A DNA stretch of 42,578 bases from Vermiphilus sp. (lineage in GTDB: Bacteria > Ratteibacteria > UBA8468 > B48-G9 > DTJG01), in contig DYKA01000003.1 of NCBI GenBank assembly GCA_020722805.1, forward strand, positions 1-42,578, given 5' to 3'. Below the pieces are notes generated by a model. It searched no databases. It was not told the origin of the DNA and worked only from the letters and a program-made list of their open reading frames with translations. Position 1 is the first letter of the stretch. Every line of letters starts with the position of its first letter. A program made the translations under genes and the position numbers. Below are positions 1 through 42,578 of the stretch, piece after piece.

Positions 1-208
1 CTCTGTGCCTGGTAGTTAATCTTTGTGCCTCTGTGCCGTTGATAAGTATTAACTTTGTGCCTACCCATAACGGGGTCCAGTAAGGATTTACCATAAAAAA
101 TAATTTTATCACATGCGGTCAGGGTTGCCTATATTCCATCGTGCAGATATCGCAAAAGCACAAGCATTTCAAAATCAAACATAAGGAATACCATTCCACA
201 TTCCTGAA

Positions 209-237
209 TTGACTTACTGCCGACTGTAAAATAGAAT
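209..237 (+). promoter_or_regulatory. sigma70-like promoter of purB: TTGACT (209-214), 17 bp spacer, TAGAAT (232-237), only 6 nt before ATG 244
   Basis: Direct motif reading; no clear Shine-Dalgarno before ATG. Confidence 0.5.
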
Positions 238-243
238 ATAGGC

Positions 244-1533
244 ATGATTCCAAGATATACAAGAAAAGAGATGAGGCAGATATGGTCGGATGAAACAAAG
301 TTTTCAACATACCTTGAGGTGGAAATCGCTGTGCTTGAAGCATACGCAGAGCTCAAGATTGTTCCAGAGGATACGGTTGAAAGTATCCGCAGAAACGCAA
401 AAGTCAATGTAGCAAGAATTGAAGAAATTGAAAAAATAACAAATCATGATGTTATTGCCTTTGTTGAACAAATCGGTGAAACAATCGGTAATGCAAGCAG
501 GTATTTTCATTATGGATTGACTTCATCAGACCTCATAGATACTGCAACAAATCTTCTTTTAATCAGGGCAACCAATCTTTTGATTGACGACCTTGTGAGG
601 TTTTCTGAAACCCTTAAAAAGAAGGCAATTGAATACAGGGATACCCCGCAGATTGGAAGGACACACGGAGTTCACGCAGAACCGATTACCTTTGGTTTCA
701 AAATTGCCGGCTGGTATTGCGAGGTAAAAAGAGATATTGAAAGGTTGAAAACCGCACTTTCAGAAATTAGCGTGGGAAAAATTTCAGGTGCTGTCGGAAC
801 ATATTCAAACATATCCCCTGAGGTTGAAAAAATTGTATGCAAAAAACTCGGCTTGAAACCAGAGGTGTTCTCTACCCAGATTATTCCGAGAGATAGATAT
901 GCCTGCTATATGTCAACGCTCGGAGTGATTGCTTCCAGCCTTGAAAGGATTGCACTGCAAATAAGACTGCTCCAGCAAACAGAGATAAATGAGGTTGCAG
1001 AACCGTTTGGAAAGGGACAGAAAGGTTCTTCAGCAATGCCTCACAAGAGAAACCCGATTCTTTGTGAAAGGATCTGCGGGCTTGCAAGGATAATAAGAAA
1101 AAACGTTGCAGTCAGCATGGAAAATGTTGCAATGTGGCATGAAAGGGATATCAGCCATTCCTCTGCAGAAAGAATAATTTTCCCTGAAAGTACGATACTT
1201 CTTGACTATATGATAAATCTTATCACCGGAATAGTTGAAGGAATGGAAGTATTTCAGGATAGATTGAACGAAAACATCAATCTTACGCTCGGGCTTGTAT
1301 TTTCCCAGAAAGTTCTTCTGACACTGTGCGATAAGGGACTTTCAAGAAAAGATGCCTACGAAATTGTCCAGAGAAATGCTGCAAGAAGCAGGAAAGAAAA
1401 AATACACCTGATGAAACTTCTGACTTACGACAACGAAGTGAAAAAGTATCTCTCCGAGGACGAAATTAAGTCGTGCTTTGACACTGATTGGTATCTCAGA
1501 AATATCCATACTCTTTTTCAACAATTAACATGA
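244..1533 (+). CDS. purB: adenylosuccinate lyase
   Basis: Fumarase/aspartase superfamily; signature GSSAMPHKRNP; TSSDLIDTA and GRTHGVHAEP motifs. Confidence 0.95.
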   Translation: MIPRYTRKEMRQIWSDETKFSTYLEVEIAVLEAYAELKIVPEDTVESIRRNAKVNVARIEEIEKITNHDVIAFVEQIGETIGNASRYFHYGLTSSDLIDTATNLLLIRATNLLIDDLVRFSETLKKKAIEYRDTPQIGRTHGVHAEPITFGFKIAGWYCEVKRDIERLKTALSEISVGKISGAVGTYSNISPEVEKIVCKKLGLKPEVFSTQIIPRDRYACYMSTLGVIASSLERIALQIRLLQQTEINEVAEPFGKGQKGSSAMPHKRNPILCERICGLARIIRKNVAVSMENVAMWHERDISHSSAERIIFPESTILLDYMINLITGIVEGMEVFQDRLNENINLTLGLVFSQKVLLTLCDKGLSRKDAYEIVQRNAARSRKEKIHLMKLLTYDNEVKKYLSEDEIKSCFDTDWYLRNIHTLFQQLT

Positions 1534-2555
1534 CGGGCTCATTTCTATCACTTAAAAATGGTTATTCTCTTTTCCTGAAACATACTCTTTTCGGCCAGCC
1601 CATTGAAAAGTGCAACGTCAGTAATTTCCGACATCTGCAGGAAAATGGCTTCTGGACTAAATTCAGTACCGACGGTATTGCCGAAACCCATTATTTCAAA
1701 CTTTTCCAGTATCCGATGAAAAAATTCCCTGGATTGAGCGTCATAAAGGCATCGGCAAATGGTATTGAAATCAGTGATGAATACTCTTATTTTCTTGCTG
1801 ACTTCATGACAGTGGATGAGACCATTGTCGTGGAAAATGCAAACATCTCAGAGGAAGAAACCAGACTCCTTGCAGAAGAAATACTGAGGAGTTTTGATTA
1901 TTTCGAGTTTGCTGTCGTCGGAAAAGGCCAGATTCTTGCATGGTTTCCTGGCAGATATCCTGCCTTTGAATGGAGATTCCCCTTTCAGATGATTGGCCTT
2001 GATTATACTAACTACCTTCCTGGAGAAAGAACATTCAGAACCCTTGTCAGAATCGTCTCAAATTCATGGCGAATTCTTAAGGACCATCCAGTAAACAGGG
2101 TGCGTCTTGACCTGGGTGAAAATCCTGCGAATTTTCTGTGGTTTCACAGTCAGAACAGACGTGTTGAAAGGATTGAACCACTTGCTGAAAAAATCAAGAG
2201 ACCAACAATATTCTGGCCTGCTGTTTCCACGATTTCCGATTTTGCAAGGTATCTCGGATTTGAAATCAGGGAAGGTCTTCCAGAAAACCCTGTGGACAAT
2301 GCATTTTTCTGGACAGATATTGAACTCCAGCCAGAAGACACTGTGTGTTTGATCAAAAAATGGGAATCAATTGACAGTGAACTGATTCCATTAATCAAAA
2401 AAAATTCTAATAAGATTGTGATGGAATTTAACAGTGGTTTCTGTAATAACAGCAGGATAGTGTATTTATTGCATCCCGGCAGGAACAAGGGATTTCTTCA
2501 AAGAATATTGAAACCGAAAAGTATTCCTGCAAAATTTCTGTTTTCTGATGAATAA
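1530..2555 (+). CDS. hypothetical protein, probable divergent relative of archaeal-type (ApgM) 2,3-bisphosphoglycerate-independent phosphoglycerate mutase lacking the N-terminal metal site
   Basis: ORF track starts at 1488; ATG at 1530 gives an ATGA overlap with the purB stop. Segments GIEISDEYSYFLADFMTV, ISEEETRLLAEEI and SWRILKDHPVNRVRLDLGENPANFLWFHSQ resemble ApgM segments; no DGMxD-type metal motif. Confidence 0.5.
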   Translation: MTGSFLSLKNGYSLFLKHTLFGQPIEKCNVSNFRHLQENGFWTKFSTDGIAETHYFKLFQYPMKKFPGLSVIKASANGIEISDEYSYFLADFMTVDETIVVENANISEEETRLLAEEILRSFDYFEFAVVGKGQILAWFPGRYPAFEWRFPFQMIGLDYTNYLPGERTFRTLVRIVSNSWRILKDHPVNRVRLDLGENPANFLWFHSQNRRVERIEPLAEKIKRPTIFWPAVSTISDFARYLGFEIREGLPENPVDNAFFWTDIELQPEDTVCLIKKWESIDSELIPLIKKNSNKIVMEFNSGFCNNSRIVYLLHPGRNKGFLQRILKPKSIPAKFLFSDE

Positions 2556-3063
2556 CATTTTTGTCGGACTCGGCAGCAATCTCGGGAACAGAAAGGAAAA
2601 CATAAAAAAAGCCATTGAAAAAATGTCCGAGTGTATTCAGATCCTAAATGTTTCCAGACTTTATAGAACCAAACCACAGGAAAACGTTCAGGGAGGATGG
2701 TTCCTAAATGGCGTTCTTCACGGAAGGACATCACTGACACCGATTGAACTGCTCAGATTTCTTCAATCAATTGAAAATCAACTCGGCAGGCCAGGAAATC
2801 ATAAAAAGAACACTGCAAGAACCATTGACCTTGATATACTTTTTTTTGGTAAAAAGATCATCAAGAATAAATTTCTGAGAATTCCTCATCCGAAAATCGC
2901 GGAGAGAAGTTTTGTTCTTGATGGCCTTTCAGAAATAGCGAGCGGATTCGTGCATCCTGAAACAAAGAAAACTGTAAGTCAAATGCTGAAGGAGTACAGG
3001 GATGGAAATATTAAAAACAAAAAGAGAAATTCGTGCAGTCGTGAAAAAAGCAAAAGAATCTAA
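2548..3063 (+). CDS. folK: 2-amino-4-hydroxy-6-hydroxymethyldihydropteridine pyrophosphokinase
   Basis: FVGLGSNLGNRKENI, TARTIDLDILFFG, IPHPKIAERSFVL motifs. Confidence 0.93.
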   Translation: MNNIFVGLGSNLGNRKENIKKAIEKMSECIQILNVSRLYRTKPQENVQGGWFLNGVLHGRTSLTPIELLRFLQSIENQLGRPGNHKKNTARTIDLDILFFGKKIIKNKFLRIPHPKIAERSFVLDGLSEIASGFVHPETKKTVSQMLKEYRDGNIKNKKRNSCSREKSKRI

Positions 3064-3844
3064 AAGGAGAATCGGGTTTGTGCCAACAATGGGATATCTT
3101 CACAAAGGGCATCTGGCACTGATCCAGAATTCAATGGAGGACGGATGCTTCACAGTGGTCTCAATCTTTGTAAATCCACTCCAGTTCGGTCCTTCAGAAG
3201 ATTTCCAGAGATATCCAAGGGATATTGAAAGAGACATTTCAATCCTGGAAAAAGCAAAGGTTGATGCTGTTTTCTTACCTTCTGATGATGAGATGTATCC
3301 AGCAGGGCATCTTACGGTTGTTTCTGTTCCAAATCTCTCCGGAAAATTTGAGGGTGCAATAAGACCAGGCCATTTTACCGGAGTGTGCACCATCGTGGCA
3401 AAATTGTTTAATATTGTGCAGCCACACAGAGCATATTTCGGCTGGAAAGATGCGCAACAACTTGTGGTTATAAGGAGAATGGTTAAAGACCTTGATTTTG
3501 ATATCTCGGTCATTGGAGTACAAACAGTCAGAGAACCAGACGGACTTGCGGCAAGTTCAAGAAACGTGTATCTCTCTGAAGACCAGAGACGCCGAGCACT
3601 TGTGTTATCACGGGCTTTACAGGAAATAAGACAGATGGTAGAATACAATAAGATTATAGATGCAGAAGTTCTTATATCCAGGGGCAGAGAAATCATTAAA
3701 TCAGAACAGGTTGAACTGCAATATCTGGAAGCAGTGGAACTTGAAAATTTTGAGATAATCAAAAACATCAGGAAAAATACCGGTATTATCGGCGCCATAA
3801 AGGTGGATAAGGTTAGATTGATAGATAACATAATATGGGACTAA
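3002..3844 (+). CDS. panC: pantothenate synthetase
   Basis: GFVPTMGYLHKGHLALI, VSIFVNPLQF, YFGWKDAQQL, SSRNVYLS motifs. Confidence 0.95.
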   Translation: MEILKTKREIRAVVKKAKESKRRIGFVPTMGYLHKGHLALIQNSMEDGCFTVVSIFVNPLQFGPSEDFQRYPRDIERDISILEKAKVDAVFLPSDDEMYPAGHLTVVSVPNLSGKFEGAIRPGHFTGVCTIVAKLFNIVQPHRAYFGWKDAQQLVVIRRMVKDLDFDISVIGVQTVREPDGLAASSRNVYLSEDQRRRALVLSRALQEIRQMVEYNKIIDAEVLISRGREIIKSEQVELQYLEAVELENFEIIKNIRKNTGIIGAIKVDKVRLIDNIIWD

Positions 3845-3845
3845 A

Positions 3846-4205
3846 ATGCTTTACCCTGTTTGCAGAGCAAAGATTAAAGGAGGAAAGGTAACAGGCAAGA
3901 ATCTCTATTATGACGGCAGCATTACAATTTCTTCAGAAATACTTGAAGCAGCCGGAATAGTTGCAGGCGACATTGTGGATGTTCTGAACCTTAGCAACGG
4001 CGCAAGGATAACAACATACGTCATAGTGGAGAACAAAAAGAAATGCGAGATATTCCTCAATGGTCCCGCGGCAAGATTTTTTGAAATAGGAGACCAGGTG
4101 ATCATTCTCAACATCTCTCTTGCGACAGAGCAGGAAAGAAACAAAACAAAAATGAAGGTGGTTTCACTATCTGAAAAAAATCAGATAGTAAAAGTGGAGG
4201 GTTGA
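3846..4205 (+). CDS. panD: aspartate 1-decarboxylase
   Basis: YYDGSITI (Gly-Ser self-cleavage site), NGARITTYVI, NGPAARFFEIGDQVIIL; follows panC. Confidence 0.9.
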   Translation: MLYPVCRAKIKGGKVTGKNLYYDGSITISSEILEAAGIVAGDIVDVLNLSNGARITTYVIVENKKKCEIFLNGPAARFFEIGDQVIILNISLATEQERNKTKMKVVSLSEKNQIVKVEG

Positions 4206-4206
4206 T

Positions 4207-5619
4207 ATGGCAAGTATAAGTAATAATATAAAAAAGTACAGTGCAAGACAGGCTCTCTCTGGTGTATTGAAAATTCTACCCCACCTTTCAGACCAAAATG
4301 TGATTCGCATCCTGTCCATTGCTGAAAAGGTATCCGCGAATCCCGCCTTCAAAGAAAGGGTTCTTGTCATTGAAGAAAAAATACGACAAAAACATCCTGC
4401 ACTTGAAGTGATAAGGCGCCTTAACGGGCAACTTTCCCAGATTCCAAAGAAAAAACTCATAATGAATCTCTTTTCAAATGCAATGTTTGACGGGACAAAG
4501 AAAAGACAGGAAATTCTGGAAAAAGAAGGATGGAGACCTCCATTTTTCTTTGTATTGAGTCCAACAATGAGATGCAACCTTAAGTGCACTGGATGTTATG
4601 CTGCCCAGTATACGAAGCAGGATGTCATTACAACAAAACAGATTGACAAAATCTTCACGGAAGCAAAGAAACTTGGTATTTACTTTGTGACAATAAGCGG
4701 TGGAGAACCCTTTTACAGGGAAGACCTTCTGGAATTATGGAAGAAACATAATGATATGTTTTTCCTTGTTTATACAAACGGGACTCTCATTGACGAAAAG
4801 ATGGCAGAAAAACTGCGCGACTTAGGTAATGTGGCCCCTGCCATCAGCGTTGAAGGTTTCAAGGAAGAAACAGAAAGAAGAAGAGGACCCGGGGTTTATG
4901 AGAAAATCCTCAATGCATGGAAGCATCTCAAAGAAAATGGAGTGCTTTTTGGATTTTCTGCAACCTGCACAAAACATAATGCAGAGGTAATTTACAGTGA
5001 TGAATTCATTGATTTTATGATAGAGCAGGGTGCTTTGTTTGGCTGGTATTTTCAATATATTCCCATCGGTAGAAAACCGGATACTACCCTTATGGCAACC
5101 CCAGAACAAAGAGCATGGGCCCGCGAGCGACTTGAACACATAAGAAACACACGAGCAATAATACTTGCTGATTTCTGGAATGACGGGCATCTTGCCGGTG
5201 GATGCATAGCAGGAGGAAGGGTTTACTTTCACATTAATTCACACGGCGACATTGAACCCTGTGTTTTTACACATTTTACAAAAGACAATATTAAAAATAC
5301 AACAATCAGACAGGCACTCCAGAGCGACCTTTTCAAGGCGATTCAAAAACGTCAGCCATATTCAAAAAATTTAATGTGTCCGTGTATGATTATTGACAAT
5401 CCGCAGGTTTTGAGGGAAGTCGTTTCTGAGACAGGTGCCAAACCATCGTATCCAGGTGCAGAATCAATCATAACTGAAAGCGCACAATTCCTTGACGAGT
5501 ATTCAAAAACAATACACCACCTGTGGGACCCTGTCTGGAAGGAAAAATACAAGGAAGGCAGGGTACTGAAAGGAATTGATTCTGAGGTGGCGTCAAGAAT
5601 TTTTGACCAGGAACAATAA
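4207..5619 (+). CDS. radical SAM protein with extra C-terminal cysteines (SPASM-like), substrate unknown
   Basis: CNLKCTGCYA (CxxxCxxC cluster), ISGGEPFYREDLLE; C-terminal GGCIAGG, EPCVF, CPCM. Confidence 0.85.
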   Translation: MASISNNIKKYSARQALSGVLKILPHLSDQNVIRILSIAEKVSANPAFKERVLVIEEKIRQKHPALEVIRRLNGQLSQIPKKKLIMNLFSNAMFDGTKKRQEILEKEGWRPPFFFVLSPTMRCNLKCTGCYAAQYTKQDVITTKQIDKIFTEAKKLGIYFVTISGGEPFYREDLLELWKKHNDMFFLVYTNGTLIDEKMAEKLRDLGNVAPAISVEGFKEETERRRGPGVYEKILNAWKHLKENGVLFGFSATCTKHNAEVIYSDEFIDFMIEQGALFGWYFQYIPIGRKPDTTLMATPEQRAWARERLEHIRNTRAIILADFWNDGHLAGGCIAGGRVYFHINSHGDIEPCVFTHFTKDNIKNTTIRQALQSDLFKAIQKRQPYSKNLMCPCMIIDNPQVLREVVSETGAKPSYPGAESIITESAQFLDEYSKTIHHLWDPVWKEKYKEGRVLKGIDSEVASRIFDQEQ

Positions 5620-5641
5620 CACTTTTTGAAGAGCCATCAGG

Positions 5642-6319
5642 ATGAAAATCTCTGGCCAGGTCATAGAAAAAATTAACAGAACACAGCGTGTGATAAGTAT
5701 TAGAATTGAAAATTCAGATGTAAAATTCAAAGCAGGACAGTTCTTCAAACTTTACTCAAATAACGAATTCAGATATCTTTCTGTTTCCTGTTCACCAAAA
5801 AGAAATTATCTTGAATTCACAAAAAGAATAACAGAGAGCGAATTTTCATCGTGGTTCAAATCTCTGGAAATCGGTCATCGGATTATCGCTGAGGGCCCTT
5901 ACGGAAAATTTGTGATGGAGGAGGAAAACAAAATCCTTTTTATAGCGGGTGGTATGGGAATTACGCCTATATTAGGTTTGATTGATGATGCCTTTTTAAC
6001 ATCCAGCAAGAAAGATTTTGTGCTATTCTACGGGAACAGGTCGTGCGATGATATTCCCTTTTACGATGAGCTGAATCATTATTCAGGATCAATCAAACTG
6101 AAACTTTTCATTTTTACAGAGGAAAAAAAGGAAGGGTTCTATTACGGTCTCATAGATCTCAAAAAAATATTTGAACTTTTGCCAGATGCAACTGAAAGAA
6201 CTGCTTTTGTCTGTGGTCCACCGGGAATGGTTGAAACAATAACCAAACAGATAAGAAAATCTAATTTTACAGATGGATTGAAAACAGAAAAGATTATCGG
6301 CTATCAGGAGGAAATATGA
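5642..6319 (+). CDS. FAD/NAD(P)-binding ferredoxin-reductase-type oxidoreductase
   Basis: [10 protein letters not shown]...[35 protein letters not shown]. Confidence 0.85.
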
Positions 6320-6474
6320 AATATGTTTGCAAGGTATGTGGATATGTGTATGACCCTGAAAAAGGAGACGATACTCAAAACATCCCGGCTGGAACTGATT
6401 TTGAGAACCTGCCCGAATCATGGATATGTCCAGAATGCGGTGCGGGAAAGGACGAATTTGAACCTCTATCATAG
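6316..6474 (+). CDS. rubredoxin, 52 aa
   Basis: Not in ORF track. Translation [52 protein letters not shown] with two CxxCG knuckles; ATGA overlap with the upstream stop. Confidence 0.97.
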
Positions 6475-6488
6475 GAGGAGGAACTAAA

Positions 6489-7655
6489 ATGGAAATACTG
6501 AACGGGGTTTTTTCTGTTGGTGCCGTTGACTGGGACCTGAAAACATTTCATGGATATTCAACACCCTATGGAACAACATACAATTCATACCTGATCACAG
6601 GTGAAAAGAATATATTGATTGACACTGTAAAAGAGTATTGTGCAGATGAGTTTTTCGGCAAAATCTCAAGGGTGTTCCCTGTTGACAGAATAGATTATGT
6701 CATATGCAACCACGCCGAAAAGGACCACTCCGGACTTGTCAACCATATTTTGACAAAATCAAATGCAGTGCTCATCTGTTCCCCAAAATGCAGGGATAAC
6801 CTTCAAAAACATTTTCATACTGACTATCCAAAAGTAATTACAGTTGAAAATGGACAGCATCTACAGATCGGAAACCACACATTCAGGTTTTTCCATATGC
6901 CAATGGTTCACTGGCCAGAATCAATGGCAACGTATCTTGTGGAGAAAAAAATCCTGTTCCCAAATGATGCCTTCGGACAGCACTTTGCTGATTCAAAACT
7001 GTTCGTTGACCAGGTGGGTATTGAAATCATTCTGAGAGAGGCGCAAAAATACTACGCCAACATTGTAAATCCCTACGGAAATTCAGTCCAAAAAGTGCTC
7101 ACAGCGCTTAAGGACCTGCCGGTGGAAATAATCGCACCATCACATGGAATGATATGGAGAAGGAAACAGGATATTGAAAGAATCATTGAAAAATACTCAA
7201 CCTGGGCGGCAAATAAACCAGGAGAAGGAATTGTCATCGTGTATGAAACAATGTGGGGTTCCACAAAGAAAATGGCTGAAAGATGCTTTGTGGAAGCAGT
7301 TGAGAAAAATTATTCAGTAAAAATGTTTAATCTTGAAGTGAGAGATATTTCTGATGTTGTGGCAGAAATACCGGATACAAAAACATTGCTGTTTGGGTCC
7401 TCAATACTGCATGGCCAGATTCTTCCTCGTATGGCAGGACTTCTGACATACCTTACTGGACTGAGATTCAACAACAGGAAAGCCTGGACATTTGGTTCAT
7501 ACGGATGGGCAAAACAATCATTTGAAAAGTTTGAGACATCAGTCAAAAATGCTGGTTTTGATCTTCCACAGCCCGGCTATTATGTGCAGTTTGTACCAGA
7601 CGAAAATACCCTTGCAGGACTCGCTAAAACCTTTTCGGAGAAGATTCTGGTTTGA
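6489..7655 (+). CDS. FprA-type flavodiiron protein (O2/NO reductase)
   Basis: Di-iron ligands in NHAEKDHSG and PSHGMIW; C-terminal flavodoxin domain (IVIVYETMWGSTKKMA). Confidence 0.93.
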   Translation: MEILNGVFSVGAVDWDLKTFHGYSTPYGTTYNSYLITGEKNILIDTVKEYCADEFFGKISRVFPVDRIDYVICNHAEKDHSGLVNHILTKSNAVLICSPKCRDNLQKHFHTDYPKVITVENGQHLQIGNHTFRFFHMPMVHWPESMATYLVEKKILFPNDAFGQHFADSKLFVDQVGIEIILREAQKYYANIVNPYGNSVQKVLTALKDLPVEIIAPSHGMIWRRKQDIERIIEKYSTWAANKPGEGIVIVYETMWGSTKKMAERCFVEAVEKNYSVKMFNLEVRDISDVVAEIPDTKTLLFGSSILHGQILPRMAGLLTYLTGLRFNNRKAWTFGSYGWAKQSFEKFETSVKNAGFDLPQPGYYVQFVPDENTLAGLAKTFSEKILV

Positions 7656-9079
7656 AAAGAAAGTCCTCATTCATTTTTCTTGTTCTTGCTTGTGGTCTTC
7701 TGCCTTGCTTCAGTTTTCCACCGTTTAAAATCTGGATTCTCGGATGGTTCGGGCTTGTGCCCCTTTTATTTCTATTTGAAGAAAAACACACTGTCCGGAA
7801 TTTTTTCACGGGATTGCTTGCCGGTTTTGTTTTTCATGCGTTTTTGCTGAACTGGATTTTTTCTGTGGCCGGATTTTTTTACCTGCTTCTGGCTTTCTAT
7901 CTGGCGATAAACTGGGCGATATTTTTCTCTCTTGTTTTTGCTCTGCCTGAAAAAACAATCGTTCCCGTATCAGCATGCCTCTGGTATTTTCTTGAGATTC
8001 TCAGAAGATTTGTATTAACTGGTTTTCCATGGCTGCCTTTTTCACTTTCACAGTGGAATAATCCAGCAATTGCAGGAACTGTTTCAATCTACGGCTCTGC
8101 CGGGTTATCCTGTTTGATTGTTGCATTCAACATTTCATTTTACAGGTTTCTTCGCCGCAGGGGAACCATTAGCATACCTGTAATTCTCATTATCATGATT
8201 GTTTCTTATGCTGTTTCAACAATTTTTGCAGAATACAGAGGAAAAACAAATTTTGTTAGTGTGGCAGCAATTCAGGGGAATACAGGATATTTTGGTCAGG
8301 CTCCGGAAGAATCATTTGAAAAATACAGGAAACTTACTGATTCAATCAGATGGAATCCTGAAATTGTGGTGTGGCCAGAAAGCAGTTATCCCTCAATCAT
8401 TGATTGGAATGGCAGCGTAATTAAATATCTGAAAAGAAAATCCTTTGACTTTCCGGTTCTTGTCGGAACGATGAGCGAGGAAAATGGCAATATTTATAAC
8501 AGCGCCTGTCTTTTCAATAAGGGCAAGATTTTCAGATATCACAAGACACACCTTGTTCCTTTTGGCGAATATGTTCCGGCAAGGCATCTATCCTTGATAA
8601 GAAAAATATATCTCAGATTTGCTGGTGGAATGCCTGAAATAAAACCTGGCTCTGTCATCAAAACATTTGAAATTAATGATAAAAACTTTTCAGCACTTAT
8701 CTGTTTTGAAAATATATTTCCCGAAATTACAGCGGAATCTGCAAGAAACCAATCTGAATTTTTTGTTGTTATCACAAATGATTCATGGTATGGAAATTCC
8801 TTTGGTCCGTATCAGCATTTTGCTCATAATATTTTTCGGGCGTGCGAAACAGGAAGATATGTTATTCAGGTATCAACAACGGGTTTAACAGGCATTGTAT
8901 CAAATTCAGGAAGATTCAATGTTTTTCAAAAAAATGGAAAAGAACTCTTTGTTGATGGTATTATGAATATCAGGATGCAGAAAACCAATGATGTGAGAAC
9001 AATTTACACGGCACTCGGTGAAATCGGCATCTCAATGATATTTTTGATTATTACGGGGGTTTGTCTATGCAGAGATTAA
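7652..9079 (+). CDS. lnt: apolipoprotein N-acyltransferase
   Basis: Multi-TM N-terminus plus nitrilase domain: VVWPESSYP, YHKTHLVPFGEYVP, ALICFENIFPE. Confidence 0.9.
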   Translation: MKRKSSFIFLVLACGLLPCFSFPPFKIWILGWFGLVPLLFLFEEKHTVRNFFTGLLAGFVFHAFLLNWIFSVAGFFYLLLAFYLAINWAIFFSLVFALPEKTIVPVSACLWYFLEILRRFVLTGFPWLPFSLSQWNNPAIAGTVSIYGSAGLSCLIVAFNISFYRFLRRRGTISIPVILIIMIVSYAVSTIFAEYRGKTNFVSVAAIQGNTGYFGQAPEESFEKYRKLTDSIRWNPEIVVWPESSYPSIIDWNGSVIKYLKRKSFDFPVLVGTMSEENGNIYNSACLFNKGKIFRYHKTHLVPFGEYVPARHLSLIRKIYLRFAGGMPEIKPGSVIKTFEINDKNFSALICFENIFPEITAESARNQSEFFVVITNDSWYGNSFGPYQHFAHNIFRACETGRYVIQVSTTGLTGIVSNSGRFNVFQKNGKELFVDGIMNIRMQKTNDVRTIYTALGEIGISMIFLIITGVCLCRD

Positions 9080-9711
9080 AAAAACTTGAAGAACAAATAG
9101 GATACACATTCCGCGATACAGGTTTGCTTGAAGTGGCTATGACACATTCTTCCTATGCTCATGAGAAAAAAATTCAATCATATGAAAGATTAGAATTCCT
9201 GGGAGATGCAGTGCTTAACTTTACTGTTGCGTCAGAAATTTTTAGGCAGAATCCCGACAGGGACGAAAGTTTTCTCACCAATCTTAAGTCCGCATATGTG
9301 AACAGGGAATATTTGCATCGCCTTGGAAAAAATCTTGGACTCAAAAAAATACTCAGACACTCAGGTCCAGATGACATCCGACTGGATCAGGCAGTTGAAG
9401 CGTTAATTGGGGCCATATACATTGACGGTGGATACCGTTACGCAAGAAGGTTTATCAAAAAATACATTCTGAGAAAGAAGATAAAACCTCTGGAGGACTA
9501 TAAGGGGTTGATAAAAACACTATCAATGAGAAAGTTTAACAAAAATGTTATATACAGGGTGGAAAAGGAATCCGGTCCGCCGCATAAAAAAACATTTCAG
9601 GTCATCGCCAGAATTCCAGGTCAACAAATTTCTGCAACAGGAACAGGCAGAACAAAAAAAGAAGCAGAAATGATGGCATCCAGAATTCTTCTAAAAAAAC
9701 TGAGCGACTGA
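9061..9711 (+). CDS. rnc: ribonuclease III
   Basis: ERLEFLGDAVLN signature, VEALIGAIYIDGG, C-terminal dsRNA-binding domain. Confidence 0.95.
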   Translation: MSMQRLKKLEEQIGYTFRDTGLLEVAMTHSSYAHEKKIQSYERLEFLGDAVLNFTVASEIFRQNPDRDESFLTNLKSAYVNREYLHRLGKNLGLKKILRHSGPDDIRLDQAVEALIGAIYIDGGYRYARRFIKKYILRKKIKPLEDYKGLIKTLSMRKFNKNVIYRVEKESGPPHKKTFQVIARIPGQQISATGTGRTKKEAEMMASRILLKKLSD

Positions 9712-9712
9712 A

Positions 9713-11221
9713 TTATTTTTTTGAAATCTTATAGATATAGTACTGTTCAAAAACTCCCATAATGTTCATACTTACCCAGTAAAGCAACAGTCCAGATGAA
9801 AAATTATAAAACAACACCAGCATCATCAGTGGGAGCACTATGTTCATAAATTTTTGCGACTGTTCAACAGCCGGCGACATCTTTTGCTGAAAAAATGAAC
9901 TGATAAACATGAGAATAGGCAACACATTAACATGAAACGAACCAATTGTTGCAACTGTATCTGGCATGGAGAGGTCTTTCATCCATAGAATGAATTTGCT
10001 GCCCCTCAAGAATACAGAACTCCGCAGCGCGAGAAAAAACCCAACAAAAATCGGGATTTGAATCAGCATGGGCAGACATCCACCAAAAGGATTTATTTTA
10101 AATTCCCTGTAAAGGTTCATCATTTCCTTCTGCATCATCTGGGGATTATTCTTGTATTTTTTCTGAATTTCCTGGAGATAAGGCTTGAGTCTTTGCATTT
10201 GTTTCATTGACCTTAAACTGTTTCTGGTAAGAGGAAAGAATATTATCTTTATCAGAACAGTTAGAATGATAATTGTAAACCCCCAGTTGGGTATAAACCT
10301 GTGAATCGCATTGAGCACAGAGAAAATTATTCTACCCATTGAAACAAAGAAGCCAGTTCCGAATATTCTTATGTCATTGATCTCATTTTTTGCCACAAAA
10401 TAGTCAGAAGGTCCGATATAACAAACTAGAGGAAATTTTTTTGTTTCCCCCGGCAGTATCTCAAAAGATGGAATCCTGAATCCCCATTTTATTTTTGAGG
10501 CCCTATTTTCAATGTTGAATTCAACCGGTATATTTGTTTTGAAATAGTACATCTGATATCTTGTCCTGACAACGCAGACATTACCGGAAATCCTCTCCTT
10601 GATCTGTCTTGAGATATTGAATTTATCCAGTTTGCTGCCATTGGTAATAAGACACTCAACAGAAGAGTCCTCCGGATGCCTGCGGTCAAGAACAAGAGAG
10701 CCGAGAAACAGATTTATCTCAGGGCTTGTGACCTTTTCTTTTGAAAGATTTTTTATCAGTATGTCAGTATTCCATGTATACCTTGAAGGAACGATTTCTA
10801 TCTTTTTTTCAATCCCGATTCCATTCCTTTCGGCCCGCAAAACCAGCAGTTTCTCTGATGGGATGGAGGCAAGTACATATTCAATCTGTCTGGTTTCTTC
10901 GTTGACAAAGTCAAGGAGCGTTATACCATTTTCAAAAAAAGTAAATCTTTCTTCTCCGGGTCTGGTGTATCCGGAAAGAGAAAAAGAAACAATTTTTCCG
11001 CCAAGAAGGTCAAGATGTCCAGCAAACAACTCATTTCCGAATTTAACCTGAGTGTCGGATACAGCATAGTCGGTTTCTGCTTGAACCTGCCTTATAGTTT
11101 CTGTCTGAATTCTTTTTCCCTGAGTCTGAACAGGTCTTTCCTTTCTTGATGTAATACTGAAAAGAACGATAACCGTGAGAGCAAGTGCAAATGCAATCAT
11201 GATTCTTGTTTCTTCTTTCAT
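9713..11221 (-). CDS. yidC: membrane protein insertase YidC
   Basis: Periplasmic domain, then [20 protein letters not shown] and C-terminal TM helices; next to yidD-rnpA-rpmH. Confidence 0.95.
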
Positions 11222-11445
11222 TTATTCGTCCTCTCAGGCAGCGGGTCATATCCACCCTGGTTAAATGGATGGCATCTTATTATTCTTTTTAGAAATAGAA
11301 TGCTCCCGGGCAACGGTCCAAACCTTTCCACTGCCTCAATGAAATAATTTGAACAGCTTGGATAAAATCTACAGTTTCTACCCAAAACTGGAGAAAACAC
11401 ACTCTGATAAAAACGAACAATCAGCACTATCACTTTCACAAACAT
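11218..11445 (-). CDS. yidD: membrane protein insertion efficiency factor YidD
   Basis: [32 protein letters not shown]...[17 protein letters not shown]; start chosen at MFVKVI (track ORF begins at 11469). Confidence 0.93.
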
Positions 11446-11729
11446 ATCTTTTTCTCTGTTTCGCTCCATTCTCTTTCAATATCCTTTTCTGTAAGATTTC
11501 GCAGATCTGTTTTTATTCTGATGAAATAATCTCCGCTTTTCAGACGCTTCCTTATAAGGGTTCTGATCTTTCTTTTCACTTTGTTTCTTATAACTGAATT
11601 GCCACAATAGCCGTGTATTTGAAATCCTATTCTAAGAGTTCTGTCTGGTGTTTTTCTGTAGTACAGGTCAAAGTATTCACCCCTTGTCCTTTCTCCATTT
11701 CTTATAATCTCCAGAATGCTTTTCTTCAT
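11436..11729 (-). CDS. rnpA: ribonuclease P protein component
   Basis: [16 protein letters not shown] motif; between rpmH and yidD. Confidence 0.92.
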
Positions 11730-11860
11730 ATGGATACTGATTTTCTTCCCTTTTTTCTCCTTCTTGAGAAAATCTTTCTTCCAGTGTGCGTACTCATTCT
11801 TTTTCTGAAACCATGAACCTTTTTTCTCTTGCGCTTGTTTGGTTTTAATGTAATTGACAT
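11726..11860 (-). CDS. rpmH: 50S ribosomal protein L34
   Basis: Not in ORF track. Reverse-strand translation [44 protein letters not shown]; stop overlaps rnpA ATG. Confidence 0.96.
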
Positions 11861-11869
11861 AACGGCTCC

Positions 11870-12637
11870 TTATTCATTAAGATTCCATCCTGAAAAATAA
11901 TTGATACACCTGTAATCAGTAAGGTCAATGCTCAATGGTGTAAGAGCAATATATCCTTCTCTTAATGCCCGGGTGTCAGATTCAGCAGTATCCATTTCTT
12001 CCATAAACTCACCTGTAAGCCAGTAATAAACCTTTTTCCCTGGATTTATTCGTTTCTCATATCTTTCCCTGTAGCGCGCCCTGCTCAGGGGAACAACTTT
12101 TACACCCCTGGGTTTTTCACCATGAGTAGATGGTACATTCACATTTAACAGAGTATTCTCCGGAATTTTGTTTTTCAGCATTAAAGATGCCAGTTTTTTC
12201 GCGAAATCCGCAGCAAATGAAAAATCCGGATTTTCAAGGCAGTCAAGAGAAATCGCAAAAGCAGGAATGCCCAGTATCACTGCTTCAGCAGCAGCCGAAA
12301 CAGTCCCTGAATATAAGACATCTATTCCAAGATTAGAACCAAGATTAATCCCTGAAATTACAAGATCCGGTTTTTCCCCGAGAAGACAGTAAACTGCTAT
12401 CTTAATACAGTCAGCAGGCATACCGTTTACACTGTATCCCTTTATCCCTGCAGGCAGATTTACTTCCTTAACCTTCAGAGGCATATTCAATGTTATGGCA
12501 TGTCCAATACTACTTCTTTCAACTTCCGGGGCAACAACTGCAACACTGAACAAACTGAGCAATTCTCTGCACAGAACATTCAATCCTTCAGCAAAAATTC
12601 CATCATCATTTGAAATAAGTACAAGTTTCTCTTTCAT
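11870..12637 (-). CDS. surE: 5'-nucleotidase SurE
   Basis: MKEKLVLISNDDGIFAEGL, VSGINLGSNLGIDVLYSGTVSAAAEA; the longer track ORF reads through a tRNA, so the start is set at 12637 with an upstream AAGGTG. Confidence 0.93.
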   Translation of the reverse strand: MKEKLVLISNDDGIFAEGLNVLCRELLSLFSVAVVAPEVERSSIGHAITLNMPLKVKEVNLPAGIKGYSVNGMPADCIKIAVYCLLGEKPDLVISGINLGSNLGIDVLYSGTVSAAAEAVILGIPAFAISLDCLENPDFSFAADFAKKLASLMLKNKIPENTLLNVNVPSTHGEKPRGVKVVPLSRARYRERYEKRINPGKKVYYWLTGEFMEEMDTAESDTRALREGYIALTPLSIDLTDYRCINYFSGWNLNE

Positions 12638-12660
12638 CTCACACCTTAAAGTAATGGGTA

Positions 12661-12733
12661 TGGAGCAGACCGGAGTTGAACCGGCGGCCTCCAGAGTGCG
12701 ATTCTGGCGCTCTCCCATCTGAGCTACTGCCCC
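12661..12733 (-). tRNA. tRNA-Ala(CGC)
   Basis: Hand-folded cloverleaf: GGGGCAG/CTGCTCC acceptor with G3:U70, GCTC/GAGC D stem, CCAGA-ATCGCAC-TCTGG anticodon arm, GCCGG-TTCAACT-CCGGT T arm; no encoded CCA. Confidence 0.93.
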
Positions 12734-12815
12734 TGTAAAAATTAAGTTTATCATAAAAAATGTTGCTGGACAAGGAATATAGGTGTTAAAATACATACGA
12801 CAACAGGGAAGATTA

Positions 12816-13997
12816 ATGAAAAAAGTTATGCATTTTGGAGCAGGAAACATTGGAAGGGGATTTTTCGGACAACTTTATCATGAGTCCGGATATCACATCA
12901 TCTTCGTTGACATTGTGGATGAAATCATAAAAACAATAAATGAGAAATCTCAATACCCGATCTGGATAGTGGGCGATGAACTGGAAAAAATAACTATTAA
13001 TAATATCTCTGGTATTTCACTGCAAGACCAGCAGACAATAGTGGATGCGTGTTCAGAGATTGACCTCATAAGTTTCTCTGTTGGCGCAAACAATGTTAAA
13101 GGTATTGCTCCTGTCCTTGCAAGAATCATTGAAAAAAAATTCTCAATGGAAAAACCAGGTTTTCTCAACATAATCATCGGAGAAAACCTGAAGGATGCGT
13201 CAGGAATTGTAAAACAAATGATAAATCAACACCTTCCGCAAAATTTCAAGAATATAATGGATGAAAAGGTCGGACTGGTAGAGACAGTACTCAGCAGAAT
13301 GGTGCCAGTAGTTCCTGATGAACTGAAAAAACAATATCCGCTGATTGTGCTTGTTGAACCATACAGGATTATGCCGGTCGCAAAAAACATGTTCAGGGGC
13401 AATATCCCTGATGTAAAAGGATTTTTGATGGTTGATAACATAGAACCATATGAGGCAATGAAACTCTACATACATAACTTTACCCATGCTGCTTTTGCAT
13501 ATGCGGGACATAGGAAAAACTACAAATTTATCTGGGAATCCGTCAGAGATAGAAAAATAGAAAATCTTGTTCAAAGGGCATATCTTGAAATCAAGCAGGC
13601 AATTCATAAGAAATACAGGATTGAAAATGAAAGAATTGATGCATACTACACGGACCTGATAAAAAGATTTTCCAATAAGGGACTCGGTGACACAATCGTA
13701 AGAGTTGGCAGAGAACCAATAAGGAAACTGGGTCCTAAGGAAAGAATAATCGGCGCTGCAGAATTATGCGAAAAACAGGGGATAACCCCTGAGTATGTAT
13801 GTCTTTTTGCCGGTTTCTGTCTTCATTATGATGAAGCATCAGACCCAGAAAGCCAGAAACTTCAGACACTCCTCTCAACAAACGGAATAGACAGCGTGCT
13901 GAAAAACATATCAGGCCTCAGTAAAAACGACCCTGTTTTCGTCAGAGTCAAGGAAAACTATACGAGTTTTTGGAAAATATTGAAGGAAGTGTTATAA
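12816..13997 (+). CDS. mannitol-1-phosphate 5-dehydrogenase family polyol dehydrogenase
   Basis: HFGAGNIGRGFFGQL Rossmann motif and long-chain mannitol dehydrogenase layout; start moved from GTG 12783 to ATG 12816 behind AGGGAAG. Confidence 0.8.
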   Translation: MKKVMHFGAGNIGRGFFGQLYHESGYHIIFVDIVDEIIKTINEKSQYPIWIVGDELEKITINNISGISLQDQQTIVDACSEIDLISFSVGANNVKGIAPVLARIIEKKFSMEKPGFLNIIIGENLKDASGIVKQMINQHLPQNFKNIMDEKVGLVETVLSRMVPVVPDELKKQYPLIVLVEPYRIMPVAKNMFRGNIPDVKGFLMVDNIEPYEAMKLYIHNFTHAAFAYAGHRKNYKFIWESVRDRKIENLVQRAYLEIKQAIHKKYRIENERIDAYYTDLIKRFSNKGLGDTIVRVGREPIRKLGPKERIIGAAELCEKQGITPEYVCLFAGFCLHYDEASDPESQKLQTLLSTNGIDSVLKNISGLSKNDPVFVRVKENYTSFWKILKEVL

Positions 13998-13998
13998 T
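13970..13998 (+). promoter_or_regulatory. sigma70-like promoter TTGGAA-N17-TATAAT overlapping the 3' end of the mtlD-like gene
   Basis: Direct motif reading; about 40 nt upstream of an AGGAG-preceded start of the MDR dehydrogenase. Confidence 0.5.
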
Positions 13999-14035
13999 TT
14001 CTGCTATGTTTTAAGCAGTATTAAATGGTCAGGAG

Positions 14036-15079
14036 ATGAAAATGGCGAAAGCGGCATTGCTTGTAAACGTTGAAAATCTCAAGATTGTTGAAAGAGATAT
14101 ACCTCGCCCTGACACCGGAGAAATTCTCATCAGGGTTAAATCGTGTGCAATATGCGGAACTGACATTAAGGTTTTTCATCACGGTCATAAACACATTGTA
14201 TTTCCAAGAATCACCGGTCATGAACTGAGCGGTGTTATTGAAGAAACCGGGCCAGCCGTGAAGAAATTCAAGCCAGGTGATAAGGTCGCAGTGGCTCCTG
14301 CAATTCCCTGTGGTGAGTGCTATTATTGCAGGCGGGGATGGCAGTCAATGTGCGACAATCTCAAGGCAATCGGCTATCACTTTGATGGGGGTTTTGCACA
14401 ATATATGATTGTGCCTGAGGTTGCTGTTAGAAACGGCTGTGTTAATCTTGTTCCCGACAACCTTAGTTTTGATGAAGCCGCACTTGCCGAACCACTTGCA
14501 TGCGTCATCAATGGTCAGCAATTAAGCAGGGTTGAAATGGGAGATACAGTGTTGATTCTTGGAGCAGGCCCAATCGGGTGTCTACATGCGGAACTTGCAA
14601 AGAATATAGGCGCTTCAAAGGTTATTCTTGCCGATGTCGTGCAAAACCGGCTTGATATGGCAGGATTCACCGGTGCAATAAGGGTCAACACAAAACAAAC
14701 AGACCTGAAGAAGTTCGTCGCAGAACAAACTGATGGAAGAATGGCTGACAGGGTTATTGTGGCTGTGGGTGTGCCTGAAGCCCAGGAGCAATCCCTTGAA
14801 CTTGTCTCAAAAAGAGGCTCGGTCAATTTTTTTGGAGGACTTCCAAAAGAATCGCCATTTGCCAGGATAAATACAAACATTCTTCACTATGGTGAAAGTT
14901 TTGTAACCGGAACTCACGGTTCAACTCCACTTCACAACAGGATGGCGCTTGATTTTATTGCTGCGGGAAAATTTCAGATAAGAAACTATATCAGTAAAAA
15001 AATACCTCTTGAACAGATTGTTGAGGGTCTGAAAGAGGTTGAAGAAAGAAAGGTTGTAAAGATCATAGTTAATCCATAA
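14036..15079 (+). CDS. zinc-dependent medium-chain alcohol/polyol dehydrogenase
   Basis: CAICGTDIKVFHHGH, GHELSGVIEETG, structural Zn cysteines CGECYYCRRGWQSMC, GAGPIGCLHAELAK. Confidence 0.9.
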   Translation: MKMAKAALLVNVENLKIVERDIPRPDTGEILIRVKSCAICGTDIKVFHHGHKHIVFPRITGHELSGVIEETGPAVKKFKPGDKVAVAPAIPCGECYYCRRGWQSMCDNLKAIGYHFDGGFAQYMIVPEVAVRNGCVNLVPDNLSFDEAALAEPLACVINGQQLSRVEMGDTVLILGAGPIGCLHAELAKNIGASKVILADVVQNRLDMAGFTGAIRVNTKQTDLKKFVAEQTDGRMADRVIVAVGVPEAQEQSLELVSKRGSVNFFGGLPKESPFARINTNILHYGESFVTGTHGSTPLHNRMALDFIAAGKFQIRNYISKKIPLEQIVEGLKEVEERKVVKIIVNP

Positions 15080-15090
15080 AAGGGGCTGGA

Positions 15091-16053
15091 ATGTACAATA
15101 TTTCAAAAGATGAAGCAGCAAAACTGCTCAGACAGATGATGGAAATCAGGCAGTTTGAAGATAAGATTATGGAACTTCTGGCAAAGAATATTGCTGAAGG
15201 GGGTTCCCATCTATATGCTGGAATGGAAGCAGTCGCAGTGGGAATGATATCAAGTTTGAAGCCAGATGATTATATTACAAGCACACACAGGGGGCATGGC
15301 CACGCGATTGCAAAAGATGGAGACCTCAATGCGCTGATGGCAGAGATACTCGGCAAAAAGACTGGCGTTTGCAAGGGGAAGGGAGGTTCCCTTCATCTTG
15401 CAGATCTCAACAAAGGGAATCTTGGAGCAAATGGGATAGTTGCAGGCGGACTCGGAATAGCAACTGGCGCAGCACTCGCACTGAAAATGCAGAAGAGCTC
15501 AAAAATCGTTGTATGTTTTTTTGGAGATGGTGCTCTGAACAATGGGATAACACATGAATGTATGAATATGGCCTCATTGTGGAAACTTCCTGTGCTGTAT
15601 CTTTGCGAAAATAATCTTTACGCGATGAGTGTTTGCATAGACCGCGCGTGTTCTGTAAAGGACTTTAAGAAAAGGGCCGGTGCATATGATATGCCCGCTG
15701 ATGTTGTGGATGGAATGGATGTCCTCGCAGTAAAGGAGGCAGCAACAAAGTGGATAGAATATGTCCGAAACGGGAACGGACCCTGTCTGCTGATCTGTAA
15801 CACCTATCGTTACTACGGACACAGCCGCAGTGATCCGCGCGTTTACAGAACGAAGGAAGAAGAGAAATTATACAGGGAAAAAGACCCGATACCGGGTTTT
15901 GCCCGTAAATGCATAGAAAAAAAATGGCTGACTGAAAATGAGATTAAGCAGATTGAGGCATCAGTGTCAAAAGCAATAGAAGAGGCAACAGAGTTTGCGA
16001 TAAAAAGCCCACTGCCGGACCCTGAAGAACTCTATTTGGATCTTTATGTATGA
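15091..16053 (+). CDS. thiamine-diphosphate 2-oxoacid/acetoin dehydrogenase E1 alpha subunit
   Basis: HRGHGHAIAKDGD, GKGGSLHLAD, FFGDGALNNGITHECMN (ThDP motif). Confidence 0.92.
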   Translation: MYNISKDEAAKLLRQMMEIRQFEDKIMELLAKNIAEGGSHLYAGMEAVAVGMISSLKPDDYITSTHRGHGHAIAKDGDLNALMAEILGKKTGVCKGKGGSLHLADLNKGNLGANGIVAGGLGIATGAALALKMQKSSKIVVCFFGDGALNNGITHECMNMASLWKLPVLYLCENNLYAMSVCIDRACSVKDFKKRAGAYDMPADVVDGMDVLAVKEAATKWIEYVRNGNGPCLLICNTYRYYGHSRSDPRVYRTKEEEKLYREKDPIPGFARKCIEKKWLTENEIKQIEASVSKAIEEATEFAIKSPLPDPEELYLDLYV

Positions 16054-17039
16054 AAGGAGAAAAGGTGAGAGAGATTACGTATCGTCAGGCACTTAATGAA
16101 GCCCTTGATGAGGAAATGATGCGAGACAGCAAGGTGTTTCTAATGGGGGAGGATATTGCGATATATGGCGGAGCATACGGAGTTACTGCAGGTCTTCTGA
16201 ACAAGTATGGCCACGAGCGCGTGATTGATACCCCCATTTCAGAAGCCGGGATAGTTGGCACAGGACTCGGTGCTGCACTTTTAGGATACAGACCAGTGGT
16301 TGAGATTATGTATATTGACTTTATTGGATTGTGCATGGACCAGCTCAATAACCAGGTTGCAAAAATAAGATATATGTTTGGTGGGAAATGTACAGTTCCA
16401 CTCACAATAAGGACAGAAGGTGGAGCAGGAAGAACACTCGGTGCCCATCACTCACAGAGTCTTGAAGCGTGGCTGATGCATATCCCCGGAATAAAGGTTG
16501 TGATGCCCGGAACACCTGCAGATGCAAAGGGGCTGTTAAAAAGTTCAATCCGCGAAGATAACCCGATTGTCTTTATTGAACATAAGATGCTCTATAATAC
16601 AAAGGGTGAGGTCCCTGATGGAGAGTATCTGACTCCCATCGGTACCGCGGATATTAAAAGACAGGGTAAAGATGTTACGATTCTTACTTACTCCAGAATG
16701 GTTCTGTTTTCTCTTCAAGCAGCAGAAATTCTCGCTAAAGAAGGAATAGATGTTGAAGTGGTAGACATCAGAACACTTCTCCCACTTGATAAACAAACGA
16801 TAAAAAAATCAGTAATGAAAACTAACAGGGTTGTGATTGTTGAAGAAGATACAAAAACTTCAGGCGCCGGAGCAGAAATCGGAATGACGGTCGTTGAAGA
16901 ATGTTTTGATTACCTTGATGCTCCAGTAAAGAGAATAGCAGGCGCGGATGTTCCGATGCCAAAAGCACCAAATCTTGAAAAGATTGCAATACCTTCTCCG
17001 GAAAGTATTGCTGAAGGAATAAGGGAGGTAATGAAATGA
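16050..17039 (+). CDS. 2-oxoacid/acetoin dehydrogenase E1 beta subunit
   Basis: TYRQALNEALDEEM, MGEDIAIYGGAYGVT, DTPISEAGIVGTGLGAAL, VVDIRTLLPLD. Confidence 0.92.
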   Translation: MKGEKVREITYRQALNEALDEEMMRDSKVFLMGEDIAIYGGAYGVTAGLLNKYGHERVIDTPISEAGIVGTGLGAALLGYRPVVEIMYIDFIGLCMDQLNNQVAKIRYMFGGKCTVPLTIRTEGGAGRTLGAHHSQSLEAWLMHIPGIKVVMPGTPADAKGLLKSSIREDNPIVFIEHKMLYNTKGEVPDGEYLTPIGTADIKRQGKDVTILTYSRMVLFSLQAAEILAKEGIDVEVVDIRTLLPLDKQTIKKSVMKTNRVVIVEEDTKTSGAGAEIGMTVVEECFDYLDAPVKRIAGADVPMPKAPNLEKIAIPSPESIAEGIREVMK

Positions 17040-18208
17040 TAAGAGAAATCATAATGCCCAAGCTTGGCGAAACAATGGAAGAGGGCTACATCAATAAATG
17101 GCTGAAGAAAGAAGGTGATAAAGTTAAAAAAGGGGAGGTTATTCTTGAGGTAATGAGCGACAAAACAAACTTTGAGATTGAATCACAGTATGACGGGTAT
17201 TTAAGAAAAATTCTTTTTCCGGCATCGGAAAATCCTGTTCAGGTGACAACAATAATTGGCTATATTTCCGATACAAAAGATGAGGAAATACCAGAAGTTA
17301 CAGCAAAAGTTTTTGAAAAAAAGACACAGGATGTTGTAACATCAACAACCCAGGGAGATGTCCCGGTTGCAGAAGAGAAACAAAGGATAAAGGCAAGTCC
17401 TGCAGCAAGAAAACTGGCTGAGGATCTCGGAATAGACATTGGAAAGATATCTGGAAGCGGCGAATCAGGAAGGATTGAGAAAAAGGATGTTGAGGCATAT
17501 GCTGCCCGGATGAAAATTGAACAGGTTCTGCAGCATCCAGAATATGAGAAACTCTCACCTATAAGAAAGATTATTGCTGAAAGATTGAAACTCAGTAAAC
17601 AGAATATACCACACTACTACCTCTCTACAAAAATCCTGATGGATAATATTGACAATCTTAAAGAGATTGCCAGGAAAAAAGGAAAGGAATTTACATATAC
17701 TGATTTTATAATCTTTTACACGGCCAGGATTATTCAAAGGTTTCCATTAATGAATGCAACTTTTTCAGATGATACAATTTACTATCCCGAATCAGTGAAT
17801 ATAGGACTTGCTGTTAACACAAAAGACGGACTCGTTGTGCCTGTGCTGCGGCATCTTCAAACAAAGACGCTTGACGAAATATCTACTGAAAGAGCCCGGC
17901 TTGCTGAAAAAGCAAGAAACAATCAGTTGAGAAAAGAAGATACTGAAAACTGCGGATTTGTAATAAGTAACCTTGGAATGTTTGATGTGGTTCACTTTCA
18001 GGCAATCATAAATCCGCCTGGAACTGCGATAATGGCAGTTGGCTCCATAGGGAAAGAACCGGTTGTCATTAATGATAACATCGTGGTTAAACGTACGATG
18101 TGGGTAACTCTTTCCCTTGATCACAGGGTAATTGACGGCGCATACGGCGGACAGTTTCTTCAACATCTGAAACAGTTATTTGAAAACCCGGGTATTCTTG
18201 ATATATGA
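17036..18208 (+). CDS. dihydrolipoamide acyltransferase E2
   Basis: N-terminal lipoyl domain ([12 protein letters not shown]), peripheral subunit-binding segment ([28 protein letters not shown]), catalytic [16 protein letters not shown]. Confidence 0.93.
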
Positions 18209-18930
18209 TATCCCGAATAAAAGAAGATATTCAGACAGTATTCAGAAAAGATCCTGCGGCACGGAATTTGCTTGAGATTCTGCTGTGCTATCCGGGATTG
18301 CACGCAATATGGTTTCACCGGATATCTCATTATTTCTGGACTCACGGAGCACGTACGTTTGCTAGATTTCTTTCCCACATTAGCAGATTTCTGACCGGTA
18401 TTGAAATCCATCCTGGCGCAAAAATCGGTAGAAGATTTTTTATTGACCACGGAATGGGAGTTGTCATAGGAGAAACTTCCGAAATTGGAAATGATGTGTT
18501 ATTATATCAGGGGGTTGTTCTTGGTGGAACATCCCTTGAAAAGAAAAAGAGACATCCAACAATAAAGGATAATGTCGTTATAGGAGCAGGAGCAATAGTG
18601 CTGGGGGCTATAGAAATAGGTGAAGGCGCAAAAATTGGCGCGGGTTCAGTGGTGGTGAAGGACGTACCCCGTGGTTCCACTGTTGTGGGAGTTCCCGGCA
18701 GAGTAGCAGGAGTTCATCCAATCAAAGCAGTTGACCTTGACCATGGTCAACTTCCTGACCCTCTTGCAAAAGCACTGTCAATCATTATTGAAGAACAGGA
18801 AAAACTTGCTGAAAGAATTTCTGTTCTTGAAGGGATGGAAGGTCTCAAGGCAAAAATTGATACCTATTTTGAAGAAAAGAAAAGGGAAATATCAACAATG
18901 TTTGAACCTCTTGATAAGGGGGACAAATGA
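18205..18930 (+). CDS. cysE: serine O-acetyltransferase
   Basis: [45 protein letters not shown], left-handed beta-helix hexapeptides. Confidence 0.92.
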
Positions 18931-20426
18931 AATCATTGTTTTTCGCATTGTTCTGTACCCTGTTTTTTACAATCGTAGCAAATGGCACTTACATTACCCA
19001 GTACCATACTGTGAAAAAAGGTGAAACATTATTGTCTCTGGCAGCCAAATACAAGACGAGCGTTGAGGAACTGAAAAACTGGAATAATATGAAATCAACC
19101 AGGATTTTTACTGGTCAGCGTCTGATTGTAAACAAATACCAGAAAAAAGATGAAAACACATCCTACTACACTGTGAAGAAGGGTGATACACTCTTTGAAA
19201 TCAGCAGAAAAACAGGTGTTTCAGTTGAAAAACTGAAGGATTACAACAATCTTTCAACCAATACCCTGTATCCAGGTCAAAGGATAAGAACTGTTCCCGG
19301 GAAACAAAAAACTGTTGCAACAAAAAAGGCACAAACCGCGATTGCAACTGCTCCGGCTGATACATACGTGGTAAAACGGGGTGATACACTTTCCGGTATC
19401 AGCAGGAAAACCGGTGTTCCGATTAATGAACTGAAGAAAATCAATAATCTCAAGAACTCAAAACTTGCAATCGGACAGAAACTTGTCCTGAGGGTGAATG
19501 AGACGCCAGTAATAGTAGAAACCCAGCAGGTTATTGCATCAGCGGGTAGCATTGATGAAAAGAAGAACCAGGACCATCAGATAGTGCAGCCCGCAAGAAC
19601 AATCTATATAAACAGATACCACACAATTAAAAAGGGCGATAGCCTTAGCAAGATTGCACGCAAATATGGAGCTACTGTTACAACCATTAAACGACTGAAT
19701 AATTTAAAATCAAACACAATACATCCAGGCAAAACAATTATAGTTGCAAGAATTGTAAAGGAGGTTTCTCCACCAGTTATAAATCCGACGCCGATAGCAC
19801 CCGTGACACCAAAAATCTATTACAGGGTAAAACTGGGAGACACGCTTGAGTCAATCGCCGCGAGATTCGGTATAAGTGTTGCTGCCCTGAAAGAATCAAA
19901 CCTTCTTTTTGATGGGAGAATAAAAATAGGTCAGACACTCGTAATCCCGGAGGTCGCTAACAACGTTGAAGATGCTGGATTTGAAACCTCTATTTCCACT
20001 GAAGAAAAATATGATACCCAAAAATTCCTTGCATTGAAGGTTATAGAACACGCAATTAATTTCATAAACACTCCTTACAGGTACGGCGGACTATCACAGA
20101 AGGGAATTGACTGTTCAGGACTTGTTAAGAAATCATATGAAGCAGTAGGGATATCTATTCCGAGAACATCAAGAGAACAGGCGAAGGAAGGTGAAATCAT
20201 ACCTCTCAGTGCAATAAAACCTGGGGACCTGCTCTTCTTTGGAAACAAGGGACACATCAATCATGTTGGAATTTATATAGGGGATAACAAGTTTGTTCAC
20301 GCAAGCCGTGAGTTTGGAAAGGTTGTTGTCGCAGATCTGAATGACCGATATTATCAAAATCATCTTATCTGTGCAAGGACCTTAATCAACGGAGATGTTC
20401 TGGAATCAACTGACAGGAAAAACTGA
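18927..20426 (+). CDS. five-LysM NlpC/P60 peptidoglycan endopeptidase
   Basis: Five Y(H/Y)xVKxGDTL...GQxL units; C-terminal [21 protein letters not shown] and [15 protein letters not shown]. Confidence 0.93.
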
Positions 20427-21436
20427 TGTTTTCAAATAAGTCAGGATGCAGGTGGGCATGTTATGACTGGAAACTTGGAAGAATTCTGTTTATGGAAAAC
20501 GAAATAATCAGAATTTGCATCCTTGTTGATAAAGGTACGGATATTGTTGAATTTATTTACAAACCGCTTGATGTTGATTTTATGTGGAGAAGTCCGTTTC
20601 CGTTGTATCCTCAAGGTTTCCCTGAAACAATTCATGGAAAACTTGGTAAATTTATTGACTATTATCCCGGCGGATGGCAGGAGTGTTTTCCGAATGCCGG
20701 AAGACCTTGCGAATATAAAGGAGCTGATATAGGACTCCACGGTGAGGTCGCAACTCTTCCGTGGGAATACCAGGTGATAGATTCATCAAAAGATATTCTG
20801 AAGATAAAATTCTGGGTAAGAACCCTCAGAACTCCATTTTATCTTGAAAAAGCACTGGTTCTCAGGACAAACTCTGCAACCGTGGAAATTGAAGAATGTG
20901 TGATAAATGAGGGTGGAGAAGAAATGGATTTCCTGTGGGGACATCATCCTGCATTTGGCGAACCATTCCTTGACGAAAGCTGCAGAATTAATATTAAGAG
21001 TGCAAAGGTAGAAGTTTTCCCTGGCGATGGAATTTCAACAACAAATTTGAAGCAGGGCACCGGTACCTGGCCAGAAGTTGAAGGAATTGATGGTAAATCA
21101 GTTGACTTAAGCAGGGTTCCTTCACCGAATGCAAAGGTGTCTGATGTAATCTTCCTATCAGAACTCAAAGAAGATAAATATGAAATAGTGAATCAAAAAA
21201 TTTCACTTGGTTTCAGGTTTGAATTTCCGCGACATATATTCAAGTATCTGTGGTACTGGAGGGTTGCACGCGGAAGTTTTGGATACCCGTGGTACGGAAG
21301 AACTTATAATATAGCACTTGAACCGTTTTCTGGAAGAGCAATACTTTCAGAGGCAGTCAGAAACGGGTATCAGATTACACTCGGTCCTGGAGAAAAACTG
21401 CAGGCAAACCTTTCAGCAACTGCCTTCCGAATTTAA
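20426..21436 (+). CDS. aldose 1-epimerase-like (galactose-mutarotase-fold) protein
   Basis: ECFPNAG, GLHGEVATLPWEY, WGHHPAFG, LEPFSG; true start may be 20492. Confidence 0.65.
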   Translation: MFSNKSGCRWACYDWKLGRILFMENEIIRICILVDKGTDIVEFIYKPLDVDFMWRSPFPLYPQGFPETIHGKLGKFIDYYPGGWQECFPNAGRPCEYKGADIGLHGEVATLPWEYQVIDSSKDILKIKFWVRTLRTPFYLEKALVLRTNSATVEIEECVINEGGEEMDFLWGHHPAFGEPFLDESCRINIKSAKVEVFPGDGISTTNLKQGTGTWPEVEGIDGKSVDLSRVPSPNAKVSDVIFLSELKEDKYEIVNQKISLGFRFEFPRHIFKYLWYWRVARGSFGYPWYGRTYNIALEPFSGRAILSEAVRNGYQITLGPGEKLQANLSATAFRI

Positions 21437-21437
21437 G

Positions 21438-22859
21438 ATGAAAGAGTTTCAGACCATTATTGGACTTGAGGTCCATGTTGAGCTTTTGACGAATTCCAAA
21501 ATGTTTTGTTGGTGTTCCACGGAATTTGGCAGGCAACCGAACACTCAGGTGTGTCCTGTTTGCCTTGGACTTCCCGGCGCACTTCCTGTTGTAAATGAAA
21601 AAGCAATAGAACTCGGATTGCGCACATCAATTGCACTGAACTGCAGGATAAACAAAGAATGTATTTTTGTGAGAAAATCATATTTTTATCCAGACCTGCC
21701 GAAAAACTTTCAGATATCACAGTATGGAGACCCAATCGGAGTTGATGGTTATCTCTGCATTGGTACAAAAAACATTGGCATACTTCGTGTCCACATGGAA
21801 GAAGATACAGGTAAACTGATACACGACGAAAGAACTGGCACATGGTCGGGTATTGACTTTAACAGGTCAGGTATTCCCCTTATGGAGATTGTAACAAAAC
21901 CCGAAATCACAGGACCTGATGAAGCTGAACAGTTTCTTCAGGAACTCAAACGACTCATCTCATATATTGAAGTGAGTGATTGCAATATGGAAGAGGGATC
22001 CTTAAGATGCGATGCAAATATCTCCGTCAAACTAAAGTCAGACACAAAACTTGGGACAAAGGTGGAGGTAAAAAACATGAATTCCTTCCGTTCAGTGAGA
22101 CGTGCGCTTACCTATGAACAGCAGCGGCTAACCAGTTTACTGGAAAAAAAGAAAGAAATTTTTCAAGAGACACGGCTCTGGAATGAAACACTCCAGATTA
22201 CTGAACCAATGAGAACAAAAGAAGAGGCGCATGATTACAGATATTTCCCGGAACCGGACCTTCTGCCGTTCAGAATAGATATAGATACGATCAACAGGGT
22301 AAAATCAGAAATTGGGGAATTGCCGCAATTAAAGGAAAAACGATTTCAAAGTGAATACGGCCTATCCCCTTATGACTCTGCTGTACTGAGCTCTGAAAAA
22401 ACAATTGCGGATTACTTTGAGCAAGCCATTTCCTTTTATGCAAAACCAAAACAGGTTGCAAACTGGATACAGACAGAAATTCTTGGACTTTTGAAGGAAG
22501 CAAAATGCAGAATAGACAAATGTAAGGTCAGCCCACAATCACTGGCAAAAATTGTTGAAATGGTGGATAATAATATAGTGAGTGCAACCACGGGAAAAAA
22601 GATTCTTCGCGAGGTATTTGCCACAGGCACAGACCCGGAGGCTCTTGTTAGAGAGAAAAATCTCATCCAGATAAGCAATACAGAGCAAATAGAAACGATG
22701 ATAGATGAGGTTTTGGATGAAAACCCGCAGGCGGTCGGCGATTATAAATCAGGCAAGACCCAGGCGCTTGGATTTCTTGTGGGGCAGGTAATGAAAAAAT
22801 CAGGCAGCAAAGCAAATCCTGCTGTCGTAAGACAAATATTGCAAAAGAAATTAGATTAA
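21438..22859 (+). CDS. gatB: Asp-tRNA(Asn)/Glu-tRNA(Gln) amidotransferase subunit B
   Basis: IGLEVHVELLTNSKMFCWC...CPVCLGLPGALPVVN, DFNRSGIPLMEIVT; start set at 21438, just after the preceding stop. Confidence 0.95.
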   Translation: MKEFQTIIGLEVHVELLTNSKMFCWCSTEFGRQPNTQVCPVCLGLPGALPVVNEKAIELGLRTSIALNCRINKECIFVRKSYFYPDLPKNFQISQYGDPIGVDGYLCIGTKNIGILRVHMEEDTGKLIHDERTGTWSGIDFNRSGIPLMEIVTKPEITGPDEAEQFLQELKRLISYIEVSDCNMEEGSLRCDANISVKLKSDTKLGTKVEVKNMNSFRSVRRALTYEQQRLTSLLEKKKEIFQETRLWNETLQITEPMRTKEEAHDYRYFPEPDLLPFRIDIDTINRVKSEIGELPQLKEKRFQSEYGLSPYDSAVLSSEKTIADYFEQAISFYAKPKQVANWIQTEILGLLKEAKCRIDKCKVSPQSLAKIVEMVDNNIVSATTGKKILREVFATGTDPEALVREKNLIQISNTEQIETMIDEVLDENPQAVGDYKSGKTQALGFLVGQVMKKSGSKANPAVVRQILQKKLD

Positions 22860-22881
22860 CAGGGCATAAGGAGCCAGAAAA

Positions 22882-24075
22882 ATGAAAAAGAAAATTGTGA
22901 TATGGGTTGCTGGTTTTTTTCTATTGAGTTTCCTTCTCGGGTTTAACCTTGAAGTATCTCAAGCAAGAAAAAATGAGGAAGAGTTTTATCGCGAACTTGA
23001 ACGTTTTGTAAATGTCGTAAACATAGTAAAAAAAGAATATGTGACACCTGTTAATGATAAAAAACTCATATATGGCGCACTGAAAGGCATGCTATCTTCT
23101 CTTGACCCTTACAGCGCCTTCCTTGAACCAGAAGCATCAAAGGAACTACAGATTGAAACATCTGGAGAATTTGAAGGTGTCGGAATGGAAATAACATTGA
23201 AGGACGGAATAATAACTGTTGTAAGCCCTATACAGGATACCCCTGCATGGAATGCAGGAGTTAAGCCAGGAGACAGAATAATAGAAATAGATGGAAAATC
23301 AACAAAAGGAATGAATACATGGGAAGCAGCGCAAAAACTCAGAGGCAAGAAAGGAACATCTGTAACCATCAGTGTTCTGCGGGAACACACCACAAAGATT
23401 ATCAAGATAACCCTTGTCAGAGATGTCATAAAGGTGAAATCAATTAAAAGCTCAATTCTGCCTGGAAACATCGGATACGTGAGAATAACTAATTTTCAGG
23501 AAAGAACAAGCACGGATCTTGAGGCAGTTATAAAAGAATTAATCAATCAACAGGTACAGGCATTAATTCTTGATCTCAGGAATAATCCAGGGGGACTTTT
23601 GAGCTCAGCCATAGAGGTGAGTCAAATGTTCCTGCCTGAGAAAAAGATTATCGTTTCAATTCAGGGCAGAAAACCAGAAGAAAAAAGAACTTATTATTCT
23701 CAGAAACCTCCATTATGGAACAAACCAGTTGTTCTGCTTGTCAACAACGGAAGTGCAAGCGCATCAGAAATCGTTACAGGTGCACTCAGAGACAATATCA
23801 GCACCTGCAAGGTTATCGGAACGAAGACCTTCGGTAAGGGCTCTGTCCAGAATCTGATAAAACTTGATGAAGATGGAACATCCATGAAACTGACGATTGC
23901 CTATTATTATACACCTTCCGGCACTAAGATTGATGGTAAAGGCATTGAGCCCGATATTAAAATTGAGGCACCAGAAGATATTGAAATGGGTTCTCTTGAA
24001 AAAGATGTTCAGTTAAAAAAGGCAGTAGAAGAATTATCAAGTCAGATGCAGGCAACAGTTGTAAATACTCAGTAA
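22882..24075 (+). CDS. carboxyl-terminal processing (S41) protease with PDZ domain
   Basis: DLRNNPGGLLSSAIEVS, NNGSASASEIVTGALRD, GTKTFGKGSVQ catalytic region. Confidence 0.93.
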   Translation: MKKKIVIWVAGFFLLSFLLGFNLEVSQARKNEEEFYRELERFVNVVNIVKKEYVTPVNDKKLIYGALKGMLSSLDPYSAFLEPEASKELQIETSGEFEGVGMEITLKDGIITVVSPIQDTPAWNAGVKPGDRIIEIDGKSTKGMNTWEAAQKLRGKKGTSVTISVLREHTTKIIKITLVRDVIKVKSIKSSILPGNIGYVRITNFQERTSTDLEAVIKELINQQVQALILDLRNNPGGLLSSAIEVSQMFLPEKKIIVSIQGRKPEEKRTYYSQKPPLWNKPVVLLVNNGSASASEIVTGALRDNISTCKVIGTKTFGKGSVQNLIKLDEDGTSMKLTIAYYYTPSGTKIDGKGIEPDIKIEAPEDIEMGSLEKDVQLKKAVEELSSQMQATVVNTQ

Positions 24076-24086
24076 AGTACATTTTA
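24061..24086. repeat. dispersed 26-nt repeat copy 1 (GTAAATACTCAGTAAAGTACATTTTA)
   Basis: 24/26 identity to 34946-34971; overlaps the last codons and stop of the S41 protease. Confidence 0.6.
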
Positions 24087-24167
24087 TTGCAAAGTGAAAA
24101 GTGAAAAATAATTTTAATCTTGCAGTTTACAATTTGCATTTTGCATTGAATATTTACCAACAGTTAA

Positions 24168-25040
24168 ATGAAAAACTTTAACAGAAGATACGGCTCAGGT
24201 GTACTGATTCTTTTTCTGGTTTTTCTGGTACTTTTGACCTTTCTTTTTCTCGTTGAACAAATCAAGAAAAAACCATATCCAGAGAAAAAACCCACACCTC
24301 TTGAACGCAAATTTATCACTCCAGGTAAGAAAAAGATTTTGCCTGAAGTTATTCCAGAAAAAGCCGGGGCAGGGGAGATTGCAATCATACTGGATGATGT
24401 TGGATGGAATCCAGATATTGTCTCTCAGATCAAGAGAATACCTGTTCCATTAACTCTTGCAATACTACCAGACAGTCCATTTGGATTAAAAATAGCAAAG
24501 CAACTGTCAGGCAGACCGGGTGTTGAGCTTATTCTCCATATTCCCCTTGAACCAGAAAGGACAAACAGTGAGACACTGCTGTTAGATGGCTTTTTAACGG
24601 TGAAAATGGATGATGAACAGATCAGAGACAAATTCAATGATTATCTCGCAAGGTTCGGTTCTTACATCGTTGGTGTCAATAATCACATGGGTTCCAAATT
24701 TACAAAAGATCAGGAAAAAATGGCAGTGTTACTTGAAGAAATCAAAAAGAAAAAACTTGTGTACATAGACAGTTTAACAACACAAAAATCTGTTGGATAT
24801 ACTGAAGCGAAAAAAATGGGAATAAAAACAGCCAGAAGGGATGTTTTTCTTGATAACTCACCTGACCGCGAAAAAATCATTCAGGGTCTGATTATGACCG
24901 GCGAAATTGCAAGAAATAAAGGCACGGCGGTTGCCATTGGACACGCAAGGACGAATACGTTAAAAATTCTTGAGGAAAAATTACCGGAAATGCTGAAAGA
25001 AGGGTACAGGTTTGTACCTGTAACAAAACTAACCAGGTAA
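24168..25040 (+). CDS. divergent polysaccharide deacetylase (YibQ-like)
   Basis: AIILDDVGWNPD, LTLAILPDSPFG, LILHIPLEPE, NNHMGSKFT; follows the S41 protease as in ctpA-yibQ arrangements. Confidence 0.85.
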   Translation: MKNFNRRYGSGVLILFLVFLVLLTFLFLVEQIKKKPYPEKKPTPLERKFITPGKKKILPEVIPEKAGAGEIAIILDDVGWNPDIVSQIKRIPVPLTLAILPDSPFGLKIAKQLSGRPGVELILHIPLEPERTNSETLLLDGFLTVKMDDEQIRDKFNDYLARFGSYIVGVNNHMGSKFTKDQEKMAVLLEEIKKKKLVYIDSLTTQKSVGYTEAKKMGIKTARRDVFLDNSPDREKIIQGLIMTGEIARNKGTAVAIGHARTNTLKILEEKLPEMLKEGYRFVPVTKLTR

Positions 25041-25041
25041 A

Positions 25042-26019
25042 ATGATTATAGCCGGTATAGAGAGCTCCTGTGATGAAACATCTGCAGGTATTGTCAGAGA
25101 CAGAAAAATCCTCGCCAATCTGATAGCAAGCCAGGAAAAAATCCATGCTTCATTCGGAGGCGTGGTTCCTGAACTTGCCAGCCGCGCCCATCTTGAAAAG
25201 ATATCTGGCCTTTTCAATCTGTCCCTGAAAAAGGCAGGAATCAGTTCATCGCAGATAGATGCATTCGGCGTTGTAAATAGACCCGGACTCAAAGGTTCAC
25301 TAATGATAGGGGTGAGTTTTGCCGAGGGTATCGGTTATGCACTGAAAAAGCCCGTGTATAATGTAAATCATCTTCACGCCCATCTTGCAGCATGCTATAC
25401 AGACCCTGAAATCCAGTTTCCTGCGCTCGGGCTTGTCATATCAGGCGGTCATACGAGTTTGTTTCTGATTAAGAATCACACCGAGCTTGTATCCCTCGGA
25501 AAAACAAGAGATGATGCATGCGGGGAGGTATTTGACAAGGTTGGCAGAATGATGAATCTTCCTTTCCCTGGCGGAGCACATGTAGAAAAAATTGCACAAA
25601 AAGGCAATGAAAAAAAAATCAGATTCCCGCGCGCATATATCAGAAATTCTCTTGATTTCAGTTTCAGCGGAATCAAGACAGCCGTTTATTACTACATTTC
25701 CAAACACGGACTCAAAAACCTGCCGGATATAGCAGCCGGATTTCAAAAGGCGATTGTTGATTCAATAATAAAAAAGATAGATGATGCCCTTGAAATATAC
25801 GATGTCAGAACCATGCTGTTCGGAGGAGGCGTGATAAGGAATGATTACCTGAGAAATAGAATCACCCAGCATCTTTCAAAAAAAAAGATCCACGCCGCAA
25901 TTCCAGATCCGCAGATGTGCATTGACAATGGTGCAATGGTTGCCATTTTAACAGATTATATGATTTCAGCAGGTATTGAACCGCAGCCCTATGTCATCAA
26001 TGTTTGTCCAACAAAATAG
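25042..26019 (+). CDS. tsaD: tRNA N6-adenosine threonylcarbamoyltransferase
   Basis: GIESSCDETSAGIV, PELASRAHLEKI, HLHAHLAACY, GGHTSLFL. Confidence 0.96.
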   Translation: MIIAGIESSCDETSAGIVRDRKILANLIASQEKIHASFGGVVPELASRAHLEKISGLFNLSLKKAGISSSQIDAFGVVNRPGLKGSLMIGVSFAEGIGYALKKPVYNVNHLHAHLAACYTDPEIQFPALGLVISGGHTSLFLIKNHTELVSLGKTRDDACGEVFDKVGRMMNLPFPGGAHVEKIAQKGNEKKIRFPRAYIRNSLDFSFSGIKTAVYYYISKHGLKNLPDIAAGFQKAIVDSIIKKIDDALEIYDVRTMLFGGGVIRNDYLRNRITQHLSKKKIHAAIPDPQMCIDNGAMVAILTDYMISAGIEPQPYVINVCPTK

Positions 26020-26024
26020 GCACA

Positions 26025-27005
26025 TCAGTCCTGTTTTTCTGTTTCAGATTCAACGTTGCTGCTCAGATAGAAATTTTTGGCACTAAGATGTTCTGAATAG
26101 GTTTTTGAGAAATAATGCGTACCATCTCCCTTTGATACAAAAAAGAGATACGGTGTCTTTGCAGGATAAACTGCTGCCTTCAAAGATTCCTTTCCTGGAT
26201 TGCAAATAGCACCAGGAGGAAGTCCCCTGTGAATATAAGTATTGTAAGGTGTTTTTGTTTTGAGGTCGCTCATTGTAAGATTCTTCTTGTTTCCTATGAC
26301 ATATTTTATCGTAGAACAGCTCTGCAACGGCATTCCGCGATTCAACCGATTGTAAAAAATTCCTGCTATGGTTGGCCTTTCAGAATTTATCTCTGCCTCC
26401 TTCTCAACGATTGAAGCAACAATTACAATCTTATTAAGCTGGTGTTTTTTCAGTTTTGATGCGTCGGGGTTAATCTGCTGGAAAACCTGCCAGAATCTTT
26501 CTATCATTTTTTTTGCCACTGCTTCTTTTGAAACCTTCAGCGGAAAATTGTAAGTATCAGGGAATAGATAACCTTCAAGTCCTTCATTTTTCGCAAACTC
26601 ATCAAACTCATCGCTGCTGCAAATTCCTTCCTGTTCAAGAATTATTCCTATTTCATGACAAGTTATTCCTTCAGGAAAAACAAGTTTTAAGTACGCAATA
26701 TCTCCCTTTTTCAGTTTTTCAATAACATCATAAAGATAAGGCCTTCCCCTGAACTCATAAATACCTGCGCGAAGTTTTCCATCAACATGCTCTTTCCTTA
26801 AAACCCGAAGAAACCAACGGGTATTTTTGATAATACCCTTTTCCCGCAGTATAATGGCGATCTCTTTCCCTGTGATATTCTTTGGTATCTCAACGAGGGT
26901 ACCTGCTGGCTGTATATCCCCGTAGAGACTTGCACGAAACGACGCAAATCTGATTACTCCAAAAAAAATCGCCACCGTTAATATAACTATGATTGTTCTT
27001 TTCAT
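26025..27005 (-). CDS. mltG: endolytic transglycosylase MltG
   Basis: FPEGIT, LEGYLFPDTYNF, VASIVEKEAE, PYNTYIHRGLPPGAICNPG. Confidence 0.93.
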   Translation of the reverse strand: MKRTIIVILTVAIFFGVIRFASFRASLYGDIQPAGTLVEIPKNITGKEIAIILREKGIIKNTRWFLRVLRKEHVDGKLRAGIYEFRGRPYLYDVIEKLKKGDIAYLKLVFPEGITCHEIGIILEQEGICSSDEFDEFAKNEGLEGYLFPDTYNFPLKVSKEAVAKKMIERFWQVFQQINPDASKLKKHQLNKIVIVASIVEKEAEINSERPTIAGIFYNRLNRGMPLQSCSTIKYVIGNKKNLTMSDLKTKTPYNTYIHRGLPPGAICNPGKESLKAAVYPAKTPYLFFVSKGDGTHYFSKTYSEHLSAKNFYLSSNVESETEKQD

Positions 27006-27009
27006 GGTA

Positions 27010-28263
27010 TCAAGCCACGTTTTGGATTATCACGCGGCGCATAAAATCAATTCCAGCAAGGGCTGCACGAATCTTTATTGTTGACCTGGAACCCGAAAAA
27101 TAAAAACTTTTCGTTTCAATATGCCTGTTTGAAAGAGCAACCGCCATGCAGACAAGACCAACCGGCTTTTCAATACTGCCACCTGTTGGACCTGCAATAC
27201 CTGTAATTGCAAGAGAAACATCTGCCTTTCCATATTTTCTAGCACCCTTCGCCATTGCAACCGCGGTTTGCTCGCTCACCGCACCATATTTTCTCAATAT
27301 GCTTCTTGGTACTTTCAGGATTTTTCTCTTCACCCTGTTTGAGTATGCAACAATTGAACCATTGAATCTTTGAGAAATTCCAGGTATCTCTGTCATTAAA
27401 TGTCCTGCAAGCCCGCCTGTACACGATTCAGCAAAACAACATACCATCTTCTTTTCTTCAAGAATACCGGCAAGTTTTTCTGGAATAGAATAATTCCCGA
27501 TAAAGGAGTCTTGAAAAATTTCTTTGAGAGCACCTTCAACACGATCAAAAACTTTCTTTTTAGAAGATGGTATTTTCAACCACAGTTCTATAAGGTATGG
27601 CTTTGCAAGAATCGTCCATTCACCACCCAAGTTTTTTACCTCATCCCTTATTTTGTCTGTTTTTTCTTCAACCACTGCTTCTGGTTCGCCGGCAATGTTA
27701 AAACCTTTTCGCACAAACAGACCTCCTGCATGATAAATACTTTTTCTCAACATAGGCATAACGCTGTTCCTCAGCATTTCTTCAAATTCCCACGGTGGAC
27801 CAGGAAGAAGAAATATCAATCTGTTGTTATGCTGTATCATCATACCCGGTGCAGTGCCAATAGTATTAGAAATCACAGATGTACCATCTATAACCATTGC
27901 CTGTTTCTTATTTTTTTCTGGAATATTCACTATCTTCCTTTCTTTGAACCTCTGCTGAATTTCTTTCCAGACATCATCCGAAAAAACAAGTTTTCTCCCT
28001 GTATATCTGGAAATTGCTTCTCTTGTAATATCATCAAATGTGGGCCCGAGCCCACCGGAAATTATGAGTATATCACTATTTTTCATACAGAAATCCACTG
28101 CACTAATTATTTTATCCATATCATCAGGCACAATAATGTTGAAATTGATTTCAAACCCATCCAGTTCACATATTCTGCTTGCAATGTGAACATTTGTGTT
28201 GGCTACACTATAGAAAAGTTCATTTCCAACACAGATAAAACCTATGTAGTTATTCTTATCCAT
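27010..28263 (-). CDS. cinA: CinA family protein (MoCF-like plus nicotinamide-nucleotide amidase domains)
   Basis: ISGGLGPTFDDITREA, LLPGPPWEFEEML, AESCTGGLAGHLMTEIPG, GIAGPTGGS. Confidence 0.92.
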   Translation of the reverse strand: MDKNNYIGFICVGNELFYSVANTNVHIASRICELDGFEINFNIIVPDDMDKIISAVDFCMKNSDILIISGGLGPTFDDITREAISRYTGRKLVFSDDVWKEIQQRFKERKIVNIPEKNKKQAMVIDGTSVISNTIGTAPGMMIQHNNRLIFLLPGPPWEFEEMLRNSVMPMLRKSIYHAGGLFVRKGFNIAGEPEAVVEEKTDKIRDEVKNLGGEWTILAKPYLIELWLKIPSSKKKVFDRVEGALKEIFQDSFIGNYSIPEKLAGILEEKKMVCCFAESCTGGLAGHLMTEIPGISQRFNGSIVAYSNRVKRKILKVPRSILRKYGAVSEQTAVAMAKGARKYGKADVSLAITGIAGPTGGSIEKPVGLVCMAVALSNRHIETKSFYFSGSRSTIKIRAALAGIDFMRRVIIQNVA

Positions 28264-28287
28264 TACAGTATCATTGATGACCAGATT

Positions 28288-28839
28288 TTATTCAGACAAG
28301 GTTATCCTATTAACTAATGAATTGTCATTTAGGTTGTAGAGTTCTACGCATCTGTCAGAAAGCAGTCCAATTCCTGGAAAATTCTTAGGAAGAGCACAGC
28401 TGCCCGGATTAAGAAATATGGTTTTTCCAATTTTTTCAAGGCTTGCCGTATGGGTATGTCCTGTTATACACAGGTCAATAGCCCAGAGTTTTGAAAGAGT
28501 AATCAACTGCTCTTTATTAAATTTGTGGCCGTGTGTTATAAAAATTCTCAGTCCTTCATAGATACTAAAAGCAAACGGCTCACATAATGGAAAATTACTC
28601 ACAATCTGGTCAACATCAGAATCACAATTACCCTTTGCGCAGATTAAAGGTATTACAAGTGAATTGAATTGATTGGCAAGTGTACCCGGAGAATAACATT
28701 CAGGCAAAGGATTCCTCGGACCAAAGTAGTACAGGTCTCCAGCATGAATAATACAGGTGGTATCAGAGCCAACATATACCTTCACTTTTTCCCATGCAGA
28801 AAGTGAACCATGAGTATCACTTATGATAACTATCTTCAT
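28288..28839 (-). CDS. YfcE/MJ0936-type metallophosphoesterase
   Basis: IISDTHGS, HAGDLYYFG, AKGNCD, THGHKF, TGHTHTASLE, NPGSCALPKN. Confidence 0.9.
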   Translation of the reverse strand: MKIVIISDTHGSLSAWEKVKVYVGSDTTCIIHAGDLYYFGPRNPLPECYSPGTLANQFNSLVIPLICAKGNCDSDVDQIVSNFPLCEPFAFSIYEGLRIFITHGHKFNKEQLITLSKLWAIDLCITGHTHTASLEKIGKTIFLNPGSCALPKNFPGIGLLSDRCVELYNLNDNSLVNRITLSE

Positions 28840-30587
28840 TTCTGTTCCTTTTTAAGGACTGGCTTTTGCGGCAAGACATCCATCACTAACTCTGACTTCA
28901 GTACCTCGTTTTCATTCTTTTTCAGGTGTATCCTGATATTATTCTTGCCTGTCTGCCGCAGTTTTGCTGTCAACATATATTGTTCGCCAATTCCGGTAAT
29001 TTTATTTTCAGCCAGTCCATCAACACTCAACAGTGATTCAAGCCCGGAAACAGGATTTCCGTACCTATCAACCACAACAAATCCAACCTGAAATTCCTGA
29101 TTTTCTATAACAACCGGCTCATACTCAAGAATTTTGATGCCTGCAGGGGATGATGGCTCAACTGAAAATGTATTTGATTTACCGATATGACCCATGCCGT
29201 CGGTTATAACAACACAGGTCTCTGCGACTGCCTTCTCAAAGACTACTGTTTCCATCCATATTCCTGACGACATATCCTCTTTTATATAAGACGGAAGCCC
29301 TGTGTCCCCGGCAAAAAAGAAACCCTTTATCCTGTTTCCATATTTATCAAGCGCTTTTATTGTTATTGAAACAGGACGACCCGCTTCAATAGGTGATTTT
29401 ATCTGACTGATTTCAAAATGGTCAATGGTACCTGGTCTAACCTTTATAATGCAGGACTCTTTAATCATTGTCCCTGAAATGGAAACCGTTAACCTGTTTT
29501 CTCCTGATTTATGGAACACTATCGGGATATTGGCATTTCCATCTGCATCTGAAACAAAACTTGAAGGATATTCCGCTTCATAGGTAGATATTATGGAAAA
29601 CCTTACCCCGCTTTTAAGTGTAACATTTCCAAATAAATCCTTTGTTACAATTTTGGCGATAGTCGGCACACCTGCGTACACATTCTGAGGTAGAATAATT
29701 TCTATTGATGCTGGAGAACCCGGTTCAACCTCAAACTCTTCTGAATTCTGCCACACTCCTTTAGAATCAACAACAAACAAAATATTGTTCTTTCTTGACT
29801 TCTTAAACTGTATCATAAGATTTGCAATTCCCTTATCAAGAACAACCTCGGATGGCTCCACACTTTGAGTGAAATCAGTGATTCGTAGTTTTTCACTGGA
29901 TTCATAGATATTTCCCTCTGTGTCAATTGCTTTGATGCTTATTGAAACTGGTTTCCCTGATTGTACCTTTGCAGGAAGATTAAGTATCTGATATCCCCTG
30001 AACTGGTTTTGTGGTTTCTCTATTTTTTTTGTTTCCTCTTGGGGAATTTCTCTTTCCTCTTTTTGTTTCTCAGCGCTTATGGTAGAAGTCAGAGAGGGTC
30101 TTTGAAAATCTGGAAAGTTTATATTTCTTCCTATGGCTGCATGGCCATCTGCATAAAGAACACCATACCCGCCAGTGTGCGGAGAAGGCAGTTCTGGATA
30201 AAGAGATGTTATCTCAGTCATAAGCCAGATATTTGAGGCATTTGAAGATATTCTTTTCGCTGACTCATTCCACAGGTAATTGGTTCCGTACCTGTTGAAC
30301 TCGGTTGATATTGCAGGGCAGAAAAATAAATCTCCTGTCGCACCATATTTCCTGAGAACATTATTTATACCTCTCGGGTCTTTTTCGCTCCTAGGATAAA
30401 AAACAGCATCCGGCAAACCATCATGGTCTGCCTCAAACATTGCCACTGCCTGTCCAATCTGTTTGAGATTGTTCAAACAAACTGAGTCCTTACCCTTTTT
30501 CACAAGTTGGTACCCACCGAGAGAAAGTGTGGATACAATCGCAGCAACCGCAGCAATTTCAGTAAGCGTGAAACCTCTGTTTTTCAT
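28836..30587 (-). CDS. type IV prepilin/pseudopilin-like protein with DUF1559-like head and several Ig-like repeats
   Basis: MKNRGFTLTEIAAVAAIVSTLSLGGYQL prepilin signal, GGYGVLYADGHA head motif, repeated AGxPVxIxIKAxDxxGN segments; start set at ATG 30587. Confidence 0.8.
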   Translation of the reverse strand: MKNRGFTLTEIAAVAAIVSTLSLGGYQLVKKGKDSVCLNNLKQIGQAVAMFEADHDGLPDAVFYPRSEKDPRGINNVLRKYGATGDLFFCPAISTEFNRYGTNYLWNESAKRISSNASNIWLMTEITSLYPELPSPHTGGYGVLYADGHAAIGRNINFPDFQRPSLTSTISAEKQKEEREIPQEETKKIEKPQNQFRGYQILNLPAKVQSGKPVSISIKAIDTEGNIYESSEKLRITDFTQSVEPSEVVLDKGIANLMIQFKKSRKNNILFVVDSKGVWQNSEEFEVEPGSPASIEIILPQNVYAGVPTIAKIVTKDLFGNVTLKSGVRFSIISTYEAEYPSSFVSDADGNANIPIVFHKSGENRLTVSISGTMIKESCIIKVRPGTIDHFEISQIKSPIEAGRPVSITIKALDKYGNRIKGFFFAGDTGLPSYIKEDMSSGIWMETVVFEKAVAETCVVITDGMGHIGKSNTFSVEPSSPAGIKILEYEPVVIENQEFQVGFVVVDRYGNPVSGLESLLSVDGLAENKITGIGEQYMLTAKLRQTGKNNIRIHLKKNENEVLKSELVMDVLPQKPVLKKEQK

Positions 30588-30593
30588 AGTGTA

Positions 30594-30622
30594 AGTATAC
30601 AAAATTTCTCAGTTTCAGTCAA
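30594..30622 (-). promoter_or_regulatory. sigma70-like promoter TTGACT-N17-TATACT, 6 nt before ATG 30587
   Basis: Reverse-strand motif reading; no Shine-Dalgarno between -10 and ATG. Confidence 0.5.
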
Positions 30623-30761
30623 AACAAAAATCAGGCAACAGGGTACCGCCATCATAGTAAATATTTTCAAAAATGCTTTAATCTGTTATAATTTCCACAA
30701 GCAGTCAGATTACTGAATTCTCTGTACCATCTGTCAGGAAAAACGGATAACAAAAGAAGCC

Positions 30762-32015
30762 ATGAACTCAAGGGAAAGAATAAGAGCAAGCATCTCTCAT
30801 AAGCAACCTGATAGGGTTCCTTTGGACCTGGGAGGAACCGCGGTTTCAGGAATCTCAGCATTCACCCTTGTGAAATTGAAAAAAGCGCTCGGTCTTAAAA
30901 CACCTGTGATGATTGATGAACCGTTTCAGATACTCGGCAGGGTTGATGACGAATTGAGAAAGATTCTTGGCATAGATACAGTTCCATTAAATGCAAGGAA
31001 AAACTTCTTTGGGTTTGAAAACGAAAACTGGAAGAAATGGACTGCGCCCGACGGAACAAAGTTTCTTGTCCCGGAGAAATTTAACACAACCATGGACAGT
31101 AATGGAAATGTTTACCTCTATCCCGAGGGTGATATAACTGTCTCCCCATCAGGAAAATTACCCGCTTCTGGCTTTTACTTTGACGCAATTGTAAGACAAA
31201 AGCCAATCAATGAGACATCTCTCAATCCTTCCGATAATGTGGATATCCAGGTCTTGAGCGATGAAGATCTCAGATATTACGAAATGGAGTCCATCCGCAT
31301 TTTCAAAGAAACAGAATTCTCAATTATCGGGAATTTCGGCGGTACGTCGTTCGGGGATATTGCCCTTGTTCCTGCACCATTTTTGAAAAATCCGAAGGGG
31401 ATAAGGGATATTGAAGAATGGTATATATCAACGATAACAAGACGCAACTACATATATGAAGTTTTCTCAAGACAGTGCGAAATCGCTCTGAAAAATCTAA
31501 AAATGATTTTTCAGGCAGTGGATAACAGGATTGATGTTATTTTTGTTTCCGGAACTGATTTTGGAACTCAGAATTCCCAGTTCATATCAGTTCAGACATA
31601 TCGCGAACTGTACAAACCATTTCATAGCAAAGTGAATGACTGGATACATAAAAACACTGCATGGAAAACGTTTATTCACTCATGTGGTTCTATTGAACCA
31701 TTCATAAATGACTTTATTGAGGCGGGTTTTGATATTCGTAATCCTGTTCAGTGTTCAGCAAAAAACATGGACCCTGTTGACCTGAAACGGAAATACGGAG
31801 AAAAAATTTGCTTCTGGGGTGGCGGCATTGACACACAAAAGACGCTTCCTTTCGGAACCCCTGAACAGGTGAGACAGGAAGTGAAAAATCGCCTGAAGAT
31901 ATTTTCTGAAGGCAGCGGTTATGTGTTCAATACAATTCACAACATCCAGGCAAAAACATCTGTTGAAAACATTCTTGCAATGTTTGAAGCAGTAAAACAG
32001 TTTAACAATTCCTGA
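30762..32015 (+). CDS. uroporphyrinogen-decarboxylase-like (URO-D/MtaA superfamily) protein
   Basis: SRERIRASISHKQPDRVPLDLGG start, FIHSCGSIEPFINDFIEAGFDIRNPVQ, CFWGGGIDTQKTLPFGTPEQV. Confidence 0.82.
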   Translation: MNSRERIRASISHKQPDRVPLDLGGTAVSGISAFTLVKLKKALGLKTPVMIDEPFQILGRVDDELRKILGIDTVPLNARKNFFGFENENWKKWTAPDGTKFLVPEKFNTTMDSNGNVYLYPEGDITVSPSGKLPASGFYFDAIVRQKPINETSLNPSDNVDIQVLSDEDLRYYEMESIRIFKETEFSIIGNFGGTSFGDIALVPAPFLKNPKGIRDIEEWYISTITRRNYIYEVFSRQCEIALKNLKMIFQAVDNRIDVIFVSGTDFGTQNSQFISVQTYRELYKPFHSKVNDWIHKNTAWKTFIHSCGSIEPFINDFIEAGFDIRNPVQCSAKNMDPVDLKRKYGEKICFWGGGIDTQKTLPFGTPEQVRQEVKNRLKIFSEGSGYVFNTIHNIQAKTSVENILAMFEAVKQFNNS

Positions 32016-32019
32016 TAAA

Positions 32020-33744
32020 ATGAAATATCCCGACATCTGGGGAGAAGGCATGATTTTCGCGTTCTCCGGCCTTGAAGGAGAAACCGACTGGTTTGCTCCG
32101 TTTATTGCGGGCACCACAGAAAAATTCGGGTCGCTCTGTTTCAGACTGAAAGATAACAGAACCTTACATTTCAGGGGTATGGAAGAACTGAAAGATGTTC
32201 GGCCAAAGGTTATCTGTTCCGATTTGATAGTTTTCAAAAATCCGGATGTCTCAATAATCTTTGTTGAAAAAGACAGAATACTCGGTCAGTACAACCCACA
32301 GTTTCCACCATCCATAACTTCAGAAGCAGCCAGGATTGAGCAGATCGGTAATGTTGTAGTGCGTTTATCGGATGACGGAATAAGCGCTCTTATACTTGAA
32401 AATGACAGGAAGGTCTTCTCACTCTCATATGACAGGGGGAACAAATACAACGCAATACAAAAGGCGAAGAGAACCATAACAGAAAAACATTGTGAGGATG
32501 AAATTTAGAAAAAAATCAGGTTCCTTGAAAAATTCAATCATGTTCGGTTTGATGATGAGGTTGAAGAAAAAACCTATCTGAAAGCAGTCTCCGTCATGAA
32601 GGTAAACGGTGAATCCGCACAGGGAAAAATCAAATCAATATGGACAACACCTGATAGATGGCCTCATAGAGATATGTGGTTCTGGGATTCAGCATTTCAT
32701 ACGTTTGGTAACCGCTATATCTCCGGTGATCTTGCTGAAAAAACAATTACCGCAGTACTGGACTGCCAAAGGGAAGATGGATTTATTTCTATCACAATGA
32801 ATCCCGAAAAAACCAGGGTATATGAGCATATTACCCAGCCACCTCTTTTTGCATGGGCTGCACTTGAACTTTTCAAAATCACAAAAAATTATGATTTCCT
32901 TGAATTTGTTTATAAAAAAATGAGCAAATACATTGAATGGCTTTATAAAAACAGAGACAATGATAGCGATGGATTACTTGAGTGGATGATAGATGAAAAT
33001 AGTGCATCAAAATGCGGTGAATGCGGGATGGACAATTCTCCGAGATTTGACAGTGTGAAACCAGCAGAAAATGTAGCAGTCATTGACCTGAATTGCTTTG
33101 CAATAAATGAAATAAGATGCCTCTCAAAAATATCAAGAATCCTGAAAATCAACGGGGACGCATCAGTCTGGGATAAAATGGCTGAAGAAAAAACCCTGCT
33201 GGTAAACAGGCATCTGTGGGACGAGCATGATGGCTTCTATTACGATAGAAAACAAAACGGGAGTTTCATCAGAATCAAGACACCAGCGTCATTCCTTCCT
33301 TTGTTTGCAGAAATTTCAGACAGGGTAAAAGCTAGAAGAATCATTGAAAAACTTATAAACCCGGAGATGTTCTGGACAGAATTGCCTTTGCCTTCTGTGT
33401 CAAAAGATGAACAAACATTCTGCAAAGATATGTGGAGGGGTGGAACATGGCTTAATTATAATTTCCTCGTTTATAATGGCTTGAAAAAGTATGGATTTGA
33501 GGATACTGCAAAAAATCTTCTGATAAAGACAAAAAAGGCAGTTGAAAAGTGGTACATTGAAAAGGGCTCTATATTTGAGTTCTACGATCCGGATAACAGG
33601 ATACCACCGAAGGAATTGCCAAGAAAGGATTGGCTTGGAACACGCGGCTGGTCAAGAACAATAACTGATTACCACTGGAGCGCAGCAATCTATGTTGCGA
33701 TCATCAATGAGTTGAAAAAAAATGACGGAACTACCATCTTTTGA
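32020..33744 (+). pseudogene. (alpha/alpha)6 glycoside-hydrolase-like protein (GH63/trehalase-like) interrupted by one in-frame TAG at 32506-32508
   Basis: ORFs 32020-32508 and 32596-33744 share one frame; the 29 codons between them are open (KKIRFLEKFNHVRFDDEVEEKTYLKAVSV). WPHRDMWFWDSAFH and TRGWSRTITDYHWSAAIY resemble GH63-type active-site regions. Confidence 0.7.
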
Positions 33745-34806
33745 ATTCAAAAAAAATTTCGTTGAAACAGTTGCAAGACACAGAAAGATCCAGACGGCAA
33801 GAAAAGGATGTCTGATATACACATTTCTTCCAGAAGAGGAGGAAATTGCAAACTCAATATCAATTCCGCCACTTGAGGAAATTGATTTTAGAAAGGATGT
33901 GCTCCTTCTTCCGAAACTTCTGTGCAATAGAGATGAAAAATTATACAGATATCGCTCTGACTATCCGGATGATTCAATTCCAGTATTGCCCCTGAGATAC
34001 GGCTCTCAGGCATATTTGCAGGTATGATTCTTGGCTCCATTAGGTTTGGCGCAAACACGTCATGGATAGAACCAGTGGGAAAAACCATAGATGAAACAAT
34101 AAACTTCCCGTGGGAAAAGGATAATCAGTTCATTGATATCGCACTGACGGGTCTTGAATACGCAGTAAAACGTCTGAAAAACAAGTGTTATGTCTATCTT
34201 TCAGGTTATCACTCGCCACTTGAACTCGCATTTATCCTGAGGGGTTCTGATTTCTTTCTTGACATCTATAATTGTCCTGAAAAGGTCCACGTACTGATCA
34301 GGAGATGTGATGAAGCACTGAAATGGGTATATCAGATAATTGAAAAAAATGTAAAGAGCGAGAATAATGGAATTATTGCAGGATATCTGTGGATGGGAAA
34401 AGGGCTTCCTTTTTTAAGCGATGATGCAGCAGGGCTTCTTTCTCCGCAGCACTATAGAGAATTTGGGGTACCTTATACAGATGAGGTTTTCAGAAGGTTT
34501 GGGGGTGGATTTCTTCATCTACATACTCAAGCATATCATCAAATGGAAAATGTATCAAACATGGGACACCTGATAATGTATAACTGGAGACCCGATCCCG
34601 GTACATCTGAAGCCATTACTATTCTTGATACACTTATTGATGGGGCAAGAAGAAAAATTGTGCTGATAATAGCAGACGCAGAATCAATAAGAAGAAATAT
34701 TTTACTTTTGGCGCAGGGCAGATTTTTTCTTCTCTGTTACTGCAGAAATCGCATAGAACAGGAGTCCATCGTTAACTTTGTTAGGGAGAAAGCACCAATA
34801 GAATAA
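33722..34806 (+). pseudogene. second URO-D-like protein split by a -1 frameshift between 33973 and 34027
   Basis: ORF 33722-34027 ends ...LPLRYGSQ and ORF 34024-34806 continues GIFAGMILGSIRFG in the -1 frame; C-terminal part has URO-D-like DDAAGLLSPQHYREFGVPYTDEVFRRFGGGFLHLHT. Confidence 0.7.
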
Positions 34807-34818
34807 CCGGTGGTTATT
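34802..34818. repeat. perfect hairpin AATAACC-GGT-GGTTATT spanning the stop of the second URO-D-like gene
   Basis: Direct inverted repeat, 7-bp stem; no T-tract follows. Confidence 0.5.
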
Positions 34819-34945
34819 GAATATCCCTTGCAGTCCTATACAAAAAAATTGGGCTTGACCACACTCTCGCTCCAGATACAGTCAATGCCCGAATATATTT
34901 TTGACATTTTATTCTGGTTGAAGTAAGATTTTTTTCACTGTAGCA

Positions 34946-34971
34946 GTAAACACTCAATAAAGTACATTTTA
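34946..34971. repeat. dispersed 26-nt repeat copy 2 (GTAAACACTCAATAAAGTACATTTTA)
   Basis: 24/26 identity to 24061-24086. Confidence 0.6.
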
Positions 34972-34976
34972 CACTG

Positions 34977-35007
34977 AATATTCAGTAAACGATGCTTACT
35001 GAATATT
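34977..35007. repeat. 12-bp perfect inverted repeat AATATTCAGTAA-ACGATGC-TTACTGAATATT
   Basis: Direct reading; also overlaps the 14-bp palindrome ACTGAATATTCAGT at 34973-34986. Confidence 0.85.
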
Positions 35008-35021
35008 GGCCAGGAGCAATT

Positions 35022-35111
35022 GTGAAACAAATGTCTTGTATTTTGCTGGTGGTTTTATTCATAATGATTTTTGCTGTTGGATGCAGCATGCGACTTCAGA
35101 TAGGCAAGTAG
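35022..35111 (+). CDS. 29-aa lipoprotein-like small ORF
   Basis: AGGAG then GTG start; MKQMSCILLVVLFIMIFAVGCSMRLQIGK with lipobox-like FAVGC; below ORF-track size cut-off. Confidence 0.4.
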   Translation: MKQMSCILLVVLFIMIFAVGCSMRLQIGK

Positions 35112-35127
35112 TTTATACCAGGTTACA

Positions 35128-35155
35128 CGACATCAGATAAATAACAATGATGTCG
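35128..35155. repeat. 8-bp inverted repeat CGACATCA-N12-TGATGTCG upstream of the RND operon
   Basis: Direct reading; 40 nt before the MFP start, possible operator. Confidence 0.45.
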
Positions 35156-35195
35156 CGGTTTAATCTAATCAAATACTTATTAAAAGGGGTATATT

Positions 35196-36344
35196 ATGAA
35201 AAGAATTTTTGTGATACTAATCCTGATATTTATTGCCATACTCGGATTCAGAATATACCAGAAATCCACAGCATATACTCCTCCCGGCATAGGTGAAATG
35301 CAAAAACAGTCAGGGATACCGGCTGATGTACTTGTTGTTCAGCCGCAAAATTTTTCAAAAAGTATTGATGCTACCGGCACCATAGGAAGCGAGGAGGAGG
35401 CCTATATTTCTGCAAAAATTCCAGGCAGGGTCGCTGCGGTGAATGCAGATGCAGGCATGCTTGTAAACAAAAATCAAATACTTCTGAGAATAGATGATTC
35501 CCAGTTAAAAATACAAAAGGCACAGATACAGAACCAGATAGTAATAGCACAGTCCAATCTTGATGCAGTCAAAATCCAGATGGATGACGCAGAACGCGAC
35601 TACAAACGGATGGAAGAATTATTCAATGAAAATGTTATCTCAAAAAAACAACTTGAGTCATATCAGGTTAAGTTTGAAACACTGAAGAAAAATTATGAGT
35701 CAGCAAGAAAAAACATTCAGGTCGTTAAAGATAGTCTCAAACTTATAGAAACACAAATTGAGGATTGCATCGTCAGAGCACCCTTCTCGGGAATTATAGG
35801 AACAAAAAGGGTTGAAACAGGCGAGGTTGTTGGAGCAGGAATGGTTCTGATGACACTTTATAATATCAACAATCTGAATGCCCAGATAAAAGTACCTGAA
35901 AATTATATACCTTTGATAAAAAAGGGTCAGGAGGTAGGAATGAAAACCGATGTCTCTGAACAGAAATTTTACGGAAAAATTACAAAAATTTCCGGAGCTG
36001 CTGACCCGAAAACAAAAATGTTTATTGCGTATGTTTCAATATCAAAGAATAATCTTCCTATAAAACCAGGCATGTTCGTTCAGGCAAATATTATTATCAG
36101 TGAAAGAAACAATGTTATCACTGTACCCCAGCAGGCAGTATTTGAAGATAAGGGAAAGAAATGCGTATATATTGTTGAAAAAGACACAGCGAAAAAAGTT
36201 GAAATAATTACCGGCGAAAAAACAGACAACCTGATTGAGGTTAAATCAGGACTTGTCCCGGGAAATACGGTTGTGGTTTTCGGTAAGGAAAACCTTTTAT
36301 CTGGCGCAAAAGTGAAAATTGTAAAAACAGAAAAAATGCAATGA
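35196..36344 (+). CDS. RND efflux periplasmic adaptor (membrane fusion protein)
   Basis: AYISAKIPGRVAAVNADAGMLVNKNQILLRID, coiled coil, IVRAPFSGIIGTKRVETGEVV, IKPGMFVQANI; AAAAGGGG RBS. Confidence 0.93.
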   Translation: MKRIFVILILIFIAILGFRIYQKSTAYTPPGIGEMQKQSGIPADVLVVQPQNFSKSIDATGTIGSEEEAYISAKIPGRVAAVNADAGMLVNKNQILLRIDDSQLKIQKAQIQNQIVIAQSNLDAVKIQMDDAERDYKRMEELFNENVISKKQLESYQVKFETLKKNYESARKNIQVVKDSLKLIETQIEDCIVRAPFSGIIGTKRVETGEVVGAGMVLMTLYNINNLNAQIKVPENYIPLIKKGQEVGMKTDVSEQKFYGKITKISGAADPKTKMFIAYVSISKNNLPIKPGMFVQANIIISERNNVITVPQQAVFEDKGKKCVYIVEKDTAKKVEIITGEKTDNLIEVKSGLVPGNTVVVFGKENLLSGAKVKIVKTEKMQ

Positions 36345-39300
36345 ATCCTGTTAGATTGGCAGTAAAAAAACCTGTTTTTGTTCTGGTCATATTTTTCATC
36401 ATAATGCTGCTTGGCTTCTTCTCGCTTCCAAAGTTGCACGTTGATCTTGCTCCAAAGGTTGAAATTCCTATCGTCACCGTTATTACTGTTTACCCTGGTG
36501 CAGGACCAGACCAGGTTGAAACCCTTGTGACAAAACCCATTGAAGATGCCATAAGCACAACGAATAATCTGAAGAATATAAAATCAAGCTCTGTTGAGGG
36601 CGTGTCAATCATTGTGGCTGAGTTCAACATGGGTTCATCTGTTGACATCGCAGTAACTGACGTAAGGGAAAAGGTCTCCTCAATGATTGGAGATCTTCCT
36701 GAGGGCGCAAAACAGCCCGAGATTTTGAAGCTTGATATAAACGCGTCACCCATCCTTTATCTCAGCATCACAGGTAATGACCTTAAAAAGATCTACGACG
36801 TGGCCGACAACTTTGTCAGGGTGAAACTCCAGACCGTTCAGGGCGTCGGAAAAATAGATATTATCGGTGGTGAAAAAAGAGAAATAAGAGTTGAGGCAAT
36901 TCCTGAAAGACTCCTGTATTATGAGATTGATCTGACAACCATTGCACAGAGATTGAAGGTTGAAAATATCAACATTCCTTCCGGTCATTTTCTGATGGAT
37001 GATAGAGAGGTTTCAGGAAGATTAAATACAGAATTCAAAAGCCCCGAAGAAATAAAGCTCATTGACCTGCCTGTCTTTGATATGTCAACCGGAAGTATCA
37101 GAACAGTTCCTCTCAGCAGTGTTGCGAATGTATTTGACACAACAGCCGAAATAAGAGATAAAACAAGAACAAATGGCAAAGATTCTGTTGGAATCATTGT
37201 TCAAAAACAGCCAGACGCAAACACTATCCAGGTTGTGGATAGTGTAAGAAAGGTTCTTCCTGATATCCAGAAAGGGCTTCCAGAAGACTCAAAAATTGCA
37301 ATCGTGACTGATACATCAGAGTTTATCAAGGATGCTGTGAGTGATGTCTGGCATAAACTTTTTATAGCAGTCATTCTGACAGGGCTTATACTTTTTGTCT
37401 TTTTGTACAGCGTGGGAAGCACGCTCATTGTCTGTCTTGCAATACCTGTTTCTCTTGTCGGGACACTTTTTTTTGCATATCTTTCAAGATTTACATTGAA
37501 TATTCTCTCCCTTTCAAGCTTAACCCTTTCAGTCGGCATTGTTGTTGACAGTTCAATTGTTATCATTGAAAACATATATAGACATAAAAAAGAATTGAAG
37601 GAAAAAGGCGAAGAGGCAGCAGAAAAAGGCGCTCTTGAGGTTGCTTCAGCAGTGAGTGCCACAATGCTTACCCATATGGTTGTGTTTCTGCCGATTGTAT
37701 TTATGTCGGGTCTTGTGGGACAGTTTTTCAAAGAATTCGGGATGATACAGGTTTATACATCCCTGCTTGCTCTGGGAGTGGGTTTTACCCTGACACCGAT
37801 GCTGACAACAAAATTCCTGAAAGATACCGGAGAAAAAGATTGGGCAATAAAAGCAGAGAAAAAATTTGAACAGTTCAAAAATGGATATAGAAGAACTCTT
37901 TTGAAATTTTTACATAGGCCCGGACCGGTGCTTGTGGTTATCGGCATACTGATACCGCTCAGCTTTACATTGCTTCCTTTTATCGGCATTGAAATGATAA
38001 CAAATGCAGACGAAGGAATATACAATATATCCCTCAGAATGCCCCCGGGCACAAATCTCCAGAAAACAGAATCAATTGTAAAAGTCATTGAAGAAAAGGT
38101 GTTATCAATACCTGAAACAGATCAGGTTTTCGCAACTATTGGAAAGATTTCAGGAATGTTTGCCGGCATGGGCTCAGAAGGTCCTGAATATGCTCAGCTT
38201 CTGGTAAAACTCAAGGACGTAAGAAAAAAATCAACCACCCAAATAGTGGAAGAAATTAAACCGTTTCTCGCAGGAATACCAGGAACTATTACAGTTGCTG
38301 AGCAAAGCACAATCGGTTCAGGCGGCAGACCGCCTCTTGAAATATATATCACAGGCACAGATGAAAAATCAGTAATACAGACATCTGAAGAGGTACTTAA
38401 TATAGTCCAGTCAACTGATGGAGTTTCAAGTGCTGATTCATCATATAATCCAGGCAAACCAGAGATAAATTTTGTCATTAAAAGACCCAAGTTAGCTCAG
38501 TACAATCTGAATTCAAATCAGGCTGCAATGATATGCAGGTCTGCTCTTGAAGGAATAGTCCCATCAAAATTCAGGGTTGGTGAAAATGAATATGATATAA
38601 GGGTAACGATACCAGAAAAAGATAAAAAAGATATAAATGTACTTGAAAATCTAACAATTGTAAATCCCATGCAAAATGTTTTCTTGTTAAAACAGATCGC
38701 TGAAATAAAAGAAACATATGGACCAACAACCAGAGAAAGATACGATAGAAAACCGAGTGTTACAATACTCGGAAATATTAACAAACCCCTGGGAACAGTG
38801 ATGGCAACATTGAATAAAGAGATAAAAAAACTAAATCTTCCAGAAGGCACATCCATAATATTTGGAGGTCAGAGTGAAAGAATGGCTGAATCCTTCAGAG
38901 ACCTTTTTCTTGCTTTGATTCTGTCGGTGCTGCTTGTTTATCTTGTAATGGCGGCTCAGTTTGAAAGCTGGGTGGAACCATTTATCATTATGGGAACACT
39001 TCCTCTATCAATTATTGGAATTCTTACAGGCCTTTTTATAACAGGAAAGACAATAAACATATTCAGTTTAATGGGGATGATTGTTCTTGTTGGAATAGTT
39101 GTAAGCAATGGCATATTGATTGTCAACTTTGCAAAAAATCTGATTCAAAGGGGTAAAAACCCTGAAGAGTCAGTTATTGAAGCAAGTGCATCAAGATTGA
39201 GGCCGATTTTGATGACAACTCTGTCTATGATAGGCGGAATGCTACCGCTTGCACTTGCTGTTGGAAAAGGCTCTGTGCTTAAAGCACCGATGGCTGTCAG

Positions 39301-39400
39301 CGTTATCAGCGGGTTGATAAGTTCCACTCTTTTAACTCTTTTTATTATTCCGCTTGTCTATTTGTTTTACGCGAGACGAAAATATAAAAAACAGCAATAG
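36341..39400 (+). CDS. RND (AcrB/MexB-like) efflux permease
   Basis: 1019 aa; YPGAGPDQVETLVTKPIEDAI, GIVVDSSIVIIENIYRH, LMGMIVLVGIVVSNGILIVNFA, RLRPILMTTLSMIGGMLPLAL. Confidence 0.96.
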   Translation: MNPVRLAVKKPVFVLVIFFIIMLLGFFSLPKLHVDLAPKVEIPIVTVITVYPGAGPDQVETLVTKPIEDAISTTNNLKNIKSSSVEGVSIIVAEFNMGSSVDIAVTDVREKVSSMIGDLPEGAKQPEILKLDINASPILYLSITGNDLKKIYDVADNFVRVKLQTVQGVGKIDIIGGEKREIRVEAIPERLLYYEIDLTTIAQRLKVENINIPSGHFLMDDREVSGRLNTEFKSPEEIKLIDLPVFDMSTGSIRTVPLSSVANVFDTTAEIRDKTRTNGKDSVGIIVQKQPDANTIQVVDSVRKVLPDIQKGLPEDSKIAIVTDTSEFIKDAVSDVWHKLFIAVILTGLILFVFLYSVGSTLIVCLAIPVSLVGTLFFAYLSRFTLNILSLSSLTLSVGIVVDSSIVIIENIYRHKKELKEKGEEAAEKGALEVASAVSATMLTHMVVFLPIVFMSGLVGQFFKEFGMIQVYTSLLALGVGFTLTPMLTTKFLKDTGEKDWAIKAEKKFEQFKNGYRRTLLKFLHRPGPVLVVIGILIPLSFTLLPFIGIEMITNADEGIYNISLRMPPGTNLQKTESIVKVIEEKVLSIPETDQVFATIGKISGMFAGMGSEGPEYAQLLVKLKDVRKKSTTQIVEEIKPFLAGIPGTITVAEQSTIGSGGRPPLEIYITGTDEKSVIQTSEEVLNIVQSTDGVSSADSSYNPGKPEINFVIKRPKLAQYNLNSNQAAMICRSALEGIVPSKFRVGENEYDIRVTIPEKDKKDINVLENLTIVNPMQNVFLLKQIAEIKETYGPTTRERYDRKPSVTILGNINKPLGTVMATLNKEIKKLNLPEGTSIIFGGQSERMAESFRDLFLALILSVLLVYLVMAAQFESWVEPFIIMGTLPLSIIGILTGLFITGKTINIFSLMGMIVLVGIVVSNGILIVNFAKNLIQRGKNPEESVIEASASRLRPILMTTLSMIGGMLPLALAVGKGSVLKAPMAVSVISGLISSTLLTLFIIPLVYLFYARRKYKKQQ

Positions 39401-39470
39401 CCCACGGGGAGATTTGAACTCCCGACCCGTCGCTTACGAAGCGACTGCTCTACCGCTGAGCTACGAGGGC
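39399..39470 (-). tRNA. tRNA-Thr(CGT)
   Basis: Hand-folded: GCCCTCG/CGTGGGC acceptor (one U-U at 5:68), GCTC/GAGC D stem, GTCGC-TTCGTAA-GCGAC anticodon arm, GGGAG-TTCAAAT-CTCCC T arm; no encoded CCA. Confidence 0.92.
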
Positions 39471-39509
39471 ACATTATAATTATACACAAAAAGCACCACT
39501 TATGAAAAT

Positions 39510-40637
39510 TCACCTCTTTGTTATGTTTGAAAGAGCATATCTTGCAACATCATTCAATTCACTGTATGGATAAAAAATTGCAATCTGTCTGAAACAATTC
39601 TTTGCTTTTTCCTTTTCTCCTTTATCAAGGTAAAGCGTGCCAAGATTATACAAAGCATTATCAGCAAAATTACTGAAAGGATTATTCCGTATGAATCTTC
39701 TGTAAGCCAGAATTGCTTCATCAAATAGTCCTTGGTCCTGCAGTAATTCTGCAAATCTATATCCCAATGATTTAGGAATCCGAACTTCCGAGAACCTTTT
39801 CAGTGCTTCTCCGTAAAGGACCGCTGATTCTCTTTCATTCTTCTCCTGCACCAGGTGTTTAATCTGATTTTCCACATTGAAAAGTTCAACCTGATCTTCA
39901 AATGGGATTATCTTCATCACGCTTTCCCCGGCAATATCGTAAAGAAAACTGCTGCCGGACTTGATGTTCAACACATACCTCATACGTTGAAATCCTTTCG
40001 TAAGCAGCGCAATCCCCATGCCTGCCAGAAATCCTCCGATATGAGCACCAAAAGCAATGCCGGAAGTTGCTGATGAATTTACATTCATCATCATTCCGAT
40101 AATCTGCTGGACAAACCAGAATGAAATCCAGAAATATGAAAAAATGTTGAACGTTCCGGTATAAATTTTAAAGATAAGAAAAAGCCAGTACCAGAAGGTA
40201 ATTCTACTTTTCGGAAACAGCATCAGATAAGCACCCAGCACTCCTGATATAGCGCCGGAGGCACCAATTGAAGGAATTGTTCTTGCATCACCGTTTGTAA
40301 AAAACCCATAAAAAAGTGCAGCGATTATCCCGGAAAAAAGATAAAAAAGGAAGTACTGGAAATGTCCCCATCTATCCTCAAGGTTATCACCCATCAGATA
40401 CAGATACCACATGTTTCCTATAAGATGCATTATGCTTCCATGTAAAAACATTGAGGTAAAAATTGTAAACCATGAAAATCTTGCAGGAATAAACCCAAAA
40501 TTCCTGATAATTTCTTCATATCCACTGCTGAAACCAAACAAAAAATAAATAATGACATTTGTAAAAATTATCGTATAATTGATAACAGGGATTTTTTTAA
40601 CTCCAAATTCATCACGAATCGGCCAGAAAAAAAACAT
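39510..40637 (-). CDS. rhomboid family intramembrane protease with C-terminal TPR-like region
   Basis: HLIGNMWYLYLMGDNLEDRWG, GASGAISGVLGAYL (catalytic Ser), AHIGGFLAGM (catalytic His), C-terminal DNALYNLGTLYLDKGEKEKAKNCF. Confidence 0.9.
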   Translation of the reverse strand: MFFFWPIRDEFGVKKIPVINYTIIFTNVIIYFLFGFSSGYEEIIRNFGFIPARFSWFTIFTSMFLHGSIMHLIGNMWYLYLMGDNLEDRWGHFQYFLFYLFSGIIAALFYGFFTNGDARTIPSIGASGAISGVLGAYLMLFPKSRITFWYWLFLIFKIYTGTFNIFSYFWISFWFVQQIIGMMMNVNSSATSGIAFGAHIGGFLAGMGIALLTKGFQRMRYVLNIKSGSSFLYDIAGESVMKIIPFEDQVELFNVENQIKHLVQEKNERESAVLYGEALKRFSEVRIPKSLGYRFAELLQDQGLFDEAILAYRRFIRNNPFSNFADNALYNLGTLYLDKGEKEKAKNCFRQIAIFYPYSELNDVARYALSNITKR

Positions 40638-40667
40638 AGAAAATTGTCCTTTTTATAAAATTATATT

Positions 40668-41603
40668 ATGAATTCCGGAAGGTTCAAAAATGCGCTTGTT
40701 GTAAAACCTGGAAGCATCGGCGATACTGTTGCTGCATTTCCCGTATTTTATTCCCTGAAAGAAAATTCTTACAATGTTTATTTTATTGGCTCAGAAAAAA
40801 TGATCGGTTATCTTGAAAGAATAAAATTTATTGAAAAGGGTATTGGCTTCGGTGATTCACGCCTTTTAGAATTTTTTACTTATCAGAGAAAATTCACGGT
40901 TCCTGAAATGCCAGATTTTGACATTGTTATTTCCTACATTGAACCAGATACTATATTCGGCCAGAACATCCTGAATACATATAAGGATAATGCTGTTTTT
41001 CATCCTGTGCCAGAAGAACCTGCCAGTCATATCACTGAATTTCTTCTTGAACCCCTTCATAAATCAGGAATAAAAGTAATGTTTGATATAGAAAGAAAGG
41101 TAAACAAACATGGTAATGACATTCTTTTTATTCATCCTGGCAGCGGAAGCAAAAAGAAAAACCTGCCACCCGAAGGTTTTCTTGAAATTTTTACAGAATT
41201 GAACCAAACATGCGAGTGCAGGATAATAATCGGGGAATGCGAAAAGTCAGATATGGACTACTGGGTTAAAAATGCTGGAGCCGAAAATATCATTGAACCG
41301 GAAACAATAGATGAACTTGCAAAAAAACTTGAAAATGGTTCCTGGTTTATTGGGAATGACAGCGGTGTTTCTCACCTTGCAGCATTTCTTGGATTAGATA
41401 CATTTATCATCTTTGGACCAACAGACCCACAGATATGGGCTCCGAAAGGCAAAAAAGTTAAAATCATACAGACAACTGCAGAGTGCGCACCCTGCAATTA
41501 CCAGACAAGAAAAAATTGTCAGAGTATGAAATGCTTGAAAGAGATAAACGTTCAGTCTATCATATCTATGATAAAACAGGTTGTGAAGAAGAAAAGGAGG
41601 TGA
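40668..41603 (+). CDS. glycosyltransferase family 9 (heptosyltransferase-like)
   Basis: VVKPGSIGDTVAAFPVFYSLKE, IHPGSGSKKKNLPPEGF, NDSGVSHLAAFLGLDTFIIFGPTDPQIWAPKG. Confidence 0.9.
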   Translation: MNSGRFKNALVVKPGSIGDTVAAFPVFYSLKENSYNVYFIGSEKMIGYLERIKFIEKGIGFGDSRLLEFFTYQRKFTVPEMPDFDIVISYIEPDTIFGQNILNTYKDNAVFHPVPEEPASHITEFLLEPLHKSGIKVMFDIERKVNKHGNDILFIHPGSGSKKKNLPPEGFLEIFTELNQTCECRIIIGECEKSDMDYWVKNAGAENIIEPETIDELAKKLENGSWFIGNDSGVSHLAAFLGLDTFIIFGPTDPQIWAPKGKKVKIIQTTAECAPCNYQTRKNCQSMKCLKEINVQSIISMIKQVVKKKRR

Positions 41604-41609
41604 ATGAAA

Positions 41610-41933
41610 ATGAAGAAAACATTTATTATATTGTCTTTATTCTGTCTATGTCTTTTCATCAGCGGATGCAGTAAGAAACCCGCTGGTGAAATAGGAGAAA
41701 AAGCAAAAGAAACAGGTGAAAAAGTATTCCAGAAACTCAGAGGTACGGCCCATCAGGACAACCTTATGTATCTCAAAAACAAGATCAATACTTACAAGCG
41801 GCAGAATGGAAGGTATCCTGATTCACTGCAACAACTTGTCAATGAAGGTTTTATTGACAGAATACCCGAGCCACCTGCAGGAATGCAGTATCAATATGAC
41901 CCATCAACAGGAAAATTAAGTTTCAAGCAATAG
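41610..41933 (+). CDS. lipoprotein with pseudopilin-like (GspG-type) C-terminal domain
   Basis: MKKTFIILSLFCLCLFISGCSKK lipobox; LKNKINTYKRQNGRYPDSLQQLVNEGFIDRIPEPPAGMQYQYDPSTGKL resembles pseudopilin heads; AGGAGG 9 nt before ATG 41610. Confidence 0.7.
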   Translation: MKKTFIILSLFCLCLFISGCSKKPAGEIGEKAKETGEKVFQKLRGTAHQDNLMYLKNKINTYKRQNGRYPDSLQQLVNEGFIDRIPEPPAGMQYQYDPSTGKLSFKQ

Positions 41934-42107
41934 CTGTACTGGATATAAATCAAAAGTGCCGGCAAAACTTACGGCCAATTATTTCGCCTTCAGAGAATAC
42001 GAAAAATTGATGACTATTTTATACTTAAGATAAAACAGGGTTGTTCACCCCCATTTGATATTTCATAACTGAAGTATAAGAGTTCATTCTCAAAGCAGAA
42101 AAGAGTC

Positions 42108-42206
42108 AATGTGGATATTGCCGTATGTGGATACCCCAATGTCACGTCAGGATAACCACATCCTTGCCTGCTCGCACCCTTTGGGTTACCCACAATCTCC
42201 ACATTA
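42108..42206. repeat. 99-bp element bounded by 13-bp imperfect inverted repeats AATGTGGA(T/G)ATTG
   Basis: 42108-42120 vs reverse complement of 42194-42206, 12/13 identity; no CDS inside. Confidence 0.5.
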
Positions 42207-42457
42207 CTACTATTATTTTTTCAAAAACCTGAAAGACATAAAGTGGGTATCAAAGAAAAAAAACTTTTGGAAATAAAGACTGGCTCAAAAATTGAAATCA
42301 ACCCTACGGTGAAAAATTTTGACAAAAACTGGGGGGTAAAATGAGAGTGATAATTAAATCTGTAAATCCTCACTGAACCACGTTCGCCTCCCCCTTGCGG
42401 GAGTTTGCCAAAGCATCAGTGGCGGAAGTGGGGAGGCAGGCACTCAGGATGAGTGCG

Positions 42458-42485
42458 GTGGGGGTGATATAGTGGGGGTGATATA
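42458..42485. repeat. two perfect tandem copies of GTGGGGGTGATATA
   Basis: 42458-42471 and 42472-42485 identical, inside a G/C-rich intergenic tract. Confidence 0.85.
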
Positions 42486-42578
42486 ATAGAATGTCACCCT
42501 CACCCGAACCCGTCTTGCACTGCGTGCTTCGGTCAGCGGCCTCACCCTCTCGGCCTTAGTGCTATACGGTGCTCTTTC

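Follow-up and report, generated by a model that had tools for sequence, protein, structure and literature searches.

A glycoside hydrolase gene interrupted by a single in-frame TAG in an uncultured bacterium: probable recent decay of a two-gene unit

A glycoside hydrolase (GH) gene that is open from end to end except for one TAG codon raises the question of whether that codon is read as an amino acid, divides one protein into two, is an artefact of assembly or marks a gene in decay. The case considered here lies in a stretch of 42,578 nucleotides, referred to below as the window, which is contig C166 of a genome (G000) of 1.79 Mb in 182 contigs, 92% complete. An earlier note on this DNA had offered pseudogenisation, read-through, a strain variant and an assembly error as unranked options; the comparisons described below favour the first and disfavour read-through.

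The interrupted gene and its homologues

The gene and its internal stop are located as follows:

32020..33744, forward strand: interrupted GH63/MGH1-like glycoside hydrolase gene (frame translation, Pfam, homologues, structure model)
32506..32508, forward strand: in-frame TAG at codon 163, within the linker helix predicted for residues 158-170 (translation, same-genus alignment, structure model)

Translation gives one frame of 574 codons from 32020 to 33744, in which the TAG at 32506-32508 is the sole internal stop and the 29 codons that follow it (32509-32595) are open. The C-terminal part of the product matches the Pfam family PF22422 (MGH1-like_GH) with 165 bits, against a cut-off of 27, and a Pfam search with the N-terminal part of about 160 residues returned no family match. 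Membership of the GH63/MGH1-like hydrolases is also indicated by Foldseek, which matches YgjK and TtMGH, and among solved structures the closest in sequence and fold are the mannosylglycerate hydrolase of Thermus (4wva), YgjK of E. coli (3w7s) and the glucosylglycerate hydrolase of Mycolicibacterium (5ohc). The catalytic (alpha/alpha)6 domain is like that of these enzymes in both respects, but the GH described here has an N-terminal domain of its own and is encoded by an interrupted gene. D338 and E520 are invariant in the homologue alignment (A1); E520 aligns with E727 of YgjK, and D338 is, from what is known of GH63 enzymes, the expected catalytic Asp. The catalytic part is well conserved and retains both the Asp and the Glu that are expected to be catalytic.

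In a structure model based on seven homologues, with a mean pLDDT of 72, beta strands lie at residues 12-138, linker helices at 142-170 and catalytic-domain helices from 180 onward, which corresponds to an N-terminal beta domain with its linker helices over residues ~1-170 and an (alpha/alpha)6-like domain over ~180-567. Codon 163 is thus predicted to fall inside a linker helix between the two domains, where the earlier note, speaking of a beta-sandwich-like and an (alpha/alpha)6-like part, had also placed it. Such a position would suit a gene fission, in which the two parts are made separately and then reassemble. As had been remarked before, there is no good site at which translation could restart: none of the 29 codons after the TAG is ATG, GTG or TTG, and the first ATG, at 32596, lies within a helix of the catalytic domain and has no Shine-Dalgarno (SD) site (dG -1.3). 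Every homologue, moreover, is one polypeptide, and we regard fission as very unlikely.

All six of the nearest homologues (35-60% identity) are encoded as one uninterrupted ORF, these being four from the same genus (G002, G003, G005 and G007; 58-60% identity over ~570 residues) and the more distant copies in G030 (47%) and G013 (35%). Together with the translation, these single ORFs bear out the earlier description of one frame split by a single TAG with 29 open codons beyond it, and the homologue alignment that had been named as a check finds one polypeptide throughout. At the TAG column the same-genus homologues carry K, R, N and K, a variation which gives no pointer to a special residue; Gln never occurs there, which speaks against the route from CAG to TAG that the earlier note had suggested. 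Among 80 GTDB homologues, a set that overlaps with the relatives' genomes above, 79 have no interior stop. The exception, in a Clostridia MAG from roe-deer gut (L103, contig JAFTME010000004.1), is interrupted by an in-frame TAG at another position, codon 131 of the hydrolase homologue. The TGA flagged in the G007 homologue sits only at the true end of that gene and was set aside as a lesion. No close copy of the GH was found in G004 (93% complete), so the genus can do without this gene.

The reading of TAG in this genome

Functional read-through or suppression of the TAG, by means of pyrrolysine, a suppressor tRNA or a reassigned code, would yield a full-length enzyme, and it would fit a frame that is open on both sides of the codon and conserved downstream of it. 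Searches of G000 (92% complete) with the PylS and PylC families, in each of which one of 14 controls passes, gave nothing over the cut-off, and typing of the 34 tRNAs detected in this genome revealed no CTA anticodon. The search for pyl genes or a suppressor that had been named as a check thus speaks against read-through, and a pyrrolysine protein was rejected as a candidate. TAG terminates nine of 84 conserved genes (those whose ends match relatives within five residues), and across ~138 gene places of G000 compared with congeners no other convincing gene contains an interior TAG. A TAG-reassigned code was rejected on these two counts, the first of which agrees with the earlier view that genome-wide reassignment is unlikely, and a literature search found no report of a changed code in Omnitrophota. 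A programmed read-through gene was likewise rejected, as the in-frame stop is not conserved among homologues, none of which has a stop at the TAG column.

On the side of read-through is the finding that RF1 was not detected in a search of G000. Its loss looked real at first, but all except one of seven congeners have RF1, and a contig of G000 (C20, L220) carries the two genes that relatives have ahead of RF1 and breaks off right after them; the gene that follows RF1 in relatives is also missing from G000. Since the contig ends there and the following gene is missing as well, the absence of RF1 is, on this comparison of contigs, most simply an assembly gap rather than a loss, and the idea of a loss was dropped. 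Read-through of the TAG would, in addition, leave unrescued the frameshifted partner gene described below. We therefore consider functional read-through to be extremely unlikely, and it is less likely still that a suppressor tRNA encoded outside the assembled sequence reads the TAG efficiently to give a full-length enzyme.

The partner gene and the region upstream

The gene that follows the GH is also damaged:

33722..34806, forward strand: URO-D-like gene, split into two ORFs in different frames (one ORF of ~360 aa in relatives)
34004..34008, forward strand: frameshift site in the URO-D-like gene (sequence comparison)

In the same-genus relatives the URO-D-like gene lies directly 3' of the GH in a single frame of ~360 codons; three of the copies compared are complete, and that of G005 consists only of the start, cut by a contig end. 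In G000 there are five bases at 34004-34008 where the relatives have three, a 2-nt frameshift with the appearance of a CT/TC dinucleotide duplication, and the gene is split into ORFs at 33722-34027 and 34024-34806. The SD site at its start is also weaker in G000 (dG -3.2) than in relatives (-5.6 to -8.6). The statement in the earlier note that there is no other damage therefore stands inside the GH gene and fails for the unit, in which this frameshift, an additional gene in front of the GH and the absence of the GH's ribosome-binding site had been overlooked. The last two concern the following features:

30603..30761, forward strand: upstream region with TATAAT (30687-30692), like the TATAAT near the GH start in relatives
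30762..32015, forward strand: additional URO-D/MtaA-like gene encoding 417 aa, with the pilin-head gene on one side and the GH on the other (PF01208; synteny of relatives)
31998..32019, forward strand: region before the GH start codon, with no SD site (dG +0.6)

The proteins encoded upstream (30762-32015) and downstream of the GH both match PF01208, a likeness to the MtaA/CmuA-like URO-D superfamily, but neither reaches the cut-off of a named methyltransferase family, and both are putative members only. Matches to this superfamily often number 13-33 per genome of 1.1-2.7 Mb in the class, with ~20 in G000. The upstream gene is missing at that position in G002, G003, G005 and G007 and in the outgroup G030; its best match, at 58% identity, is in another family of the class, compared with only ~35% within the genus, and it was probably acquired. 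By eye, the 58% relative (L275) adjoins a run of putative sugar isomerase/oxidoreductase genes and lies downstream of it.

In the four same-genus relatives the GH start lies ~92-264 bp from a divergent pilin-head gene, and the interval between them holds a TATAAT and an SD site. In G000 this gap is filled by the URO-D/MtaA-like gene, in front of which the TATAAT-bearing region now lies, and the SD value at the GH start is +0.6, as against -5.4 to -8.7 in the relatives. Two points weigh here against an expression defect, and hence against decay: a clear SD site is also missing at roughly half of the window genes, and coupled translation could replace the lost site, since the GH start lies 4 nt past the stop codon of the upstream gene.

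Probable recent decay and its main rival

Lesions were surveyed over ~579 kb of G000 stretches, comprising the ~138 gene places mentioned above. Beyond the GH and URO-D-like genes, one other convincing lesion was found, a likely 1-nt frameshift on contig C2 (L276, ~8859-8877), where a run of A counts 7 bases and its equivalent in a relative 8; this may reflect decay, phase variation or an assembly error. A third frameshift, on contig C44, falls in an antisense reading and was rejected as probably non-genic. The two lesions in the window are confined to the GH and its URO-D-like partner, and the other comparable window genes (244 to 39400) look intact, aligning end to end, or nearly so, with those of relatives. 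With one other lesion per ~138 gene places, it is unlikely that two adjacent partner genes were hit independently.

The main rival to decay is that the population is mostly intact and that the assembled sequence is in error, or represents a minority allele, at one of the sites or at both. The lesions are known from one metagenome-type assembly, which is fragmented (182 contigs, 92% complete), the GH is otherwise well conserved, and both a single-base change and a change in a dinucleotide repeat are possible consensus faults. Such faults would, however, have had to produce two independent-looking lesions in adjacent partners while sparing the rest of the compared window genes, and a consensus error offers no explanation for the coinciding extra gene and lost SD site. 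We consider this rival unlikely.

Branch rates were taken from four-taxon trees, with the G000 branch expressed as a fraction of tree length. This fraction is 0.27 both for the concatenated intact genes and for the URO-D-like gene, and 0.29 for the catalytic part of the GH. For the N-terminal part of the GH it is 0.40 (four taxa, 162 residues), a value that none of 60 random equal-length blocks of the intact genes reaches. On the G000 branch the N-terminal part thus appears to evolve faster and shows slight signs of relaxation. Since the rates of the GH C-terminal part and the URO-D-like gene match those of the intact genes, any relaxation, like the lesions themselves, is recent.

The explanation that we consider probable is that a dispensable operon of the GH and URO-D-like genes has recently decayed after an insertion upstream of it. 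Three changes taken together speak for decay of the unit, namely the partner frameshift, the additional gene in front of the GH and the absence of a ribosome-binding site at the GH start; all three, like the TAG itself and the intact state of the relatives, can be read directly from the sequences. The GH is interrupted where its orthologues are intact, both in the six nearest homologues and in 79 of the 80 from GTDB, and signs of lost constraint are seen in the partner frameshift, the lost SD site and the faster N-terminal part, the catalytic part not being accelerated. Weighing against decay, in addition to the single assembly and the points on translation given above, are the conservation of the catalytic part, including D338 and E520, and the origin of the faster N-terminal rate in a comparison of four taxa and 162 residues. 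With the catalytic part so well conserved, loss of GH function, if real, would be very recent.

We infer the order of events, and with it the loss of expression and function, as follows. The ancestral state would have been that of related Omnitrophota, with intact, adjacent GH and URO-D-like genes and one promoter region. A URO-D/MtaA-family gene would then have landed between the promoter region and the GH start, where the ribosome-binding site of the GH is now gone; the poorly translated GH would next have been cut short by the nonsense mutation at codon 163 (TAG), and the URO-D-like partner would have gained the 2-nt frameshift. The only likely product of the GH gene would be its first 162 residues, an inert fragment. 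The loss may have been tolerated through redundancy, in that G000 has a second MGH1-like gene, 30% identical to the GH, on contig C180, as well as its ~20 URO-D matches.

The unit shares with nonsense and frameshift pseudogenes of bacterial accessory operons an interrupted ORF, intact relatives, a lesion in a partner gene and a lost expression signal, and differs from them in having very few lesions, known from one assembly. It looks like ordinary recent gene decay and not like a novel reading of the genetic code. The locus thereby serves as a caution, in that a lone in-frame TAG in an uncultured bacterium suggests recoding where comparison with congeners points to decay of an accessory unit, and the absence of RF1 (prfA) from G000 at a contig break should similarly not be taken as loss of RF1. 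On a small scale, it also illustrates how the loss of an operon may be preceded by insertion of a gene between promoter and start codon.
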